From contig CAMDOO010000011.1 in assembly GCA_945903545.1 (NCBI GenBank), positions 1 through 54,378 on the forward strand: a DNA stretch of 54,378 nucleotides, read 5' to 3'. The notes beneath the pieces are model-generated. The model saw only the letters and a list, made by a program, of their open reading frames with translations, made no database searches and was not told the origin of the DNA. The stretch comes from Opitutus sp. GAS368 (GTDB lineage Bacteria > Verrucomicrobiota > Verrucomicrobiia > Opitutales > Opitutaceae). Shown here piece after piece: positions 1 to 54,378 of this stretch. Positions within the stretch are counted from its first letter, which is position 1. Each line of letters opens with the position of its first letter. The translations under genes and the position numbers were made by a program.

Positions 1-32
1 CGATCCCGGCTGAGGCACCGCCTCAGCCCTAC
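1..32. repeat. Hairpin at the window edge, probably part of a dispersed repeat
   Basis: Positions 8-16 (GGCTGAGGC) and 20-28 (GCCTCAGCC) form a perfect 9-bp stem with a 3-nt loop, followed by CTAC. Read on the minus strand it starts GTAGGGC and then folds, like the repeat at 19769-19839. The window may therefore begin inside a dispersed repeat of that type. Confidence 0.5.
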
Positions 33-71
33 CCCCAAGCGCCAGTCCCATCTCCAACCCACCCACCCAAC

Positions 72-1193
72 ATGAGTACCCGAAACCAACCTCCCTTCCG
101 CGCCGACCACGTCGGCAGTTTTCTTCGTCCCCTGCCTCTCCTGCAGGCCCGGGACCAGTTCCGCGCCGGCACGATCACCGCCGGCCAGCTGCGGGCGGTC
201 GAGGACACCGTGATCCGCGAGGTCGTGCGGATGCAGGAGGAAATCGGCCTGCAGGGCATCACCGACGGCGAATTCCGCCGGACGTACTTCCACATCGACT
301 TCCTCGAGCAGCTCGAGGGGGTCGAGGCCCGCGGCGGACTCACCGCGCATTTCCACCGCAAAGACGGCGGGGACCTCGAGTACGCCCCGCCGGTCCTGCA
401 TGTCACCGGCTGCGTCTGCCACAAGAACCCAATCCAGCTGCGCGATTTCCAATTCCTGAAATCGGTCACGACCCGCACGCCCAAGGTCACCATCCCGTCG
501 CCCACGATGCTGCACTTCCGGGGCGGGCGTGCGGCAATCAGCCAGGAGGCGTATCCTGACCTCGAACGTTTCTACGCCGACGTGGCCGCCGCCTACAGCG
601 CGGAGCTGAAGAGCCTGGCCGCGGCCGGCTGCATGTACGTCCAGATGGACGACACGAATCTCGCCTACCTCTGCGACCCGAAGATGCGGGAGGGGGCGCG
701 CCAGCGGGGCGACGATCCCGACGCACTGCCGCGGCTCTACGCGCGGCTGATCAACGCGGCGATCGCCGACCGCCCCGCGGGCATGACGATCTGCACGCAC
801 CTCTGCCGGGGAAACTTCAAGAGTTCCTGGGCGGCGGAAGGCGGCTACGAGCCCGTGGCGGAAGTGCTGTTCAATGAACTGAAGGTGGATGGTTATTTCC
901 TGGAGTACGACGATGCGCGGGCGGGGGACTTTACCCCGCTGCGCTTTGTCCCGCGGAACAAGATCGTGGTCCTCGGCCTCGTCACGACCAAGGTCGGCAC
1001 GCTGGAGACGAAGGACGACCTCAAGCGGCGGATCGACGAGGCGGCGCGGCACATGCCGCTGGACCAGATGTGCCTCTCCCCCCAATGCGGCTTCTCGAGC
1101 ACGGTCCATGGCAACGACATCGCCCGCGAATCGCAGATCGCCAAGCTCAAGCTCGTGGTGGAAACGGCCCGCGAGGTGTGGGGCGGGGTCTGA
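72..1193 (+). CDS. MetE C-terminal-domain-like methyltransferase (YxjG/YxjH type)
   Basis: A 373-residue protein resembling the C-terminal catalytic barrel of cobalamin-independent methionine synthase, the size of stand-alone YxjG/YxjH-type proteins. The N-terminus has the RADHVGSFLRP motif typical of the family. All four expected zinc ligands can be placed: His243 and Cys245 (THLCRGN), Glu278 (FLEYDD) and Cys339 (SPQCGFSS). It should be cytosolic and transfer a methyl group to a thiol such as homocysteine. The natural methyl donor is uncertain, because the folate-binding N-terminal half of full MetE is absent. ATG at 72 starts the conserved motif region directly. No Shine-Dalgarno sequence is seen. 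Only 71 bases lie upstream and they show no riboswitch. Confidence 0.85.
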   Translation: MSTRNQPPFRADHVGSFLRPLPLLQARDQFRAGTITAGQLRAVEDTVIREVVRMQEEIGLQGITDGEFRRTYFHIDFLEQLEGVEARGGLTAHFHRKDGGDLEYAPPVLHVTGCVCHKNPIQLRDFQFLKSVTTRTPKVTIPSPTMLHFRGGRAAISQEAYPDLERFYADVAAAYSAELKSLAAAGCMYVQMDDTNLAYLCDPKMREGARQRGDDPDALPRLYARLINAAIADRPAGMTICTHLCRGNFKSSWAAEGGYEPVAEVLFNELKVDGYFLEYDDARAGDFTPLRFVPRNKIVVLGLVTTKVGTLETKDDLKRRIDEAARHMPLDQMCLSPQCGFSSTVHGNDIARESQIAKLKLVVETAREVWGGV

Positions 1194-1208
1194 GGCGGAC
1201 TCATGCAG

Positions 1209-1358
1209 TTGGCCCGCGAATGAACGCGAATCCACGCGAATGAGAACCGGAAGCCCCAACCGGATCGATTCCACGGAAAAAGGAGGTCATTTTGGTTTGG
1301 ACTACCCGAATGTCTTCCTCAGGTATTCGTGCCCGTTGGCGTGAATTCGCGGGCCCAA
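1209..1358. repeat. Family A inverted repeat (GCGAATGAACGCGAAT words)
   Basis: The left arm (1209-1246) contains GGCCCGCGAATGAACGCGAA, and the right arm (1324-1358) ends in ATTCGCGGGCCC, its reverse complement. The arms consist of repeated GCGAAT words, and about 80 nt lie between them. It fills most of the gap between the methyltransferase and the DUF3237 gene. Similar elements are at 4192, 13692 and 14645. Confidence 0.75.
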
Positions 1359-1403
1359 ATGCATGGTTCCGGCTGGGGAGGCTGCGCACCAATTTCAAAA
1401 CCC

Positions 1404-1955
1404 ATGAATACCCGAACCCTGGCCTCCGCCTTGCTGCTCCTGACGCTGTCCCCGTTCCTCCTGCAAGGGCAGACCTCTCCGGTCGCCCCCACGGCTCCCG
1501 CCGCGCCGAAACTCGAGCTGGCCTTTGAGGCCCACGTCGAGGTCGGCAAACCCGACGAGGTTGGGCCCGTGGCTGGCGGCACGCGCCGCTTGATCCCGAT
1601 CCTCGGTGGCACCTTCAGCGGACCGGGCCTGAAGGGGAAGATCCTGCCCGGTGGATCCGACCACCAGTTGCTGCAGCCCGACGGCTTCACGCAGCTCGAG
1701 GCGCGGTATTTCCTCCAAACCGACGAGGGCGAGAAGATCTACGTGACCAACCGGGGAGTGCGCTACGGCGCGCCCGAGGTGCTGGCGCGCCTGAATGCGG
1801 GTGAACGAGTCGATCCCAGCCTGATCTATTTTCGTTCCGCCGCGACCTTCGAGACCGCCACGCCCCGGCTCCAGTGGATGACGCGGGCGATCTTCGTCTG
1901 CGTCGGCGAACGCTACCCGACGGAAGTTGTGCTCCGCTTTTACCGCGTACTTTGA
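1404..1955 (+). CDS. Secreted DUF3237 family protein
   Basis: A 183-residue protein. Residues 1-23 form a signal peptide (basic MNTRT start, leucine-rich core, cleavage near LLQGQ), followed by a short Pro/Ala linker. The rest matches the DUF3237 pattern: LELAFEAHVEVGKP at the domain start, GGTFSGPGLKGKILPGGSDHQ, and YFRSAATFETATPRLQWM near the end. These small beta-barrel proteins have no established biochemical role. An upstream in-frame ATG at 1329 was not used because the signal peptide begins at 1404 and the extra codons lie in the family A repeat. The gene stands alone on this strand and converges with the acyl-CoA synthetase gene. Confidence 0.8.
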   Translation: MNTRTLASALLLLTLSPFLLQGQTSPVAPTAPAAPKLELAFEAHVEVGKPDEVGPVAGGTRRLIPILGGTFSGPGLKGKILPGGSDHQLLQPDGFTQLEARYFLQTDEGEKIYVTNRGVRYGAPEVLARLNAGERVDPSLIYFRSAATFETATPRLQWMTRAIFVCVGERYPTEVVLRFYRVL

Positions 1956-2044
1956 GGCGGGGCGGGCCCACCGGTCCCGTTTAGTGCGCGGCGTTCCCCC
2001 AGGGAAAGGCAGGAACCGGCCTCAGGGTAGCATGGGACATGACT

Positions 2045-4165
2045 TCAACGGGTCGAAGTCAAGAGGGATTGCGTGAGCATCAGCGCATCCAAGGCCACGG
2101 CTCCTTCACCCTGCGGGTGGACGAGCACGGGATTGAGATCGATTTCAGCGATCGACGGCTCGGAAAGCATGAGGCGTCCGAGCCGGGAAATGATTTCCGC
2201 GACCGCACCGACGTCGAGGGCGGGTGAACCGCGGAAGGCGTGCAGTAGCGGCGCCTGCTTGAGCCGGTTCAGCTCGGCGATGATCGCGGGGGGCGCGAGA
2301 TCGGGGGGCAGCAGGCGTACATCTTGCAGGATCTCCGCCGCGACACCGCCGAAGCCGGCGAGGATCACCGGGCCCCATTCGGGATCGTTGCGCGCGCCGA
2401 TGATGAGCTCGACGCCGCGCCGGCCCATCGCCTCGACGAGGACACCTTCGAGGACGAGCCCGGGACGGTGCTGGGCCAGGTTGGCGTGGAGCCGGTTCCA
2501 GCCCGCCGACAGCGCGGACGCATCGGCCAGACCGATGATGACTCCGCCGGCATCGCTCTTGTGACTGAGCTCGGCGGACTGCGCCTTGAGCACGACCGGA
2601 AAGCCGATTTCCGCCGCGGCCGTTTGCGCGGTCTCGACGCTGGTCACGAAACGGCCGCGGGGAAAGGGGATGCCCAAACGACCGAGAATTTCCTTGGCCC
2701 GGTATTCGGGGATCACGCCGACGGCCGGGGGCAGGCCGTCGGCCCGGAGCGGGGCGGGCGTCATCAACGGGGGGCGAGCCGCCCATTCGCCGGTCCGCGC
2801 GAGCGCCCGGAAGGCGCGTTCGGGGGAAGGGAAGTAAGGCACGCCCAGCGCCCGCAGCTCGTCAATGTACTCGGACGGAACCACCGCACCCTCGTCGAGC
2901 CCGGCGAAGATGACCGGCTTGGCCGGCTTCCGCTCGCGGAGGGCGGCGAGCAAGGGGGGGAACTTCAGGGCGGCGGTCGTGCGGTCGGTCTGGATGATGC
3001 CGAGCACGATCGAGCCGAAACAAACATCGTCCAGCAGGGGCGCCAGAGTCCGCCGGTAAAGGTCGGGGTCGACCAGCGGTTGGGCGGTGAGATCGAGCGG
3101 GTTGCTGACGGGGATGAAGTCAGGCATCGCCGCCCGCAGGCGCGCGGAGCACTCCCCGGCGGGTGCCGGCAGCGCCAGGCCGATGGACTCGCACAGGTCG
3201 AGGGTGAGGGCCTTGAAGGCGCCGGAATCGGTCAGCACCGCGGCGCCGCCTCCCGCCAGCGCCGGGCAGCGCAGCGCGAGGTCGAGGACATCGCCGAACT
3301 CCTCAAGACCGGACGCGAGCAGCACCCCGGCGTGCTCGACCTTCGTGCGCATGACCTCGAAGTCACCGGCCATGGCGCCGGTGTGCGTGGTGGCAGAAGC
3401 CCGGGCGGCTTGGGAACGGCCCGGATGGAGCAGGACGATCCGCTTGCCGGCGGCCCGCGCCCGGCGGGCGGCGGCGAGGAAACGGCGGGGCTGGCGGAAT
3501 TGCTCCACGATCAGCGCGATGACCCGGGTGGCGGGATCGTCCACAAGGTACTCGGTGAAGTCCTCCACGCCGGTCGCCGCCTCGTTGCCGGTCGAGATCG
3601 AGAACGAAAGGCCGAGGCCGCGGGCGAGCAGGTTGATCTCCAGCACCGCGGCCATGGCACCGCTTTGCGAGATGATGCCGATGCCGGGCCGGTCGCCGAG
3701 TTTCTCGGCCGGCATCTCGATGAAGGTGAGCGGCACGCCGTCAACGAAGTTGACGAAGCCGAGGCAGTTCGGCCCCTCCAGGACAAAACCATGTTCCCGG
3801 GAGAGGCGGGCGAGCTCGCGCTGCTCGGCGAGGCCCGCCTCGCCTCCCTCGGCGAATCCGGCCGAGAAGACGATGATCGCGCCGACCTGGCGCGCGGCGA
3901 GCTCCCGGGCGGTCGCGAGCACCGCGGCGCGCGGGATGGCCAGCACCGCGACGTCGATGCCCGGGGGAAGTTCACTGACCGAGCCGCAGCATTTGCGCCC
4001 GCCGATCTCGGCGCGCTTGGGGTTGACGAGATGGATTTCTCCCCCGTAACCGGCGCGTTCCAGATTGGAGAGCACCGAGGCACCGAGGGCGCCCGGGGTG
4101 GCCGAGGCCCCGACGATGGCAATCGAGCGGGGCCGGAGCAGGCGGTTGAGGGATGGGGTGGTCAT
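2045..4165 (-). CDS. NDP-forming acyl-CoA synthetase (acetate--CoA ligase family)
   Basis: A 706-residue fused alpha-beta protein of the ADP-forming acyl-CoA synthetase family. Residues 1-140 are the CoA-binding fold (RSIAIVGASATPG, LEGPNCLGFVN). Residues 155-290 are the succinyl-CoA-synthetase-like part with SQSGAMAA and the phosphohistidine loop THTGAMAG (His261). About 490-700 is the ATP-grasp domain (GFPVVLKAQS, LSHKSDAGGV, EIDLNPVLV). It activates a carboxylic acid to its CoA thioester, or runs in reverse to make ATP. The substrate cannot be read from the sequence. ATG at 4165 was preferred to an upstream ATG at 4213 because the family begins there and the extra codons fall in repeat DNA. 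It is third in a minus-strand set after thiolase and dehydrogenase/hydratase genes. Confidence 0.85.
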   Translation of the reverse strand: MTTPSLNRLLRPRSIAIVGASATPGALGASVLSNLERAGYGGEIHLVNPKRAEIGGRKCCGSVSELPPGIDVAVLAIPRAAVLATARELAARQVGAIIVFSAGFAEGGEAGLAEQRELARLSREHGFVLEGPNCLGFVNFVDGVPLTFIEMPAEKLGDRPGIGIISQSGAMAAVLEINLLARGLGLSFSISTGNEAATGVEDFTEYLVDDPATRVIALIVEQFRQPRRFLAAARRARAAGKRIVLLHPGRSQAARASATTHTGAMAGDFEVMRTKVEHAGVLLASGLEEFGDVLDLALRCPALAGGGAAVLTDSGAFKALTLDLCESIGLALPAPAGECSARLRAAMPDFIPVSNPLDLTAQPLVDPDLYRRTLAPLLDDVCFGSIVLGIIQTDRTTAALKFPPLLAALRERKPAKPVIFAGLDEGAVVPSEYIDELRALGVPYFPSPERAFRALARTGEWAARPPLMTPAPLRADGLPPAVGVIPEYRAKEILGRLGIPFPRGRFVTSVETAQTAAAEIGFPVVLKAQSAELSHKSDAGGVIIGLADASALSAGWNRLHANLAQHRPGLVLEGVLVEAMGRRGVELIIGARNDPEWGPVILAGFGGVAAEILQDVRLLPPDLAPPAIIAELNRLKQAPLLHAFRGSPALDVGAVAEIISRLGRLMLSEPSIAEIDLNPVLVHPQGEGAVALDALMLTQSLLTSTR

Positions 4166-4191
4166 GGATGAGCCTAAACCAGAACGATTCA

Positions 4192-4346
4192 GTTGGGCCC
4201 GCGAATTACGCAAATGAACGCGAATTACTCAGGAGAACCGGCCTTGGCGGCACTTTCGAACGCTGCCAATTTTTTGTGGGGTGTCTCATTTGGCCGGAAA
4301 AATGATGGCTTTCATTCGTGCTCATTCGCGCAATTCGCGGGCCAAC
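4192..4346. repeat. Family A inverted repeat between the acyl-CoA synthetase and hydratase genes
   Basis: The left arm (4192-4228) reads GGGCCCGCGAATTACGCAAA and continues with GAACGCGAAT. The right arm (4311-4346) is the reverse complement of the same word series, with roughly 80 percent pairing over about 35 nt by eye. It occupies almost the whole gap between the two genes. Confidence 0.8.
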
Positions 4347-4357
4347 GCATGAGTCGG

Positions 4358-6439
4358 CTAAGACTGAAACTTGGACCAGGCTTCACCCACCCGGCCCTGG
4401 CGCACTTCCGGGCTGCCCATGAACTCGGCCGAGAGCTGCGCCTGGATCTCGAGTGCCTCGGCGAGCGTGGCGCCGCAGGAAGCCTCGACCGTGCGCAGGA
4501 TCGCCCGCCGTGCGACCTCGGTGGCCGGGGCGGCGGCCCGGAGCGCGGGCAGGGCGCGGGTGACTCCCTCGAGCTTGCGTTCGTTGAAAGGCCGCTTGGT
4601 GACGGATGTTTCTCCCTGCGCGATCTGCCAGCAGGTCTTGAGCGCGTCCGTCATCGGGCCGGCGAAGTCGACCAGCCAACCGGTGCCGTCCTTCGCCTTG
4701 ATTGATTTCCCCTCCAGCAGAAGCTCGAGCAGCTTGGACCAGAGCGCCGGCGGCGTTTTCCGGAAGACCCAGTGGCAGCCCTCCATGCCGGGGACCACGG
4801 GCAAGGTGACCTCCGGCATGCCGAGGTCGCAGCTGTCGAGCGCCACCACGTAATGGCAGTGCTCCAGCAGCTCGAGCATGCCGCCGAGGCAGCGTTTGCC
4901 GTTGATGAAGGCGACGGAAGTGCCGAACTCGGCGTGGAACCGGCGGGCGGTGAGGGACCAGGTGCGGCTGATGGCGATACCCTGGGCGGGATCCTCGAGC
5001 GCCGGATAAAAGTTGGTGGTGTCGGCTCCTACCAACTGCCCGGCGAGATGGAAATCGCCCGTCAAGATCACGCGGTCGATTTTTTGCCCCTTGAGCCAGT
5101 CAATGGCGCGGTTGAGCTCGGCGTTCACCTCATGGCTGTAACTTTCACGGCCGAGGGTGATGACGCCGACGCGGCCATCGTGCTCGGCATTGACGTAGAG
5201 CTGCTGCCACTCGGCTCCGCCCAGCTGCTCGAGCACCTCCGGGTGCCACGGGCTTTTCGCGGCGGCGGGATGGAGGCGGTGGTAAGCTTCGACGGTCCGG
5301 ATGACATTCTCCTCGCCGGCCTGGCGCATCAGGAGCGGGAGACCGCCGGTGAACTGGGCGCAGATCTCGCCGATCGCGTTCATCTGGGCGAGCTGCGCGC
5401 GCTTTTCATGAACCATCAGCGCGGTCATCTGGAAGAGCGGGCCGAGGATCCAAGTGCGGAGGTTCTCTTCGCCGGCGGCATCGAGCGTCCAGTTGACCAT
5501 CGGGCGAAGATGGGCGGGCGGGTACCAGTCCTGGCCGCTTTCCTTTCGCGCCGCCATGGTGGCGGTGGGGGTGAAGAGGTCGCCGTAGTTTTGCCCCAGA
5601 TGCTCGAGGCACGACCAGGTCAGGAAATTCGAACCCTTGGCGCCGATGACGTCGTGGGCGCGGAAGGGATTGGGCCCGACGACCCGGCGGAGGAACTTGT
5701 CGATCTTCCAGAACGGCATGTTCGTCGCCTCGTGGTAGCGGATGCCGGCCTGCGTGAGGCCGGTGAACAGCACGTCGAGGACGAAGGACCAGTGGTCGCC
5801 GACCATCATCGGGACCAGGCCGAGCGACCAATAGAGCTGCGTGATGGCCGAGGGCTGCCCCTCGACGACCTCCCAGACCTTGTTGATCTCGTGCGGAAAT
5901 GCGGGATGCGTGATGCTGACGCCGAGTTCGCGTGAAGGGAAACCGGAGGTCACCGAGCGGATCTCGATCTCCGGGAACGACGAGCGGAAGAGCCGGTAGT
6001 GCGCGCGCTTCAGCTCGAGGACCTCGGGAATCGCCTCCAGCAGGAAGCGCGGTTGAAAAGCCGCAAGCTGAGGCGGCAGGCGCGTGCCGTCGTACGTGAG
6101 CTGGGTCACGTTGCCCATGATCCGGGCCGCCTGCTCCGCACCGAACGTCTTCACGAGCCCGGGATATTGTTTCGCCAGTCCCGAAGGCCCGCCGGGAAAA
6201 TCCAGTGCCACCACCGGGACGCCGTAGGGTTCGAGACGGGAACCGAGCTGCATGGTCTTGCCGGCTCCGACGATGCCGTTGGCGCCCGAGATCACGAGCG
6301 CACCGCGCTGGCCGGTCGGGCCGAAGACGCGGTCCACCAGGTCCGCTGTCGTCACGGGTAGCGCGCCGCGCGCAAAGATATCCAGGACGGAACCGAGTCC
6401 GAGCGTTTCGAGAGTGGGCTGTCGCAGCTGTTGTTTCAT
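4358..6439 (-). CDS. Fused 3-hydroxyacyl-CoA dehydrogenase / enoyl-CoA hydratase
   Basis: A 693-residue bifunctional beta-oxidation protein. The 3-hydroxyacyl-CoA dehydrogenase part comes first (about 45-350) and includes the substrate-loop His178 (GVSITHPAFPHEINKVWEVV). The crotonase part follows (about 415-610), with FINGKRCLGG for the oxyanion hole and MPEVTLPVVPGMEG containing a catalytic-type Glu. This order is the reverse of FadB/FadJ and like that of FadN-type proteins. The Rossmann glycine motif is unusual (GANGIVGAG, residues 53-61), so NAD binding is inferred. ATG at 6439 follows the thiolase stop by 16 nt, so the two are co-transcribed. The expected role is hydration and oxidation of an enoyl-CoA; a modified aromatic side chain is possible. 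Confidence 0.75.
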   Translation of the reverse strand: MKQQLRQPTLETLGLGSVLDIFARGALPVTTADLVDRVFGPTGQRGALVISGANGIVGAGKTMQLGSRLEPYGVPVVALDFPGGPSGLAKQYPGLVKTFGAEQAARIMGNVTQLTYDGTRLPPQLAAFQPRFLLEAIPEVLELKRAHYRLFRSSFPEIEIRSVTSGFPSRELGVSITHPAFPHEINKVWEVVEGQPSAITQLYWSLGLVPMMVGDHWSFVLDVLFTGLTQAGIRYHEATNMPFWKIDKFLRRVVGPNPFRAHDVIGAKGSNFLTWSCLEHLGQNYGDLFTPTATMAARKESGQDWYPPAHLRPMVNWTLDAAGEENLRTWILGPLFQMTALMVHEKRAQLAQMNAIGEICAQFTGGLPLLMRQAGEENVIRTVEAYHRLHPAAAKSPWHPEVLEQLGGAEWQQLYVNAEHDGRVGVITLGRESYSHEVNAELNRAIDWLKGQKIDRVILTGDFHLAGQLVGADTTNFYPALEDPAQGIAISRTWSLTARRFHAEFGTSVAFINGKRCLGGMLELLEHCHYVVALDSCDLGMPEVTLPVVPGMEGCHWVFRKTPPALWSKLLELLLEGKSIKAKDGTGWLVDFAGPMTDALKTCWQIAQGETSVTKRPFNERKLEGVTRALPALRAAAPATEVARRAILRTVEASCGATLAEALEIQAQLSAEFMGSPEVRQGRVGEAWSKFQS

Positions 6440-6455
6440 GCCGTAAATTCCGGGG

Positions 6456-7652
6456 TCAGCTCACCTTGAACAGGGCGGCGACGCCGATGTCGCCCGCCGC
6501 GCAGCCCATTACGAGGGCATAACCGCCGCCGCGTTCGACGGTTTCCTCGAGGGCCTCGATCACGATGCGGGTCATGGTGGGCGCCTGCGGATGGCCCCAG
6601 ACGAGTGAGGAGCCGGTGCGGTTCATCTTCTTCCAGTCGTAGCCGTGGACTTTCGCAAAGACCGCGTCGTTGACCGCGAAAGGATTGTGGCTCTTCACCG
6701 CGACTATCTGGTCGAGGGCGAGCCCGGTGTCCTGCAGCAGTTTTGCCACTGCCAGGGTCGGGGCCTCGGGCATCAATCCGGGGCCGGAGCGGACGTAAGC
6801 CTTCGCCATGAGCTGAATGTCGATCTCGGGCCGGCGGCTGAGCTCGCGCGCGCGTTCGGGGGTGGCGACCAGCAGGGTGGCGAGTCCGTCGGACGGATGG
6901 GTCTGACCCCCGGCGGTGACGCAGGGCGCGAGTTCGGGCAGACCGCGCAGCGTGTCGAGGGTGACTGGCTTGACGCCCGTGTCCGCGTCGATGCGACCCT
7001 GGACCTTGCCCTTGGGATTGAGTACCTCGAGGGGGACGGCGAAACGGTCGAGGAAGCCGGATTGCTTTGCCGCAAAATACTGCTCGTAGCGGCAAGCCGT
7101 GAGCTCATCGACCTCCCGGCGGTCCAGCCGGTACTTGCGCGCGGTGTTGCCGGCGGTGGCGAGGGTCGCGAAACCGGACCCCGGGTCGAAGCCGAAGTTG
7201 TCCCATACGTCATTGAGCGCGAGGGTCCGCGCCGGCGACCGCCGCTCCGGAAAGATCCCGACGCTCGAATCGCTGGTGCGGTCGAAGGTGAGCACGCCGA
7301 CCACGCCGGAGCCACCGCTCTGCACCTCCATCGCGCCCTGCACCACGGCGAGCAGACCGGTCGCGCACGCCTGCTCCACGTGGCAGCCGGGCACGCGGTG
7401 GCCCAGGACGGCAGACAGCAGCGGGGCATTCGAGAATTTCCAACGCCACGGAATGGTGGAGCCGGCAACGAGGTAATCGATCGCCCGGACGGGAACCTGC
7501 CGCAGTCCCATGATCCGGGCCATGGACTCCGCGGCGAACTGGCCGATGTTCACCTCGGCCATGGCGGAGGACTGCCACGCCGGAAAATAGCTGGTGCCCC
7601 AGGTGCCGTAGGGAATGCGGGCGCGGGGGAAAGGGGAGTCGGGAACCTTCAT
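6456..7652 (-). CDS. Thiolase family acyltransferase
   Basis: A 398-residue cytosolic thiolase of normal length. The nucleophile is Cys96 in HVEQACATG. The C-terminal acid/base pair is His354 (VWGHPQAPTMTR) and Cys384 (MGCAAGDIG). The usual NEAFA motif is changed to SHNPFAVND (residues 321-329), and GHPLGATG to GHPQAPTM, so it lies outside the standard acetoacetyl-CoA thiolases. It should cleave a 3-ketoacyl-CoA as the last step after the downstream dehydrogenase/hydratase. It is the first gene of the minus-strand cluster. The palindrome at 7696-7710 lies 44 nt upstream of its start. Confidence 0.85.
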   Translation of the reverse strand: MKVPDSPFPRARIPYGTWGTSYFPAWQSSAMAEVNIGQFAAESMARIMGLRQVPVRAIDYLVAGSTIPWRWKFSNAPLLSAVLGHRVPGCHVEQACATGLLAVVQGAMEVQSGGSGVVGVLTFDRTSDSSVGIFPERRSPARTLALNDVWDNFGFDPGSGFATLATAGNTARKYRLDRREVDELTACRYEQYFAAKQSGFLDRFAVPLEVLNPKGKVQGRIDADTGVKPVTLDTLRGLPELAPCVTAGGQTHPSDGLATLLVATPERARELSRRPEIDIQLMAKAYVRSGPGLMPEAPTLAVAKLLQDTGLALDQIVAVKSHNPFAVNDAVFAKVHGYDWKKMNRTGSSLVWGHPQAPTMTRIVIEALEETVERGGGYALVMGCAAGDIGVAALFKVS

Positions 7653-7695
7653 CGGGGTGCGGGAGCCGGCGGGATTAACCCGGTCGGCGTGATTG

Positions 7696-7710
7696 CTTAT
7701 GAGTCATAAG
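7696..7710. promoter_or_regulatory. Perfect 15-bp palindrome, candidate operator between divergent genes
   Basis: CTTATGA-G-TCATAAG is a perfect 7+1+7 palindrome in an AT-rich island of a GC-rich gap (7653-7909) between the divergent thiolase and tannase genes. On the minus strand a TTGACG (7732-7727) lies just upstream and could be a -35 box, with a poor -10 inside the palindrome. On the plus strand TATAAC at 7787-7792 could serve the tannase. A dimeric repressor site is the simple reading. No regulator gene is adjacent. Confidence 0.5.
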
Positions 7711-7909
7711 TATATGGCCGCGGCGCCGTCAAACCCGAACTCCCGCGCGGCGGCGTCCGAAATGACTGTTGCCAAGTGTTTTTTTCTATAACCAATTTTC
7801 CCGTTCCGCGACGCCCGCGGCTGCACCCCGACCCTCAGCCCCGCGGCGCCCCGGCCTATCCGGTCCCGGCACGCCCGGGTAAATTGTCTCCCAGAAAATC
7901 CCCCCCCGC

Positions 7910-9838
7910 ATGAAAACCCATTGCCTTCCCCTGTGTGCGCGCCGGTCCTCCCGGCGTCTTGCCCTCATCGCAATCCCCGTGTCCCTCCTGCTCGGTGCGC
8001 TTCCGACACTGCGGGCGGCCGCGGCTGCCCCGATTCCAACCGCGGGCTCCCGGCTCCCGGTCCCGGCCAGCAAGGTCATCACCGTCGCGGACGTCACGGC
8101 CGAGAAGGTCGGCGCCAGCATCCCCGTGTCTGCCATTGGCGAGCCGGTCAGCGGCGTGACGCTGTCGGCCCCGCAGTGGGTGGAGGCCACGGGGAGTGCC
8201 GGGGCATATGCGATCATTGAAGGATCGATGGCACCCGTGGATCCCACGGGAAAACGGATCAACTTCCGGGTCGTGCTGCCTGCGTCGTGGTCCCGGCGGG
8301 CCTCCCAGCTGGGCGGCGGTGGCAACAACGGCGTCATTCCCAATCTCACCGCCGGCAACTACCTTGCCCAAGGCATCGCCACCTACGGCAGCGACTCCGG
8401 CCACCAGGCCGCGGGGCGCGGCGGCGCGGGCGGCCGGGGGCGGGGCGGTCCCGCCGCACCCGGGGCTGCCCCGGGCAATGCCGGTCCGGGTGGCCCGGGT
8501 GCTCCCAACGCTCCGTCAGCCCCGGCCAATGTGGCCGGCGGACCCGCCGCGGGCCCCGCCCCGGCCGGGCGCGGCGCTGGTGGCGGTGCCCCCGCGACGG
8601 AGGACTGGGCGCTCAACGAGGAGGCCATCCGCAACCTCGGCTACATGCAGATGAAGAAGACCCATGACGCGGCCATGGTCATCATGGAGCGCGTCTATGG
8701 CGCGCGGCCGGTCTTCAACTACTATGTCGGCACCTCGCAAGGCGGCCGTGAGGCCCTGACCGTCGCCCAGCGCTACCCGGCCGACTACGACGGGATCATC
8801 GCGAACGTGCCGATCGTGAATTTCTCCTCGCTCATGCTGGCACCCGAGTGGATCCGGATCCAGGAGAAGCCCCTCGCAAACTGGGTCACCCAGGCGAAGG
8901 TCAACGCCATCCGCGGCGAATTCATTCGCCAGGCCGACAAGCTGGACGGCCTCGCCGACGGCGTGATCAACAACTACATGGCTGCGCGGAAGCTCTTCGA
9001 CCTGTCGCAGGGCGACCCGAACCGCAACCCGTGGGCCGCGCTCCGGGCCCCGAACAGCGTCGATCCCGATCCGGCCGACACATCAGCCAACGCGAAGCTC
9101 ACCGACGGCCAGATCTCGACGCTGAAGATGGTCTACAGTCGCTACAAATTCGCCACCCCGCTGGCCAACGGCGTCACCAGTTTCGGCATGTGGGTGCCCA
9201 ACACCGATCCTTCCGGCAGCGGCCTGATCCTCCCGACCCGCTATCGCGGCCAGGAAAGCGCGGCCGAAGACGCCCCGATGCACACCCATCTCGGTGTGGC
9301 TGGCGTGACCGGCATGCTGATGCAGAACCTCGCGGCCAACCCGCTCGATTATACCGAGGGCGGCGCGTTGAACAGGCGTCGTGAGCAGATCTCGCAGTGG
9401 CTGGATTCAACCCATCCCGACCTCTCCGCCTTCTACCGCCGCGGCGGCAAGATGATCGTTACCATCGGGACCAACGACACCCTGGCCTCGCCGGGTGCGC
9501 AGCTCGACTACTACCAGTCGGTCCTCGACAAGATGGGCCGAGAAACGGTCGATGCGTTCGCGCGCTTCTTTGTCATCCCGCAGGCGAACCACGGCCTGGG
9601 TGGCAACAGTTACGGGACCAACGGCGACGGTCAGGCCGTGACCCCGTTCCCGATCCCGAACACCTACGACCGTTTTGCATACCTGACCGCGTGGGTGGAG
9701 CGCAACGAGCCGCCGGCGAAGACGCTGGTGGTTACCGCGGGTGGTCGCAGCATGCCACTCGTGTCCTACCCGAACTACGCGAAGTACCTCGGGGGCCCGG
9801 TGGACCAGGCCTCTTCGTACGAAAGCACGGCGCCCTGA
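7910..9838 (+). CDS. Tannase/feruloyl esterase family hydrolase, secreted
   Basis: A 642-residue alpha/beta hydrolase related to tannases and feruloyl esterases, which release gallate or hydroxycinnamate from esters. The N-terminus is an export signal (basic MKTHCLPLCARRSSRR, hydrophobic core, ending near residue 38). Ser276 lies in GTSQGG, Asp is expected in GTNDTLASP, and His in IPQANHGLGG. The family normally has Cys beside both Ser (GCS) and His, forming a disulfide; both are absent here. ADKLDGLADGVINN resembles the family calcium site. Residues about 168-230, between GSDSGH and DWALNEEAIRNLGY, are an almost pure Gly/Ala/Pro/Arg stretch absent from typical members. The next gene starts 7 nt downstream, implying co-transcription. 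Confidence 0.8.
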   Translation: MKTHCLPLCARRSSRRLALIAIPVSLLLGALPTLRAAAAAPIPTAGSRLPVPASKVITVADVTAEKVGASIPVSAIGEPVSGVTLSAPQWVEATGSAGAYAIIEGSMAPVDPTGKRINFRVVLPASWSRRASQLGGGGNNGVIPNLTAGNYLAQGIATYGSDSGHQAAGRGGAGGRGRGGPAAPGAAPGNAGPGGPGAPNAPSAPANVAGGPAAGPAPAGRGAGGGAPATEDWALNEEAIRNLGYMQMKKTHDAAMVIMERVYGARPVFNYYVGTSQGGREALTVAQRYPADYDGIIANVPIVNFSSLMLAPEWIRIQEKPLANWVTQAKVNAIRGEFIRQADKLDGLADGVINNYMAARKLFDLSQGDPNRNPWAALRAPNSVDPDPADTSANAKLTDGQISTLKMVYSRYKFATPLANGVTSFGMWVPNTDPSGSGLILPTRYRGQESAAEDAPMHTHLGVAGVTGMLMQNLAANPLDYTEGGALNRRREQISQWLDSTHPDLSAFYRRGGKMIVTIGTNDTLASPGAQLDYYQSVLDKMGRETVDAFARFFVIPQANHGLGGNSYGTNGDGQAVTPFPIPNTYDRFAYLTAWVERNEPPAKTLVVTAGGRSMPLVSYPNYAKYLGGPVDQASSYESTAP

Positions 9839-9845
9839 CCCAGGC

Positions 9846-11108
9846 ATGAAGGTCATCATCATCGGGGCCGGTCCGGGCGGCCTGACCGCCGCCCTGCATC
9901 TCCATCGGCTGGGCGTCGAGGTCAGCGTCCATGAGTCGGTCCGGCCGATCAAGCCGCTCGGGGTCGGCATCAACCTGCTGCCGCACGCCGTCCGCGAGCT
10001 GACGATCCTCGGGCTCGATCCCGCGCTGGCCGCGGCCTCGATTGCGACCGGCGAGCTGGCCTACTACAACAAGACCGGCTCGCTCATCTGGCGCGAGCCG
10101 CGCGGCCGCGCCGCCGGCTACCACTGGCCGCAATACTCGATCCACCGCGGCCGTCTGCAGATGCTGTTGTACGACACTGCGGTCGAGCGCCTCGGGCGCG
10201 GGCAGGTGCACCCGGGGCACCACTTGGCCGGATTCGAGCAGGATGCGGCCGGCGTAACGGCCCGCTTCACCGATCGCACGACGGGCGAGCCCGTGGGGGA
10301 GGAGCGCGGCGACGTCCTCATTGGCGCCGACGGCATCCACTCCGTCGTGCGGCGCGCGTTCTATCCCAGCGAGGCCACCCCGCCTTTCGGGGGCCGCATC
10401 CTCTGGCGCGGCATCACCGAGGGCCCCCCTTTTCTCTCGGGGAAGACGATGATCATGGCCGGCCACCCCGATGTGAAGTTCGTGGCATACCCAATCTGCC
10501 CCGACATGGCGGCGAGCGGCCGGGCGCTGATCAACTGGATCGCCGAGCTGCAGGTGGGGGGCGGCAAGGCGCCGATTCCGCGTGACTGGAACCGCCTCGC
10601 CGACCGGGCGCATTTCGCGCCGGCGTTCGCGGGCATGAAATTCGACTGGCTCGACGCGCCGGCCCTGATCGCCGGGGCCCCGGAGGTGTACGAGTTCCCG
10701 CTCATTGACCGCGATCCCGTGCCGCGCTGGACCTTTGACCGCGTGACCTTGCTCGGTGACGCCGCCCATCCCATGTTTCCCATCGGGTCCAACGGCGCCT
10801 CGCAGGCGATCCTCGACGCCGCTGCCCTCGCCGACGCGCTGGCGGGGAACCCCGACCCGCTCGCCGCCCTGCGCACCTACGAGGAACGCCGGCTGGCGCC
10901 GACCTCGCAGCTCGTGCTCAACAACCGCCGCCACGGCCCGGAGATCGTGATGCAGCTGGCCGAGGAGCGCGCCCCGCAGGGGTTCAAGAATGTATCGGAG
11001 GTCTTCGCGCCCGGCGAACTCGCGGACATCGCTCAGAAATACAAGGTCGCCGCGGGCTTCGACCGCGACCGACTCAATGCCTTGGGGCAGGGCCCGGAGC
11101 CGGCGTGA
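9846..11108 (+). CDS. PhzS-like FAD-dependent monooxygenase
   Basis: A 420-residue group A flavin monooxygenase. The FAD-binding GAGPGG motif is at residues 7-12. The DG motif is GADGIHSVVRRAF and the second FAD motif is LLGDAAHPMFP. The segment GVGINLLPHAVRELTILGLD and the later YSIHRGRLQMLL closely match PhzS and related aromatic hydroxylases. It should hydroxylate an aromatic acid using NAD(P)H and oxygen, possibly with decarboxylation. The in-frame ATG at 9741 lies inside the tannase gene; 9846 starts the Rossmann strand and was chosen. The 7-nt spacing after the esterase suggests it acts on the released aromatic acid, which is inference. Confidence 0.85.
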   Translation: MKVIIIGAGPGGLTAALHLHRLGVEVSVHESVRPIKPLGVGINLLPHAVRELTILGLDPALAAASIATGELAYYNKTGSLIWREPRGRAAGYHWPQYSIHRGRLQMLLYDTAVERLGRGQVHPGHHLAGFEQDAAGVTARFTDRTTGEPVGEERGDVLIGADGIHSVVRRAFYPSEATPPFGGRILWRGITEGPPFLSGKTMIMAGHPDVKFVAYPICPDMAASGRALINWIAELQVGGGKAPIPRDWNRLADRAHFAPAFAGMKFDWLDAPALIAGAPEVYEFPLIDRDPVPRWTFDRVTLLGDAAHPMFPIGSNGASQAILDAAALADALAGNPDPLAALRTYEERRLAPTSQLVLNNRRHGPEIVMQLAEERAPQGFKNVSEVFAPGELADIAQKYKVAAGFDRDRLNALGQGPEPA

Positions 11109-11123
11109 CCATGCCGGACTTTT

Positions 11124-11175
11124 CTGTAGCTGGCCTCGTTGAGGCCGGCACCGGGGTCAACGACCCCGGCTACAG
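11124..11175. repeat. Family G REP-like double hairpin
   Basis: Outer CTGTAGC (11124-11130) pairs with GCTACAG (11169-11175). Inside are two small stems, GGCCTCGTTGAGGCC and GGGGTCAACGACCCC. It can also fold as one imperfect hairpin of about 23 bp. It lies between the monooxygenase and NTF2-like genes. Confidence 0.75.
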
Positions 11176-11207
11176 AATCGAATACTTCGCCAAAACGTTC
11201 CATCCGT

Positions 11208-11639
11208 ATGAAGTCCACTCCTCATCCGCCCATCTCTCCGGAACCCGGCTTTCCGCCGGGCTGGGAAGTGGAGCTGGCCGCGCGCGACGACGAGCGCCTC
11301 GCCGCGATGCTGGCGGGCGATGCTGCCCGTCTTGAGGCGGTTTATTCCTCTGACCTGCGTTTTGGGCACTCGATCGGGCGGGTGGACACCCGCGCGGAAC
11401 TCGTCCGGGTCCACGCCGAACGGAGCCTGGTGTGGTCGGCGTTTGAGTATCCCGAGCGCCGCTTCCGACCGGTTGGGCATGGCTTGGCGCTGATGGAAGG
11501 CCGCCTGCTCGCGCGCGGCAATGACCTCGGGGTTGTGCTCAACCTCGATCTCGTCTTCCTTGCCGTCTGGCGGCTCGAACCCGGTGGCTGGAAAATGCTC
11601 GCCTGGCAGTCGACCAACCGCAACCGGCCCGACGTGTAA
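11208..11639 (+). CDS. NTF2-like (DUF4440/SnoaL type) small protein
   Basis: A 143-residue protein with the pattern of a DUF4440-type NTF2-like fold: an N-terminal helix (WEVELAARDDERLAAMLAGD), LEAVYSSDLRFGHSIGRVDTRAELVRV, and a closing LVFLAVWRLEPGGWKMLAWQST. Such proteins are small cone-shaped enzymes or ligand binders, and no catalytic residue can be assigned here. ATG at 11208 was chosen over one at 11139 because the earlier codons lie in and next to the family G repeat. It follows the monooxygenase by about 100 nt and could belong to the same transcript. Confidence 0.7.
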   Translation: MKSTPHPPISPEPGFPPGWEVELAARDDERLAAMLAGDAARLEAVYSSDLRFGHSIGRVDTRAELVRVHAERSLVWSAFEYPERRFRPVGHGLALMEGRLLARGNDLGVVLNLDLVFLAVWRLEPGGWKMLAWQSTNRNRPDV

Positions 11640-11681
11640 GATATTTCAATTCGCGCTCCCGATGAGTCCAATGCCTGTTTT

Positions 11682-11759
11682 TGTAGGAGCCTGCTTGCAG
11701 GCGACTTCACGGCCTGTCGACGGGCAGCGTCCCTGATCGCCTGCAAGCAGGCTCCTACA
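11682..11759. repeat. Family F REP-like element with perfect 23-bp arms
   Basis: Arms 11682-11704 (starting TGTAGGAGCCTGCTTGCAGG) and 11737-11759 are exact reverse complements over 23 bases, with a 32-nt loop. The arm closely resembles the REP sequences known from Pseudomonas (TGTAGGAGC..GCTTGC..GCGA). It fills most of the gap before the DAHP synthase gene. Confidence 0.9.
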
Positions 11760-11802
11760 TGAAAATCGATCAACCGCACCTAGGACGCGGACTCCACCCA
11801 TT

Positions 11803-12846
11803 ATGATCCTGCCCAAGTCGAACCGCCTGACGGAAACCCAGCTCGCCGAGGTGAACGCCATCGTCGCCGAGTTCGGCTGCAGCCTGCAGCCGATCATCGG
11901 CGCCGTGCGCACCATCTATGCGATCGTGGGGGACGAACGCGACGAGCTGATGATCAACCGGCTGGAGGGCCTCGACTACATCGAGCGCATCGACCGGATC
12001 CAGTCGCCCTTCAAGTTGATGGACCGACGGTCGGACCTCGCGAGCCACCGCATCCGGATCGGCGGGGTGACGCTGGGCGAGGAACTGCTGGTCATCGCCG
12101 GCCAGTGCACGATCGACCCGAAGAACCCGAATTATTTCTACGAGACGGCGGCGGCGATGAAAGAGGCGGGCGCCCAAGTGATCCGCGGCGGCGTGTGGAA
12201 ACCGCGCACCAACCCGTACAGCTTCCAGGGCGACACCAAGTCGCTCGACATCCTGATGGAGGCGCACCGGCGCACCGGCCTGCCGGTGGACGCGGAGGTG
12301 ATGGACGAGCGCCAGCTCGCCGACGCCCTCGCGGCCGGCGTGCACATGCTGCAGGTCGGCGCGCGCAACGCCCTGAACTATTCGCTCCTCAGTGCGATCG
12401 GCCGGGCCGTTGCGCAGCGTCCCGGCGTCGTGGTCCTGCTCAAGCGCAGCCTGCACATGGGCCCGCTGAGCGAGTTCATCTCGGCCGCCGAGTACATCGC
12501 CTCCTTCGGCAACCCCAATGTCATCCTCTGCCCGCGCGGGACCTCTCCGGCGCCGGACGGCTACCGCAATCATCCCGACGAGTGCATCACACCCCTCCTG
12601 AAGGAGAAGACCTGGGCGCCGGTGGTGGTCGATCCCTCGCACTCGGTGGGCAAGGCCGTCTACGTCCCGGCCTGCGCCCTCGCCGCCGTGGCCTACGGGG
12701 CGGACGGCCTCTGCATCGAGGCGCACGTCAGCCCGAGCCACGGCATCGGCGACGATCCGAAGCAGGCCCTGACGCCGGCGGTGCTGAAGGAAACCATCCG
12801 TCAGGCGCGCGCCCTGTGGCAGTTGCGGCGGCCGGTGCTGAAGTGA
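11803..12846 (+). CDS. DAHP synthase, type I-beta with ferredoxin-like N-domain (divergent)
   Basis: A 347-residue 3-deoxy-7-phosphoheptulonate synthase, the first enzyme of aromatic amino acid synthesis (PEP plus erythrose 4-phosphate). Residues 1-85 form the regulatory ferredoxin-like domain of the Thermotoga/AroF type and residues 95-340 the barrel. The metal ligand Cys102 is kept but sits in AGQCTID rather than AGPCSVE. KPRTNPYSFQG, VDPSHSVGK and IEAHVSPSHGIGDDPKQ carry the expected substrate and metal residues. The divergence may indicate a secondary isozyme. ATG at 11803 is the first in-frame start after the family F repeat. It is on the same strand as the esterase/monooxygenase genes but separated by repeats. 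Confidence 0.85.
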   Translation: MILPKSNRLTETQLAEVNAIVAEFGCSLQPIIGAVRTIYAIVGDERDELMINRLEGLDYIERIDRIQSPFKLMDRRSDLASHRIRIGGVTLGEELLVIAGQCTIDPKNPNYFYETAAAMKEAGAQVIRGGVWKPRTNPYSFQGDTKSLDILMEAHRRTGLPVDAEVMDERQLADALAAGVHMLQVGARNALNYSLLSAIGRAVAQRPGVVVLLKRSLHMGPLSEFISAAEYIASFGNPNVILCPRGTSPAPDGYRNHPDECITPLLKEKTWAPVVVDPSHSVGKAVYVPACALAAVAYGADGLCIEAHVSPSHGIGDDPKQALTPAVLKETIRQARALWQLRRPVLK

Positions 12847-12960
12847 AAGTGAAAAGGAAAGTGAGTGACGAGTGAGGGTGAAAGTGCGGGCCCGTTCAGG
12901 ACTTTTCTGCTCCGTCACTTTCATTTTTCCTCTCACCCACATTCCTCTTTCACTCTCACT
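12844..12960. repeat. Family C inverted repeat (GTGAAAGTG words)
   Basis: The left arm (12844-12886) is built of GTGAAAGTGAAAAGGAAAGT-type words. The right arm (12913-12960) has the complementary series CACTTTCATTTTTCCTCTCA and CTTTCACTCTCACT. The element fills the gap between the convergent DAHP synthase and livF genes. A second copy is at 21264-21389. Confidence 0.8.
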
Positions 12961-12964
12961 CCAT

Positions 12965-13672
12965 CTACCCGCCCAGATAGGTCGCGCGCAGTCGCGGGTC
13001 GCGGCGGAGATCCGCGCTCGGGCCCTCCATCGCCACGTGGCCGCTCTCGAGGACGTAGGCCGTGCAGGAGATTTCGAGGGCGAGGCGGGCGTTCTGCTCG
13101 ACGAGCAGGATGGGCAGGCCGCGGTCGCGGCTGATCTCGACGATCTTGGCGAAGATCGTCGTCACGAGCCGCGGGGCGATGCCGAGCGAGGGCTCGTCGA
13201 GCATGAGGAACTTTGGCTCGCCCATCAGGGCGCGGCCGATCGCGAGCATCTGCTGTTCGCCGCCGGAGAGCGTGCCGGCGGTCTGGCGGATCCGTTCCTT
13301 GAGCCGGGGAAAGATGCCGAAGACATAATCGCGGTTGGTGGCGGCCTTGGCCGGGTCGCGCAGCAGGTAGGCGCCCATCGCGAGGTTCTCCTCGACCGTG
13401 AGATTGGCGAAGACCATGCGCCCCTCGGGCACATGGCAGAGGCCAAGGGCGACAATCTCGTGCGCCGGCAGGCGCGTGATGTTCTGACCGAGGAACTCGA
13501 TCCGGCCGGCGCCGGGGCGCAGCAGCCCGGAGATCGTGCGCAGGGCGGTGGTTTTGCCCGCGCCGTTGCCGCCGACGAGGGTGACAATCTGCCCGGCGCC
13601 GACGGTGAAGGACACGCCGCAGAGGGCCTTGATCACGCCGTAGGAAACGTGGAGATCGGTGACAGTGAGCAT
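12965..13672 (-). CDS. livF: Branched-chain-type ABC transporter ATPase LivF
   Basis: A 235-residue ATPase of the LivF class. Walker A is GGNGAGKT (34-41), the signature is LSGGEQQ (135-141) and Walker B is FLMLDEPS (155-162). HVPEGRMVFANLTVEENL after the Q-loop region is typical of LivF. It pairs with LivG to drive the LivHM permease at the inner membrane. ATG at 13672 starts the nucleotide-binding domain; an upstream in-frame ATG at 13789 would add residues encoded by a family A repeat. It is the last gene of the minus-strand liv operon. Confidence 0.9.
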   Translation of the reverse strand: MLTVTDLHVSYGVIKALCGVSFTVGAGQIVTLVGGNGAGKTTALRTISGLLRPGAGRIEFLGQNITRLPAHEIVALGLCHVPEGRMVFANLTVEENLAMGAYLLRDPAKAATNRDYVFGIFPRLKERIRQTAGTLSGGEQQMLAIGRALMGEPKFLMLDEPSLGIAPRLVTTIFAKIVEISRDRGLPILLVEQNARLALEISCTAYVLESGHVAMEGPSADLRRDPRLRATYLGG

Positions 13673-13691
13673 GGGCGAGAGGGCAAACCTT

Positions 13692-13831
13692 CTACCCGCG
13701 AACGCACGCGAATGAACGCGAATGCGGTGGTGTCTGGCCGCCCCTGAAATGTGGAGCCTTGGATTCGGTGACGGACGGGAAACGTCCAAAGTGGATTGGG
13801 ATTCGCATCCATTCGCGTCGATTCGCGGGTA
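13692..13831. repeat. Family A inverted repeat between livG and livF
   Basis: The left arm (13692-13726) carries ACCCGCGAACGCACGCGAAT followed by GAACGCGAATGCG. The right arm (13799-13831) is its near reverse complement (ATTCGCATCCATTCGCGTCG and ATTCGCGGGT). About 33 nt pair with few mismatches, and about 72 nt lie between the arms. Confidence 0.8.
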
Positions 13832-13849
13832 ACCGGCATGGGAAGGCTT

Positions 13850-14632
13850 TCATTGCTGGGCTGGGTGCTCCTCGCCGAGGTAGGCCTCGATCACCTTCGG
13901 GTCGCTCTGGATCGCGGCGGGCGTGCCCTCGGCGATCTTGAAGCCGTAGTCGAGGACGGTGACGCGTTCGCAGACGCCCATCACGACCTTCATCGAGTGC
14001 TCCACGAGCAGGATCGAGAGGGAGAACTGCTGCCGGATCTGGAGGATGAGCCGGCTGAGCTCGGCCTTCTCGGTCGGATTCATCCCGGCGGCGGGTTCGT
14101 CGAGCAGCAGGAGTTTGGGCTTGGTGGCGAGGGCGCGCACGATCTCGAGCCGGCGTTGCTCGCCATAGGGCAGGGAGGCTGCGGGGGCATCGCGCAACCG
14201 GCCGAGGTTGAAAATGCCCAGAAGCTCGTCGACCTGCCGGTCGATCCCCGCCTCGTCCGCATGGAAGGCCGGGGTACGGGCGAGGGCCTGGAACGGGCCG
14301 GTCGTCCGGTGGGCGTCGCAGGCGGCACGGACATTGTCGGCGACGCTCAACTGTCCGAAGAGCCGGATGTTTTGAAACGTGCGCGCGATTCCGAGGCGCA
14401 CGCGGCGGTTGACCGGCAACCCGGCGAGGTCCTGCCCGCGGAAAAGCACGCGCCCGGAGCTGGGGGCGTAGATCCCGGTGACGAGGTTGAAGACAGTGGT
14501 CTTGCCCGCGCCGTTCGGCCCGATGAGCCCGACGAGCTCATTCTCGCCGATCGTGAGGTCCACGGCATTCACGGCGGTGAGCCCGCCGAAACGCAGCGTG
14601 ACCTGCTCGAGCTGGAGGAACGGGGCGGACAT
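13850..14632 (-). CDS. livG: Branched-chain-type ABC transporter ATPase LivG
   Basis: A 260-residue ATPase of the LivG class. Walker A is GPNGAGKT (38-45). GIARTFQNIRLFGQLSVADNV carries the Q-loop, LPYGEQRRLEI is the signature variant typical of LivG, and LLLLDEPAAGMNP is Walker B. The C-terminal IAEGTPAAIQSDPKVIEAYLG is also characteristic. It energizes the LivHM permease. It is flanked on both sides by family A hairpin elements, so its mRNA would lie between two stable structures. Confidence 0.92.
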   Translation of the reverse strand: MSAPFLQLEQVTLRFGGLTAVNAVDLTIGENELVGLIGPNGAGKTTVFNLVTGIYAPSSGRVLFRGQDLAGLPVNRRVRLGIARTFQNIRLFGQLSVADNVRAACDAHRTTGPFQALARTPAFHADEAGIDRQVDELLGIFNLGRLRDAPAASLPYGEQRRLEIVRALATKPKLLLLDEPAAGMNPTEKAELSRLILQIRQQFSLSILLVEHSMKVVMGVCERVTVLDYGFKIAEGTPAAIQSDPKVIEAYLGEEHPAQQ

Positions 14633-14644
14633 CGGTCAGGAGGT

Positions 14645-14751
14645 TTGGCCCGCGAATGAACGCGAATGGGCGCGAATGGACGGAGGAAAATGCAAGGCTC
14701 CCAATCCACTGGGTTTGAATTCGGATGCATCCGCGGGCATTCGCGGGCAAA
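14645..14751. repeat. Family A inverted repeat between livM and livG
   Basis: The left arm (14645-14680) reads TTGGCCCGCGAATGAACGCG and continues with GCGAAT words. The right arm (14720-14751) holds ATGCATCCGCGGGCATTCGC then GGGCAAA. It fills the gap between livM and livG. Confidence 0.75.
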
Positions 14752-14763
14752 AAGGATTGGGGT

Positions 14764-15732
14764 TCATGGCGTGACCCGCTTTTTGGCCCGGAAGGCCAGC
14801 AGGCCCTGGGGGCGGGCGATCATGAGGATGATCAGCAGCACGGAGTAGAGGATCATGCGGTTCGACACGAAGTCGCGCAGGACGTCAGGGAGCCCCTCCC
14901 AGCCGGCGAGGGCGCGGAGCAGCTCGGGCAGGACGGTGAGGAGCACCGCGGCGCAGCAGACCCCGACCATGCTGCCCATGCCGCCGAGGATCACCATGAC
15001 CACGATGTCGATCGAGCGCATGAAACCGAAGGCCTCCGGGTGGATGAACTGCTTGAAATGGGCGTACAGGCCCCCGGCCAGGCCGGCAAAGAAGGCGCCG
15101 GTGGCAAAGGCCACGATCTTGTAGCGGGTGGTGTCGAGGCCCGACGATTCCGCCGCGATCTCGTCATCGTGCGTGGCAAGGAAGCCCCGGCCATAAGTCG
15201 ACTGCACGAGATTGTGCACCACGAGGATCGCGAGTGCGGCCCCGGCGAAGGCGGAGAAGAACCCTGTGTACTGCCCGATCCCAGTCAGGCCGCGCTGGGC
15301 GCCAAGCGGCTCGGCGTTCTGCACCGCGCCCTTGATGATCTCGTTGAAGCCGAGGGTGACGATGGCGAGGTAGTCGCCGCGCAGACGGAGCGAAGGCACG
15401 CCGACGGCGAGTCCCACGAGTCCCGCGCAGAGGCTGCCGGCGAGCAGGGCGCCGACAAAGACGGCGGTGCCGGCGACCCCGGCGGGAGTGCCGGCCTGCA
15501 GCGTCAGCCAGGCCGAGCCATACGCGCCGACGGCCATGAAGCCGGCGTGCCCGAGGGAGAACTGGCCGGTGTAGCCGTTGATCAGGTTCAGGCTGACGGC
15601 GAGGATCAGGTTGATCGCGATGCCGACGAGGATGTCGAGGACGTAGGGCCCGAACCAGCCGGCGACCGGTGCCAGCACGGCCAGGCCGGCGAGCACAAGC
15701 AGGAACACGAGGTTGGGTCCGGGCTTTTTCAC
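14764..15732 (-). CDS. livM: Branched-chain-type ABC transporter permease LivM
   Basis: A 322-residue polytopic permease with about nine hydrophobic segments. Family motifs include LINGYTGQFSLGHAGFMAVGAYGSA near residues 50-75, LRGDYLAIVTLGFNEI near 137-152, and VMVILGGMGSMVGV near 240-253. It forms the inner-membrane channel with LivH. The start is GTG at 15732: upstream ATG triplets are out of frame. Neighbouring livH, livG, livF and the binding-protein gene complete the transporter. The substrate could be branched-chain amino acids, amides, urea or aromatic acids; sequence alone does not decide. Confidence 0.88.
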   Translation of the reverse strand: MKKPGPNLVFLLVLAGLAVLAPVAGWFGPYVLDILVGIAINLILAVSLNLINGYTGQFSLGHAGFMAVGAYGSAWLTLQAGTPAGVAGTAVFVGALLAGSLCAGLVGLAVGVPSLRLRGDYLAIVTLGFNEIIKGAVQNAEPLGAQRGLTGIGQYTGFFSAFAGAALAILVVHNLVQSTYGRGFLATHDDEIAAESSGLDTTRYKIVAFATGAFFAGLAGGLYAHFKQFIHPEAFGFMRSIDIVVMVILGGMGSMVGVCCAAVLLTVLPELLRALAGWEGLPDVLRDFVSNRMILYSVLLIILMIARPQGLLAFRAKKRVTP

Positions 15733-15789
15733 GAGCTCGGGTTGGGCGACATCATGAGCGAGCGGGACGGATTCGGTCTGTCGGGGACG

Positions 15790-15824
15790 GAAATTTCAAA
15801 TTTCAAATTTGAGATCTGAAATTC
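15790..15824. repeat. Family I hairpin (AAATTTCAAATTTC words) between livH and livM
   Basis: GGAAATTTCAAATTTCAAAT is followed by TTGAGATCTGAAATTC; the two halves pair imperfectly (about 10 of 13). It is a strikingly AT-rich insertion in a GC-rich operon. It sits between livM (start 15732) and the livH stop (15851). Confidence 0.55.
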
Positions 15825-15850
15825 TGCAGGGTTCTTGACCGGGATCGTCA

Positions 15851-16777
15851 TCATACCTTCTCGGGTTGGAATCGCCCCAGCAGGCCGGCCGGGCGGAAGA
15901 GGAGGATCAGGATCAGCACGCCGAAGACGATCGGGTCGCGGTAGGTGGGCGAGAGATACCCGACGACCAGCGCCTCAAGCACGCCGATGAGCAGCCCCCC
16001 GACGACCGCGCCCGTGAGGCTGCCGATGCCGCCGAGGACGGCCGCGACGAAGGCCTTCAAGCCCGCGGCGATGCCCATGAGCGGATCAATGGAAGGCTGT
16101 TGGATCGAGGCGAGGATGCCGGCCGCGCCGGCCAGGGCCGAGCCGAGGCCGAAGGTCAGGGCGATGATCCGGTCGAGGTCCACGCCCATCAGCTGGGCGG
16201 CGGTCGGATTGAGCGAGAGCGCGCGCATGGCGAGCCCGGTCCGGGTGCGGCCCACGACCTGGCGCAGGCCGCCGAGCAGGAGCAGCGCGATCCCGAGCAC
16301 CAGCACCTGCGAGAGGGTGATCGTCAGCGTCGCCAGCGACCCCAGCGCCGGCGGCAGCACGAGGGCCCGGTCGGTGATGAGCTCGGGGAAGGAGCGCGGG
16401 TTGGCGCCAAAGACGAACTGGCCGCCGTTCTCCAGCAGCAGCGAGACGCCGATGGCGGTGATGAGGACGGTGAGCCGCGGCCGGCCGCGCAGGGGCCGGT
16501 AGCAGAGCCGCTCGATGGCCATGCCCGCGAGGGCGCACGCGAGCATCGCAATCGGCAGCACGAGCAGCACCGCGGCGAGGGAGGGGCCGACCCCCGTGAT
16601 GCGCAGCACCGCGGGCCCGGCATAAAAGCCGGCGAACGCCCCCAGCATGAAGATGTCTCCGTGCGCGAAATTGATGAACCGGAGCACTCCGTACACCATC
16701 GTGTACCCCAGTGCGATCAGCGCATAGATCCCGCCCTGGGCGAGTCCGTTGATCAGCTGCTGGAGGAATTCGATCAT
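15851..16777 (-). CDS. livH: Branched-chain-type ABC transporter permease LivH
   Basis: A 308-residue permease with about eight membrane segments. QQLINGLAQGGIYALIALGYTMVYGVLRFINFAHGDIFMLGAF at the N-terminus is diagnostic for LivH. The C-terminal part has KAFVAAVLGGIGSLTGAVVGG and the ending FRPAGLLGRFQPEKV. It forms the transmembrane channel with LivM. ATG at 16777 begins the conserved N-terminal helix. In the usual liv order the binding-protein gene would lie directly upstream; here a four-helix-bundle gene between inverted repeats intervenes. Confidence 0.92.
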   Translation of the reverse strand: MIEFLQQLINGLAQGGIYALIALGYTMVYGVLRFINFAHGDIFMLGAFAGFYAGPAVLRITGVGPSLAAVLLVLPIAMLACALAGMAIERLCYRPLRGRPRLTVLITAIGVSLLLENGGQFVFGANPRSFPELITDRALVLPPALGSLATLTITLSQVLVLGIALLLLGGLRQVVGRTRTGLAMRALSLNPTAAQLMGVDLDRIIALTFGLGSALAGAAGILASIQQPSIDPLMGIAAGLKAFVAAVLGGIGSLTGAVVGGLLIGVLEALVVGYLSPTYRDPIVFGVLILILLFRPAGLLGRFQPEKV

Positions 16778-16784
16778 CGGGTTG

Positions 16785-17236
16785 GTCGAGAGCTGAGAGT
16801 CGAGAGTCCAGAGCCCGATCAGGCGGAGGAATCGCCGCCGAGAGAGTCGCGCAGGCCGCTTAGCATCCGGGAGATTTCTTCTGCAGCCTCATAAATCTGG
16901 TCAAACTGCGCCCCGGATAGAAAGCCTCGCCGGCGGGCGACAAAGGACTGGGTCACGACTTCGTAGAGCGAACCCGTCGCGTAGCCAATGAAGCGGCAGA
17001 AATCAGCATCACTTCGGGCCGAGCCCTCGGCAATATTTGAGCCGATGGAAACGGCCGCGCGCCGGATCTGGCTGGTCAGGCCGAAGCGCTCGTTATCCGG
17101 AAACTGTTGGCTGATCTCGTAAACCGCGTCGGCGAACGCAATCGACTTTTGCCAGACGGCGAGTTTTTCGAAGCGAAACACGTTGGTCGGCTGATTGGAT
17201 TCTGGCTCTCGACTCTCAGCTCTGGACGCTCGACTC
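16785..17236. mobile_element. Family D inverted-repeat cassette carrying a four-helix-bundle gene
   Basis: AGAGCTGAGAGTCGAGAG at 16789-16806 is repeated exactly in inverse orientation at 17206-17223, with partial pairing continuing outward. The roughly 400-nt interval holds one gene (16819-17181). The cassette sits between the livK-type and livH genes. The same arm family occurs without a gene at 18482-18565 and 40950-41062. This resembles 23S rRNA intervening sequences, where a four-helix-bundle gene lies between complementary ends, but here it is intergenic. Mobility is inferred from this arrangement; no target duplication was established. Confidence 0.6.
16819..17181 (-). CDS. Four-helix-bundle protein (23S rRNA IVS-encoded protein family)
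   Basis: A 120-residue protein of the family named for proteins encoded in 23S rRNA intervening sequences. Hallmarks are FRFEKLAVWQKSIAFADAVYEIS, FPDNERFGLTSQIRRAAVSIGSNIAEGSAR, then FIGYATGSLYEVVTQSFVARRRGFLS and a last helix. The family forms pentameric helical bundles; its function is unknown, though relatives assist reverse transcriptases in diversity-generating retroelements. No reverse transcriptase is seen here. The start is GTG at 17179-17181. The gene lies between the arms of a perfect 18-bp inverted repeat and interrupts the liv operon, so it looks like a passenger gene rather than a transporter component. Confidence 0.9.
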   Translation of the reverse strand: MFRFEKLAVWQKSIAFADAVYEISQQFPDNERFGLTSQIRRAAVSIGSNIAEGSARSDADFCRFIGYATGSLYEVVTQSFVARRRGFLSGAQFDQIYEAAEEISRMLSGLRDSLGGDSSA

Positions 17237-17241
17237 GTCGA

Positions 17242-18360
17242 TCACGGCGCCACCGTCTCCTGGAATTTGAACCCGCCCTGGTTGATGGTCAGGATGACGG
17301 CGGACTTGGCGGCGTTGCGCTGGGCGTCGAGGGTGATCACTCCGGTGATGCCGGCGTGGTTCTTGGTCGCCGCGATGGCGTCGCGGAGCTTGGCGCTGTC
17401 GGTGCCGCCGGCTCGCTTGATGGCCTCGGCGAGGATCATGGCGCTGTCGTAGCCGAGGGCGGCCATGTCGTCCGGGGTGGAGTTGTATTTGGCGCGGTAC
17501 TTGCGCACGAAGTCCTGCACGGCCGGGCGGGTGTCGTCGGTGCTGAAGTGGGCGGAGAAAAACGAGCCGTCGAGCGCGCCGGCGGCGACCGGGAGCAGGG
17601 ATTCGCCCACCCAGCCGTCGCCGCCGAGGAGGGGGACGTTGAGGCCGAGCAGGCGGGCCTGCTTGCCGATCAGCGCGACCTCGCCGTAGTAGCCGGGCAC
17701 GAAGACGGCGTCGGGGGCGGCGCCCTTGATCGAGGTGATCTGGGCGCGGAACTCCTTGTCTCCGCTCGAGTATTTCTGGTCGCGGACGATCGTGCCGCCG
17801 TTGGCGGTGTAGTATTTCACGAAGAACTCGGCGAGGCCGACGGAGTAGTCCTGCTTTACGTCGGTGAGGACGGCGATTTTCTTCCAGCCCTTGCTCAGGG
17901 CGTACTTGGCCATGACGGTGCCCTGGAAGGGGTCGATGAAGCAGACCCGGAAGATGTAGTCGCCGGTCTCGGTGACCTTGGGGTTGGTCGAGGCGGGCGA
18001 GATCATCGGGATCTTGTTCCGCTGGGCAATCGGAGCCCCTTCGAGGGACTTGGAGGAGGCAACCTCGCCGAGGAGGGCGACGACCTTGTCCTGCGCGATC
18101 AGCTTCTGCACGGCGGTGGCGGCCTGGCCGGCCGTGGACTGGTCGTCCTCGAGGATGAGCTGGAGGCGGCGGCCGAGGACGCCGCCGGCGGCGTTGATTT
18201 CGTCGATGGCGAGCTGGGTTCCGTTGTGCGACTGCCGGCCGAAGCTGGCGTTCGCGCCGGTCATGGACGCGAATTCACCGATCTTGATGACGTCCTGGGC
18301 GGCCGCGGGGGCAGCGAGGAGGGCGAGCCCGAGCAGGGCGGGGAGCAGGCGGGAGTGCAT
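17242..18360 (-). CDS. Branched-chain-type ABC transporter substrate-binding protein (LivK/J-like)
   Basis: A 372-residue periplasmic binding protein. Residues 1-22 are a signal peptide ending AAPAAAQ. The mature part begins DVIKIGEFASMTGANASFG and contains AIDEINAAGGVLGRRLQLILEDDQS, then IPMISPASTNPKVTETGDYIFRVCF, the standard pattern of Leu/Ile/Val-type receptors. It captures the ligand and delivers it to LivHM. There is no lipobox; the protein should be soluble in the periplasm. It is the first gene of the liv set, and its start is followed upstream by an empty family D repeat, so D-type repeats flank it on both sides. Ligand identity is not evident. Confidence 0.9.
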   Translation of the reverse strand: MHSRLLPALLGLALLAAPAAAQDVIKIGEFASMTGANASFGRQSHNGTQLAIDEINAAGGVLGRRLQLILEDDQSTAGQAATAVQKLIAQDKVVALLGEVASSKSLEGAPIAQRNKIPMISPASTNPKVTETGDYIFRVCFIDPFQGTVMAKYALSKGWKKIAVLTDVKQDYSVGLAEFFVKYYTANGGTIVRDQKYSSGDKEFRAQITSIKGAAPDAVFVPGYYGEVALIGKQARLLGLNVPLLGGDGWVGESLLPVAAGALDGSFFSAHFSTDDTRPAVQDFVRKYRAKYNSTPDDMAALGYDSAMILAEAIKRAGGTDSAKLRDAIAATKNHAGITGVITLDAQRNAAKSAVILTINQGGFKFQETVAP

Positions 18361-18476
18361 GGGGGAGGTGAGGGTCGGGAGGGAGGCGGGGAACCGGCGC
18401 CAGCCAAGGAGACGTGGGCCGGGTTTTCAAACTGTATCGAGGGCTGAGAAGCAGAGATTGTTCCGGTTGAGGTAGT

Positions 18477-18590
18477 CGTGCGCTGAGGGTCGAGAGCCTG
18501 ACTTCCCGGCGGATTCCCGTTTGGGATGATTTGATCGATCAGCGTTCCGTCTCTCGATCCTCAGCTCTTGACTCTCGACTGCCGGGATCG
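18477..18590. repeat. Family D inverted repeat, empty copy
   Basis: GCTGAGGGTCGAGAG (18482-18496) pairs with CTCTCGATCCTCAGC (18551-18565), 14 of 15 positions, and further GACTCTCGACT words follow to about 18580. No gene lies between the arms. It lies in the 280-nt gap between the divergent binding-protein and lptG-like genes, where promoters must also be. Confidence 0.75.
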
Positions 18591-18640
18591 GGAGCGACAA
18601 TCGGCTTTGCCTTCCCGGTCTCGGGGCGTTTCATCGGGGG

Positions 18641-19753
18641 GTGAACACCTTTGACCGCCACCTGTTGCGCGAATGGTTCCGGATCCTGGGGATCGTGCTG
18701 CTCGCGACGATCGGGCTGATGTTCATGCAGGTGCTGTTCGACGATTTCCAGAAGCTGCGCGACCAGGGGGCGCGGGGGCTCGACCTGTGGATGTACGTGC
18801 TCGTGACACTGCCGAGCTTCCTCGCCTATGTGCTGCCGCTCGCGCTCCTGCTCTCGAGCCTCTTTGTGCTCGGGCAGCTGCATCGGGCGAACGAGCTGAC
18901 CGCGATGCGGGCCGCCGGGGTGGGTTTCCTGAGGATCACGCGGCCCATGTGGTATGTCGGCCTGCTGGCCTGCGGGGCAATGTGGTGGCTGAACTCGTCG
19001 ATCGTGCCATGGTCCGTCGAGCGGTCGCGCCAGCTCAGCGAGGCGATCCAGGACCGCCACGAGGCGAAGGCGAAGCCCGCGGAGCGGGTGGGCGCGGTGG
19101 GCAGCGTCGGTTTTGACAACTACCAGGCGCGCCGGCTTTGGTTCTTCAACAGCTACAGCCGGGGTTCCCGTCGCGGTTACGGGGTGACGGTCACGCTCCT
19201 CGACGCCGCGCGGCGCGAGCTCTCCCGCATCCGGGCGACGGAGGCGCGACCGCTGCCCGGCAACGGCGGTTGGGAGTTCCTCGACGGCAACGTCGTGAAC
19301 TTCGACCCGGTGACGGGCGTGGTGGAATCGATCCCACCGTTCGAGCGGCTGGTGCGGGCCGACTTCCATGAGGATCCGGGCCTGATGCTCCTGATCGACC
19401 GGCGGGCGGTGGATCTCTCGTTCTTCGAGCTACGCCGCCTGATGGACTACTTTGCCATCGGCAACAACCCGAAGGAAGCCGCCTACGCGGTCCGGTACTA
19501 CGGGCTCCTGGCCGACACGCTGAGCCCGCTGATCATCATCGCGATCGCGATTCCTTTCGCCGTCAGCGGCGTGCGAGCCAATCCCGCCGTGGGGGTCTCC
19601 AAGTCGATCGGGCTCTTTTTCCTCTATTACATGCTCAACAATATCGCCGGCTCGCTGGCGATCAAGGGCGTGCTCGCGCCGGACATCGCGGCCTGGATCC
19701 CCAATGCGGTGCTGGGCCTGCTGGCGGTTTGGTTCTTTGCGCGCCTGCGGTGA
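18641..19753 (+). CDS. lptG: LptF/LptG family permease (LptG-like)
   Basis: A 370-residue inner-membrane protein of the YjgP/YjgQ family. It has three N-terminal membrane helices (including LPSFLAYVLPLALLLSSLFVLGQL and NELTAMRAAGV, a family signature), a periplasmic domain (about 125-275) and three C-terminal helices (TLSPLIIIAIAIPFAV, IGLFFLYYMLNNIAGSLA, WIPNAVLGLLAVWFF). These permeases extract LPS and pass it to the Lpt bridge, working with LptB. No lptB or partner lptF lies nearby. The start is GTG at 18641; no ATG precedes the conserved NTFDRHLLREW in frame. It may be LptF rather than LptG; family membership is firm. Confidence 0.85.
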   Translation: MNTFDRHLLREWFRILGIVLLATIGLMFMQVLFDDFQKLRDQGARGLDLWMYVLVTLPSFLAYVLPLALLLSSLFVLGQLHRANELTAMRAAGVGFLRITRPMWYVGLLACGAMWWLNSSIVPWSVERSRQLSEAIQDRHEAKAKPAERVGAVGSVGFDNYQARRLWFFNSYSRGSRRGYGVTVTLLDAARRELSRIRATEARPLPGNGGWEFLDGNVVNFDPVTGVVESIPPFERLVRADFHEDPGLMLLIDRRAVDLSFFELRRLMDYFAIGNNPKEAAYAVRYYGLLADTLSPLIIIAIAIPFAVSGVRANPAVGVSKSIGLFFLYYMLNNIAGSLAIKGVLAPDIAAWIPNAVLGLLAVWFFARLR

Positions 19754-19768
19754 GTGGGGGTGATGGCT

Positions 19769-19839
19769 CCGGTAGGGCGGTGACTCCGTCGCCGCCGTGA
19801 TCCCCATCCCGGCGGTCACGGAGTGACGCGCCCTACCGG
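19769..19839. repeat. Family E inverted repeat (GGTAGGGCG..CCGTC..)
   Basis: CCGGTAGGGCGGTGACTCCG (from 19769) pairs with the segment ending CGCGCCCTACCGG at 19839, about 26 of 30 positions, with a short loop near 19798-19809. It sits between the convergent lptG-like and oxygenase genes and could act as a bidirectional terminator, though it lacks a T-run. Confidence 0.8.
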
Positions 19840-19852
19840 GGCGGTCCTCCGC

Positions 19853-20470
19853 CTACTTCCAATTATAGTTAAAGCTGATGCTGATCCGCTCGGACGTCAC
19901 GCGGTTGGGCGGCACCTCGTGGCGGAGCCAGCTCTCGAAGAGGATGACGTTGCCGGCGCGGGCGGGATAGGTGATGTGGGACCGGAAGGCCGGGCGGGCA
20001 TCGGATCGCCGGGGTGGGGCAGCCATGAAACGCTCGATCCGCGGATCCTCGAACTTCAGGCCGGGGCAGCCGCGCGGGGTCACGACATAGTAGGTGCCGC
20101 TGATGAACGAGAGCGGGTGGATGTGACCGGAGTGGGTGACGTTTTCCGGCATGATGTTCACCCACAGGTCGGTCAGCGCGATCTCGCGTCCCTTCATGTC
20201 GAGCTCGAGCTGGCGGGCGAAGGTGCGGACATGGCGGTCGAGGTGGCGGGCGAGACCCTCGAACGTGCTGGAGAAGCGGTGCAGCTCATTCATCGAGGCG
20301 TAGCTCGTGTAGCCGCCCGGGTAGTTTTTGGCCGACCAGCGCCGGCCGGCGTCGTCGTAGTCCCGCAGCCGGCGGCATTCGTCGGCGAGGTCCGCGTTGT
20401 AGCGGGCCAGATTGGCCGGGCGGAGCGGCTCGCTGTAGATGAGGGTGGGAAACCAGGCGCGGGTGGGCAT
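19853..20470 (-). CDS. Putative 2OG-Fe(II) oxygenase
   Basis: A 205-residue protein of the 2-oxoglutarate/iron oxygenase family that begins with a WFPTLIYSEPL-type motif. Candidate iron ligands are in VTHSGHIHPLSFISGTYYV (His116 or His118) and the distal His184 of FESWLRHEVPPN. Arg195 in SERISISFNYNW is the usual 2OG anchor. The whole domain is present. The substrate is unknown; relatives are linked to hydroxylation of proteins or small molecules. ATG at 20470 begins the conserved N-terminal motif. It is not closely spaced to any neighbour, so context gives no clue. Confidence 0.75.
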   Translation of the reverse strand: MPTRAWFPTLIYSEPLRPANLARYNADLADECRRLRDYDDAGRRWSAKNYPGGYTSYASMNELHRFSSTFEGLARHLDRHVRTFARQLELDMKGREIALTDLWVNIMPENVTHSGHIHPLSFISGTYYVVTPRGCPGLKFEDPRIERFMAAPPRRSDARPAFRSHITYPARAGNVILFESWLRHEVPPNRVTSERISISFNYNWK

Positions 20471-20724
20471 GGGGAGCGGTGGGCGGTGGACGGTTGGCCG
20501 TGGGCAGCGTGTCCTGCGGAACTCGCAGGGCGAACCGGGAGGCGGAACAGACGCTCAACACTCAACGCCGAACTCTCAACGCTCAAGTGGCTCCTCGCCC
20601 GCCCACGGCGGGCGATAGGCGAGTCAGGGTTGTCGGTTATCGGTGAATGCGTGTCGGGACGGTTCCGCGCAGACCGCGGTTTGTCCTGATAACCAGCAAC
20701 CAATAGCAGATAACCCGGATCGTC
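20471..20724. repeat. Composite of word-like repeats and hairpins
   Basis: This gap holds several elements. GCTCAACACTCAACGCCGAA-type words lie at 20552-20587. A perfect 8-bp hairpin CGCCCGCC/GGCGGGCG is at 20596-20614. A family J inverted repeat has its left arm at 20624-20645 (GGGTTGTCGGTTATCGGTG) and right arm at 20686-20716 (GATAACCAGCAACC and GCAGATAACCC). No gene is supported here. Confidence 0.6.
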
Positions 20725-21168
20725 TCACAGCCGCGCGCGTTCGTGAAACGGGTGCTTGCTCTCGCCCGGCACGGGCTCGGGCTTGGTCCAGTTGAGCGAG
20801 GCGGGGCTGCGCAGGACGTGCAGCTGCCAGAATCCGAAGATCACGCCGAAGGAGTAGGACAGGACCATGAACACCACGCGCTGGGTGCCGGGTGGCTCCG
20901 CGTCGGGCCGCAGGATCCAGAGCAGCATGCCGACGCCGATCACGAGTGACGCCACGATGCAGAAGTAACTCCACGCGATGCCGGCGCGGCGCGCCACCTC
21001 GCAGCGGAAGATGAGGCCGAGGCCGATGCCGACCATGATGATGTCCCACACCAGCGGCACGAGCAGGCCGAGCGGCTCGGTGCGGTCGCCGAGGGCGAAG
21101 ACCGCGCGAATGCCGAAAACCACGAAGAGCGCACCGGCGCTCAGGGTACAGAGGGGTAATTTCTTCAT
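20725..21168 (-). CDS. Small four-helix membrane protein of unknown function
   Basis: A 147-residue protein. Four hydrophobic segments are visible: LPLCTLSAGALFVVFGIRAVFAL, LLVPLVWDIIMVGIGLGLIF, IAWSYFCIVASLVIGVGMLLWIL, and VVFMVLSYSFGVIFGFWQLHVL. The C-terminal tail is hydrophilic (NWTKPEPVPGESKHPFHERARL region). No family was recognised. ATG at 21168 was chosen because it starts the first membrane helix; an in-frame ATG at 21366 would translate part of a family C repeat. It is divergent from the sulfatase-like gene. Confidence 0.65.
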   Translation of the reverse strand: MKKLPLCTLSAGALFVVFGIRAVFALGDRTEPLGLLVPLVWDIIMVGIGLGLIFRCEVARRAGIAWSYFCIVASLVIGVGMLLWILRPDAEPPGTQRVVFMVLSYSFGVIFGFWQLHVLRSPASLNWTKPEPVPGESKHPFHERARL

Positions 21169-21263
21169 CAGGGGGGTACTGACAGAAAGCAGGCCGACCT
21201 TGGCGGGAGCCCGGTCGCTGTCGAGTCCGCTTTCAAGGGGAAAGTTTTGAACGCCCCGGCCGG

Positions 21264-21389
21264 AGTGAAGTGAATGAGGAAGGTGGGCAAAAAGTGAGGG
21301 AGAAAGTGTTGGCGCCATCACGGATTTTTTCCGTTCCGACACTTTCGCTTTCCGCTCTTCACTCACTTGATGCTTTCACTTTCACTTCA
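21264..21389. repeat. Family C inverted repeat, second copy, abutting the sulfatase-like gene
   Basis: The left arm (21264-21320) is made of GTGAAGTGAATGAGGAAGGT and AAAGTGAGGGAGAAAGTG words. The right arm (21339-21389) has the complementary CACTTTCGCTTTCCGC and CTTTCACTTTCACTT. The right arm ends only 5 nt before the sulfatase-like ATG at 21395, so the leader of that mRNA would be inside a hairpin. Confidence 0.8.
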
Positions 21390-21394
21390 TCCCC

Positions 21395-22600
21395 ATGCGG
21401 CCGCCCGACATACTCTGGATCGTGACCACGCAATGGCGGGGTGCGGCGGGCGGCTGGGCGGGGGATCCCAATGCCCGGACCCCGGGCCTGGATCGGCTGG
21501 CCGCAGGCGGCACCTGGTTCCGGCAGGCGGTGACGCCGCATCCCTTCGGCCCGTTCGCGCGGGCGGCCCTGCTGACCGGGACGCCGTCGCCGGCCAATGG
21601 GGTGGTCGATTACTTCGATCCCCTGCCCAGGCACGCCCGGACCATCGCGCATCGGATGGAGGACGAGGGCTATGCGAGCGCCTGGTTCGGAAAATGGCAC
21701 CTGGCGAGGCGTGATCCGCAGGCGCCGCTCGTCGGCGAGGCGCACGCGAAAACGCCGGTGCCGCCGGAGGCCCGCGGGGGATTCGGCTTCTGGGAGGGTT
21801 TTGAAGGCGGCTTTCTCCTCAACGACCCCTGGCTGCACGGGACAGACCTGCCACAGCCCACCCAATTTCCGGGCTATCAAAGCGACGTGGTCTGCGGGCG
21901 GGCGGCGGGCTGGTGGCGGCGGGATTCAGCCCGGCCGCGGTTTGCCGTCGTGAGCCTGGAGTCGCCGCATCCGCCGTACGACGCCCCGGTGCCGGCTGGA
22001 ATCCTGCGACCGGATCCGGCAGGACTGGTCCTGCCGGCCAATGTCCCGGCCGGGGGTGCGGTGGAGGCCCGGGTGCGACGGGAGCTGGCCGGTTATTATG
22101 CCCACCTTGTGGCGACCGACCGGGCGATCGACCGGCTGCTCGCGTCCTTGCCTCCCGCGGTGATGGTGGTTTTCACGAGCGTGCATGGCGACATGCACGG
22201 TGCGCACGGGCTCTTCCGCAAGGGCTGGCCCCAGGAGGAATCGGTGCGGGTGCCGCTGCTGATCGGAGGACAGACGGCAGAGGGCAGAGGGCGGATTGAC
22301 GATGCCGCGGTGTCACTTCTGGACCTGCCGGAGATGACGCTGGCTTGGGCGCGCGGGCAGGCGCCGGTTTTGGTGGGCGATCACCGGGCGATCTCGATGC
22401 CTTCGGTGGTGCGGCTGCCGGACCAGTGCGACCGGGTCTGGCGCGGGGTGCGCACGCGCACGCGCAAGCTGGTCCTGAACGAGGACGGGAGCCCGTGGCT
22501 GTTTTTCGACCTGGAGTCGGATCCGGGCGAGCAGGTGAATCTCGCGGACGATCCGTCGCGGCGGGAGGAGATCCAGCGGATGGCGCGACTGAAAGGGTAG
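21395..22600 (+). CDS. Sulfatase-fold protein lacking the catalytic residues
   Basis: A 401-residue member of the sulfatase/alkaline phosphatase superfamily, recognised from PDILWIVTTQWRG, TPGLDRLAAGGTWF, ARAALLTGTPS, AWFGKWHLA (Lys100), SLESPHPPYD (His193), FTSVHGDMHGAHGLFRKGWPQEESVRVPLLI and a C-terminal WRGVRTRTRKLVL. The formylglycine position, Cys or Ser in CxPSR, is Gly52 (GPFAR). The first metal pair, normally DD, is Thr11-Thr12. The later metal Asp is Val263, while His264 is kept. Sulfatase activity is therefore unlikely. It could be a binding or structural pseudoenzyme, or a degenerating gene. The reading frame is intact and there is no signal peptide. The ATG lies beside a family C hairpin. 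Confidence 0.8.
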   Translation: MRPPDILWIVTTQWRGAAGGWAGDPNARTPGLDRLAAGGTWFRQAVTPHPFGPFARAALLTGTPSPANGVVDYFDPLPRHARTIAHRMEDEGYASAWFGKWHLARRDPQAPLVGEAHAKTPVPPEARGGFGFWEGFEGGFLLNDPWLHGTDLPQPTQFPGYQSDVVCGRAAGWWRRDSARPRFAVVSLESPHPPYDAPVPAGILRPDPAGLVLPANVPAGGAVEARVRRELAGYYAHLVATDRAIDRLLASLPPAVMVVFTSVHGDMHGAHGLFRKGWPQEESVRVPLLIGGQTAEGRGRIDDAAVSLLDLPEMTLAWARGQAPVLVGDHRAISMPSVVRLPDQCDRVWRGVRTRTRKLVLNEDGSPWLFFDLESDPGEQVNLADDPSRREEIQRMARLKG

Positions 22601-22630
22601 TGCGGGACGGATTTGGTGTGCCGGGATTTA

Positions 22631-22936
22631 TTCCGGACCGTTTTGCCACCGAGGCACAGAGAGCGCAGAGCCCAAGCCTCGTGGTTTTTTAATCGCGGAT
22701 TGCGCGGATGAAACCGGCAGGGTTTCGAACCAAGAACCCAAGCACCGGATCCTGGAACGCTAATCTGCGCTGATCTTCGCTCATGCTTGGTTGCGGAAAT
22801 CCGCTGTCTTCAGGATTTATCAGCGTGGATTAGCGAAGATTAGCGTTCCCACCTCAGGGTTCGAGGTCGCCATCCGGCTTCGATCATCAGATCCCGGGCT
22901 CTGTGCGCTCTGTGCCTCGGCGGCAAAAATCCGGAA
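22631..22936. repeat. Nested inverted repeats, family B outside and a second family inside
   Basis: The outer arms are 22641-22673 (TTTTGCCACCGAGGCACAGA, then GAGCGCAGAGCCC) and 22896-22929, near-perfect reverse complements over about 33 nt and extended by TCCGG/CCGGA. Inside, GGAACGCTAATCTGCGCTGA (from 22754) pairs with the region 22822-22850 ending in TTAGCGTTCC. The two arm families differ in sequence. No gene is supported. This covers most of the 422-nt gap between the sulfatase-like and kinase genes. Confidence 0.85.
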
Positions 22937-22959
22937 ACAATCCGGCGGGCCGCAGCCCA

Positions 22960-22992
22960 TTCGGCTCCGCTCAGGGCCTTGAGCCTGTCGAA
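22960..22992. repeat. Imperfect palindrome TTCGGCTCCGCTCA..TTGAGCCTGTCGAA
   Basis: TTCGGCTCCGCTCAGGGCCT is followed by TGAGCCTGTCGAA; TTCG/CGAA and GCTCA/TGAGC pair. It is followed by GGCCGTCCCGCCCTACC, which resembles part of the family E arm. It lies about 30 nt downstream of the histidine kinase stop and could end its transcript. Confidence 0.55.
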
Positions 22993-23022
22993 ACGGCCGT
23001 CCCGCCCTACCTCGGAATCGGC

Positions 23023-26000
23023 TCAGCCGATCACTTCGATCTGCTTCGGCTCCTTCGGAAAGAGGCGGCGGATCGAGTCCTCGAGTTCGTTCAGCTTCAT
23101 CGGCTTGGTGATGTAGTCATCCATGCCTGCGGCGAGGCAGACCTCGCGGTCGCCGACGAGGGCGTTGGCGGTGAGGGCGACGATCCGCGGCTGCCGGGCC
23201 TTGACGATGCGCTGGCGGATCTGGCGGGTGGCCTCGAGGCCGTCCATCTCGGGCATCTGGAGGTCCATGAGGACGAGCTGATAGGCGCGCTGCTCGACGG
23301 CGGAGACGGCCTCAAGTCCGTTGGCGACGGCATCGGCGCGGTATCCGAGGCGCTCGAGGAAGCGCAGGGCGACCTTCTGGTTCACCATGTTGTCCTCCGC
23401 GAGCAGGATACTCAGCGGGTAGGAGACCGCGAAGAGTCCCGGGGCGGTGGCCGGGGCGGTGGGCGCTGGTGCCGGGGCGACGTTGAACAGGGACGCCAGG
23501 GCGTGGCCGAGGGCCGAGGTCTTGACCGGCTTGGCGATGTAGGCGGTGGGCCTGCTGCCGGGAAGCACGCCGGGGGCGCTCTGGCCGAACGGCAGGAGGA
23601 ACAGGCGGGGCACTCCCGTGCGCTCGAGGAGGCCGAGGAAAGCCTCCGATTCATTGGCCAGCCGGTCGGCCACGACCAGGGCGAGGGGTTGGCCCGCCTG
23701 GCCGGCCGCCGCGATGGCCGCCGCGGGATCGCCGGCCACCAGGCAGGCCGCGCCCCGCGACTCGAAGTACGTGCGCAGGCGGCGCTGGGTGACGAGGTGG
23801 GGCTCGACGACGAGGACGAGGCCGGAACGCAGGTCCGGCGGCAGCGGGGCGGGCGCGGCCCCGGCGGGGATGGGCGTGGCCACCGTCTCGATGGTGAAGA
23901 TGATCTTGGTGCCTTGGCCGGATGCGCTCTCGGCCCGGATATCGCCGCCCATCAGGGCGCACAGGCGCTGGCAGATGGCGAGTCCGAGGCCGGTGCCGCC
24001 GTATTTCCGCGTGGTGGACGAGTCGACCTGCGAGAAGGCCTTGAAGAGCCGGTTCATCCGGTCCGGGGCGATGCCGATGCCGGTGTCGCGCACGCTGAAC
24101 TCCAGCCGGACCGGGCCCTCGTCCGCGGCGGCCGGGGGCGTGAGCCGGCGGATTTCCACGGAGATGCTGCCGGTCGGCGTGAACTTGACCGCGTTGTTGG
24201 CGAGGTTGACGAAGATCTGGCGGAGGCGGGTGGAGTCGCCCACGATCCAGGCCGGCACGTCGGGCGCGATGTCGTAGGTGAGCTCGATGCGCTTGGCGGC
24301 GGCATCAAGGGAGGAAAGGTCGAGCGCTTCCTCGACGCAGGCGGAAAGCTCGAAGGGCACGCGCTCGAGCTCAAGTTTGCCGGACTCGACCTTGGAAAAG
24401 TCGAGGATGTCGTTGATGATCGTGAGCAGGGCCTCGCCGGAGTTGCGGATGGTGGTGACGAATTCCCGCTGCTCGTTCGTCAGCTTCGTGTCCTGCAGCA
24501 GGCTGGTCATGCCGATCACGCCGTTCATTGGCGTGCGGATCTCGTGGGACATCGACGCGAGGAAGTTCGACTTGGTGCGCGAGGCCTCGTCGGCCACGGC
24601 CTTGGCGTGGCGCAGGGCCTGCTCGGTTTCCACGCGGGCGGTGATGTCCGCGAGCATGGCGATGAAGTTCTCGAGCTGCCCGGCCTGGTTGCGCACCGGC
24701 TGGATCTCGAGCTGCAGGTCGAAGCGCCGGCCGGACTTGGAGTAGTTGACAATGTCCGCGCTGAGCCCGCGGCCGCTGCGGATGGCGGCCTGGACCCGGC
24801 GGACGGTCCACTTGTTGGTTTCCGGCCCGGCCATGAAGTCGACCGGGTTGCGGCCGATCACCTCGGAGAGGGGGTGCTCCATGATGCGGGTGAAGCTCTC
24901 GTTGACCCACTCGATGCGGCCGTCGATGGAGCAGATGATGACGAGGTTGTCCGTGCGCGCGGCGACGAGCGACAGCTTGCGGGCGACGGCCTGGCTGGCG
25001 CGGAGGGCTTCCTCGGCCTGCTTGCGCTCGGAGATGTCCTGCACCGTGCCGACAATGCGGGTCGGGACGCCGCGGTCGCCCGGGGCGATGGCGCGGGTCC
25101 GCATGTAGACCCAGTGCCAGGCCCCGCTCTGGCTGCGGACGCGGAACTCGGGGTCGGCGAAGGGCTGGGCCCCGCTCACGAGGGAATCGATCCGGTCCCG
25201 GTAGTTGCGCAGGTCGTCCAGGTGGATCAGCGACTGCCAGGTGTCGACCGTCGCGGGCATGCGGGCAGCGTCGTAGCCGAGCATGGCCCAGAGGCCGGGG
25301 CTGTAGTAGACGTTGTTTACCCCGAGGGTCCATTCGAAGATGCCGATCTGGGTGGAATCGAGGGCGAGGCGCAGGCGTTCCTCGGCGGACTTCAGCCGGC
25401 CCTCGACGCGGCGGCGCTCCTCGTTCTCGCTCGAGAGGCGCGCGTTCGTGTCCTCGGCGAGCAGCTGGCCGGCGAAGGACCGGCTGGCGAGGTGAACGGT
25501 CAGGCCGAGCAGGAAGGTGATGCCGATGCCGCAGAAGAGCGCCAGCTCGGGCAGGTAGCCGCGGACCTCAGTCCGGTGCTCCTCGTCCGGGGTCACCACG
25601 AACTCAATCTCGCGGCCGGCGATCGTCTCCGGCTGGTAGACGGTGGATTTGGCGTCCGGGGTGGCCTCCTCCAGGTGCTCGAAGACCCGCGCGTTCCCGG
25701 CGCCGATGATGATACTGAAGCTGGGGACGGCCGCACTGGTGATGCGCTCGAAGAACTGCCGGGCGGAAAACTCCGCCACGGCGACCGTCGTGGTGCGGCC
25801 GTCCTGCAGGAGGGGCACGTAGATGGCGAAGACCAGCCCGCGGGTGGGATGGGGCACCGGGTCCGAGATGAACGTTTCCTGCAGCTGGGCCGCCCGGTCG
25901 AGCGCGGTCCTCCGCACCTGGTTGCCCCCGTGGTCGAGGTTGCGGACGCCCTCGTTGCCATCCTCCGGGTAAAACCAACCGGTGCGGCGGGTGACGGGGT

Positions 26001-26943
26001 CGACCTGCTGCAGGTTGACCAGCTCGGGAAAAAATTTCCGCAAGCGGGAATAGTCGGCGTTCCGGATTCCCGCGCTGCTGCCCGACCTGGCCCAATCGGC
26101 AACCGTGTTGGTGAGGAGGGTGACGCGATCGGCGAACTCCTTCCGGGTGTCGGCGACGAGCTTGTTGACCTGTTCCCGCGTGTCGATGCCGACGAAGCGG
26201 CGCTCGCGTTCACGCAGGCCGATCCAGAGGACGAGGGTCACGGTCAGGCAGCCGATGATGGCGGGCAGCGGGGCCCAGGCGGGCGGGCCGGCGCGCACGC
26301 GCTGGCTGTCCTTCCAGGCGAGGGTCAGGCTCGCGGCGCCGATGAGCGCGAGGATGATGGCGTCGGGATAACGGACGGGGACCTGTCCGCCCCAGAGGTA
26401 GACGGTCTCGTTCTGCAGGAGCTGGCCGAGGAAGGAGGTGCTGCCGATGGCAATCGCGGCCGAGCCGGTGCCGGCGGCGAGCGCGCGATACCAGCGGCGG
26501 CCGACGCGGCTGCTGCGCAGCACGAGCGTGAGGCCGGCGAGGAAGATCCCGGCGGAGACGACCACGGCGGTCTGCCCGGGGGTGGTGCCGTCCGCGGGCA
26601 GTTGCGCCAGGCGGCCGGGGGTGAGGATTTCATCGAGCCCGAAGCTGCGGCCGAGCAAGGTCTCCAGCAGCGCGACCCCGCCGAGGACGAGGGGCAGCAG
26701 GCCGAACCAGGCCGCCTGGGCGAGGCGGAGCTCGAACGCCGTCAGTACCAGCCCGATCACCAGTCCCGCCAGGGCGACATTGAGCTTGGGCAGCTGCCAT
26801 CCGGGATGCTGGGCGAAGTTGATCCCGAAATCGAGGTACCCAATGGCCAGGAAAAGGACGCTCGCCCCCGTCAGTCCCAAGGCCAGCCCCAGCGAGAGCC
26901 GTTCCAGCCCGGAACGGCGGGGCAACGTGGGCAAAGTGGGCAT
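23023..26943 (-). CDS. Hybrid sensor histidine kinase with two PAS and two receiver domains
   Basis: A 1306-residue membrane kinase. Residues 1-245 carry about seven hydrophobic segments. About 250-460 is an extracytoplasmic sensor of CHASE type. One helix follows at 465-487. PAS domains are at about 520-640 and 650-770. The dimerization domain has phospho-acceptor His800 (SHEIRTPMNG), and the ATPase domain spans about 900-1020 (NLANNAVKF, DTGIGI, GGTGLGLAI). Receiver 1 (about 1040-1155) is degenerate: the acidic cluster is VVEP and the phosphorylation region reads VVADRLANES. Receiver 2 (about 1178-1295) is complete, with Asp1227 (LMDLQMP) and KP at 1280-1281. It phosphorylates itself on an unknown signal and relays to receiver 2. 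No response-regulator gene is adjacent. Confidence 0.92.
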   Translation of the reverse strand: MPTLPTLPRRSGLERLSLGLALGLTGASVLFLAIGYLDFGINFAQHPGWQLPKLNVALAGLVIGLVLTAFELRLAQAAWFGLLPLVLGGVALLETLLGRSFGLDEILTPGRLAQLPADGTTPGQTAVVVSAGIFLAGLTLVLRSSRVGRRWYRALAAGTGSAAIAIGSTSFLGQLLQNETVYLWGGQVPVRYPDAIILALIGAASLTLAWKDSQRVRAGPPAWAPLPAIIGCLTVTLVLWIGLRERERRFVGIDTREQVNKLVADTRKEFADRVTLLTNTVADWARSGSSAGIRNADYSRLRKFFPELVNLQQVDPVTRRTGWFYPEDGNEGVRNLDHGGNQVRRTALDRAAQLQETFISDPVPHPTRGLVFAIYVPLLQDGRTTTVAVAEFSARQFFERITSAAVPSFSIIIGAGNARVFEHLEEATPDAKSTVYQPETIAGREIEFVVTPDEEHRTEVRGYLPELALFCGIGITFLLGLTVHLASRSFAGQLLAEDTNARLSSENEERRRVEGRLKSAEERLRLALDSTQIGIFEWTLGVNNVYYSPGLWAMLGYDAARMPATVDTWQSLIHLDDLRNYRDRIDSLVSGAQPFADPEFRVRSQSGAWHWVYMRTRAIAPGDRGVPTRIVGTVQDISERKQAEEALRASQAVARKLSLVAARTDNLVIICSIDGRIEWVNESFTRIMEHPLSEVIGRNPVDFMAGPETNKWTVRRVQAAIRSGRGLSADIVNYSKSGRRFDLQLEIQPVRNQAGQLENFIAMLADITARVETEQALRHAKAVADEASRTKSNFLASMSHEIRTPMNGVIGMTSLLQDTKLTNEQREFVTTIRNSGEALLTIINDILDFSKVESGKLELERVPFELSACVEEALDLSSLDAAAKRIELTYDIAPDVPAWIVGDSTRLRQIFVNLANNAVKFTPTGSISVEIRRLTPPAAADEGPVRLEFSVRDTGIGIAPDRMNRLFKAFSQVDSSTTRKYGGTGLGLAICQRLCALMGGDIRAESASGQGTKIIFTIETVATPIPAGAAPAPLPPDLRSGLVLVVEPHLVTQRRLRTYFESRGAACLVAGDPAAAIAAAGQAGQPLALVVADRLANESEAFLGLLERTGVPRLFLLPFGQSAPGVLPGSRPTAYIAKPVKTSALGHALASLFNVAPAPAPTAPATAPGLFAVSYPLSILLAEDNMVNQKVALRFLERLGYRADAVANGLEAVSAVEQRAYQLVLMDLQMPEMDGLEATRQIRQRIVKARQPRIVALTANALVGDREVCLAAGMDDYITKPMKLNELEDSIRRLFPKEPKQIEVIG

Positions 26944-27032
26944 GGTGGGTTGCTTACCCTGCTAGGGTTTGGGCCCACCTAGGGCAATGGGTTTTCTCCA
27001 CGCGGGTGGAACTACCCGGAAGCCGCCGGGCA

Positions 27033-29831
27033 TCATGGTGACGCCGGTGGAGTGGACGCCGGCGGGATGACGGGCGGAGTGGCGGACGGCACCTCACCGC
27101 CGTTCACGGGGGACTCCGCGCGCGGCTGCTCCCGGGCGGTCTGGGATGCCCCGAGCGACCACGCGGGCTTGCTGAGCGTGCCGCCGAGGTGGACCTCGAA
27201 CAGGCCCGAGAGCGGGCGGGTGAGCAGATCCAGCGGTTTCAGGAGCGGATTCTGACTCTCGCTGAAGGGGTAGGCCTTGGCGTTGAAATCGAGGGCGTAG
27301 GTCTGGAGGTTGTAGGTGCCCTGCGCGTCGATGCCGGAATTCGCGCCGGTCAGCTTGGCGTCGGGGAGGCGGAGCAGGGGGCCGTCGAGTTCCAGCGGCG
27401 TCTGCAGGCGGGTGACGCGGAGCGACAAGACAGTCAGCAACTCGGAGAGCGGGCCGAGGAGGGGGACCTCGAAGAGGCGCGCGCCGGACAGCTCGGCCTG
27501 GCCGCGGCCCTTCAGGCCGAAGGGATTGTTCGACGGGCCCTCGCCGGTGGCGGTGAGGTCGACGGTCACGTCGGCCGCCTTGACCACGTAGGCGCTTTTT
27601 TCGGTGCGCGGTGTGCCCGTGCGCTTGGCGGTGTAGGCATCCAACGCCTCGGCCGCCGGCCCGAGTTTCGCGCCCTTGAGCGCGTAGTCGAAGTGCAGGA
27701 GTTGCTGCGCGCCCCGGCCGTTCAGCCAGACCCGGCCGGTGCCCTTGCCGCCGGCGAAGTCGACGTCGGGCAGGACGTTGATGTCGTCGCCCTTCACGTC
27801 GGCGGTGAAGCGGACATTCGTCACGGGGAAGTCGAAGACCTCGACGGTCCCGGGGCTGCTGCCGGTGAGCTGCACGGTGGGCGAGGCGTCCGCCGTGACC
27901 GGGTCGTAGTCGAGGCGACCTTCGACCTTGAGCTGCGGGGCGACCTGGAAACGGAAGGGGGCCGCGATGCGCCGGCCGGTGTTGCCGAGGATGGGCGCGA
28001 CCTCGTTCGGGTCGATGCCCTGGGCGTCCACCCTGAAGTCCAGCCGGGTGGGCTGGCGGGTGACGGGATCCGACCAGCGGGCAAAGGTGCCGTGGGCGGT
28101 GCCGCCCCGGTGGCTGACCGCCAGTTCGCGCGCCTCGTAGTATTGGGGCCGGATGAAGAGGACGGTGCGCACACGGTCGAGCGGCACGGCGTGGATCGCG
28201 GGTTGGTCGGCGGCGACGGAGATGTAGACTGTCGTCAGGTCGGGCTGGCCCCAGCGGCCGGCAACCTCGACATTGGCTGCGGGGAGGGCCGCGGAAAAAT
28301 CAAAGTGGGAGAACAGCCGGGGCCACCAGTCGCGGAACCAGGGGCTGATCGCCGCGGGCGCGAGGCGGCCCTCGAGGAGGAAGCGGAAATCCCTGGTCGC
28401 GGTGTCCATCGTGTACGTGCCGCCGGCGACGCTGGCGCCGGTCTTGAGCACGATCTCGCTGGCCACGAGGGAAGTGCCGGCCAAGGCAACCCGGCCGCGC
28501 GCCTCGGCCAGGGGCACGCCGCGGACCGTGGCCTCCTCCGCGTCGAGGCGGACGGTCGCGGCCGCCAGTTTCCAGCCGGCGTCGAGCCGGACCGTGGCCG
28601 CGACGTCCACCGGCTGCCCGAGGCGGATCCAGGCGCCGAGATCGCGCCCGACGGCGGCGGACAGCGGCGGAATCAGGCCGGGTCCGACCCGGGAGCGCAG
28701 TTCCGCCTCGGCGCTGCGCGCGGCGGGGTCGACGGCGAGGTCGGCGAAGACCGCGGTGTCGGCCAGCTCGGTGGCGACGCTGCCGCGCAGCAGGGGGGTG
28801 AGCGACCGGCTGATCGCGTAGGTGTTGCCGAGCGGCTGCGGCAGGAGGGCGGTCGCGACCGACCGGGCCGTCGCCTCGAACTCGTCGGGCGCATAGTTCC
28901 ACTGGCCGGGGACCAGGTTGACCGTGCCGCGGATCCGGCCGCGGGGGCCGGTCACGACGGTGGCGCCCGCGAACTTCAGCTCGGCCGCCTGGGCCTCCAG
29001 CTGCACCTTGGCGACCGTGGTCCCGCCGAGGGGGAAGCGCGTGGCGACGCTCACGGCGCGGGCGGAGAAGGCGAACGGCTGGTCGAGTTGCACCGCGGTG
29101 GCGAACAGGCCCGCCTCGACGATCACCGCGTGGGCGTCGGAGGAAGTCAGCACGAGCCGCACCTCGGCGTCCTCCACACGCTCGAGCCGGCGGAGGGCGG
29201 TGGAAATCTCGTGGCTGAGGCGGGGATACTCGCGGGCGAGGTAATCGGCCACGGGCAGCGGGGCGTCGCGCTTTTCCTGCCAGGCCGGGATGGGGATGAC
29301 GCCGGTGGCGGTGACGCCGATGTTGCCGACCCGCGTGTGCAGCTGGCGCAGCTCGATCTCCCGGGGGCGCAGGATGAGCGTGGCCTCCAGGTTGCGGATC
29401 ACGGGCTCGGCCCGCCCGGTGGCGGAGAGCATGGCCGGCTCGAAGAGGGAGACGCCGCTCAGCTGGATCTCCTCGGGCTCGATTACGCCGGTGGCGAGGG
29501 ACCAGGGGTCGAGGCGGAGGTAGATCAACCGCGCGGTGGCGAGCGGCTCGCGGAAGGCGGGGGTCGAGAGCTTGAAATCCTCGAGGATGATCCGGCCGGT
29601 CGGATCGAAGACCGTGCGCCCGAAGGTGGCGTGGAGGTCCGACGCCGCGAGCCGGCTCTCGAGGGCGCGCAGGACGAAGTCGGGCACGGCCAGCTCGCTC
29701 GAGCGGACCCACCAGACCTGGAGCCCGAGCAGGCATAGCAGCGCCAGCCAGCCGGTCCACACGACGAAGGACCAGAGGCCCGAGCTGAGCCAACGGGTGG
29801 TGCGCCAGCCGAATTGCAGGGCGGACTTCAT
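27033..29831 (-). CDS. AsmA-like large membrane-anchored protein
   Basis: A 932-residue protein. One N-terminal membrane anchor (about 20-45, LWSFVVWTGWLALLCLLGLQVWW) is followed by a long periplasmic beta-rich region. Early DPTGRIILEDFKLSTPAFREPLATARLIYLRLDPWSL is typical of AsmA/TamB-like repeats. The C-terminal part has GLKGRGQAELSGARLFEVPLLGPLSELL and LLRLPDAKLTGANSGIDAQGTYNLQTYALDFNAKAYPFS, the AsmA-like C-terminal pattern. Such bridge-like proteins are associated with phospholipid transfer or outer membrane assembly. The tail after about residue 895 is Pro/Ser/Thr rich. It is transcribed away from the DUF4340 gene with a 161-nt gap holding two hairpins. Confidence 0.75.
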   Translation of the reverse strand: MKSALQFGWRTTRWLSSGLWSFVVWTGWLALLCLLGLQVWWVRSSELAVPDFVLRALESRLAASDLHATFGRTVFDPTGRIILEDFKLSTPAFREPLATARLIYLRLDPWSLATGVIEPEEIQLSGVSLFEPAMLSATGRAEPVIRNLEATLILRPREIELRQLHTRVGNIGVTATGVIPIPAWQEKRDAPLPVADYLAREYPRLSHEISTALRRLERVEDAEVRLVLTSSDAHAVIVEAGLFATAVQLDQPFAFSARAVSVATRFPLGGTTVAKVQLEAQAAELKFAGATVVTGPRGRIRGTVNLVPGQWNYAPDEFEATARSVATALLPQPLGNTYAISRSLTPLLRGSVATELADTAVFADLAVDPAARSAEAELRSRVGPGLIPPLSAAVGRDLGAWIRLGQPVDVAATVRLDAGWKLAAATVRLDAEEATVRGVPLAEARGRVALAGTSLVASEIVLKTGASVAGGTYTMDTATRDFRFLLEGRLAPAAISPWFRDWWPRLFSHFDFSAALPAANVEVAGRWGQPDLTTVYISVAADQPAIHAVPLDRVRTVLFIRPQYYEARELAVSHRGGTAHGTFARWSDPVTRQPTRLDFRVDAQGIDPNEVAPILGNTGRRIAAPFRFQVAPQLKVEGRLDYDPVTADASPTVQLTGSSPGTVEVFDFPVTNVRFTADVKGDDINVLPDVDFAGGKGTGRVWLNGRGAQQLLHFDYALKGAKLGPAAEALDAYTAKRTGTPRTEKSAYVVKAADVTVDLTATGEGPSNNPFGLKGRGQAELSGARLFEVPLLGPLSELLTVLSLRVTRLQTPLELDGPLLRLPDAKLTGANSGIDAQGTYNLQTYALDFNAKAYPFSESQNPLLKPLDLLTRPLSGLFEVHLGGTLSKPAWSLGASQTAREQPRAESPVNGGEVPSATPPVIPPASTPPASP

Positions 29832-29852
29832 CGCGCGCTCCGCGCCTAGCCC

Positions 29853-29884
29853 GAACGTTTCACACGCAGACGTGTGAAATGTTC
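29853..29884. terminator. Strong hairpin GAACGTTTCACACG/CGTGTGAAATGTTC
   Basis: Arms 29853-29866 and 29871-29884 pair at 13 of 14 positions around a 4-nt loop. It is followed by two 13-nt mini-hairpins of the form NCGAC-TTK-GTCGN (CCGACTTTGTCGG and GCGACTTGGTCGC). It lies directly upstream of the AsmA-like start, in the leader of that gene. It may be an attenuator or processing site; no T-run is present. Confidence 0.5.
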
Positions 29885-29946
29885 GCCCGGTCGGGCCGAC
29901 TTTGTCGGGACGAGCCGCGACTTGGTCGCTCCGCCGCGGGGGCGGA

Positions 29947-29990
29947 CGGATATTTCGGTGGAATCTGCCTTCATGGGCGTGAAATATCCG
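29947..29990 (-). terminator. Hairpin CGGATATTTC/GAAATATCCG after the DUF4340 gene
   Basis: A perfect 10-bp inverted repeat (29947-29956 with 29981-29990) ends 3 nt beyond the DUF4340 stop codon on the minus strand. It has a 24-nt loop and no T-run. Its placement fits a 3' end-stabilising hairpin or weak terminator of the Gld-like operon. Confidence 0.5.
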
Positions 29991-29992
29991 GG

Positions 29993-31909
29993 CTAGCGGC
30001 CGCGGCCGGGGGCCCCGGGATCCGTGGGCGCGCTGATGATCCGCCAGAGCGGATCGATCAGGGCCTGCGGCAGCCGCCAGATGGCGCGGAATTCCTCGGC
30101 GCCGGCGAACTGCACGGTGCCGCCGGTCCGCTCGCTGAGCATGAGGGTGGTGGTTGTGGTCTGCGTGGCCCCGACCCCGGCCACGAGCGCGATGTCCATC
30201 TCCAGTTTGTAGGCCCAGGGCCGGTCGGCGTTGTCCACGCGCACCGTCGGGCCGAAGGCATCGGCGACGAAACTCTCGGCGCGGAGGGACTGGAGCTGGG
30301 GCAGCAGCTCCGTCACCGCGGCGGGCACCGGGCCCGCCGGGTCGGCGAGGTTTTGGTTGAGGAGGACGGCCTGGTTTGATTCCTGGGTGAGCCGCAGCCG
30401 CGTGAGGCGCGCCGCCCCGCCGCTGGGCAGTTCGCGGATCAGACGGTTGCGGTAGTCGAGGGGCCGGAGCGAGGCGTCGTCCACGATCTCGGGCCGGACC
30501 TCAAAGATGGTCGGAGAGTCGCCGCTCGCAAAGTGGGCGCGGACCTTCTGGCGGTCGCGAGCGTAGCCCAGTTCGAGCCGCCGGGGCGGCTGGCCGGTGC
30601 CGAGGTTTAGGGTGATAACCCGCTCCGGCCGGTTGAAGCCCCAGTTCTCCAGGTCGGCGCCGCTGGGGGCCTCGGTGACGAAATCGACGGCCACGAGCTC
30701 GAGGAGGCGGGCGAGGAGGCGGTCGATCACGGCGGGGTCAGCCGACGGCGTGTTGGCGGCGGCCGCGCCGGCGCCCTGCACGACGTGCCACGAGGGGAGC
30801 GCCCCGGGACCGGCCTCGAGTCGCTGGAGGGTGAGCGCTTCGGCGCCGCCGCCGCTGAGGCCGATGGCGGTGACGGCGCGGGCGTCGAGATCGGCGAAAA
30901 GGCGGCGCTCGCGCAGCTCCTGGGTGGATTTCTGCAGGAGATTCTCAAGGGTCGCGGGCAGGACGACGGTGAAGGGGGCGCTGGTCGCGGGCTGGTTGTT
31001 GCGCGTGGTCTCGAGGGTCGCGTAGTACTCGGTGTCGCCGGTGGATTCCGGGGCGGCGGCGCGGGCGACGGGCGCCCCGACATTGAGGATCTCGGTGCGA
31101 TTGTTGCCCTGCAGGGTCACGCGCAGGTTGGCGGTGAGGGCGTCGGCCGGCGGCGGGGGCGGGAAGGATTTGACCCGCAGGTTGGCCAGCCCGGTGACCG
31201 CGCGCAGGGTGGCCTGGTCGTTGGCCCGGGCGCGGACGGGGGAGAGGAACTGCCAGCGGTTCGCGGCATCGCGCTCGATGCGGTTCGGCTGGGTGGCGGC
31301 GGCCCGGATGTTCAGGCCCTTGACCTCGGTGGCGCCGATGGAGAAGAGGGCGTCGCTGCGCAGCTGGTCCGCCGGCTTGATCAGGACTTCGGCGAGGCGG
31401 TTGCTGACGACGTGGATCCACTTCCGGTCGGGCGACAGCACGTAGAGACGCTTGCCGTCGGGGGTGGCGGCGCCCACCTGCAGGGAAAGGGCGCCGGCAC
31501 CGGATTCGTTCGCACTGAAGGTCACGGTCAGGCGCGGCTCGGCGAGGCCGTAGGTCGCCAGGGTGACGCGGTTCTTGGCGAGTTCGGATTCCTCGGCGCT
31601 GAAGCTGGTCTCGTGTTCCAGCCGCTCGAGGGCCGTGAGGAGGCTGTTCACCGCAAAGGGATTGGCCGGCCACACGATGGGCTTGGTGAGCAGCCAGCCG
31701 TCGGCCGCCTGCCGGCGCAGGTCCACCGGGGTCGGGACCGCCGGTCCGGAAATCTGGATCAACTGGAGATTGGCCGCGGTCGCGCCGAGGACGAGCGAGC
31801 CCTTCTCGACGAGTTCGCGCTCGGTCTGCCAGTGGCGCTCGAACTTGAAGATGTAGAAGAACAGCGCGACGTTCAGGAAGACGAGGAAGAGCGTGACTTT
31901 GGTGCGCAT
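29993..31909 (-). CDS. DUF4340 domain protein of a Gld-like operon
   Basis: A 638-residue protein. A single N-terminal membrane helix (VTLFLVFLNVALFFYIF) is followed by a periplasmic region with DUF4340-type repeats: ISGPAVPTPVDLRRQAADGWLLTKP, LATYGLAEPRLTVTFS, GAATPDGKRLYVLSPDRKWIHVVSNRL, and a second set near 400-470 (WGFNRPERVITLNLG). The function of the domain is unknown, but it commonly follows GldG-like genes, as here: the GldG-like stop and this ATG are 10 nt apart. It probably works with the ABC transporter at the inner membrane. Confidence 0.85.
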   Translation of the reverse strand: MRTKVTLFLVFLNVALFFYIFKFERHWQTERELVEKGSLVLGATAANLQLIQISGPAVPTPVDLRRQAADGWLLTKPIVWPANPFAVNSLLTALERLEHETSFSAEESELAKNRVTLATYGLAEPRLTVTFSANESGAGALSLQVGAATPDGKRLYVLSPDRKWIHVVSNRLAEVLIKPADQLRSDALFSIGATEVKGLNIRAAATQPNRIERDAANRWQFLSPVRARANDQATLRAVTGLANLRVKSFPPPPPADALTANLRVTLQGNNRTEILNVGAPVARAAAPESTGDTEYYATLETTRNNQPATSAPFTVVLPATLENLLQKSTQELRERRLFADLDARAVTAIGLSGGGAEALTLQRLEAGPGALPSWHVVQGAGAAAANTPSADPAVIDRLLARLLELVAVDFVTEAPSGADLENWGFNRPERVITLNLGTGQPPRRLELGYARDRQKVRAHFASGDSPTIFEVRPEIVDDASLRPLDYRNRLIRELPSGGAARLTRLRLTQESNQAVLLNQNLADPAGPVPAAVTELLPQLQSLRAESFVADAFGPTVRVDNADRPWAYKLEMDIALVAGVGATQTTTTTLMLSERTGGTVQFAGAEEFRAIWRLPQALIDPLWRIISAPTDPGAPGRGR

Positions 31910-31919
31910 GGCGTCGGGT

Positions 31920-33431
31920 TCAGTTGCGCCGCGTCCAGTAGACCAGCAGGCCGAGGGCCGCGGCGATGCCGGGGGCGATGAAGAGCAGGCTCAGGCGCAG
32001 CCGGCCGAGGTCCGACTGGCTGAGGGTGAGCTGGTAGCGGTCGATGGGGCGCGCGGGCACGTTGAGCTGGGTGTCGCGATTGATGATCCAGTTGATGGCG
32101 TTCAGGATTAGGGTCCGATTCGCGGCATTGGCGAGCCGGTCGTTGCTGAAAACGTCGCCGCCGAAGACGATGACCCGGCCGCGCGGCAGGCTGAAGTTGA
32201 GCTCGTTGGCCGCGCCGGTGCGCTCGGAAAGCATGATGGCGCCGAGCACCCCGCCCGTCATCGGGTTGGCCCTGGCGTCAACGCCTGGGTTGAAGACGGC
32301 GGCCTGCCCGGCCTGGAGCGTGCGCTCCCCCCACGCGTCCTTGCCCGCAATGGCGAGGGAGGTGATCGAGAGGTCGCCCCGGCTGGTCCGCGGCACGTCC
32401 GCGATCAGGCTCCGGCTCGGGCCGATGGGCAGCTGCAGCCGGTAGTCGATCAGCTTCTGGGTGACCGGGTGTGCGAGGTAGCGGTTGAGTAGCAGCTCGC
32501 CGTTGTCGGTCAGCGCCCCCGGGGTCGGGTCGACGATCACGTCGTCGCCCGCGTCGATGCCCCAGTCGTCGCGCAGCAGGCGGTCCAGCCCGTGGTTGCG
32601 GCCCATCAGCACGTTGGGCAGGACGACGATCAGGCTGCCGGGGCGCTGGCGGTCACCGCCACCGGCGTACTGCCGCAGCTGTTCCTGGACAAAGGGGCTC
32701 ACGCCGGCGTTGGGCTCGGCGACGACCACGAGGCTGGCGTCGTCGGGCACGCGCCGGGCGGCGTTCAGGTCGAGCGGCAGCACCTCGTAATTCAGCATCT
32801 GGAGCTGGTCCCGGAGCTCGGACAGGCCGCGGTTGGGATCGGTGCTGTCGAGCGCCATCTCCCCCTCGCCCGCGAGGAAATAGATGCGGCTCTTGTCCGG
32901 GCTGGAAACCTCCAGAAGCGCCGGGGTGATGGCGGCCTCACCGAGGAAGGCCTCCCGGCGCTTGTCCTTCACCTTGTAGAGCTCATCGAGGGGGATGGCC
33001 CGGCGCCGGTCGCCGGAGATGACATAGACGAGGTCGGGCTGGTCCACCCCGAGTTCCGCGGCCTCCTTGAGGCGCTGGGCGACATTGAGGTACTCCACGG
33101 TGATCCGGCGGCCCGGGCTGGACATGGTGGCGATGACGTACTCACGGAGCAGGCCGCGGAGGTCGGAGAGGGCCGCGGCCGCCCCGGGCTTCTCGGTGTC
33201 CTCGGGGATGGTCACCACGATCTGCGCGGGCCGGGTGATCTTGTCGCGCAGGAAGGCGACGGTCTCGGGCGAGAGCGTATAGCGGTGGCTGGCGGTGAGG
33301 TCGAAGCGCCACGGGTGGGAGATCGCCACGTAGTTCAGCCCGGCGGTGAACGTGAGCACGAGCAGCGCCTGCAGCGCCAGGTTGACGGTGCGCAGCCAGC
33401 GGTTGGCGCGGAAGCTGGGGGGAGCGGCCAT
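31920..33431 (-). CDS. GldG-like ABC transporter auxiliary protein
   Basis: A 503-residue protein with an N-terminal helix (TVNLALQALLVLTFTAGLNYVA) and a C-terminal helix (LSLLFIAPGIAAALGLLVYW) enclosing a large periplasmic domain. Near the N-terminus is FDLTASHRYTLSPETVAFLRD, the signature of GldG and related proteins. GDRRRAIPLDELYKVKDKRREAFLGEAAITPALLEVS and IYFLAGEGE are also typical. It is thought to act with the permease and ATPase. It overlaps neither neighbour: 3 nt from the permease stop and 10 nt to DUF4340. In Bacteroidota homologues are required for gliding; here gliding is not implied. Confidence 0.88.
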   Translation of the reverse strand: MAAPPSFRANRWLRTVNLALQALLVLTFTAGLNYVAISHPWRFDLTASHRYTLSPETVAFLRDKITRPAQIVVTIPEDTEKPGAAAALSDLRGLLREYVIATMSSPGRRITVEYLNVAQRLKEAAELGVDQPDLVYVISGDRRRAIPLDELYKVKDKRREAFLGEAAITPALLEVSSPDKSRIYFLAGEGEMALDSTDPNRGLSELRDQLQMLNYEVLPLDLNAARRVPDDASLVVVAEPNAGVSPFVQEQLRQYAGGGDRQRPGSLIVVLPNVLMGRNHGLDRLLRDDWGIDAGDDVIVDPTPGALTDNGELLLNRYLAHPVTQKLIDYRLQLPIGPSRSLIADVPRTSRGDLSITSLAIAGKDAWGERTLQAGQAAVFNPGVDARANPMTGGVLGAIMLSERTGAANELNFSLPRGRVIVFGGDVFSNDRLANAANRTLILNAINWIINRDTQLNVPARPIDRYQLTLSQSDLGRLRLSLLFIAPGIAAALGLLVYWTRRN

Positions 33432-33434
33432 GGG

Positions 33435-34196
33435 TCAGCTGTGGAGCAACTTGGCCTCGACGCTGAGGACGCTGAGGATGAGGGCGACGACGGTGCCGCT
33501 GGCGTAGAACAGCAGCTGGCGGGCGTCGACCACGCCCCGGGTGAAATCGCCGAGGTGCTCGAAGATCATGGTGTACTCCACCGCGGAGCGCAGCGGGAGG
33601 AAACCCACGCGGTCCAGCCAGGCCGCGGTGGAGAGGTAGTTGCCGCCGACGATCAGGCCGAAGAGGAGGGTGAAGCAGAGGATGCCCGCGACCGACTGGC
33701 TGCGGCTGAGCGCGCTGGCGAGCACGCCGAGGGCGATGAAGAGCAGGCCTGAGACGGCGATGAACAGGTAGCCGCCGACGATGGGGCCGGTGTCGGTCAG
33801 GTGCCGGTCGCCCACGAAGCGCTGGAAGATGTAGAACAGGCCGGCGGTGGAGCCCCACATGCAGAGGTAGAGGGCATAAGCGGCGCCGTACTTCCCGAGC
33901 ACGACCTCGGTGGTGGTGACCGGCGTGGTCAGGAGGGTCTCGATCGTCCCGAGCCGCCGTTCCTCCGCGAGGCACTTCATGGTGAGCAGGGGCACCATGA
34001 ACAGCACCGGGATGAAGAATACCTGGAAAAATACCGCCGCGGGCGGCGTCTCCTGCGGCGCGGCGTTGTAGGTCTCGAGGATGCCCGTGAACACGAAGCC
34101 CATCACCGCCAGAAAGAGCACGGCCGCGATGTACGTGCCCGGGTTCACGAGCAGCATGCGGATCTCGTGTCCGAGGAGGGTGGGAAAGTGCTTCAT
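33435..34196 (-). CDS. ABC-2 type permease, GldF-like
   Basis: A 253-residue inner-membrane protein with six hydrophobic segments. LLGHEIRMLLVNPGTYIAAVLFLAVMGFVF at the start, then PVLFMVPLLTMKCLAEERRLGTIETLLTTPVTTTEVVLGKY, is the classic ABC-2/GldF signature (the LTM(K/R)..EE...GT.E.LLT motif). It forms the membrane part of the transporter with the ATPase encoded 23 nt upstream. The substrate is unknown. ATG at 34196 starts immediately before the first conserved segment. Confidence 0.88.
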   Translation of the reverse strand: MKHFPTLLGHEIRMLLVNPGTYIAAVLFLAVMGFVFTGILETYNAAPQETPPAAVFFQVFFIPVLFMVPLLTMKCLAEERRLGTIETLLTTPVTTTEVVLGKYGAAYALYLCMWGSTAGLFYIFQRFVGDRHLTDTGPIVGGYLFIAVSGLLFIALGVLASALSRSQSVAGILCFTLLFGLIVGGNYLSTAAWLDRVGFLPLRSAVEYTMIFEHLGDFTRGVVDARQLLFYASGTVVALILSVLSVEAKLLHS

Positions 34197-34219
34197 GGGC
34201 GGTGCAGGCGGGCCGACCG

Positions 34220-35218
34220 TTATTTCGGATCCCGGTTCCTTGCCGGGTCAACGACGTCCCAGCTCCGGCGGGTGGCGGCGAGGAAGACGTCCTCGAGCGA
34301 CGCATGGGTGCGGCCGAGCGAGCGCACACGGAAGGCGGGGCCGCCGGCGAGGACGCGGAGCAGGGCCTCGCCCAGCTCGTCATGGCGGTCAGCGGCGAAG
34401 GTGTAGCGGCGGAAACCGGCCGCGTCGGCCTCGCCCATCTCGGCGATCCGCAGCGAGGGTTCCACGCCGGCGAGGACCGCGGGCAGGGCGCCGGGGTCGC
34501 CGGCGAGCTCGGCGGTATAGGTCGCGCGCCCGATGATCTCGCGGCGCAGCTGGTCGGGAGCGCCCGCGGCGACGACCCGCCCGCCGTTGATGATGAGCAC
34601 CCGGTCGCAGGTCATTTCGATCTCGGGCAGGATGTGGGAGGAGATCAGCACGGTCATGCGGCCGCGGAGGCTGGCGATCAGGTCGCGCACGATCAGGATC
34701 TGGTGGGGGTCGAGGCCGATGGTCGGCTCATCCATGATGATCACCGGCGGCTCGGCGAGGATGGCCTCGGCGATGCCGACGCGCTGGCGGAAGCCCTTCG
34801 AGAGCTTGCCGATGATCTTGTGGCGGACGCGCTTCAGGTCGCAGAGCTCGAGCACCTCGTCGAGCCGCGGTCCCAGCATCCGGCGGGGCACTTCCTTGAG
34901 GCGGCCGCGGAAATAGAGGTACTCGCTGACGCGCATGTCCTCGGGCAGCGGATTGTTCTCCGGCATGTAGCCGACCTGCCGCTTCACCTCCTCGGGGTGT
35001 TCGTGGACGGAGAGTCCGCAGATGCGCACTTCGCCCGCGGTGGCCGGGAGGTAGCCGGTGAGGATCCGCATCGTCGTGCTCTTGCCGGCGCCGTTCGGGC
35101 CGAGGAAACCGATGATTTCGCCGCGGGCCACCTTGAAGCTGATGTCGTTGACGGCCGTGACCCCGGCGTAGGCCTTAACGAGGTGGCTGACTTCAATGGC
35201 GGGCGGATCTTCGGGCAT
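34220..35218 (-). CDS. ABC transporter ATPase, GldA-like
   Basis: A 332-residue ATPase. Walker A is GPNGAGKS (40-47), the Q-loop QVGYMPENNPLPEDMRVSEYL is typical of GldA/NatA-like proteins, the signature is LSKGFRQRVGIAEA, Walker B is PVIIMDEPTIGLDP, and the H-loop is SSHILPE. The C-terminal 100 residues form the accessory domain common to this class and end in HASLEDVFLAATRR. It drives the adjacent permease. It is the first gene of a four-gene operon (ATPase, permease, GldG-like, DUF4340) with gaps of 23, 3 and 10 nt. A family B repeat lies upstream of it. Confidence 0.9.
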   Translation of the reverse strand: MPEDPPAIEVSHLVKAYAGVTAVNDISFKVARGEIIGFLGPNGAGKSTTMRILTGYLPATAGEVRICGLSVHEHPEEVKRQVGYMPENNPLPEDMRVSEYLYFRGRLKEVPRRMLGPRLDEVLELCDLKRVRHKIIGKLSKGFRQRVGIAEAILAEPPVIIMDEPTIGLDPHQILIVRDLIASLRGRMTVLISSHILPEIEMTCDRVLIINGGRVVAAGAPDQLRREIIGRATYTAELAGDPGALPAVLAGVEPSLRIAEMGEADAAGFRRYTFAADRHDELGEALLRVLAGGPAFRVRSLGRTHASLEDVFLAATRRSWDVVDPARNRDPK

Positions 35219-35287
35219 GCGGCGGCGGTGACGTCAGGATCGACGGCGGGTTGCCAACTCTCAACACCCTATTTTCAGGTGACGGAT

Positions 35288-35423
35288 GTTTTGCCACAAG
35301 GCACAGAGACACAGAGCCCGGCAGACGGATATTAACCACGGATGACACAGATCCCATGGATTTGGGTTCCGATGCATCAACCAAAACAACGAGGACTGGG
35401 CTCTCTGTGTCTGTGGCAAAAAC
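35288..35423. repeat. Family B inverted repeat (GGCACAGAGACACAGAG words)
   Basis: The left arm (35288-35319) has GTTTTGCCACAAGGCACAGA then GACACAGAGCCC. The right arm (35398-35423) is GGGCTCTCTGTGTCTGTGGC then AAAAAC. It lies upstream of the GldA-like start and is the same family as the outer arms at 22641/22896. Confidence 0.8.
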
Positions 35424-35570
35424 CGGTTCGGCATGATCACGCCCGGGCCGTCAGCCTTCGCCGGGCCTGCGGCTGACAAGTCGACCCAGCCCTGCCATGA
35501 TCCAATCCGATCCGAAAAAGAGAACGAGTAAGAGAACGGGAAAGATTAAATCCGGCCCCAAGGCGCACGC
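35424..35570. other. Gap between the family B repeat and birA
   Basis: The 35219-35570 gap holds no gene. Beyond the family B element, AAAGAGAACGAGTAAGAGAA at 35517-35536 followed by CGGGAAAG is a single arm of the GAACGAG-word family whose full hairpin is at 44206-44269. Nothing else recognisable was seen. Confidence 0.5.
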
Positions 35571-36569
35571 CTAACGTTTCGCCAGGGTTGTCTCGCCGGC
35601 GCGGAAGCGGTGGGTGCGACCGGCGGCGTCGCGCAGGAGCAGGGCGCCCTCGTCGTCGATGCCGAGGACCGTGCCGGCATGGCGCCGGTCGTGCTCCAGC
35701 AGGGTCACGTGCTTGCCGCGGAGGAAATCGTAACGCTGCCAGAGGTCGGCGAAAGTGGCGCGGTAGGTGTCATCGGCAAACGCGCGGTAGGCGAGCAGGA
35801 CGCGGCCGATGAGTGCGGCGGTGAAGCGGTTGAGGTCGAGCGGTGACTTCAGATGCTCGGCGAGCGAGATGGCGCGGTCGGCGAGGGCGGCCGGCCAGGC
35901 GCCGGCCGGGCTGTTGATGTTCAGGCCGAGGCCGAAGACCAGGTCGCGGATCTCGTCGGCATCGATCCGCGCCTCGGTCAGCATGCCGCCGGCCTTGCGC
36001 CCGTCGAAATAAAGGTCGTTGGGCCACTTCAGTCCGGGGGTGGCGCGGCAGAAATTGGCGACGAGCTCGCAGACGTTCACCCCCATCCAGAGCGTGAACG
36101 TGCTCATGCGCTCCGGGGCAACGTGCGGGCGGAACGCGAAACTGAGGTACAGGTTGCCGTTGTCGGCGCTGTGCCACGGGCGGCCCAGGCGGCCGCGGCC
36201 CGCGGTCTGGGCGCGCGAGGCGACCACGAGCGGCGTGGGTTCGCCGGCCGCGAGGCGCCGGGCGGCCTCGTCGTTGGTGCTGTCAACGCGGTCGAGGCAG
36301 ATGAGGTTGAGACCGGATCCCTCCGGCAGGCTGGCGCGGATGAGGCCCGGGTGCAGCCGGGCCGGGCGCTCGGCGATCCGGTAGCCGCGGCTGCGAATCG
36401 CCTCGAAACGGAAACCCTGGGCCCGCAGCTTGCGCATGTGCTGCCAGACCGCCACCCGGCTGATGCCGAGCTGGCCGGCCAGCGCGCTGCCCGAGACAAA
36501 CTCCCCGGACCGGCCCAGCAGTTCGCGGAGGATCGTGAGATCGGCGGGAGTGGGTTCAGCGATGGGCAT
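35571..36569 (-). CDS. birA: Biotin--[acetyl-CoA-carboxylase] ligase BirA
   Basis: A 332-residue bifunctional-type BirA. The N-terminal winged helix (about 10-65) includes SGSALAGQLGISRVAVWQHMRKLRAQGF, a DNA-binding domain like that of repressor-type BirA. The catalytic domain has DSTNDEA, GRGRLGRPW (124-132) for biotinyl-AMP binding, KWPNDL (181-186) and GRKAGGML with Lys192. The small C-terminal domain follows. It attaches biotin to the carboxyl carrier protein and may repress biotin genes, none of which are in the window. ATG at 36569 was chosen over 36707 because the extra 46 residues are not family-like. Confidence 0.92.
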   Translation of the reverse strand: MPIAEPTPADLTILRELLGRSGEFVSGSALAGQLGISRVAVWQHMRKLRAQGFRFEAIRSRGYRIAERPARLHPGLIRASLPEGSGLNLICLDRVDSTNDEAARRLAAGEPTPLVVASRAQTAGRGRLGRPWHSADNGNLYLSFAFRPHVAPERMSTFTLWMGVNVCELVANFCRATPGLKWPNDLYFDGRKAGGMLTEARIDADEIRDLVFGLGLNINSPAGAWPAALADRAISLAEHLKSPLDLNRFTAALIGRVLLAYRAFADDTYRATFADLWQRYDFLRGKHVTLLEHDRRHAGTVLGIDDEGALLLRDAAGRTHRFRAGETTLAKR

Positions 36570-36673
36570 GGCGGGGGAAGATAGCAAGGTCCGCGCCGGC
36601 GCGGGAGCAAATGCCAATTCCACGTAGCCGTGTCTCCGGCGGTGCGTGGAGTCACCGTCCTGCCCGGGAAGCT

Positions 36674-36696
36674 CATGGTCCCGATTTGGGACCATG
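36674..36696. terminator. Hairpin CATGGTCCC/GGGACCATG
   Basis: A perfect 9-bp inverted repeat with a 5-nt loop lies 8 nt beyond the stop of the secreted hypothetical gene (minus strand) and upstream of birA. No T-run follows, so termination is only inferred from position. Confidence 0.5.
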
Positions 36697-36703
36697 CGCC
36701 GGA

Positions 36704-37333
36704 TCACTGCTTCTTCAGCCGGCCGAAGTCGGGCGTGCGCAGGAAGGTCGCGTTGCTCGTCTTCTTGAGGTACTCGCTTGTGTCATCGTCGCCCGCCCGG
36801 GAGAAGGCCGCGGCGGTGTCGGAGACCTGCTGCATCTTCATCAGGCGCTGGTCCTCCTCATACATCTGCATCGCGATCGGGGCGTTCAGCCGGTTGAGGA
36901 AACCCCAGGGGGTGACGTTCAGGCCGGCGTACTTGCGGAGGGCGAGGTTCTGCTGGTCCCGGCGACTGTAGAGCTCCTCGTTCTTGAAGACCGGGGGCCG
37001 GTCGGCCTGCACATCCACCGTCGGCAGCCGGACGATCTCATTGTTCGGGCCCGGGTCGGGTGCCGCGGCGGGCGGGGGCGTCGCGGGCCTCGGGACCTCG
37101 AACTGTGGGATGGCATCGCGGAGGCTGGCGCGAACCTCGGCGGAGACCCGGGTCAGCGTGTTGCTGCCGGCCGCGGGCACGCCGCCCTCGAGGGGCCGGG
37201 CGGCCACCACCTCGGAGGAGGGGGGGCGGTCGGTGGGCGCGGCGGCCGAGGGGCCGGGCGCGTTTTGCGCCGCCAGTCCGAGGGGGAGGAGGGCGAGGCC
37301 AAGCAACCGGAGGGAGGGGGGTGGGGCTTTCAT
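36704..37333 (-). CDS. Secreted hypothetical protein
   Basis: A 209-residue protein with a signal peptide (MKAPPPSLRLLGLALLPLGLAAQ) and a disordered Pro/Ala-rich region to about residue 100 (PRPATPPPAAAPDPGP). A more conserved-looking C-terminal half follows: IVRLPTVDVQADRPPVFKNEELYSRRDQQNLALRKYAGLNV, then NAPIAMQMYEEDQRLMKMQQVSD. I do not recognise a family. It is probably exported to the periplasm. Its neighbours are housekeeping genes and give no functional hint. The signal peptide fixes the ATG at 37333. Confidence 0.7.
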   Translation of the reverse strand: MKAPPPSLRLLGLALLPLGLAAQNAPGPSAAAPTDRPPSSEVVAARPLEGGVPAAGSNTLTRVSAEVRASLRDAIPQFEVPRPATPPPAAAPDPGPNNEIVRLPTVDVQADRPPVFKNEELYSRRDQQNLALRKYAGLNVTPWGFLNRLNAPIAMQMYEEDQRLMKMQQVSDTAAAFSRAGDDDTSEYLKKTSNATFLRTPDFGRLKKQ

Positions 37334-37522
37334 GCTCGGATGAGAGAAAGCTTAAGTGGGTTCGGGTTCCCTGCAACGCCGGACTGCGGGCGGCGCATGG
37401 GGTTTCAACCCCGGACAGCGACGTTCCAGTCCCTTTGCCCCCGCAGCGGGCTAAAGTCCAAAATGGGCGGAGCCATTTTGCTTTCCAGCTGCGCGAGGAT
37501 GAAGGCCGAACGGTGCCAGCCC
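37334..37522. other. Gap with small stems (GGGGTTTCAACCCC, AAAATGG..CCATTTT)
   Basis: GGGGTTTCAACCCC (about 37400) and AAAATGGGCGGAGCCATTTT (about 37462-37481) are short stems. GGGCTAAAGTCC lies between them. They look like parts of a further dispersed element family, but the boundaries are unclear. No gene is seen. Confidence 0.4.
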
Positions 37523-38797
37523 CTAGCCCCGAATCTGCCCGGTGCCCTCGATCTGGAACTTGTAGCTGCAGAGCTCGCGCAGGCCCATCGGGCCGCGGGC
37601 GTGGAGCCGGTCGGTGCTGATGCCGATCTCGGCGCCGTAGCCGAACTCGAAGCCGTCGGTGAAGCGGGTGCTCGCGTTCCAGTAGACCGTCGCGCTGTCG
37701 ACCTCGGCGAGGAAGCGCTGCGCGGCCGCGGCGTCGGCGGTGATAATGACGTCGCTGTGGTTTGAGCTGTCCCGGTTGATGGTGGCGATGGCCTCGTCGA
37801 GCGAGTCGACGACGCGCACTGCGAGAATGTAATCGAGGAACTCGGTCGAGTAGTCGGCCGCCTGGGCGGGCGTGACCGCGGCCCCGGCGCGGTCGAGGAT
37901 GGCGGCGCTGGCGGCATCGCCGCGGAGCTCGACCTTTTTCGCGGCGAGGGCGCGGGCGGCGGCAGGGAGGAATTTGTCGGCGACCGAGCGATGGACGAGG
38001 AGCTGCTCGGCGGCGTTGCAGGCGCTGGGGCGCGAGACCTTGGCGTTGAGAAGGATCGACTCCGCCATGGCGAGGTCGGCGGCCTCGTCGACGTAGACGC
38101 AGCAGACACCCTTGTAGTGCTTGATGACCGGGATGGTGCTGTTTTCCGCGACGAAGCGGATCAGGGGCTCGCCGCCTCGCGGGATGATGCAGTGGACCAG
38201 CGTGTCGAGCTTGAGGAGCGTGGTGAGCGCGGCGCGGTCGGTCGTGGGGATGAGCTGCACGGCATCGGCGGGTACGCCCGCGGCGGCGAGCGCCTGGGTG
38301 ATCAGGGCGGCGAGCGCGGTGTTGGTTTGGAAACATTCCTTTCCGCCGCGGAGGATGCAGGCGTTGCCGGATTTCAGGCAGAGGATGGCGCAGTCGACCG
38401 TGACGTTCGGCCGGGCCTCGTAGATGATGCCGATGACACCGATCGGGACACGGACCTTGCGGATCTTCAGGCCGTTCGGGCGCACGGTTTCCTCAAGCAG
38501 TTCGCCGACGGGGTCGGGCAGGGCAACGACCTCGCGGACGGACTCGGCGAGCTGCTTGAGGCGCTTGGCATCGAGGGTGAGCCGGTCACGCGCGGCGGCG
38601 TTGAGCGCGGTGGCCTCGGGCGACGCGAGATCGCGGGCATTGGCCGCGAGCAGGGCGGGGTGGGAGGCGTCGATCAGGTCCGCGAGTTTCCGCAGCGCGG
38701 CGTCCTTCGCCGACGTCGGCACCGTCGCAAGCAGCAACGACGCGGCGCGGGCGCGCTGGGCGAGGGCGGTGACGAGCTGGACGAGATCGGCGGACAT
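37523..38797 (-). CDS. proA: Gamma-glutamyl phosphate reductase ProA
   Basis: A 424-residue NADPH-dependent reductase, the second step of proline synthesis. The catalytic Cys260 lies in VSRPSACNAAEQLLVH. Other family markers are VPIGVIGIIYEARPNVTVD, SGNACILRGGKE, IPRGGEPLIRFVAENSTIPVIKHYKGVC, and the C-terminal YGAEIGISTDRLHARGPMGL. The length is normal. ATG at 38797 starts the usual N-terminal helix; an in-frame ATG at 38965 would add repeat-encoded residues. The partner kinase gene proB is not adjacent. Confidence 0.95.
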   Translation of the reverse strand: MSADLVQLVTALAQRARAASLLLATVPTSAKDAALRKLADLIDASHPALLAANARDLASPEATALNAAARDRLTLDAKRLKQLAESVREVVALPDPVGELLEETVRPNGLKIRKVRVPIGVIGIIYEARPNVTVDCAILCLKSGNACILRGGKECFQTNTALAALITQALAAAGVPADAVQLIPTTDRAALTTLLKLDTLVHCIIPRGGEPLIRFVAENSTIPVIKHYKGVCCVYVDEAADLAMAESILLNAKVSRPSACNAAEQLLVHRSVADKFLPAAARALAAKKVELRGDAASAAILDRAGAAVTPAQAADYSTEFLDYILAVRVVDSLDEAIATINRDSSNHSDVIITADAAAAQRFLAEVDSATVYWNASTRFTDGFEFGYGAEIGISTDRLHARGPMGLRELCSYKFQIEGTGQIRG

Positions 38798-39034
38798 GAG
38801 GGCGGAACCAATCACGAAAACGGCGCAAAACGCGAAATATTTGTACAGGGTTGAAAGCAGGGCTGGCCCGACCGTGTCCTGCGTAGAGCTCGAGGAGCGA
38901 AGAAGGACGAGGCGACCGCGATCCTTCCGGAGGTGTTGGCACGCCGAGAAGGCGCTGCGCGCCAAGGCAGAGAACGCGGAGGTTCGGAGTGGGGAACGCT
39001 GATTCTCGCTGATCGATGCTGATGGATCCGGACG
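38798..39034. other. Gap with single arms of several word-like repeats
   Basis: CACGAAAACGGCGCAAAACG (38812-38831), AAGGCAGAGAACGCGGAG (about 38962-38979) and GGAACGCTGATTCTCGCTGA (38994-39013) each resemble one arm of the word-like families, the last matching the inner arms at 22754/22850. Matching second arms were not found. No gene is seen. Confidence 0.45.
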
Positions 39035-39532
39035 TTACTTCGCCTTCTTCGTGGCGGTGCCTTCCATGACGAAGGCTCCGTCGGCAAGGCTGACGCTGGC
39101 GGCGATTGTGCCGTTGGTGGAGGTCAGGGTGACCACGCCTTCGATGTGCGTGCCCTCAAAGTCGACCGTGTATCTCAGCTCCAGGGCGGTGCCGCGGCGG
39201 GTGAACGCAGAGACCGTCTGGGCCGGTTGCGTTTCCGAGCTCACCTCGCCGGCGATCCGGCCGGCGTTGTTCTTGAGCACCACGGCCATGGCCGCCGGGC
39301 CATTCGGGCCTTCCAGGTTGAGTGTCCACTCGCCCAGGAAGGCGGCGGCGTTTTCCAGCGTGGCGCGGGCCGGGGCCTTGAGATCCGCCGGCGGCGCGGA
39401 AGTTTCCGCCGTGGCGGTGGCCTGGGCCTTGGCGGCGGGCGCCGGTGGGGAGTCAGCGCCGAGGGAGGTGATTGGAACGGCCAGGGCCAGGCTGGCGACG
39501 AGGGCGGGCAGGAGGCGGGTGCGGGAGGTCAT
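39035..39532 (-). CDS. Small secreted hypothetical protein
   Basis: A 165-residue protein. The signal peptide covers about residues 1-25 (LLPALVASLALAVPITSLGA). An Ala/Pro/Thr-rich linker runs to about 58. A beta-rich domain follows: FLGEWTLNLEGPNGPAAMAVVLKNNAGRIAGEVSSE, then ALELRYTVDFEGTHIEGVVTLTS. The alternation G-W-x-L, I-x-G-x-V suggests a small beta-barrel like those that bind lipophilic ligands, but no family is recognised. It is probably periplasmic. It stands alone. Confidence 0.65.
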   Translation of the reverse strand: MTSRTRLLPALVASLALAVPITSLGADSPPAPAAKAQATATAETSAPPADLKAPARATLENAAAFLGEWTLNLEGPNGPAAMAVVLKNNAGRIAGEVSSETQPAQTVSAFTRRGTALELRYTVDFEGTHIEGVVTLTSTNGTIAASVSLADGAFVMEGTATKKAK

Positions 39533-39910
39533 GGGGAGAGAAGGTGGGAAGCCGAATGGGGCTGGCGAGTCAAAGGCTGAGTCGGGAGCAGAACGCGAGG
39601 GCCTTGCGTGCTACGGGCAAGTGGTTGGGCCGTACATCGGGGCATTCCCGGCAGAGGTCTGCCGCGTTACAGCCGATCTCATCTCCCGGTGCCCACCCGA
39701 CCGGGCTTTGCCTGTCGCGTCACGCATGCCGTGATATGACAGGCAGAGCCCGGCTGAGGCATCGCGGCCTGCTTGCTGCGGCTTGACTGCATGGCGGCGG
39801 CATCATGGCAGCCTGATGGCAATGGCCGTTAAGCAGGACGACCGAGCGAAGCAAGGTGACTCAACTCCAGCGCCGTACTATTCCCCGCTACCTGCGAGCC
39901 ATCGGACCGG
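39533..39910. other. 378-nt gap with one strong hairpin
   Basis: CCGGGCTTTGCCTGTC (39701-39716) pairs with GACAGGCAGAGCCCGG (39738-39753), 15 of 16, and an inner TCACG/CGTGA extends the stem. No coding region or second element is visible. The rest of the gap shows no recognisable signal. Confidence 0.65.
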
Positions 39911-40930
39911 TTATTTCCCCGGCTTGTGCTGCATGCCGCGGCGGTGGACATCGGCCCAGTGCGTGTCGGGGATGATGGGGCCGAGGTGGCGGACGGTTTC
40001 GGCGCCGACCAGCGAGGCGAGGGCCCCGGCGGCCGGCAGGGACCAGTCCTTGAGGTAACCGTAGAGGAAACCCGCGGCCCAGGCGTCGCCGGCGCCGTTG
40101 GAGTCGATGGCGTCGGTGACGGCCAAGGGAGCGATGCGGTGCAGTTCCTGGCCGCGCGCGATCCAGGCGCCGTCCTTGCCGAGGGTCACGGCGGCGGTGC
40201 CGCCGAACTCGGCGAGGCGCTTGGCGTGGGCGGCGTAGTCCTCGGGACCCTTGGCGGGCAGGTCGGGGAAGAGCGTGCGCGCCTCGTCCTCGTTGGCGAA
40301 AGTCAGGGCAAGGCCGCGCTTGAACTGTTTCAGCAGCCATTCGCGGGAAGCGCCGACGACCTCGAAGGAGGCGAGGGAGAGTCCGACGGTGGCACCGGCG
40401 GCGCGGGCGGAGTCGAGGAAGGCGTCGGCGAGGGCCTGGTTGAATACCACGTAGCCCTCGATGTGGACGTGGCGGGTGCCCTCGAAGTCGCGGGCGTGCA
40501 CTTCGGAGGGGTCGAGGCTCATGACGGCGCCGAGGCAGGTGCGCATCGTGCGCTGGGCGTCGGGGGTGGTGAGCGCGAGGCAGCGGGCGTTGGGCAGTTC
40601 GGCGTGGTGCTTGAACCGGCCGGTATGCACGCCCGCTTGCGCAAAGCGGTCGCGGTAGAGCCGGGCCAGATCGTCGGCGCCAAGCTTTCCGACAAAGGCG
40701 GTGCGCAGGCCGAGGCGGGCGGCGTTAAAGGTGGTGTTGGCCGCCGACCCGCCGGGCGTGAAGAGCGGCTTGGCCGGGAGTTTGGCGACGATCTGCTCCA
40801 TTTCGTCGGGCTCGACCATGACCATCCCGCCCTTGGCGCCCGGGACGTGCAGCAGAAAGCTTTCGGGCACGGGTGCCACGATATCCATGATGGGGGCGCC
40901 AACGCCGATGAGGTCAAAGGTGTGTTGCAT
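39911..40930 (-). CDS. PfkB family carbohydrate/nucleoside kinase, adenosine-kinase-like
   Basis: A 339-residue ribokinase-superfamily enzyme. GVGAPIMDIVAPV starts the fold, GGSAANT (60-66) is the first PfkB signature region, and DSNGAGDAWAAGF (276-288) is the second, with the catalytic base Asp282. The overall arrangement, including LGAVMSLDPSEV, fits the bacterial adenosine-kinase-like subgroup, which phosphorylates adenosine or a related nucleoside with ATP. Ribokinase activity is an alternative. ATG at 40930 starts the Rossmann-like strand; the in-frame extension to 41137 is repeat-encoded. It is followed on the same strand upstream by the DUF6941-like gene across a family D repeat. Confidence 0.82.
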   Translation of the reverse strand: MQHTFDLIGVGAPIMDIVAPVPESFLLHVPGAKGGMVMVEPDEMEQIVAKLPAKPLFTPGGSAANTTFNAARLGLRTAFVGKLGADDLARLYRDRFAQAGVHTGRFKHHAELPNARCLALTTPDAQRTMRTCLGAVMSLDPSEVHARDFEGTRHVHIEGYVVFNQALADAFLDSARAAGATVGLSLASFEVVGASREWLLKQFKRGLALTFANEDEARTLFPDLPAKGPEDYAAHAKRLAEFGGTAAVTLGKDGAWIARGQELHRIAPLAVTDAIDSNGAGDAWAAGFLYGYLKDWSLPAAGALASLVGAETVRHLGPIIPDTHWADVHRRGMQHKPGK

Positions 40931-40949
40931 GAGATGAGGCGAGCGTGGG

Positions 40950-41062
40950 TAGTCGAGAGTCGAGAGCCGGAAATCCGGAGCGAGCCGCCGAGAAAAGGCA
41001 ACAGTCTGAGTGGTCCCGGTCGCAGTCTTCCGGCTCTCGACCCTCAGCTCTGGACTCTCAAC
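40950..41062. repeat. Family D inverted repeat, empty copy
   Basis: GTCGAGAGCCGGAA (40959-40972) is perfectly inverted at 41028-41041 (TTCCGGCTCTCGAC), with further CTCAGCTCTGGACTCTCAAC words beyond. The arm words are those framing the four-helix-bundle gene at 16819. It is empty, in the gap upstream of the adenosine-kinase-like gene. Confidence 0.8.
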
Positions 41063-41066
41063 TGGA

Positions 41067-41456
41067 TCATTGGCCCCCGCCGACGATGAGGTCGGTGGTG
41101 ACCAGGAGCTCGTCATCAACCTCGACGACGATGGCATAGGTGCCCGGCATGGGGAAAGTGAGGCCGCGGACCTCGTTGATGAGGTTGATTTGCTGGGTCG
41201 GGCCGGGGGACTCGAAGGTGCGCTCGATGACGGGCTTCGCGGCGGAGCCTTCGAGGCCGAACGAGATCTTCAGCTTGTGCTCGCCGGTGGCGCAGTCGGT
41301 GAGCGACAGGAACCAGACCAGGTGCGGATGGCTGATGGGGAAGCGGAGCGAGTTGATGTTCGAGAACACGCCGAGAATGGTGGGCTTGCCGGTCGCAGGG
41401 TCGAGGTGGACGCCGTCGCAGGTGAGCCAGCAAAGCAACTGGGGCTTGGATTTCAT
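41067..41456 (-). CDS. DUF6941-like small protein
   Basis: A 129-residue cytosolic protein. It starts KPQLLCWLTCDGVHLDPATGKPTILGVFSNINSLRFP and ends PGTYAIVVEVDDELLVTTDLIVGGG, a pattern like DUF6941 proteins, which are predicted beta-sandwich domains of unknown role. No signal peptide or membrane segment is seen. ATG at 41456 was chosen over 41630 because the extra residues fall in hairpin-rich DNA. It precedes the adenosine-kinase-like gene on the same strand by 136 nt. Confidence 0.6.
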   Translation of the reverse strand: MKSKPQLLCWLTCDGVHLDPATGKPTILGVFSNINSLRFPISHPHLVWFLSLTDCATGEHKLKISFGLEGSAAKPVIERTFESPGPTQQINLINEVRGLTFPMPGTYAIVVEVDDELLVTTDLIVGGGQ

Positions 41457-41535
41457 CGCGGGCAGTGCGGGGGTGGTTGGGGACCGGGGCAAATCATTTT
41501 GGTGGGCAGCGCGGGTTCGCCTGGCGGGCGTTTTC

Positions 41536-41555
41536 TCCGGGTGGGGGCACCCGGA
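41536..41555. repeat. Hairpin TCCGGGTG/CACCCGGA
   Basis: A perfect 8-bp stem with a 4-nt G loop lies in the gap between the divergent DUF6941-like and pyrG genes. It is probably a structural element in the pyrG leader region or its promoter area. No attenuator pattern with a T-run was found. Confidence 0.45.
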
Positions 41556-41641
41556 CTGCAAAAGCGATTTTGATGGAGTCCAGGTGCCTTCACCCGGAAG
41601 GCGATGGGAGCTGTTTTCCGGCCTGGCCATGGGGTCCCCGG

Positions 41642-41687
41642 CCCAAATCCCAATTTCCCACTCCCAAATACTCCGCGGTCATCGCGG
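41642..41687 (+). repeat. Upstream box shared with 44309-44351 (CCCAATTTCC words plus CCGCGG..CCGCGG stem)
   Basis: CCCAAATCCCAATTTCCCAC is followed by TCCCAAATACTCCGCGGTCA and TCGCGG. A close relative lies upstream of the lipoyl-protein gene. The end forms CCGCGGTCATCGCGG. It lies 45 nt upstream of the pyrG ATG. Confidence 0.6.
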
Positions 41688-41722
41688 TCTTTTCCTTGCG
41701 CGGGCTGGAGGGCACCATTTAA

Positions 41723-43342
<1,620 letters not shown>

Positions 43343-43358
43343 GGCCGATGGGACCTAT

Positions 43359-43385
43359 GGGGCTCATGGGCCCGACGGGAGCCCC
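43359..43385 (+). repeat. Hairpin GGGGCTC/GAGCCCC between pyrG and kdsA
   Basis: A perfect 7-bp inverted repeat encloses ATGGGCCCGACGG. The surrounding GATGGGACCTATGGGGCTCA is again a series of repeated words. It covers most of the 55-nt spacer and could modulate translation of kdsA. Confidence 0.5.
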
Positions 43386-43397
43386 GCATCCTCTCTT

Positions 43398-44192
43398 ATG
43401 CTCTTTCACCCCAAGAAACTCCTCCTGATCGCCGGCCCCTGCTCGCTGGAGAGCAGGCGCGTCTGCCAGCCGGTCGCCGAGGCCCTGGTGAAGCTCGGGG
43501 AAAAGCGGAAGGACCTGCGGATCATCTTCAAGGGCTCCTTCGACAAGGCCAACCGCACCTCGCTCGCCGGCCCGCGCGGCACGGGCATGGAGGAGGGCCT
43601 GGCGCTGCTGGACTGGGTGAAGCGCGAGTACGGGTTGCCCGTCCTGACCGATATCCACGAGTCCGCGCAAATCCCGGCGGTCGCCAAGGTCTGCGATGTG
43701 CTGCAGATCCCGGCGTTCCTCAGCCGCCAGACCGACCTGCTGCTCGCCGCCGCGGCCAGCGGGCGCGTCGTCAATGTGAAGAAGGGGCAGTTCCTCGCGC
43801 CGCAGGACATGGCGCATGTGACCGGCAAGCTCCGCGCCGGTGGCGCCCGCGAGATCTGGCAGACCGAACGCGGCACCACCTTCGGCTACCAGAACCTGGT
43901 GGTCGACATGCGCTCCTTTCCCATCATGGCGCAGAACGGTTACCCGACGATCTTCGACGCCACCCACAGCGTGCAGCTGCCCAGCGCCGGCGGCGGCAAG
44001 AGCGGCGGCCAGCGCGAGTTTGTGCCGCCGCTGGCCAAGGCGGCCCTCGCGGCCGGTGCGCAGGGCCTCTTCATCGAGACCCACCCGAATCCTGAAAAGG
44101 CCATCAGCGACGGCCCGAACATGATCGCACTGAAAAACCTGCCGGACCTGATCGACGATTGCCTGGCGGTGTGGCGCGCGGTGCGGAGGTAG
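43398..44192 (+). CDS. kdsA: 3-deoxy-8-phosphooctulonate synthase KdsA, metal-dependent type
   Basis: A 264-residue synthase that condenses PEP with arabinose 5-phosphate to Kdo-8-phosphate for LPS core synthesis. Motifs are [79 protein letters not shown] and DATHSVQ. Cys15 in GPCSLE marks the metal-dependent class; metal-independent enzymes such as that of Escherichia coli have Asn there. His in DATHSVQ and Asp/Glu in [18 protein letters not shown] complete the site. ATG at 43398 starts at the strand before the motif. Confidence 0.96.
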
Positions 44193-44205
44193 CGGCAAAT
44201 CGTTT

Positions 44206-44269
44206 TCGTGCCCTTGCTCGTTCCCTCGATCCGTCACGAATTGGCGAAAGGGAACGAGGAAGAGCACGA
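44206..44269. repeat. Family H inverted repeat (GAACGAG words), 21-nt arms
   Basis: The arm at 44206-44226 (TCGTGCCCTTGCTCGTTCCC plus T) pairs with 44249-44269 (AGGGAACGAGGAAGAGCACG plus A) at 19 of 21 positions with a 22-nt loop. It lies 14 nt after the kdsA stop and may protect or end that message; no T-run follows. Confidence 0.8.
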
Positions 44270-44308
44270 GTACGATATGCCCCATGAGGCTGCGCCCGGG
44301 CTTGAACT

Positions 44309-44351
44309 AAATCCCAACTTCCAATTTCCAACCACTCCGCGATGATCGCGG
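44309..44351 (+). repeat. Upstream box shared with 41642-41687, ending in a perfect palindrome
   Basis: AAATCCCAACTTCCAATTTC is followed by CAACCACT and the perfect 15-nt palindrome CCGCGATGATCGCGG (44337-44351). It resembles the box before pyrG. It ends 6 nt before the lipoyl-protein ATG, so the start lies right beside a stem. Confidence 0.65.
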
Positions 44352-44357
44352 CCTCGC

Positions 44358-44831
44358 ATGGAAACCTTCATTATCGATGTCCCCGTGCCCTCCATGGGCG
44401 CAACCGTGAGCGAGCTGGTGGTGATCAGCCTGAAGGTCGCCCCGGGCGACCGCGTGGCCAAGGGCCAGAAGATCGCCGAGCTTGAGAGCGAGAAATCCGT
44501 CTTCGATTACGAGGCGCCGGGTGACGGCAAGGTGGTGACCCTCGACGCCAAGCCCGGCCAGAGCCTCGTGCCCAATACGCTCTTCCTCCGGCTCGAGACC
44601 TCGGATGCGTCGCTCCGCCATCTTGAATCGAAGGGTGCGACGGCCGTCCCGGCGGCTGCCAGCCCGACGGCCTCGGCTCCCCGGCAACGCGTCTGGACCC
44701 CGAAGGCGACCAAGCTCGCTCAGGAAGCGGGTCTTGATCCCGCCAAGCTGACCGATATCGCCGCGACCGGACCCGGCGGCCGGGTCTCGGGCGACGACGT
44801 CGCGGCCTACCTCGCCAAACACAAGGCTTGA
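44358..44831 (+). CDS. Stand-alone lipoyl domain plus E3-binding domain protein
   Basis: A 157-residue protein. Residues 1-82 form a lipoyl domain with the modification site Lys46 in ELESEKSVFDYEAP. An Ala/Pro/Thr linker (about 93-110) follows. Residues about 112-155 are a peripheral-subunit-binding domain (TPKATKLAQEAGLDPAKLTDIAATGPGGRVSGDDVAAYL). In 2-oxoacid dehydrogenase E2 proteins these precede a catalytic acyltransferase, which is absent here, and no remnant lies downstream in any frame seen. It could act as a detached carrier arm docking E3. The FabH-like gene starts 32 nt later. Lipoyl rather than biotinyl modification is inferred from SEKS context. Confidence 0.82.
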   Translation: METFIIDVPVPSMGATVSELVVISLKVAPGDRVAKGQKIAELESEKSVFDYEAPGDGKVVTLDAKPGQSLVPNTLFLRLETSDASLRHLESKGATAVPAAASPTASAPRQRVWTPKATKLAQEAGLDPAKLTDIAATGPGGRVSGDDVAAYLAKHKA

Positions 44832-44863
44832 TTGCCCGGCCGCAGCGCTTGTCCTAGGCAGCG

Positions 44864-45862
44864 TTGAACACATCCGAAGAAACCGTCCGCATTGTCGGGG
44901 TGGGTTATGCCGTGCCCGGCAACATCCGCGCCAACAGCGAGATCCTGAAGGCCTTTCCGGACCGGACGGAGGCCGAGATGATCCATCTGACCGGGATCAA
45001 GGAGCGCCGGTTCGCGGGCCCGGAGGAAAGCGCCACGGGGCTGGCGGCGATCGCGGTGCAGCATGCGCTCACCATGGCCGGCATGAAGGCGGACCAGATC
45101 GACGGCATCATCATGGCCACGCTGATTCCCGACCAGCCGGTGCCCTCGATGGCGAGCGCCTTGGCGCGCCAGCTCGGGGTTCCGCGGGCTTTGGCGTTTG
45201 ACTTAAATGCCGCCTGTTCCGGCTGGCTCTATGCCCTCGAGGTCGGGCGGACCTTCATCCGCTGCGGTACGGCAAAAAACCTGATCGTGGTCACGGCCGA
45301 GCTGCTCTCGCGTATCACCAACCCGGATGATCACCGCACGGCCTTTCTTTTTGGCGATGGCGCCGGCGCGGCGATTCTCACCGGTGGGGAGGGCGGCCAC
45401 CGCCTGCACCAGATGGGACTCTCCGGTGACGCCACCCAGTTTGAGGCGATCCAGCGCCAGGGCGGGGGCGCCCTGATGCCCTGGCCCGAGGCCGCGGGCG
45501 GCAACCTCGAGCGGTTTTACCTGCAAATGGACGGGGCGGCGGTTTTCAAGCATGCCGTGGTGGGTTTCGCCGAGGAGATCGAGAAGACGCTCGCGCGGGA
45601 AAACCTGAAGCCCGAGGACATCGCGTGGATCGTGCCGCACCAGGCGAACGAGCGCATCCTCAAGGCGGTCAGCCGCCGGGTGGGCATACCTTACGACAAG
45701 TTCGTCGTGACGATCGGCAAGTATGGCAACACGAGCGCGGCCAGCGTCTCGATGGCGCTCGGCTGGGCGGCGGAGGAGGGGATTTTCAACGACGGCGATC
45801 GGATCATCTTCTGCAGCGTCGGCGCCGGCCTCACCTTCGCGGGTGGATTGCTGGTGTGGTGA
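44864..45862 (+). CDS. Beta-ketoacyl-ACP synthase III (FabH-like)
   Basis: A 332-residue KAS III with the full Cys-His-Asn triad: Cys118 (LNAACSGW), His259 (VPHQANERI) and Asn289 (YGNTSAAS). It begins VRIVGVGYAVPGNIRANSEILKAFPDRTEAEMIHLTGIKERRF. It should condense an acyl-CoA starter with malonyl-ACP. The start is TTG at 44864; no in-frame ATG or GTG lies upstream before the conserved strand and the first internal ATG is too far in. It follows the lipoyl protein by 32 nt, which hints at a starter unit made by a dehydrogenase complex, but that is inference. Its 3' end overlaps the remnant of the convergent membrane-protein gene by 32 nt. Confidence 0.9.
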   Translation: MNTSEETVRIVGVGYAVPGNIRANSEILKAFPDRTEAEMIHLTGIKERRFAGPEESATGLAAIAVQHALTMAGMKADQIDGIIMATLIPDQPVPSMASALARQLGVPRALAFDLNAACSGWLYALEVGRTFIRCGTAKNLIVVTAELLSRITNPDDHRTAFLFGDGAGAAILTGGEGGHRLHQMGLSGDATQFEAIQRQGGGALMPWPEAAGGNLERFYLQMDGAAVFKHAVVGFAEEIEKTLARENLKPEDIAWIVPHQANERILKAVSRRVGIPYDKFVVTIGKYGNTSAASVSMALGWAAEEGIFNDGDRIIFCSVGAGLTFAGGLLVW

Positions 45863-46082
45863 AGTTGGGCCGCCCTGCGGCGGTGCGCCAGATTTCCCAG
45901 CCGAGGAACCCGGCGGCCCCCGTCCAGGCCACCACGCTCCACCAAAACCACCGCCAAAAGGCCGGAGAGCCGCGGAATTCGACGATGACGTCGTTCGTTC
46001 CCGGATCCAGGGGGACCTCCACCAGTCCCTCCCCTGACACCCGGTGGGCCACGCGCCGGCCGTTCAAGGTCACCTTGTAACC
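45831..46082 (-). pseudogene. Detached C-terminal piece of the large membrane protein (beyond an in-frame TGA)
   Basis: The 83 codons that follow the TGA at 46083-46085 stay in the same frame and read as the missing end of the protein: GYKVTLNGRRVAHRVSGEGLVEVPLDPG, NDVIVEFRG, then a membrane helix WWSVVAWTGAAGFLGWEIW. The phrase GYKVTLNGR is the usual continuation of the upstream beta-sandwich domain in YfhO-like proteins. The simplest explanation is a single-base nonsense change or a sequencing error. Confidence 0.75.
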
Positions 46083-48668
46083 TCAGGCATTGACGCGGAA
46101 GGTTTCGAGCAGCCCGCCGTCCGGGGCCTCGACGACCGCGTGGTAGGGAGTGAGTGATTGCAGGCGGATGGGCGCGCGATCGGGGTCGAAACGCGAGTAA
46201 CGGGCCCGGGCGAAGACACCGTCGGGCTTTCCGATGGCAAAGGGGCCGGTGTAGGCGATCTCGATCTCGAGGGGCTGGGTGCCGGTGTTCCAGAGGGAAA
46301 CGGTGCGGCTGCTCTCCGGGCCGGTGCCGAATGACACGCCCTGGCCCGAATCGGGCATGATGTACTCGCGGTGGAAACCCTGGCCGCGAAAAATCATGAC
46401 GCCATTCGGGATGTGCTCGATCTGCTCGAAGCGGAGCAGGCGGTGTTCGCCCGGCGCGAGCGGGAGCATGGGGCGGAGGTAGATCCACTCGGGTCCGGTC
46501 GGGATATGGGAACCGGTGAAGGTGATTTCCGCGGATGATCCCGTTTCCATGGCCCGGGCCATGGCGTCGGGGCCGACAAGAAGTTGGCTCTTATCCGCGG
46601 ACCAGAGGCGGCTTTCGATCCGGGGATCGAGCACGCCATGGCTGAAATACCGGGGCGCGCGGAGCAGGTCGTAGGAGTAGCGCTCGAGCGGGCTGTTTTC
46701 CGGCCGCATAAGGCGCGTGTGGACCTCCTCGGATTGGGTAAATTCGAAGGCCTTCCGGATGGCGCCGGCGTGTTGCCACGCCGACCAGGGCAGGACCCCG
46801 ACCAGTAGTGCGATCCAGACCCGCCCGAAGCGCGGAGCGTGGGCCAGGCTGTCGGCGGCCGCGATGAATCCCGCGACGAGCAACAGGGGGATGGCCGCGG
46901 GCAGGAGGCGCAGGATATAACTGATGCCGATCACGGAGGTGATTTCCTCCGGGGTATTGCGCCAGATGAAGCGGGTCGCATCGGGCAGGACAGGGATCAT
47001 CGAGAGAAAGAGCAGGAAAACGGCACTGAATCCCCAGCGGGCGAAGCGCGACCCCTTGCCTTGCCAGAGCAGAATCGAGCCGGCGACAAACACCAGCCAG
47101 CCGGCCAAGCCGGGCTGATCCGAGGTGCCCGGGAAACCCGGTGGGCGGAAAAGCCCGGTCCAGTTTGCGGCGCGGTCCGCGATGGACTGATCGATCAAGC
47201 CCCCTGCCTCGTTGGGCCAAGCAAAGAACCGTCCCGAGAGCGCGGCGGCCAATCCCAGAACGGGCCCGGCGGATGCTTCAAGGGAGGAGGGGGAGGGCCA
47301 CCAGGACGGCCAGCGCAGACCGGCGAGGAATGAGGCGGCCAGGAACAGGCAGCCTAGGCCGGCGAAAGGGACAAGCTGGGGGCGAACCCACCAAAGGAGG
47401 AGTGCCGCGGCGGCGAACAGACCCGCCCAGCGCGGGCTCCGGTCTTGCAAGGCCCGAAAAGCGGCGGCGGCGATGCCGGCGAGCGCGAGGGCCGGCAGGA
47501 CGACGTCGCGGAGCGGAGAGCCGGAATTCCGCGTGATTTCGGCCATGGCGGCCATGTACCCGGCACACAACGCCCCGAAGACGCCGGCGGCGCAGCCCAA
47601 GGCAACGAGCATGGCTGCTGGCGGTTTTTGGCCGCACAGTATCCCGGCAACCATGAAACCGGCCGCGAGGCTGGCCAGCAGGGCCTGGGGCGGATGGCAG
47701 AACCACAGGGCGGCCGCAGCGATGCCGACCATGATGCCGACGCGTGTGGTGGGCTTTTCGGTCAGCCGCGCGATTGCCCCATAGAGCAGCACCAGGACCG
47801 GGAGCGCGCACCAGGTCATGTACATGTCGTGCGCGATCAGGGGCGTGGTGAGGGCCGGGCTGGAGATAAACAGCACGGCAAACAACAGGGCTGTCCACCG
47901 GTGCAGCGGACGCAGGAGCACCAAGGTCACGTACATGGCGAAGGCCCCGGCCAATCCTGCGGCAATGAGGGCGAGATGCTGGACCGCGACGGGTGTCAGG
48001 CTCTGTCCTGTCAGCAGGTCGAGCAAGGCCCCAAGATTCTCCAGCACCGGTGCGCTGCGGTGCGGGTGGACGGCGCCGTTGAAGGCGAAGGAGGTCTCGC
48101 CAGCCAGCACCGGGAAGTGCCCGGCGCGAGCTTGGGTGAGGAAATCCGTCATCAGCCGGCCGTACCAGGCCGCGTCGATCGGACCCACCAGTCGCGGGGT
48201 GAAGTACGGCCACATGGTTCCGACCGAACATCCGCCCACGAGCATCAGCCGGATCCTCTCCAGGCCCGAAACCGCTTGGCCCTGACACGCCAGGCGCCCG
48301 ATCAGGCTGAACAAGAGCGCGAGGCATTGCGCGAACGCAAAAAGGAGGGCTCGTCCGGACGCACCCCCGGGCCAGAGGGGCAGGGTCGCGGCCAAGCTGA
48401 AGCCGATGAGGGTGAGGATCGCGTGCCCGAGGAGATTTCGCGGCGGGAAGATCCGCCGGACGCAGGCCAAGGCGGTCAGCAGACCGAACATTCCGAACCA
48501 TTGCCCAAGGCCAGGATGCAAGGCTGACAGACGTGCGGCGGTGACGACGGCGAAGGTTCCGGTCAGGATTTCTCCCGCGAGATGGGAAATCCCGTCCCAT
48601 CCGGCCAGGGAGTTTTTCGACGGGCGCGGGCCGGGCTGGTTTGGCGCGGTGAGGGAGGAGTGCACCAT
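46083..48668 (-). CDS. Large polytopic membrane protein (YfhO-like), ended early by TGA
   Basis: An 861-residue protein. About 15 hydrophobic segments span residues 25-620, and a periplasmic beta-sandwich domain occupies about 640-861 (ITFTGSHIPTGPEWIYLRP, SFGTGPESSRTVSLWNTGTQPLEIEIAYTG). The pattern resembles large YfhO-type or glycosyltransferase-like membrane proteins that act on surface polysaccharides, although no catalytic motif was identified. The frame stops at TGA in FRVNA-stop-GYKV. Reading on gives 83 more codons that complete the domain and add a last helix, so the protein as encoded lacks its C-terminus. ATG at 48668. It is 27 nt downstream of rsmE on the same strand. Confidence 0.65.
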   Translation of the reverse strand: MVHSSLTAPNQPGPRPSKNSLAGWDGISHLAGEILTGTFAVVTAARLSALHPGLGQWFGMFGLLTALACVRRIFPPRNLLGHAILTLIGFSLAATLPLWPGGASGRALLFAFAQCLALLFSLIGRLACQGQAVSGLERIRLMLVGGCSVGTMWPYFTPRLVGPIDAAWYGRLMTDFLTQARAGHFPVLAGETSFAFNGAVHPHRSAPVLENLGALLDLLTGQSLTPVAVQHLALIAAGLAGAFAMYVTLVLLRPLHRWTALLFAVLFISSPALTTPLIAHDMYMTWCALPVLVLLYGAIARLTEKPTTRVGIMVGIAAAALWFCHPPQALLASLAAGFMVAGILCGQKPPAAMLVALGCAAGVFGALCAGYMAAMAEITRNSGSPLRDVVLPALALAGIAAAAFRALQDRSPRWAGLFAAAALLLWWVRPQLVPFAGLGCLFLAASFLAGLRWPSWWPSPSSLEASAGPVLGLAAALSGRFFAWPNEAGGLIDQSIADRAANWTGLFRPPGFPGTSDQPGLAGWLVFVAGSILLWQGKGSRFARWGFSAVFLLFLSMIPVLPDATRFIWRNTPEEITSVIGISYILRLLPAAIPLLLVAGFIAAADSLAHAPRFGRVWIALLVGVLPWSAWQHAGAIRKAFEFTQSEEVHTRLMRPENSPLERYSYDLLRAPRYFSHGVLDPRIESRLWSADKSQLLVGPDAMARAMETGSSAEITFTGSHIPTGPEWIYLRPMLPLAPGEHRLLRFEQIEHIPNGVMIFRGQGFHREYIMPDSGQGVSFGTGPESSRTVSLWNTGTQPLEIEIAYTGPFAIGKPDGVFARARYSRFDPDRAPIRLQSLTPYHAVVEAPDGGLLETFRVNA

Positions 48669-48695
48669 CGGTCTGTTAACCTTCAGGCCCGGTGC

Positions 48696-49451
48696 TTACC
48701 CGGCCTGCAGCTCATGGCTGAGCACACTGAGTGCGTAGACTGCGGCGGTTTCGCACCGCAGCACGAGCGACCCCAGCGTGATGGGTTCGAAACCGGCCGA
48801 CTTCGCCACGCTGAGCTCGGCGGGCGTGAAGTCGCCCTCGGGCCCGACCAGCCAGAGCACTTTCGCTGGGGCGCGGTTCTGCGCGGTGCGGAAGGCAGCG
48901 AGGACGGACTTTAGTGGCTTGGCACCGGGCTGGAGGCTGGCGATGAGCTTCAGGTCGAAACCGCGGGCGGATTCCATGAACGCCGCGGCCTTTTGGACCG
49001 GGAGGATCTCCGGGAGGAAGGGATTGCCGCATTGCTTGGCGGCCTCGAGGGCGGCCGACTGCCATTTGGCGGTTTTCCGGTCAGAGCGCTCGCCGTCGAG
49101 ATGCACCTCGGTGCGTTCGCTCTCCAGCGGGATGATGGCGGCGGCGCCGAGCTCGGTGGCCTTGCGCACGATGGCATCCATCGACGGGCCCTTCGGCAGC
49201 GCCTGGCCGAGCGTGATCGCATAGGGGAGGGGGCGCGCCTGCTGCAGGAAGCGGACCTTGAGCTCGGCGGCATTCCTGCGGTCGCTGGCGAGCTCGCAGA
49301 TCCACTCCGAGCCGCGGCCGTCAAAAGCGACCACGGTGTCGCCGGGGCGGGCGCGGTTCACGGCGATGAGGTGGTGGGATTCGTCGCCGGAGAGCGTAAT
49401 CGTGGCGGGCTCGCGGGTCGCCGGGGCACAGAAGACGCGGAAGTCGGGCAT
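48696..49451 (-). CDS. rsmE: 16S rRNA (uracil1498-N3)-methyltransferase RsmE
   Basis: A 251-residue SPOUT-class methyltransferase that modifies U1498 of 16S rRNA. The N-terminal PUA-like part has HHLIAVNRARPGDTVVAFDGRGSEW. The catalytic part has ALPKGPSMDAIVRKATELGAAAIIPLESERTEVH, QCGNPFLPEI, WLVGPEGDFTPAEL and LGSLVLRCETAAVYALS, the family's knot and SAM-binding motifs. ATG at 49451 was preferred to 49541 since PDFRVFCAP is the usual N-terminus. The membrane-protein gene follows 27 nt downstream. Confidence 0.93.
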   Translation of the reverse strand: MPDFRVFCAPATREPATITLSGDESHHLIAVNRARPGDTVVAFDGRGSEWICELASDRRNAAELKVRFLQQARPLPYAITLGQALPKGPSMDAIVRKATELGAAAIIPLESERTEVHLDGERSDRKTAKWQSAALEAAKQCGNPFLPEILPVQKAAAFMESARGFDLKLIASLQPGAKPLKSVLAAFRTAQNRAPAKVLWLVGPEGDFTPAELSVAKSAGFEPITLGSLVLRCETAAVYALSVLSHELQAG

Positions 49452-49677
49452 GCGCTTTCTTGTCACGAAGCAAGCGCCGGAAGCAAAGCCTGATTCCGGG
49501 GGGGCGCCCGCCGGTCTTCGTCCGCTGCCCTGTTCGGCCATCGTGAGCGCCAGAGCCGCTCCTCACTCATCCATTTCCAACGGCCAATTCCGCGCTTCCC
49601 CCGGGCGGATCTCCCAACCGGATCCAAATCGCTGCTTGCGTCGGCCGCGGTGCTTTTGTCGCATGCCGGGACGCGTC

Positions 49678-49765
49678 GCCCGGATGGCGGAATTGGCAGA
49701 CGCAACGGACTCAAAATCCGTCGCCCTCTAAAGGCGTGGGGGTTCGAGTCCCCCTCCGGGCACCA
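49678..49765 (+). tRNA. tRNA-Leu (anticodon CAA)
   Basis: The acceptor stem GCCCGGA (49678-49684) pairs with TCCGGGC (49755-49761), then discriminator A and an encoded CCA (49763-49765). The anticodon stem-loop ACGGA-CTCAAAA-TCCGT gives anticodon CAA. A long variable arm (GCCCTCTAAAGGC region) identifies a class II tRNA, and GGTTCGAGTC is the T loop. Confidence 0.95.
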
Positions 49766-50156
49766 TGCTAGAGGAGACAACCAGGTCGGGCCGTTTCGCG
49801 AGACCCTCGCTGCCCTTGAGATGGTGATGCCAAATAATGGAATGGTTCGGCTTCGGCTTTTATGAACAAAGCGCTCATTGAAATTGAGATGGGGCTGCCG
49901 ACACGTTGCATTTTTGTGCCTTGACCAGGTCGCTTTATTTGGGCCACTTGTAGCTCCTCTGGAATGTTTATTCTGGAATTTCCCTGTTAAGTCAGCTGTC
50001 AGTTGCCACCGGCCTTACCCTTAGGAATTACCCCGTGATTTCGTCTTGATTCGTAGCGCCGCCTGCTCCTCGAGCAGTTTCTCGCGCTCTGAACATACCG
50101 ATCTTTGGGACCTACGGGTTGCCGGGTGGTTCCCCCCCCCACCCAACCCAAGTACC
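49766..50156 (+). other. AT-richer upstream region of the TonB-dependent receptor
   Basis: The 391-nt gap between tRNA-Leu and the receptor is noticeably less GC-rich than its surroundings, as expected for a promoter region. TTGACC occurs at 49921-49926, but no convincing -10 lies at the right spacing. A run of ten C residues is at 50131-50140, ahead of the ATG, and no Shine-Dalgarno sequence is present. No other feature was seen. Confidence 0.5.
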
Positions 50157-53100
50157 ATGAGCTCAAATCCAAGGTCATCCTGCGGAGACAAGACACGAGG
50201 CCAGTCCGGCCCCGTTTTGGTTCAGATCGGAAAATTCGCCCGGCGCCTGCCCGGCGTGTGCGGCCTCGGCGGCCTCGCCATGCTGGCGCTGACGACGAAT
50301 GCGAGTGCGCAGCTTGCGCCCGCTCCCACGGTCGACGCGGCCACCCTCACGAAATACGACCGCAATGCCAACGGCATCATCGATGGCGATGAGCAGGCGC
50401 GGATCGACGCCGACGCCAAGTCGACCGGCGAGGTGATCAAGATGAACCCGTTCGAGGTCACGACGGATGCCGACCGCGGCTTCCAGAGCGGCGCCGTCGG
50501 CACGACAGCCCGTATGAAGGTCGACCTGGCCGACACCCCGGTTTCTTACTCGATCATCAACCGCGCCTTCATCGATGCCCTCGGCATCTCGGACATGGGT
50601 GAGGCGGCCGCCTGGGCGACCAACCAGACCTGGCTCGTGACCGACAACGGCGGCATGAGCAACAACAGCGCCCAGCAGTACTTTCAGCGCGGCCAGACGG
50701 TCAGCACCGGCACCGCGAGCGGCACGGGCAGCCAGCGCAACTCGTTCCAGAACGCCAGCTCGATCAACGACAGCTACAACGTGGAGAGCTTCGACTTCGG
50801 TCGCGGCCCGAATGCGGCGCTCTTCGGCGCCGGTTCCGGCGGCGGCGGCTTGGGCGGCATCTCCAGCACCCAGACCAAAAAGGCGCGCTTCGACCAGTCC
50901 CGCACCACGGTCTCCGCGGTCTACGGTTCATGGAACTACCAGCGCCTCACCGTCGATTACAACCGGCCGATCAATGAGCGCATCGGCATCCGCCTCAATG
51001 CGGTCACGCTGAACGGCGACGGCTGGCGCAACCGCGAGGCCACCGTTACCCGCGGCCTCACTGGCACGATGACCTGGAAGATCACCAGCACGACCGACTT
51101 CACGATCGAGGTTTCCCATGAGTCGAAGCAGGCCCACTCGGTGGGCACCGGCTTCGACGAGTATATCTCTGGCTGGGACGGCGTGACCGTCTTCCGCGGC
51201 CCGATCACCAACGCCATGCTCACCACGAACGCCACGCTCGGCGCCACCTCCTCCGGTGGCAGCCAGGTCTTCGGGGTGAACCCGATCACGGGCACCGTGG
51301 GCCTGACCTTCAACGGCGAGCCGAACGGTGTTAACCGCGTCGGCAGCGACTTCATGGTCGCCGACCTCCGCAAGGGCACGTTGCTGAACTATCGTAACAA
51401 CCCGATCACCCGTCGCGCCGATGCCACGAGCCGGGTCCCGGTCTGGTCCAAGCTGGCGCCCAACGGCCAGTACTTTCAGCGGGCCACCATGCCCCTCCAG
51501 GGCGACGGCGCCGTCCAGCCGTCCTTCGGCGTGGGCCGCATGAACCAGTACCCCGACAACCTTCAGTCGCTTCCGGGCGACATGTATAGCCGGGTGTTTG
51601 CGAACTCGAAAATGCGCCCGCCCAGCTATCGTTTCACGGGCACGCTTGATATCCCGACCACCTGGAGCTGGGCCAAGGCCCTGCAGGCAACCATCACCCA
51701 GCGCGTGGGTCAGAACCTGTTCCTCGACATCAGCGCTGACGTGAACCGCGTGCACAGCGGCACCCGGAACTTCGACCAGCCGAACAGCTCCGGCGTCCCC
51801 GAGGGCGGCCGCTTCGTGATGCTGGACATCAACCAGATCCTGCCCGACGGCTCCCCGAACCCCAACTTCCTCGAGCCCTATTCCACGATGGCTCCCGGTG
51901 GCCGCGAGGACTGGACCGCCGACCAAGGCGTCCGTTTCAACGTCGTTTACACCAACCTGGACCTGAAGAAGTGGGGCAGCTACGTCTTCAACTTCCAGGG
52001 AGGCGCCTCCCAGCGCGACACCAAGACGCGCGGCTGGGTCGTGGTGACCGCCCAGAATGCCGATTCCCGCCGCTGGGCGACAAGCGACACGCTCCGCATC
52101 CGCAACAACTGGTCGGACGCGAGCCACCAGTACTACGAGCCGACGTCCTTGACCTACACCGGCGTGGATTGGACGAATCCCAATGCCCCGGTCATTCAGG
52201 CGCCGACCAAGCTGTCGCCGCGCAAGATCCTCGGCCAGTCCCCGGGTAACGGTGGCACGAACTGGAGCTCCGGCTTCGACCAGGACCGGTACTACCTCGC
52301 GCACGCGCAGGGCAAGTACTTCAACAACAGCCTCGTCGTCACGGCGGATTACCGCCGCGCCTTCGCCTTCCGCGCCCGCAAGGGAGCCGTCGGTTTCGGC
52401 GAGCTGCCGACCAACTGGGATGCGGCCACGCCGTACTTCCTGCCGGACGCTCCGAAGGATTACTTCACGATGACCTACATCCAGAAGAACACCACCACGG
52501 GTGCGGTCCTCTCGACCAAGCCGGTGCTGGCGACTTCCCGTCCGCGCACGACGGATGCGGTCACCGGCCTGTCGATCTATAATCCGTTCTTCGCCGGGGA
52601 CCGCTTCCGCAACGACTACAATGCCCCCTCGCGCCGCTCCTACAGCGACTCGAAGAACCTTGGCATCGTGTTCAATCCGTCGTTCGCGAAGTGGATTTCT
52701 CCATACGTGAATTACAGCACCAGCTACACGCCGCCCAATGCGAATGCGCAGGACATCAACTTCAATTCGATCACGCCCACGAGCGCCTTCGGGTACGACA
52801 TGGGTGCGAACGTGCGCTTCTTCAACAACAAGCTCACGCTGCGGCTGAACTACTACAAGAACACGCGTGAGAACAACACGACCACGCCGACCACCAACGG
52901 CCCGATCAACTCCCTCTACCAGTCCAATCGTTTTGACGACATCGACGCCACGAGCGCCGGCCGCAACACCCTTGGCCTCGAGGACCTCCCGGGCAACGGT
53001 GACTATCAGGATGCCCGAAGCGACGGCCGTGAGGTCGAAATCTCAGCGACCATCATCCGCGGCTGGCGCCTGACGCTCAACGGCGGTTGGGGCTTCCAGA

Positions 53101-53834
53101 CCAACTCGAACCAGTACCCGCTGTCGCGGGCTTATGTTCCGGCCAACGCAGGTAACTTCAAGACGATCCTGGAGCAGGCCGGCGGCAAGCTCGACACGTC
53201 TCAAAAGCCGAGCGGCGCTCCGAGCGCCCCGGGCTTGGCCGTGTTGGATCCGGCGGTCACGGGGGTTCTCCTTGACCAGCAGCAGGCGGTGAACGCGTAC
53301 AACAACATCTGGGTCGCCTATGAGGCGTTCAAGAACATCGTGAACGCGCGTACGCCCAACCAGCCGATCATCAACGGGTTCAACGACTACACGATCCAGT
53401 CAGGCAAACTGCAGGGTCTCCGCCTCGGCATGGGTGTCCAGTGGCAGGGCTCCGTTCGCCTCGCCAATCTGGGCAGCCAGACGATCCTGGATCCGAATAA
53501 CCCGATCCCAACCGCGATCGACGATCCCTCGGTGAACAACAATAACCTTTCCTACCTGAAGGGTTCCTACCGTTCGACCGCGACGTTCGCGTACCCGCTC
53601 AAGCTGAAGAACAACAAGACCCTCGACCTGAATCTGGTCATCACCAACCCGATCAACGATCGCGGGATCGTCTGGGGTGATGCCTCGCTCGGCACCGGTT
53701 TCGCCAACTTCCGCCAGCCGGCGGGAGACCTGACGAAGCCGAACCGCGTGGGCCGTCCTGGTCTCGTCAGCCGTTTCAAGGAGCCGATTGGTTTCAAGCT
53801 GACCGGCACCTACACGTTCGGCGGCGGTCGCTGA
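50157..53834 (+). CDS. TonB-dependent outer membrane receptor with an N-terminal EF-hand loop
   Basis: A 1225-residue receptor of the large Verrucomicrobial type. Residues 1-52 are an unusually long signal peptide (n-region of about 30 residues, core LPGVCGLGGLAMLALTTNASAQ). Residues 68-79 (DRNANGIIDGDE) form a textbook EF-hand loop with ligands at positions 1, 3, 5, 9 and 12. MNPFEVTTDADRGF (about 96-109) is the likely TonB box region. The plug domain covers about 110-260 (DTPVSYSIINRAF, VESFDFGRGPNAALFGAGSGGG) and the rest is a beta-barrel. The C-terminal GFKLTGTYTFGGGR resembles an outer-membrane insertion strand, here extended by GGGR. It imports an unknown ligand. ATG at 50157 starts the signal; the earlier in-frame codons look non-coding. 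Confidence 0.92.
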   Translation: MSSNPRSSCGDKTRGQSGPVLVQIGKFARRLPGVCGLGGLAMLALTTNASAQLAPAPTVDAATLTKYDRNANGIIDGDEQARIDADAKSTGEVIKMNPFEVTTDADRGFQSGAVGTTARMKVDLADTPVSYSIINRAFIDALGISDMGEAAAWATNQTWLVTDNGGMSNNSAQQYFQRGQTVSTGTASGTGSQRNSFQNASSINDSYNVESFDFGRGPNAALFGAGSGGGGLGGISSTQTKKARFDQSRTTVSAVYGSWNYQRLTVDYNRPINERIGIRLNAVTLNGDGWRNREATVTRGLTGTMTWKITSTTDFTIEVSHESKQAHSVGTGFDEYISGWDGVTVFRGPITNAMLTTNATLGATSSGGSQVFGVNPITGTVGLTFNGEPNGVNRVGSDFMVADLRKGTLLNYRNNPITRRADATSRVPVWSKLAPNGQYFQRATMPLQGDGAVQPSFGVGRMNQYPDNLQSLPGDMYSRVFANSKMRPPSYRFTGTLDIPTTWSWAKALQATITQRVGQNLFLDISADVNRVHSGTRNFDQPNSSGVPEGGRFVMLDINQILPDGSPNPNFLEPYSTMAPGGREDWTADQGVRFNVVYTNLDLKKWGSYVFNFQGGASQRDTKTRGWVVVTAQNADSRRWATSDTLRIRNNWSDASHQYYEPTSLTYTGVDWTNPNAPVIQAPTKLSPRKILGQSPGNGGTNWSSGFDQDRYYLAHAQGKYFNNSLVVTADYRRAFAFRARKGAVGFGELPTNWDAATPYFLPDAPKDYFTMTYIQKNTTTGAVLSTKPVLATSRPRTTDAVTGLSIYNPFFAGDRFRNDYNAPSRRSYSDSKNLGIVFNPSFAKWISPYVNYSTSYTPPNANAQDINFNSITPTSAFGYDMGANVRFFNNKLTLRLNYYKNTRENNTTTPTTNGPINSLYQSNRFDDIDATSAGRNTLGLEDLPGNGDYQDARSDGREVEISATIIRGWRLTLNGGWGFQTNSNQYPLSRAYVPANAGNFKTILEQAGGKLDTSQKPSGAPSAPGLAVLDPAVTGVLLDQQQAVNAYNNIWVAYEAFKNIVNARTPNQPIINGFNDYTIQSGKLQGLRLGMGVQWQGSVRLANLGSQTILDPNNPIPTAIDDPSVNNNNLSYLKGSYRSTATFAYPLKLKNNKTLDLNLVITNPINDRGIVWGDASLGTGFANFRQPAGDLTKPNRVGRPGLVSRFKEPIGFKLTGTYTFGGGR

Positions 53835-53857
53835 GCCACCAAAATGAGAAAATATTC

Positions 53858-53922
53858 GGAGCGGGCTCAGTACCCGCTCCCTCGCGGCCGGGGTCCCTCG
53901 GGACACCGGCCGCTTTCATTTT
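53858..53922 (+). terminator. Double hairpin terminator after the TonB-dependent receptor
   Basis: GGAGCGGG/CCCGCTCC (53858-53880, 7-nt loop) is followed by GCGGCCGG..GTCCC/GGGAC..CCGGCCGC (53884-53913) and the T-rich TTTCATTTT. It begins 23 nt after the receptor stop. Stem strength and the T-run make it the best intrinsic terminator in the window. Confidence 0.8.
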
Positions 53923-54054
53923 GAGTCTGTACCCGCCCGGGCGGCGGCTTGGGGTCAGGTCCTCCCCACACCGGTGCCTGACCCGGACTGGTGCCGCGGT
54001 GCATGTCCCGATGGGGTGGCGGGGGAGGGCGGCTGGGCCTGAATGCAGCAGTGA

Positions 54055-54378
54055 GGTTTCGGCAGTACCAATTGGAGCACCGGCTTCGACCAGGATCGTT
54101 ACTACCTGGCTCATAACCAGGGCAAGTTCTTCAACGGCGGCGTCGTGCTCACCGCCGACTACCGCCGGGCCTATGCCTTCCGCGCCCGCAAGACCAACGA
54201 TGACCTCGGCAACCTCCCGGCTGGCTGGGACGCTGGAACGGCGATCTCCAGGCCCGACGCTCCGGCCAATTACTTCACGATGACGTATCTGAAGAAGAAC
54301 ACCTCCACGGGTGTGATTATCAGCACGAAGCCGCAGCTCGCGAGAGCCCGGCCGCTTTTTTTTGCCGTATGGCCAGGG
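54055..54378 (+). pseudogene. Fragment of a second, paralogous TonB-dependent receptor, running off the window end
   Basis: The 108 codons from 54055 to the window edge are open and read STNWSTGFDQDRYYLAHNQG, KFFNGGVVLTADYRRAYAFR, and so on, matching residues about 697-798 of the receptor at 50157 (NWSSGFDQDRYYLAHAQG.., YFTMTYIQKNTTTG..). A TGA at 54052 precedes it in frame and no start codon or signal peptide is present. About 130 nt of apparently non-coding DNA separates it from the terminator. It is either a deletion remnant of a tandem copy or an assembly join between paralogues; the last 20-30 bases diverge from the receptor. Confidence 0.75.

Follow-up and report, generated by a model that had tools for sequence, protein, structure and literature searches.

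In REPIN/RAYT systems, a gene is flanked by palindromic ends, and the same ends also occur in the genome as copies that lack the gene. The STRRs of cyanobacteria are heptamers, and to our knowledge, there is no agreed source for interspersed heptamer repeats. For two Xanthomonas genomes, one study reports 70 and 75 inverted pairs of GGGAATC, at a mean of 28 nt from the neighboring 5' ORF and with the heptamers at more conserved places than controls, and few inverted pairs for the heptamers of Nostoc (PMC4692102). Arrays of TAACTGA have been described in Beggiatoaceae, and where genomes contain many long simple repeats, the most frequent unit is mostly a heptanucleotide, for which polymerase slippage has been proposed (PMC4679880).

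Genes of the four-helix-bundle family PF05635 (S23p) are known from 23S rRNA intervening sequences (IVSs). According to PMC4990558, the Coxiella IVS measures 428 to 444 nt, with a 28-bp stem, and is excised from rRNA by RNase III in vitro, its authors rating the RNA above the protein; mobility has been suggested for IVSs. The same paper states that S23p-family structures have been solved, that one of them, from Xanthomonas, is reported as a homopentamer, and that the function of these proteins is not known (PMC4990558). PF05635 has also been found in rRNA insertions of CPR bacteria (PMC11270868).

Here, we analyze a gene of this family in a stretch of 54,378 nt from Opitutus sp. GAS368 (the window), where it stands between protein-coding genes and is framed by inverted arrays of a short word. 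In the reading that we prefer, to which we give a probability of about 0.6, a single gene and its inverted word-array ends make up a minimal mobile DNA cassette, roughly 400 to 450 bp long. A full-text literature search, with most subscription journals outside its scope, yielded no description of this arrangement among the best-ranked matches, and term counts for a four-helix-bundle gene with heptamer repeats were 0 in both PMC4679880 and PMC4692102.

RESULTS

The livK-livH junction of the window

The whole cassette, comprising word arrays and gene, occupies positions 16785 to 17236 on the reverse strand; its neighbors, on this strand too, are a livK-type binding protein gene upstream (Peripla_BP_6; 17242 to 18360) and a livH-type permease gene downstream (BPD_transp_2; 15851 to 16777). 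The gene itself (16819 to 17181, reverse strand) has a GTG start and encodes 120 amino acids. A first-pass annotation made from the letters alone had placed it in the four-helix-bundle family of 23S IVSs, and the profile search agrees, with PF05635 (23S_rRNA_IVP; E value of 1.1e-37, 128.9 bits) and TIGR02436 (E value of 2.9e-35). Besides PF05635, the one Pfam family matching the protein is bAvd, which falls below its cut-off, and the Pfam profiles revealed no recognized transposase and no HUH (Y1) transposase in it. Relatives with solved structures are 2gsc (XCC0516 of Xanthomonas) and 2rld. No rRNA match was found in the window at the Rfam gathering threshold.

An exact 18-bp inverted repeat around the gene, between the livK-type and livH genes, had also been claimed, and positions 16789 to 16806 are indeed exact reverse complements of 17206 to 17223. 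On the coding (reverse) strand, the 5' arm (17206 to 17227, continuing to about 17236) and the 3' arm (16785 to 16806, continuing to about 16814) are reverse complements at 21 of 22 positions, 18 of them consecutive, and weaker pairing extends inward as far as 16820 and 17193. Calling the repeat perfect was correct for the exact arms and missed that each arm consists of tandem units of 7 nt, GTCCAGA, GCTGAGA, and GTCGAGA plus a final G, which are versions of one degenerate word (GTCCAGAGCTGAGAGTCGAGAG), and that each such gene of the genome has another word.

Two further arrays lie in the neighborhood. Between the livM-type and livH-type genes, A+T-rich AAATTTC units occupy 15792 to 15823, with a hairpin score that is too weak (7.0). 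Inverted arrays of a 10-nt-period word (ATTCGCATCCATTCGCGTCGATTCGCGGG) at 13801 to 13829 and 14649 to 14677 flank the livG-type ATPase gene (13850 to 14632) and resemble arrays seen around GxxExxY genes.

The first-pass annotation had also listed gene-less inverted repeats of the same word at 18482 to 18565 and 40950 to 41062, and both hold up. The first has arms at 18474 to 18496 and 18551 to 18573, with divergent genes on either side, and its score of 13.0 is below the census threshold of 14; the second has arms at 40955 to 40972 and 41028 to 41045 around a loop of 55 nt, scores 15.5, and is flanked by reverse-strand genes at 39911 to 40930 and 41067 to 41456. The 18-mer of the cassette's arm was found at 7 places of the genome and a control with the pattern reversed at 4 places, which we interpret as similar arrays read in a different register. 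Five places of the 18-mer are outside the window's cassette: three are gene-less hairpins (L001, L004, and L007), one is at a contig end (L005), and one has a single arm in the stretch examined (L006). As for chance, 450 kb of the genome including the window held 138 inverted repeats scoring at least 14, 54 of them with a 6- to 10-nt period (2 of these 54 counted twice in overlapping stretches), versus 12 and 0, respectively, in one Markov-shuffled copy of the same 450 kb.

Framing of PF05635 genes in this genome, its relatives, and other phyla

In the 3.08-Mb genome, the family search located PF05635 at 13 places, the weakest two of which (L019 and L020) are below the curated cut-off. Inspection by eye shows inverted arrays on both sides of every one of the 13, each place having its own word, including GTAGCGA at gyrB-gyrA, AGGAGTC at nuoF-nuoG, and GTGACGA, AGATGTC, GGAGGCT, GATTTTT, and others; the unit was read by eye as 6 nt at L015 and as longer and palindromic at L019 and L020. 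Within 250-bp flanks, 12 of the 13 score at least 16, and L019 reaches at least 14 only with wider flanks.

In the set covering the genome, its genus, family, and phylum, framing with a score of at least 14 was found at 61 of 80 loci and in none of 154 windows shifted by 850 bp (71 versus 5 at a score of at least 12). These 80 are the best matches (81) minus L031, which has a short flank; they include the 13 places of the genome itself and a split gene counted twice, of which L028 is the second fragment. Arms paired from two different loci reached at least 14 in 37 of 2,000 draws, and flanks in direct orientation did so in 8 of 80 loci. An early, lenient arm scoring had given means of 26.2 for own pairs and 16.1 for mismatched pairs, one of which scored 35; the later scores are stricter. 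Across many phyla (Nitrospirae, Bacteroidetes, Clostridia, Planctomycetes, Acidobacteria, CPR groups, and others), 59 of the best 80 of 587 matches in GTDB species genomes were framed at a score of at least 14 versus 3 of 149 shifted windows (68 versus 9 at a score of at least 12). Enrichment of the arms around such genes elsewhere, the expectation of the first-pass annotation, is thus seen in both sets. The loci scoring below 14, 19 of 80 among relatives and 21 of 80 in the broad set, are weighed against the mobile-cassette reading.

Of 288 genomes sampled across this phylum, 220 contain the gene family. One tblastn query matched 28 of 72,556 plasmid records and none of 50,697 phage records. 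Eight of the 28 plasmid records were scored, all of them cyanobacterial, and 7 of the 8 loci are framed, two of them being near-identical copies from a single strain; in the remaining locus (L345), the 5' array is complete and the 3' array overlaps the gene end. Six loci (L356, L357, and L360 to L363) are outside these framing counts.

Several loci showed features of their own. Two PF05635 loci, L078 and L085, have longer, differently built inverted repeats, with units of about 9 nt and about 20 nt. At L339, framed with a score of 31.5, the gene lies between the ribonucleotide reductase beta and alpha genes in the opposite direction. In L345, L361, and L010, the 3' arm enters the gene, so that the last codons and the stop codon are made of word units. 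In L191, from a KSB1 genome, two Acido-Lenti-1 RNAs (2474 to 2519 and 3047 to 3092) lie near the four-helix-bundle gene.

A degenerate short word that follows the protein

Word statistics were pooled over 160 loci (L028 dropped), of which 122 score at least 14. The best lag was 7 in 86 of these 122 framed loci and 8 in 25, and the mean self-match, about 0.25 at other lags, rose to 0.332 at lag 8 and to 0.517 at lag 7. Read on the coding strand, the 5' arms (median length of 31 nt) are purine-rich (G, 1,501; A, 1,168; T, 970; C, 614), and 116 of 122 contain AG. The consensus word includes AG in 92 of the 103 loci of clear 7- or 8-nt period; once 7-nt words are anchored on AG, no phase is more strongly conserved than the G of this dinucleotide (0.97, partly by construction). 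Words are distinct in 57 of 71 seven-nucleotide loci. The word family of the first-pass annotation was thus an incomplete description: it is not a single sequence, and the rule is an inverted short-word array that differs from element to element. In 57 of 84 cases, arms align better in their own register than after a shift of one unit, so that a unit variant in one arm mostly recurs in the other, an outcome expected of pairing or of templated copying.

Word similarity correlated with protein similarity across 118 loci, excluding proteins with stops as well as L078 and L085 (r = 0.175; none of 300 permutations as high), and also between this phylum and others (r = 0.164; 6 of 500 permutations as high). 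The word was shared in 71% of 35 pairs with a protein score of at least 0.7, in 15% of 129 pairs at 0.6 to 0.7, and in about 1% or less of pairs below 0.5. Among the 35 closest pairs, 31 have a common neighboring gene within 1.5-kb flanks, and 21 of these 31 share the word; much of the linkage is therefore inheritance in place, which is weighed against mobility. The word is also shared in all four closest pairs without a common neighbor. Arms of the GGCACAGAGGCACAAAG type are common to L190 (Nitrospirae), L076 (this phylum), and L193 (Desulfobacteraceae), and L241 and L198 both have GTGGTTAGTGGTTAG arms, with no common neighbors in either case. Furthermore, the nuoF-nuoG cassette of the genome and a cassette on an Aulosira plasmid have AGGAGTC and 83 of 118 residues in common. 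At a conserved place in Flavobacteria, the word was wholly replaced (L231 and L240 versus L194, L197, and L202), indicating that words drift or switch while the framing stays.

These patterns bear on the idea that the arrays are simple repeats born of slippage and template switching and that the gene merely persists inside the hairpins. The own-register match is what templated copying would leave, unit number varies between the near-identical full copies of Trichormus variabilis and Scytonema described below, and PMC4679880 names heptanucleotides as mostly the commonest units in repeat-rich genomes and proposes slippage. Nevertheless, shifted windows of the same loci yielded only 0 of 154 and 3 of 149, words track the protein lineage even between phyla without common neighbors, and a second, unrelated gene family follows the same plan with another period (see below). 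Accordingly, we regard passive persistence of the gene in such hairpins as unlikely.

Gene-less hairpins and the level of pairing

Word-periodic hairpins with a loop of less than 200 nt were counted in 850 kb, or 28% of the genome (the window and 40 stretches). This census found 58 gene-less hairpins (empties), 53 intergenic and 5 intragenic. According to a home-made gene caller, the intergenic ones lie between genes of the same direction in 39 cases, convergent genes in 11, and divergent genes in 2, with 1 at a stretch end; the 452 intergenic gaps of at least 60 nt divide into 278, 81, and 93, respectively. For the 39 same-direction empties, the median distance is 12 nt from the preceding stop codon and 24 nt to the following start. 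In 21 of the 58, the word is that of a cassette of the genome itself. Conversely, a same-word empty within the 850 kb was found for 8 of 13 own cassettes, 3 of 7 of the genus, 4 of 22 of the family, 1 of 21 of the phylum, and 6 of 59 of other phyla; the family cassettes are not independent negatives, since some carry the word of an own cassette.

The scarcity of empties between divergent genes (2, while 93 of 452 gaps are divergent), the intergenic position of 53 of 58, and the short distance past the stop codon (n = 39) would suit an action on RNA, in which RNase III cuts the stems or the four-helix-bundle protein binds them, as in IVS processing or a post-transcriptional regulon coordinating operons of the same word. 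The in vitro cleavage by RNase III of a Coxiella rRNA IVS of the same protein family points the same way (PMC4990558). However, RNA pairing predicts more G.U than A.C mismatches on the transcribed strand (defined by the coding direction of the gene or its neighbors), and G.U did not exceed A.C in the cassettes (141 versus 154), in 43 own empties between codirectional genes (32 versus 36), or in GxxExxY cassettes (22 versus 28), all three comparisons having no positive control. An RNA stem under selection is hence unsupported by these equal counts, and a stem at the DNA level is favored. None of the 80 broad loci reaches the threshold of an Rfam rRNA family, and at these junctions, the sister genomes have either a different word or no array, unlike a conserved regulon. 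We therefore consider the RNA-based explanation improbable. From the first-pass interpretation, which combined a small mobile cassette having full and empty forms with RNA processing, the former part is retained and the latter is not.

Retro-mobility through a resident reverse transcriptase was also considered and rejected, as PF00078 (RVT_1) has no match in the genome (completeness, 98.64).

A second, unrelated gene family in word-framed cassettes

GxxExxY genes (PF13366, PD-(D/E)XK superfamily) from the genome and phylum were framed at 32 of 37 loci versus 1 of 71 shifted windows (34 loci versus 5 windows at a score of at least 12), leaving aside L328 at a contig end and the fragments L188 and L189. 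The best period of their arrays was 9 in 18 of 32. Since this family is unrelated to PF05635 and is framed likewise, the framing plan is not tied to one protein fold. A GxxExxY gene beside a reverse transcriptase has been reported (PMC8934634).

Different occupants at single junctions

Each junction survey comprised the best 30 of 60 to 108 genomes with a match. The livK-livH junction is not always occupied, in line with the empty sites expected at first pass: the cassette is present in 8 of 30 family loci, and both sister genomes (G001 and G002) are without it. As read by eye, a truncated gene was retained in L177 and a lone arm with the word of the window's cassette in L153; of the 22 others, L163 offers too little sequence and L165 has a different upstream gene. 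The cassettes in these 8 of 30 loci look long-lived, like a tolerated resident, which we weigh against the mobile-cassette reading.

At gyrB-gyrA, four-helix-bundle cassettes with scored arms were found in 4 of 30 genomes, plus L139 by eye, empties of different words in 5, and GxxExxY cassettes in 2, whereas 18 had no periodic hairpin. The two GxxExxY cassettes, L137 (G053) and L144 (G041), stand where other genera carry four-helix-bundle cassettes, and in L137 an arm with the word of the four-helix-bundle cassette persists beside the GxxExxY cassette, as seen by eye. At nuoF-nuoG, 2 of 30 genomes have cassettes, 7 have empties, and 21 have neither. A 7-nt repeat beside the arms of L008, TGATCGA, was rejected as a target duplication; TGATCG occurs at both places in the uninserted sister genome G002, and the repeat is native stop/start context.

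Full and empty sites on cyanobacterial plasmids

An exact pair of full and empty sites, as foreseen at first pass, was found once, on cyanobacterial conjugative plasmids. One site is full in T. variabilis (L345, plasmid C of strain ATCC 29413) and Scytonema (L357) and empty in Aulosira, Nostoc linckia, N. carneum, and Fremyella, with 97 to 98% identity. The insert, counting one copy of GTAAT, is 428 bp (T. variabilis versus N. linckia) or 414 bp (Scytonema versus Aulosira); the 5-bp GTAAT is duplicated in both comparisons of this single site, and no more than about 10 nt separates the word arrays from the ends of the insertion. The two near-identical full copies differ in unit number. For L362 versus L367, a duplication of TTCTA was read by eye, with two other empties differing at the site. 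Thus, 1 of 7 full/empty comparisons has exact boundaries and one more has them by eye; in the other 5 (cas6-cas4, integrase, TraM, cmr2-cmr3, and the L361 set), the sequences are too diverged or rebuilt for a boundary to be placed. One relative (L349) retains the left arm with a truncated gene.

Target duplication as a general mark was rejected: direct repeats of at least 5 nt beside the arms were not in excess in 131 loci (18 of 131, or 0.137, versus 0.177 in cross-pairs) or in the 58 empties. Given this negative general test, a single fresh insertion is the only one with a demonstrated duplication, and a second is likely to have one.

Four-helix-bundle genes also occur between cas6 and cas4 or between cmr2 and cmr3 on cyanobacterial plasmids (L340, L346, and L360). 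The word arrays of L340 and L346 score 27.0 and 25.0, and the repeats of L360 were seen by eye; framed in this way, the genes look like further cassette landings and not cas components. An earlier study reports 18 PF05635 genes in cas loci, one of them between cmr3 and cmr2 (PMC3936711). A Dolichospermum plasmid (L350) compared with L340 at cas6-cas4 carries a different inverted-repeat element (GTAGGTTGGGTTGA...) replacing the cassette, with 98.8% identity in the matched parts.

The plasmids also inform on site-specific homing, whereby each protein lineage would be tied to one junction and spread by recombination there, like homing introns. Recurrence of livK-livH, gyrB-gyrA, and nuoF-nuoG across the family, related words at livK-livH and gyrB-gyrA, and the common neighbor of 31 of the 35 most similar protein pairs are compatible with it. 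On the contrary, L345, L361, and L362 belong to one lineage (proteins 78 to 83% identical, with a common word family) and occupy three different places on these plasmids, and a similar protein and word recur in different phyla without common neighbors, which makes homing very unlikely.

DISCUSSION

The mobile-cassette reading draws on what the computation shows: framing and its breadth, the linkage between word and protein, and empties of the same word. Different occupants at the junctions, one exact full/empty site, and no RNA-wobble bias are equally part of the record. The cassette ends in inverted arrays whose degenerate short word usually has 7 nt, and the sole gene that it carries encodes a four-helix-bundle protein, solved relatives of which are pentamers. 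In the proposed mechanism, ends and gene would move together as a single unit and land in intergenic DNA, often right behind a stop codon between operon genes. Gene-less hairpins with the same word may then be non-autonomous copies, generated by spread in trans or by gene loss. The most likely role of the protein is recognition of its own word hairpin; in this putative role, it would bind the word array, which is probably folded into a DNA hairpin or cruciform, and the binding would help the hairpin to be copied or kept.

It is important to consider the observations that are weighed against this reading in addition to those given above. The cassette contains no DNA-cutting enzyme, there is no surplus of direct repeats next to the arms, only 1 of 7 full/empty comparisons is exact, same-word empties accompany 8 of 13 own cassettes in the 28% of the genome covered, and the Xanthomonas GGGAATC heptamers are at more conserved places than controls (PMC4692102).

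Beyond the single cassette, a wider proposal can be advanced tentatively, at somewhat less than even odds: word-framed cassettes may form a new class of mobile DNA in which small proteins of at least two unrelated families (four-helix bundle and nuclease-like GxxExxY) read hairpins of private, drifting words of about 7 or 9 nt, and they may be the source of cyanobacterial, xanthomonad, and other interspersed heptamers. If the cassette reading is true, the function of S23p and the origin of heptamer repeats both become testable, a very common small mobile element has been filed as hypothetical genes and simple repeats, and operon junctions are shared landing sites.

Comparison with known systems

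Among described systems, the 23S rRNA IVS is similar in the protein family and in the complementary ends that frame the gene, here exact arms of 18 nt. In contrast, the IVS lies inside rRNA and the present cassette between protein genes, with short-word arrays that differ per copy, gene-less hairpins of the same word, and no RNA-wobble bias. The likeness to Avd of diversity-generating retroelements is a weak one at the profile level (bAvd, 23.9 bits versus a cut-off of 40; DivGenRetAVD, 21.6 versus 80 bits), and unlike those elements, the genome has no PF00078 reverse transcriptase. With REPIN/RAYT, the cassette shares dispersed gene-less copies of its ends, the own-cassette word being present in 21 of 58 empties; however, it is without the HUH transposase of those systems (TnpA-REP), its ends are 7- to 8-nt tandem arrays, and its word changes per element (57 of 71 distinct), whereas the REP end sequence is conserved. 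Like MITEs and insertion sequences, the cassette has terminal inverted repeats, here in the form of word arrays. Finally, the heptameric intergenic repeats (STRRs, GGGAATC of Xanthomonas, GGGGA(C/T)T of Nostoc, and TAACTGA of Beggiatoaceae) are likewise 7-nt intergenic tandem units, but the arrays described here are the ends of a gene-bearing cassette.
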